DNA from: Thermoproteota archaeon
GTDB lineage: Archaea > Korarchaeota > Korarchaeia > B14-G2
Direction of reading: 5' to 3'
Assembly: GCA_003661385.1 (NCBI GenBank)
Contig: QMWA01000117.1
Coordinates: forward strand, 1 to 5,719
DNA length: 5,719 nucleotides
Shown: piece by piece, positions 1-5,719 of the stretch
How positions within the stretch are numbered: position 1 is the first letter of the stretch
Layout of the letters: each line of letters starts with the position of its first letter
Notes under the pieces: generated by a model
Told to the model about the DNA's origin: nothing
Database searches by the model: none
The model's input: only the letters and a program-made list of their open reading frames with translations
Translations under genes and position numbers: made by a program

Positions 1-1559
1 GCCTTTAATATTTCCCCATGCATCCAAGCCCTCACATGCCCTCCTACTCTAGCTGGTATATCACGTCTATAGTGCACTCCAAGGCTTCCCTTCCTCTTGA
101 GAGCTGACAGGGCAATAGCCTCCAGCGTCAAGAGCATGCTCCACAGCCTCATCCCATGCGGATCACCTTCAGCGCTGAAGCTAAGCCACATCTCCCTAGC
201 CTCTCTAGCGAAGCTGACAGCCTCCCTAAGCCTCTCCTCGTCTCTGATAACCCCCACAAGCCTCCAGGCAGCTGACCTGGCTTCAGCCTCAGCCTGCTTA
301 AGGTCTACCTTACACCGCGGCAGCTCGCCAGCTTTGGGGAGGTCGGCTTTCCTCTCAGATGCAGCGTGCTCTGCTGCAGCTCTCCCAGCTCTGAAGCCGA
401 ACACAGCTGCCTCAGCTAAGGCGTTCCCTGGAAGCCTATTAGCGCCATGAATACCTCCAGCAACCTCCCCTGCAGCATACAGCCCATCCAGCTGAGTTTC
501 ACCCCACTCACTGACCTCCAGGCCACCGCAGAAGAAGTGAGCTGCTGGAGAGACCACTATAGGCTCTCTTCTCAAGTCCACACCATGCCTCATGAACAAC
601 CTAAGAAGCCTGAGGTACCTGCTCTTCAAGATGTCCTCAGGGATCCCAGAGAAGTCCATCAGAACACCGCCATCTACCCCTCTGCCCTCCTCAGCCTCCT
701 GGTATATTGCCCTGGACATGATGTCTCTGTCCTCAACCTCTCTGCTAGAGTACTTGAGCATGAACCTCTCTCCAAGCTTGTTGAGCAGAGAGGCTCCATC
801 ATACAGCGGCGAGGCCAGTATCAGTATCCCTGGAACCGGCTTAACTGTTATCAGAGGATAGAACTGCACGAACTCCATGTCGATCAGCTTAGTTCCAGCG
901 TCCAGTGCTAGCGCATACCCCTCTCCACACGCATCTGGGGTAGCATCGCTCCTAGCATATACTCTTGCTCCACCCCCAGCTGCTAAGACCACGCTTCCAG
1001 CAGAGACTTTGAGGAGCTTCCCTCCCCTGATGTCGTAGGCCAAGCACCCCACAATCCTGTCTCCATCAACCAGCAGCTTGAGGACTGGAGTGTAGCCAGC
1101 TAGCTTAGCCCCCAGCGCAGCAGCTGCCCTAGCGAGGCTTCTAGAGAGCTCAGCTCCAGGGGGATGCCCCTTAACGCAGCATATCCTATGCCTTGAGTGG
1201 CCTGGCGACAAGTCCAGCAGAAGCCTTCCTCCCCTCCTCTTGAACCTGACTCCAAGCTCAGCTAGCTTCCTAACAGCATCAGGAGCCTCCTCAGTGAGGG
1301 CTTCTGCAAGCTCTCTTATGCAAGCTCCTCTCCCAGCCCTCAGGGTATCCCTAAGGTGCAGACTAGGGCTGTCATCACTGCCTAAGGCAGCCGCAATCCT
1401 CCCCTCAGACTTAAAGGTCGCCCCGCTATGCCCAGGAGACCCTCTGCTGAGCACCAGAACGCTGGCGCCAGCTCTCCTAGCTGCTATGGCAGCACAGAGC
1501 CCAGCTGCCCCTCCTCCAACGATGACCACATCAGCTTCCAACTTGCCTCTCAACAACAT
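1..1559 (-). CDS. FAD-dependent oxidoreductase, fumarate reductase/succinate dehydrogenase/L-aspartate oxidase flavoprotein family (3' end outside window)
   Basis: The reading frame is open for 519 codons and leaves the window at base 1 without a stop. It starts with the dinucleotide-binding motif VVIVGGGAAG (residues 11-20). Next comes GATFKSEGRIAAALG (46-60), where alanine 47 replaces the histidine that covalently holds FAD in FrdA/SdhA, so FAD is probably non-covalent as in NadB. GHSRHRI (120-126) is NadB-like. The FAD-domain signature AGEVAGGIHGANRLPGNALAE (363-383) is intact. By comparison with remembered FrdA/NadB sequences, the catalytic arginine (R278 in EDRDIMSRA), H341 in AAHFFCGG and R375 in HGANR are kept. 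The usual HPT substrate motif reads YPL (234-236) and the usual RGEG reads LYDG. The C-terminal GVHYRRDIP (494-502) also fits the family. The enzyme is probably cytoplasmic, but its substrate cannot be named: the altered pocket argues against ordinary fumarate, succinate or aspartate. The start is ATG at 1559, overlapping the upstream gene by 29 bases; TTG at 1556 or 1553 is also possible. Confidence 0.9.
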   Translation of the reverse strand, partial: MLLRGKLEADVVIVGGGAAGLCAAIAARRAGASVLVLSRGSPGHSGATFKSEGRIAAALGSDDSPSLHLRDTLRAGRGACIRELAEALTEEAPDAVRKLAELGVRFKRRGGRLLLDLSPGHSRHRICCVKGHPPGAELSRSLARAAAALGAKLAGYTPVLKLLVDGDRIVGCLAYDIRGGKLLKVSAGSVVLAAGGGARVYARSDATPDACGEGYALALDAGTKLIDMEFVQFYPLITVKPVPGILILASPLYDGASLLNKLGERFMLKYSSREVEDRDIMSRAIYQEAEEGRGVDGGVLMDFSGIPEDILKSRYLRLLRLFMRHGVDLRREPIVVSPAAHFFCGGLEVSEWGETQLDGLYAAGEVAGGIHGANRLPGNALAEAAVFGFRAGRAAAEHAASERKADLPKAGELPRCKVDLKQAEAEARSAAWRLVGVIRDEERLREAVSFAREAREMWLSFSAEGDPHGMRLWSMLLTLEAIALSALKRKGSLGVHYRRDIPARVGGHVRAWMHGEILK

Positions 1560-2502
1560 CCCTCCTGCTCCTCTCAATCAGCATAGCTGCCAGATCTCTC
1601 AGCGCAAAAGCGTCTACACCAGCCATGTAAACTGGTATATCAACTAGCTGAGCGCCATAAAACCTGACGTACAGGCTTCCATCAAACCTGACTACAGAAG
1701 CCCTCCTACACTTCTTCCACAACCCCCTGAACCTGCTCCTCCCAACCTTGACAGTAAACCCCTGCTCAGTCAGCAGTATAGAGGGATGTTGGAGGAGAAG
1801 GTAGGAGGCTGCTCCGATCAAGCTGGACGAGAGCGCTACAGCTGGGAGGATCCATGCTCCACCTGGAGCTCCAAGTAGTGATGCAGCTATGATCACGGCT
1901 GAGCCCATGAGGAAGGCTGAGATCAGCGAGTTCACTACTAAAGCCGGCACATAAACCCTGCTATAGGCCCTTCCCAGCTCTGCCTCAACCCTCCTACCTG
2001 CTCTCTTGAAGACTCTCTTGAGCTTAAGGCTCTTCAGCAGCCTAGCTGCAAGAAACCCTCTGCTGGCATAAGCCTTCCTCCTACTGCAGTCTACAAGTAT
2101 GATGCCCATAGCCCTCTCCTCCAGCCTTCTAACAGCGTCAGCAAGCTCCCCACTAGCCTCCCTGACGACCAGGATGAGCCAGCTCATATGAGCTCCAGAG
2201 CTGGATGAATGCAGCTTAGCTGCATCAACGATCTTCATAGCCTCTCTCTCACCGAGCTCCTCTGAAGCTGAGATGTAGCAGTGAACTCTGTAGTCTGGGA
2301 CCATCAGGGCTAAAAGCCTAGATAGCAGGAAGCCAACTGGCCTAGTGCCACCTGACAGAAACGAGTAGAACTCCACCCCAAAGGCCTTAAGGCCTCTGAT
2401 GGCCTCCCTGAAGTCAGCTACCTCAACACCCCCACCAACCATCAGCTCCCTCTCAAGGCTTCGAGCAACATCCTCGACATTAAATTGGCAGGAGCGGCCC
2501 AC
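1531..2502 (-). CDS. Unknown membrane protein: soluble N-terminal domain, two membrane helices, C-terminal YcxB/PH-like domain
   Basis: This 323-residue protein is not one I recognise by name. Residues 1-165 are soluble and look alpha/beta, with strands such as SWLILVV (107-113) and AMGIILVDC (131-139) separated by a charged helix. A basic stretch (158-171) leads into two hydrophobic helices, about 184-210 and 214-237, joined by a short Gly/Pro turn, so both ends should face the same side, probably the cytoplasm. The tail (240-312) runs through several short strands (SILLTEQGFTVKV, ASVVRFDGSLYVRFYG, LVDIPVYM) and ends in a helix (DAFALRDLAAMLIERS). That order, just after two helices, resembles YcxB-like or bacterial PH domains; this is inferred from pattern only. 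The GTG start is supported by GGAGGAG four bases upstream. The gene overlaps the arrestin-like gene by 23 bases and the flavoprotein gene by 29, so it is translated within an operon. No catalytic motif was recognised. Confidence 0.85.
   Translation of the reverse strand: MGRSCQFNVEDVARSLERELMVGGGVEVADFREAIRGLKAFGVEFYSFLSGGTRPVGFLLSRLLALMVPDYRVHCYISASEELGEREAMKIVDAAKLHSSSSGAHMSWLILVVREASGELADAVRRLEERAMGIILVDCSRRKAYASRGFLAARLLKSLKLKRVFKRAGRRVEAELGRAYSRVYVPALVVNSLISAFLMGSAVIIAASLLGAPGGAWILPAVALSSSLIGAASYLLLQHPSILLTEQGFTVKVGRSRFRGLWKKCRRASVVRFDGSLYVRFYGAQLVDIPVYMAGVDAFALRDLAAMLIERSRRDVVERQVGS
1560..1565 (-). promoter_or_regulatory. Ribosome binding site of the flavoprotein gene
   Basis: GGAGGG on the minus strand directly abuts the ATG at 1559, which is too close for normal initiation. 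The codons after the ATG are TTG (1556) and TTG (1553), lying four and seven bases from GGAGG counted the same way after its last five-base match. The site therefore hints that a TTG may be the true start; it would shorten the protein by only one or two residues. Confidence 0.55.
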
Positions 2503-3271
2503 GCTTCTCCTCCTCTACCCTCTCAGCAAGCCTGGGCTCAGCTGGCTTCAGCACAATCTCCCTTTCAAGGGCTTCCTCAAGGCTCTCAACCCTCACCTTA
2601 GCATCCACTCCAAGCTCCACTCCACCATAGCTCGAGTAGAACGTGTAGGGGTAGAAGAAGTAGACATCCTCAACTTTAGTTGGGTCGCTTTCGAGCTTCA
2701 CCTCAACTTCACCAGCGCCCATCCCTGCGCCTAGGACACGCCCCTCACATAGAGGGTACTCAACTGAGTACTCTCTTCCATCAATCTTAAGCCACTCCCT
2801 TACAACCACTCCAGCCATGTAGTCTTCAGCACTCCCCTTAAGCGGAAACCTACCTCTTATGACCTCTCCAGCCTGGTAGGTCAGCTTCTCAAGCTCAAGC
2901 TCCCCTGAGGGAGGAAGCCTACTCTCGCTGTCAGATGGGAGAACCTTCAGCCTAAGCTCCCTTCTAGGCCATAGGATACGCCCACCCAGCCTGGGGGTAC
3001 CGAATACAAGAGACCACCTCACCTTTATGCTCCTACAGCTCAAGGTAGGTGGCAAAGTCTCTGGGTACTTTATCTCAAAGCTCCCTTCACCTAGCGTGAA
3101 CTCCCTCCTATATGACAGCACTATACTCCAGCTATACTTGCCTACCTCTCTGGCAGGGAGGTCTGATGCAGCCAGCACAACGAGAACCGCTGTAACTCTG
3201 CCTGAGGACTCTCCTCTTATAGGCTCACCAGCCTTCAAGACGCTTTTCTCAACCAGAACTTGTAAGACCAA
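2480..3271 (-). CDS. Two-domain arrestin-like (Spo0M-like) beta-sandwich protein
   Basis: The protein has 263 residues, no signal peptide and no membrane helix, and is mostly alternating hydrophobic/polar strands. It appears to be built from two similar halves: each opens with a strand followed by AGExIRG, at residues 14-20 (KAGEPIRGE) and 134-140 (QAGEVIRGR). In the first half the strand FEIKYPETLPPTLSCRS (65-81) followed by IKVRWSLVFG (82-91) matches the pattern of arrestin and Spo0M proteins, in which a (F/Y)xIPxxLPPS-type segment precedes a (V/I)xYxL strand. The second half ends near residue 230 and is followed by a charged, helical or disordered tail (231-263). Proteins with this fold are usually adaptors or regulators, not enzymes; a partner here is unknown. 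The start is TTG at 3271, the only usable start after the in-frame TAG at 3299-3301; only a weak G-rich stretch (GTGGGG) precedes it. It lies 38 bases after the preceding gene and overlaps the next by 23. The fold assignment rests on reading by eye. Confidence 0.8.
   Translation of the reverse strand: MVLQVLVEKSVLKAGEPIRGESSGRVTAVLVVLAASDLPAREVGKYSWSIVLSYRREFTLGEGSFEIKYPETLPPTLSCRSIKVRWSLVFGTPRLGGRILWPRRELRLKVLPSDSESRLPPSGELELEKLTYQAGEVIRGRFPLKGSAEDYMAGVVVREWLKIDGREYSVEYPLCEGRVLGAGMGAGEVEVKLESDPTKVEDVYFFYPYTFYSSYGGVELGVDAKVRVESLEEALEREIVLKPAEPRLAERVEEEKRGPLLPI
2507..2513 (-). promoter_or_regulatory. Ribosome binding site of the 323-residue protein gene
   Basis: GGAGGAG on the minus strand lies four bases before the GTG at 2502 and inside the coding sequence of the arrestin-like gene. 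It supports GTG as the real start and independent initiation within the overlapping operon. Confidence 0.75.
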
Positions 3272-3309
3272 GCAAACCCCACTGAAGTTCTCAAGCAGCT
3301 AGATAACCT

Positions 3310-3939
3310 TTACTCTAGCTCAACTACATAGTGGTCTCTAAGCCATCCTGGCTTCTTGAGAACCCTTATCCCCCTGTAGTCTGTGTTAAAGAGGTTAAGC
3401 CTAGCCTTCTTCCTGCTCACGGCCCCCTGTCTCACAAGCTCTCTGACAAGCTCCATCAGATCCTGAGCTATGCTCCTGAGGACCCTGCTCTTGGCTTCAG
3501 CCCTCCCCCTCCTAGCCTCATAGAAGTCTAGGACCTTGTTCAGGCTATACCACCTTGAGACAGCTGAGAAGTAGAAGAGGCCTATAGCAGAGTAGAGGAT
3601 CAGCCTAGCAGCCCAGCTTCCACTCAAGGTGTTCAGGAAGAGAGCTGCTATGAAGAACAGGAGCGTAATCCTCAGGAGAAACCTAGATACCAGGAAGACC
3701 TGGGACCAAAGCTTGGCAGAAGGGTCCTTAGCTGGGAGGTTGACCATGTAGTCTACAGCAGAGAACAGGGCCTTCCTCTTCTTCCTGTCGACAGCCTTCT
3801 TCACGTGCTCCTCTATCTTCTCAAACCTAGACTTAAAGACCCTAGGATCCACGTTACGCCCAACCCTATACCCGTCTATGGCTTCTACGACGAAGAGTAT
3901 GTCGTCAACCGCCTTCCTAAGCTTCTTGCTGCTGCTCAA
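3310..3939 (-). CDS. Small two-helix membrane protein of unknown function
   Basis: I do not recognise this 209-residue protein. Residues 1-75 are rich in Lys, Arg, Glu and Asp and probably helical. Two hydrophobic helices follow, about 82-104 and 108-128, with a tight SGSWA turn, so both ends should face the same side; the many positive charges flanking the helices suggest the cytoplasm. Residues 130-175 form a long charged helix with coiled-coil character (EARRGRAEAKSRVLRS, AQDLMELVRELVRQG). The end (180-209) is short strands, LNLFNTDYRGIRVLKKPG and HYVVELE. The start is TTG at 3939, preceded five bases upstream by AGGTG, part of the archaeal SD consensus; no ATG occurs in frame before residue 65. 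The frame has been open since the permease stop, but the eleven codons between hold no ATG, GTG or TTG. The same strand and short gaps place it in the same cluster as the permease and the arrestin-like gene. Confidence 0.8.
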   Translation of the reverse strand: MSSSKKLRKAVDDILFVVEAIDGYRVGRNVDPRVFKSRFEKIEEHVKKAVDRKKRKALFSAVDYMVNLPAKDPSAKLWSQVFLVSRFLLRITLLFFIAALFLNTLSGSWAARLILYSAIGLFYFSAVSRWYSLNKVLDFYEARRGRAEAKSRVLRSIAQDLMELVRELVRQGAVSRKKARLNLFNTDYRGIRVLKKPGWLRDHYVVELE

Positions 3940-3944
3940 GCAGA

Positions 3945-3949
3945 CACCT
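3945..3949 (-). promoter_or_regulatory. Putative ribosome binding site of the two-helix membrane protein gene
   Basis: AGGTG on the minus strand, five bases before the TTG at 3939, is a partial match to the archaeal SD consensus. It supports the TTG start and overlaps one arm of the inverted repeat. Confidence 0.5.
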
Positions 3950-3969
3950 AAACAAAAATGGGGTTTAGG
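3947..3969. repeat. Perfect 7-bp inverted repeat in the permease / two-helix protein gap
   Basis: CCTAAAC (3947-3953) and GTTTAGG (3963-3969) are exact reverse complements separated by nine bases. They occupy most of the 33-base gap between the permease stop and the next TTG start. Read on the minus strand, the loop contains five T residues and the downstream arm shares AGG with the putative SD AGGTG of the next gene. It could be an operator, a weak hairpin affecting translation, or a partial termination site. The stem has only three G-C pairs, so as RNA it would be weak at high temperature. Confidence 0.5.
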
Positions 3970-3972
3970 GGC

Positions 3973-5694
3973 TTAGGCTGGAGGTATCTCGGTGTATATT
4001 GTCTTTACATCGACTCCCTTCTTCGTGTTGTATATCAGGAACGCTGAGAATATGAATGCTCCAAGACCCATCCAGAAGGCCTGGTGCAGCGGTATCCCGA
4101 GCCTGAACTCTCCGAAGTAGTAGAATATCTCGTGTGTAGCGATGTAGAAGAAGAAGAAGTTCACCGCGAACCCGTAGGCTCCCAGTATCGTGAGGAGCGG
4201 TATACCAGCTATCTCCCAGCGTAGCGGAGCTTTCTCGTAGAGATCTCTCCTCAGGTATGGTAGGACAGCTGCAGCTAGGCATGCCAGCATGACAGCGAAC
4301 TGGTACAGGTTGGTTGTGTCAGCTGCTGCAGCCCAGTCTCCTCCTGCAGTCAAAGCCACGCCGAAGATGCCTCCTATCATTGTGAGGAGTATAGCCCAGT
4401 GTGGGCTGTGGAACTTGTCGTTCACAGCAGCGAAGGTCTCTGGGAAGAACCTGTCGAAAGCCCAGGCGAATACCATCCTGCTAGCTACAACGAAGAACGC
4501 TGGGATGTCCTTCAGCAGCACAATGCCTACTAGAGTGCCATTGAGCACCTGTAGCCAAGCCAATCCAGGTGGAACTAGCGGTATGGTGAATGACGTCACT
4601 ACTCTAGGTGGCAGCAGCCAGTCAGGTGGCACCCCTAGCAGGCTAGCTACCCCATCAGCTCCAAGCTTCTCCATCAGGTAGTTGTAGAGTGCCGTATAGT
4701 ATACTCTGCTCGTTGGTATGCCATGCTGGCTCAAGTATGTCATTGCACCAGGTACCTGGGCGAGGATGCTCTCTGGCACGACGTAAACACCGTAGACCAG
4801 GAGTGGCAGAGCTATGTAGTAGAGCATTATGATTATCGTCCCGAGGATCTGGGCTACAACCAGAGACTTAGCTGGGGTCTTCAGCTCACCTCCAACGAAG
4901 ACAGCTGACACTATGCCTATGTAGGCCCAGATTGCTCCTATGCTGGCTTTCATCGTGTCTCCCCAGCTGTGAGGCTTCACCGGGAGGTCCTTGTCCTTCA
5001 TGCCAAGCTCAAATGCCTTGTTAACTATCTTCTCGTATGCTCCAGACCCGTATATCGTGTTCCACCCCTTAACAGCACCCATCTGAGCTGTTCCCCATGC
5101 CCCAAGGATCAGGAGGTTGCTCAAGCACCCTATTATCGCTACTATACCGAGGATGTTGATTATCCAACCATAGATCCTCATGCCTAGCAGAGCTATCGCA
5201 CCGAAGACTATGACGAATATCATCCCGAGAACCCAGTGGCCTTGAGTTGTGGACATCCACTTAGCTGCGTTCAGGAGCCCCTGGCTCCTCGTGGCTATCC
5301 CAGCTGCCGTCGCAGCTCCGACGAAGAAGTCTATCGAGTACCATGCTATGATACCGTAGCTCAAGACCTCAGTGAACCAGAAGCCCCATGAAGCCAGGAA
5401 GCCTAGAGTTGGGCTTAAGCCTCTGGTGATGAATATGTAGTCTCCTCCAGTCCTAGGCATCATTGCACCGAGCATGGTGTACACTACTGCAGTGGGTATC
5501 ATAGCTAAGATCCCTGTGATGAGGAATGAATACGGGACGAAGGCTCCAGGATGCGTGTAGGCTGCTATAATAGCGAGCCTGTGGATGCCACCGCCAACGG
5601 TGTGTGTGAAGCATATCATGAAGGCTGTGAATGGCCCTACCGTCCTGACTAGTCCTGATGCCCTCCTAACGAATAGCGTAGGCATCTCCGCCAT
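3973..5694 (-). CDS. APC-superfamily amino acid/polyamine permease
   Basis: This 573-residue integral membrane protein has about twelve hydrophobic helices and should import an amino acid or polyamine by coupling to an ion gradient; the substrate cannot be told. Several APC landmarks are visible. Helix 1 (18-43) carries the glycine break GGGIHR (34-39), where the substrate carboxylate binds in characterised APC members. MMPRTGGDYIFITRG (78-92) follows helix 2. GGELKTP (268-274) lies after helix 6, matching the usual GExxxP motif. SRMVFAWAFDRFFPETFAAV (405-424) follows helix 8, matching the SRxxxAxxRDGxLPxxF motif. It is longer than a typical 450-500 residue member because of loops at about 199-248 and 303-378. 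I chose ATG at 5694 because GAGGTG lies five bases upstream (5700-5705); the GTG at 5700 overlaps that site and would add two residues. The stop is TAA. The promoter, if adjacent, lies outside the window. Confidence 0.93.
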   Translation of the reverse strand: MAEMPTLFVRRASGLVRTVGPFTAFMICFTHTVGGGIHRLAIIAAYTHPGAFVPYSFLITGILAMIPTAVVYTMLGAMMPRTGGDYIFITRGLSPTLGFLASWGFWFTEVLSYGIIAWYSIDFFVGAATAAGIATRSQGLLNAAKWMSTTQGHWVLGMIFVIVFGAIALLGMRIYGWIINILGIVAIIGCLSNLLILGAWGTAQMGAVKGWNTIYGSGAYEKIVNKAFELGMKDKDLPVKPHSWGDTMKASIGAIWAYIGIVSAVFVGGELKTPAKSLVVAQILGTIIIMLYYIALPLLVYGVYVVPESILAQVPGAMTYLSQHGIPTSRVYYTALYNYLMEKLGADGVASLLGVPPDWLLPPRVVTSFTIPLVPPGLAWLQVLNGTLVGIVLLKDIPAFFVVASRMVFAWAFDRFFPETFAAVNDKFHSPHWAILLTMIGGIFGVALTAGGDWAAAADTTNLYQFAVMLACLAAAVLPYLRRDLYEKAPLRWEIAGIPLLTILGAYGFAVNFFFFYIATHEIFYYFGEFRLGIPLHQAFWMGLGAFIFSAFLIYNTKKGVDVKTIYTEIPPA

Positions 5695-5699
5695 ACACA

Positions 5700-5705
5700 C
5701 ACCTC
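5700..5705 (-). promoter_or_regulatory. Ribosome binding site of the permease gene
   Basis: GAGGTG on the minus strand matches the archaeal SD consensus GGAGGTGAT and lies five bases before the ATG at 5694. It decides between that ATG and the GTG at 5700, which it overlaps. Confidence 0.75.
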
Positions 5706-5719
5706 ATTTCTCAGGTCGA

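Follow-up and report, generated by a model that had tools for sequence, protein, structure and literature searches.

A korarchaeal flavoprotein of the fumarate reductase/L-aspartate oxidase type with an altered distal substrate pocket resembling in kind that of urocanate reductase

Introduction

A gene at the end of a korarchaeal contig encodes a flavoprotein that keeps the catalytic residues of fumarate reductase and has its distal substrate pocket replaced, which raises the question of what the enzyme acts on. In this superfamily, Thr and the first HPT His serve as substrate ligands (PMC10238741), and Glu378 and Arg381 of Fcc3 constitute a proton-transfer pathway (PMC7921117). In annotation, genes of this kind readily end up labelled as fumarate reductase or aspartate oxidase. 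An earlier note, made from the letters of the DNA, had proposed a rebuilt pocket, and its claims were followed up by alignment, structure prediction, phylogeny and comparison of gene neighbourhoods.

The contig and its genes

The window, which is the whole stretch of DNA analysed (5,719 bases), represents one entire contig (C117) of a draft genome that is 1.74 Mb in size, 91% complete and split into 206 contigs. The lineage is korarchaeal and forms its own family, in a phylum with 29 genomes. Contamination of the bin was considered and rejected; the permease encoded on the contig shares 76-79% identity with the nearest of its orthologues in the same class, and the contig therefore belongs to the korarchaeal lineage. 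All five plausible genes lie on the minus strand and are listed below in the order of transcription.

3973..5700, minus strand: APC-family amino acid permease (Pfam), first gene of the same-strand run
3310..3939, minus strand: 209-aa gene, without a match in the Pfam search
2480..3271, minus strand: 263-aa gene, without a match in the Pfam search
1531..2502, minus strand: 323-aa protein, function unassigned, overlapping the flavoprotein start by ~29 bases
3..1559, minus strand: FAD_binding_2-superfamily flavoprotein, 519 aa from ATG (open reading frame, Pfam and AlphaFold2 model)

Short overlaps join the last three genes, and that between the flavoprotein gene and the 323-aa gene, whose product gave no match in the Pfam search, may possibly reflect translational coupling. 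An alternative flavoprotein start, an upstream TTG at 1577, would yield a product of 525 aa. The flavoprotein frame runs without a stop up to the end of the contig, so the 3' end of the gene is cut and the C-terminus of the product is missing. The earlier note had mentioned neither the strand nor this truncation. No gene for an iron-sulfur subunit was found beside the flavoprotein gene in the window, the downstream side being cut by the contig end.

In other Korarchaeia (L141, L142, L143 and L146) the permease gene adjoins a metallophosphoesterase-like gene and the 209/263 pair, with no flavoprotein; there the pair and the permease gene are divergently oriented, whereas in the window they share one strand. 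Within the phylum the flavoprotein and the 323-aa protein occur here only; the one exception is a weakly matching relative of the latter in G028 (L145:1-651), encoded directly beside a permease homologue. No close orthologue of the flavoprotein was detected in the 29 genomes of the phylum, and a scan of 398 genomes from a second archaeal phylum, run without a positive control, gave none at E 1e-80. As the permease and the 209/263 pair are conserved without the flavoprotein, the gene context gives no substrate. The permease on the same strand hints weakly at amino-acid-derived acids.

Family and predicted fold

The protein matched Pfam FAD_binding_2 (PF00890) with 247 bits against a cut-off of 20.4 (E=5e-73), and the fumarate reductase flavoprotein C-terminal domain was also matched. 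An AlphaFold2 model generated from a 67-sequence alignment had a pLDDT of 92.8 and a pTM of 0.93, and structure comparison of this model gave Z scores of 48.5 with E. coli FrdA, 47.8 with NadB, 46.8 with Sulfolobus NadB, 39 with flavocytochrome c3 and 38.3 with UrdA (over 371 residues). The model thus predicts with high confidence that the product folds as an FrdA/NadB-type flavoprotein.

All the NCBIfam equivalogs shown scored well under their cut-offs: TIGR01812 (282.9 bits, cut-off 567), TIGR01816 (203.5, cut-off 727), TIGR01176 (201.7, cut-off 933), NF004900 (366.5, cut-off 718) and TIGR00551, the NadB model (336, cut-off 452.75), for which some archaeal matches also fall just under. The other family member of the genome (C142, FrdA-type) passes TIGR01812. 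Its gene is preceded by a malic-enzyme-like gene and followed by an iron-sulfur subunit gene, which is the sole dhsB-type subunit above cut-off in the genome.

Active-site residues

The motifs and residues of the flavoprotein that bear on its function are given here with their positions in the window.

1500..1517, minus strand: GGGAAG dinucleotide-binding motif, residues 15-20 (alignment)
1194..1211, minus strand: LSPGHS, residues 117-122; S118 aligns with NadB Glu121
852..860, minus strand: YPL, residues 234-236, replacing HPT; Y234 corresponds to Fcc3 His365
795..818, minus strand: LASPLYDG, residues 248-255, replacing TEAVRGEG
726..728, minus strand: R278, catalytic Arg (Fcc3 R402, FrdA R287, UrdA R411)
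537..539, minus strand: H341, proximal substrate His (Fcc3 H504, UrdA H520)
411..449, minus strand: HGANRLPGNALAE, residues 371-383, with R375 (Fcc3 R544, UrdA R560)
81..89, minus strand: GSL, residues 491-493, which is ESR in relatives (RxESRG motif)

R278, H341 and R375 were invariant in all 67 sequences of the alignment (A1), so the motif match is not due to chance, and 65 of 68 highly conserved columns are kept, these three included. In this respect the earlier note, which had named the three residues, both FAD-binding motifs and the change of HPT to YPL, was borne out, the alignment at HPT being unambiguous. Fcc3 numbering was counted on the alignment for the HPT/TEAVRG stretch and taken from conserved motifs for R402, H504 and R544; in this numbering T377, E378, R381 and G382 are equivalent to L248, A249, L252 and Y253. 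The stretch 244-256 aligns ungapped, anchored on GIL and GA. RGEG falls, as had been proposed, on L252-Y253-D254-G255, with its last Glu conservatively exchanged for Asp, while TE falls on L248-A249 and not on A249-S250, a correction that leaves the conclusion standing. The ten canonical sequences compared all carry Arg at position 252, where the window protein has Leu, and Gly at the position of Y253 (10/10). The alignment revealed no counterpart of HPT or RGEG at any other place in the protein.

Two further points of the earlier note had to be revised. It had regarded the TE..R segment as a source of carboxylate ligands, and Glu378 and Arg381 are instead described as a proton relay (PMC7921117). 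It had also counted the loss of NadB Glu121 as a loss from the pocket; this Glu is indeed absent (Ser118), but the position is Phe in 10/10 Frd/Sdh-type sequences, so its absence counts only against NadB. Like NadB, the window protein has no His at the aligned position for covalent FAD; such attachment increases the flavin potential, and succinate oxidation has been described as depending on it (PMC10238741). Towards the C-terminus, E491G and R493L make the RxESRG motif read RKGSLG, a motif that is near-invariant in relatives, stand-alone NadB included. These two changes, Y253 and the missing His had escaped the earlier note.

The view that these changes denote a changed substrate and not a dead enzyme is well supported by the invariant catalytic trio, by the hydrophobic or aromatic distal residues and by the precedent of UrdA. 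The gene is real, and its product is judged to be a well-folded and probably active enzyme with an altered distal pocket.

Tyr-type relatives and phylogeny

Eighty relatives were retrieved by scanning 84,980 species genomes. Among all sequences aligned, 83, the window protein included, had Tyr (81) or Phe (2) at the first-His position. The scan was biased towards Tyr by its query peptide (DMEFVQFY), which affects the share of Tyr but not the finding that Tyr-type sequences are numerous and diverse. The Tyr-type sequences belong to Bacillota, Thermodesulfobacteriota, Nitrospirota, Chloroflexota and Methanomethylicota, and position 252 is mostly Leu, Phe or Tyr in the Y/F-type set. That the pocket is peculiar to this gene is less well supported: Tyr and loss of TE..R proved to be widespread among relatives, while the triple Y234, A249 and Y253, like any aromatic residue at 253, was confined to the window protein among the 83. 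YPL and LYDG do not mark a conserved subfamily: the window protein is at most 41% identical to any relative and sits by itself on a long branch, and SSPLFGDGA is the reading in the relatives closest to it in motif. Within the phylum, an unbiased search yielded only two sequences of the Tyr/Phe-type sort (G026 and G027; 38-39% identity, QFFPT). No close homologue with demonstrated activity, aspartate oxidase and fumarate reductase included, was found.

Gene neighbourhoods of several Tyr-type relatives were catabolic in character. The flavoproteins of L034, L041, L032 and L035 adjoin class I fumarase alpha/beta subunits and an iron-sulfur subunit, and most also MmgE/PrpD; in L040 there is a TRAP-type transporter, and L037 carries genes that resemble tripartite transporters. 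The first four clusters may possibly serve an uncharacterised carboxylate pathway. HPT-type and Tyr-type flavoproteins occur together in L034:2-7620 and L041:2-7626, the second of which also encodes a cytochrome b561-type protein.

In a smaller tree the window protein stood beside two NadBs (branch value 84). This join was lost once NadB rows were added and is thus probably attributable to long-branch attraction. In the tree with archaeal NadB rows added, a branch (98, starred) splits the HPT enzymes and NadB from the Tyr-type sequences and the window protein. Forcing the window protein into the NadB clade lowered the log-likelihood by 34.9 (AU p 0.067). NadB kinship of the window protein is disfavoured by these comparisons, although the AU test does not reject it significantly. 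An Acidobacterial sequence inside the NadB clade (L047:5977-7596) carries YPT instead of HPT, which shows the His/Tyr exchange to have occurred more than once on the tree. The change of pocket is partly common to a large uncharacterised group, and it resembles that of UrdA in kind.

Proposed function and alternatives

The reading that we tentatively favour, at somewhat less than an even chance, is that of an oxidoreductase with non-covalent FAD acting on an alpha,beta-unsaturated monocarboxylate (or its saturated form in the reverse direction) whose tail is hydrophobic or aromatic, in the manner of UrdA. Within the fumarate reductase superfamily the enzyme would be a soluble C-C oxidoreductase, in which the lone carboxylate would be held beside the flavin by Arg375 and His341, hydride would move between flavin N5 and the substrate beta carbon, and Arg278 would give or take a proton at the alpha carbon. 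A distal site made up of Tyr234, Leu248, Ala249, Leu252 and Tyr253 would accept an uncharged, non-acidic group, and solvent would supply the protons, as has been suggested for UrdA. Since the counterparts of His365 and Thr377 (second carboxylate) and of Glu378 and Arg381 (protons) are replaced, a non-acidic tail and solvent protons are to be expected, and it is from these replacements that we infer both the substrate class and the proton supply. The monocarboxylate reading is weakened by Leu252 at the Arg381 position, where UrdA keeps Arg (Arg390), and Ser250 in place of Asp388, by the gene neighbourhoods of the motif-nearest relatives, by the lone long branch without orthologues, by the E491G and R493L changes, and by the loss of the C-terminus and the downstream gene to the contig end.

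It is conceivable, though rather doubtful, that an archaeal enzyme has independently evolved a UrdA-like pocket and reduces or forms some aryl or alkyl acrylate, for instance as a sink for electrons when amino acids are fermented; it would then belong to a large Tyr-type branch having its own substrates. No papers on acrylate- or cinnamate-type relatives were found in the literature searched.

The main rival is a branched or larger di- or tricarboxylate, such as a substituted fumarate or succinate, whose second carboxylate would be bound by other residues, the Tyr-type group then being dicarboxylate oxidoreductases of side pathways. The fumarase, MmgE/PrpD and TRAP-type genes beside the motif-nearest relatives point to di- or tricarboxylate substrates in some of these relatives at least, and the clusters of L034, L041, L032 and L035 and the transporters of L040 and L037 all speak for it; however, none of those cluster genes is present in the window, the only dhsB-type subunit above cut-off sits with the canonical FrdA, and positions 234 and 248-253 include no basic residue. 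We regard this as unlikely, although it deserves to be taken seriously.

That the protein is a diverged L-aspartate oxidase (NadB), or an amino acid oxidase or dehydrogenase related to it, appears improbable. The best matches in a single-sequence PDB search were NadBs (E about 1e-60), AHFFCGG of the window protein resembles AHYTCGG of bacterial NadB, FAD is non-covalent, L047 in the NadB clade also has YPT, a clade of NadB and the window protein retains an AU p of 0.067, and an amino acid permease is encoded on the same strand. Aspartate oxidase is nevertheless weakened by the missing ligands, by the fuller tree, which places the window protein outside NadB, and by the failure to find nadA. 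No match to nadA was obtained in the source genome (91% complete) by a search that was positive in 12 of 14 controls, and this argues against aspartate oxidase; in a search with positive controls nadA was present in only 4 of the 29 genomes of the phylum (G004, G014, G017 and G023) and was not found in the source genome nor in the other 24.

A decaying or non-catalytic paralogue is similarly improbable, for while a long lone branch, the lack of an orthologue in the phylum and two changes in RxESRG would accord with decay, the frame is open throughout, the fold is predicted with high confidence, and the highly conserved columns are kept almost entirely. Least likely of all is a fumarate reductase tolerating the altered pocket: the catalytic Arg, His and Arg are kept and the replaced His was considered important for binding and not for catalysis in the UrdA study (PMC7921117), but the transition-state-stabilising Thr and the proton relay are lost as well, and a canonical FrdA-type protein, complete with iron-sulfur subunit, is already encoded in the genome.

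The combination of a retained catalytic trio and a replaced distal pocket provides a testable rule for separating one-carboxylate enzymes from fumarate enzymes. If the monocarboxylate reading is correct, an enoate-type reaction would be added to an uncultured archaeal lineage, and a large unstudied bacterial branch would be indicated.

Comparison with known systems

FrdA/SdhA and TfrA (thiol:fumarate reductase) share with the window protein the fold and the catalytic Arg, His and Arg, but the window protein lacks their covalent-FAD His and has YPL for HPT and LASPLYDG for TEAVRGEG. The NadBs (1chu, 2e5v and 5kxj) are alike in overall fold, length, non-covalent FAD and the three catalytic residues; their HPT, TE..R and Glu121 are missing in the window protein, which has YPL, LA..L and Ser118.

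Closer in motif are flavoproteins of the Tyr type, none of them characterised, from Desulfofundulus, Formimonas, Nitrospirota and other bacteria (L034, L041, L032, L035 and L039). Like the window protein they have QFYP, have lost TE..R, keep the catalytic residues invariant and have GA after the altered segment (SSPLFGDGA against ASPLYDGA). They differ in having Phe-Gly where the window protein has Leu-Tyr, and in lying in catabolic clusters (fumarase, MmgE/PrpD, iron-sulfur protein) whose genes are absent from the window.

UrdA of Shewanella oneidensis (PDB 6t85-6t88) is set apart by the exchange of His for Tyr373, of Glu377 for Ala and of a conserved Gly for Phe391; its Arg/His/Arg set holds the urocanate carboxylate, and in place of a proton relay, which it does not have, protons are proposed to come from solvent (PMC7921117). 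It reduces urocanate with undetectable activity on fumarate, which the Y373H variant reduces weakly (PMC7921117). The window protein shares the catalytic Arg and the His and Arg for the carboxylate, and its Y234, A249 and Y253 are counterparts of the three substitutions, equivalences that were drawn via the paper and not from a letter-by-letter alignment. Differences, judged by placement against the conserved motif, are that Arg390 of UrdA is Leu252 and that Ser250 stands for the imidazole ligand Asp388, a position where Asp, Asn or Gln binds the imidazole. Furthermore, UrdA has an FMN domain, which the window protein does not, and is extracytosolic, whereas the window protein shows no sign of export; its sequence similarity to the window protein is weaker than that of NadB (E 3.5e-24 in the PDB search). 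With the substitutions matched and Arg390 and Asp388 not, the likeness to UrdA is one of pocket type and not of substrate. The superfamily itself is known and functionally diverse, with many members whose substrates are unknown (PMC8238504), and the window protein is a new variant of it.
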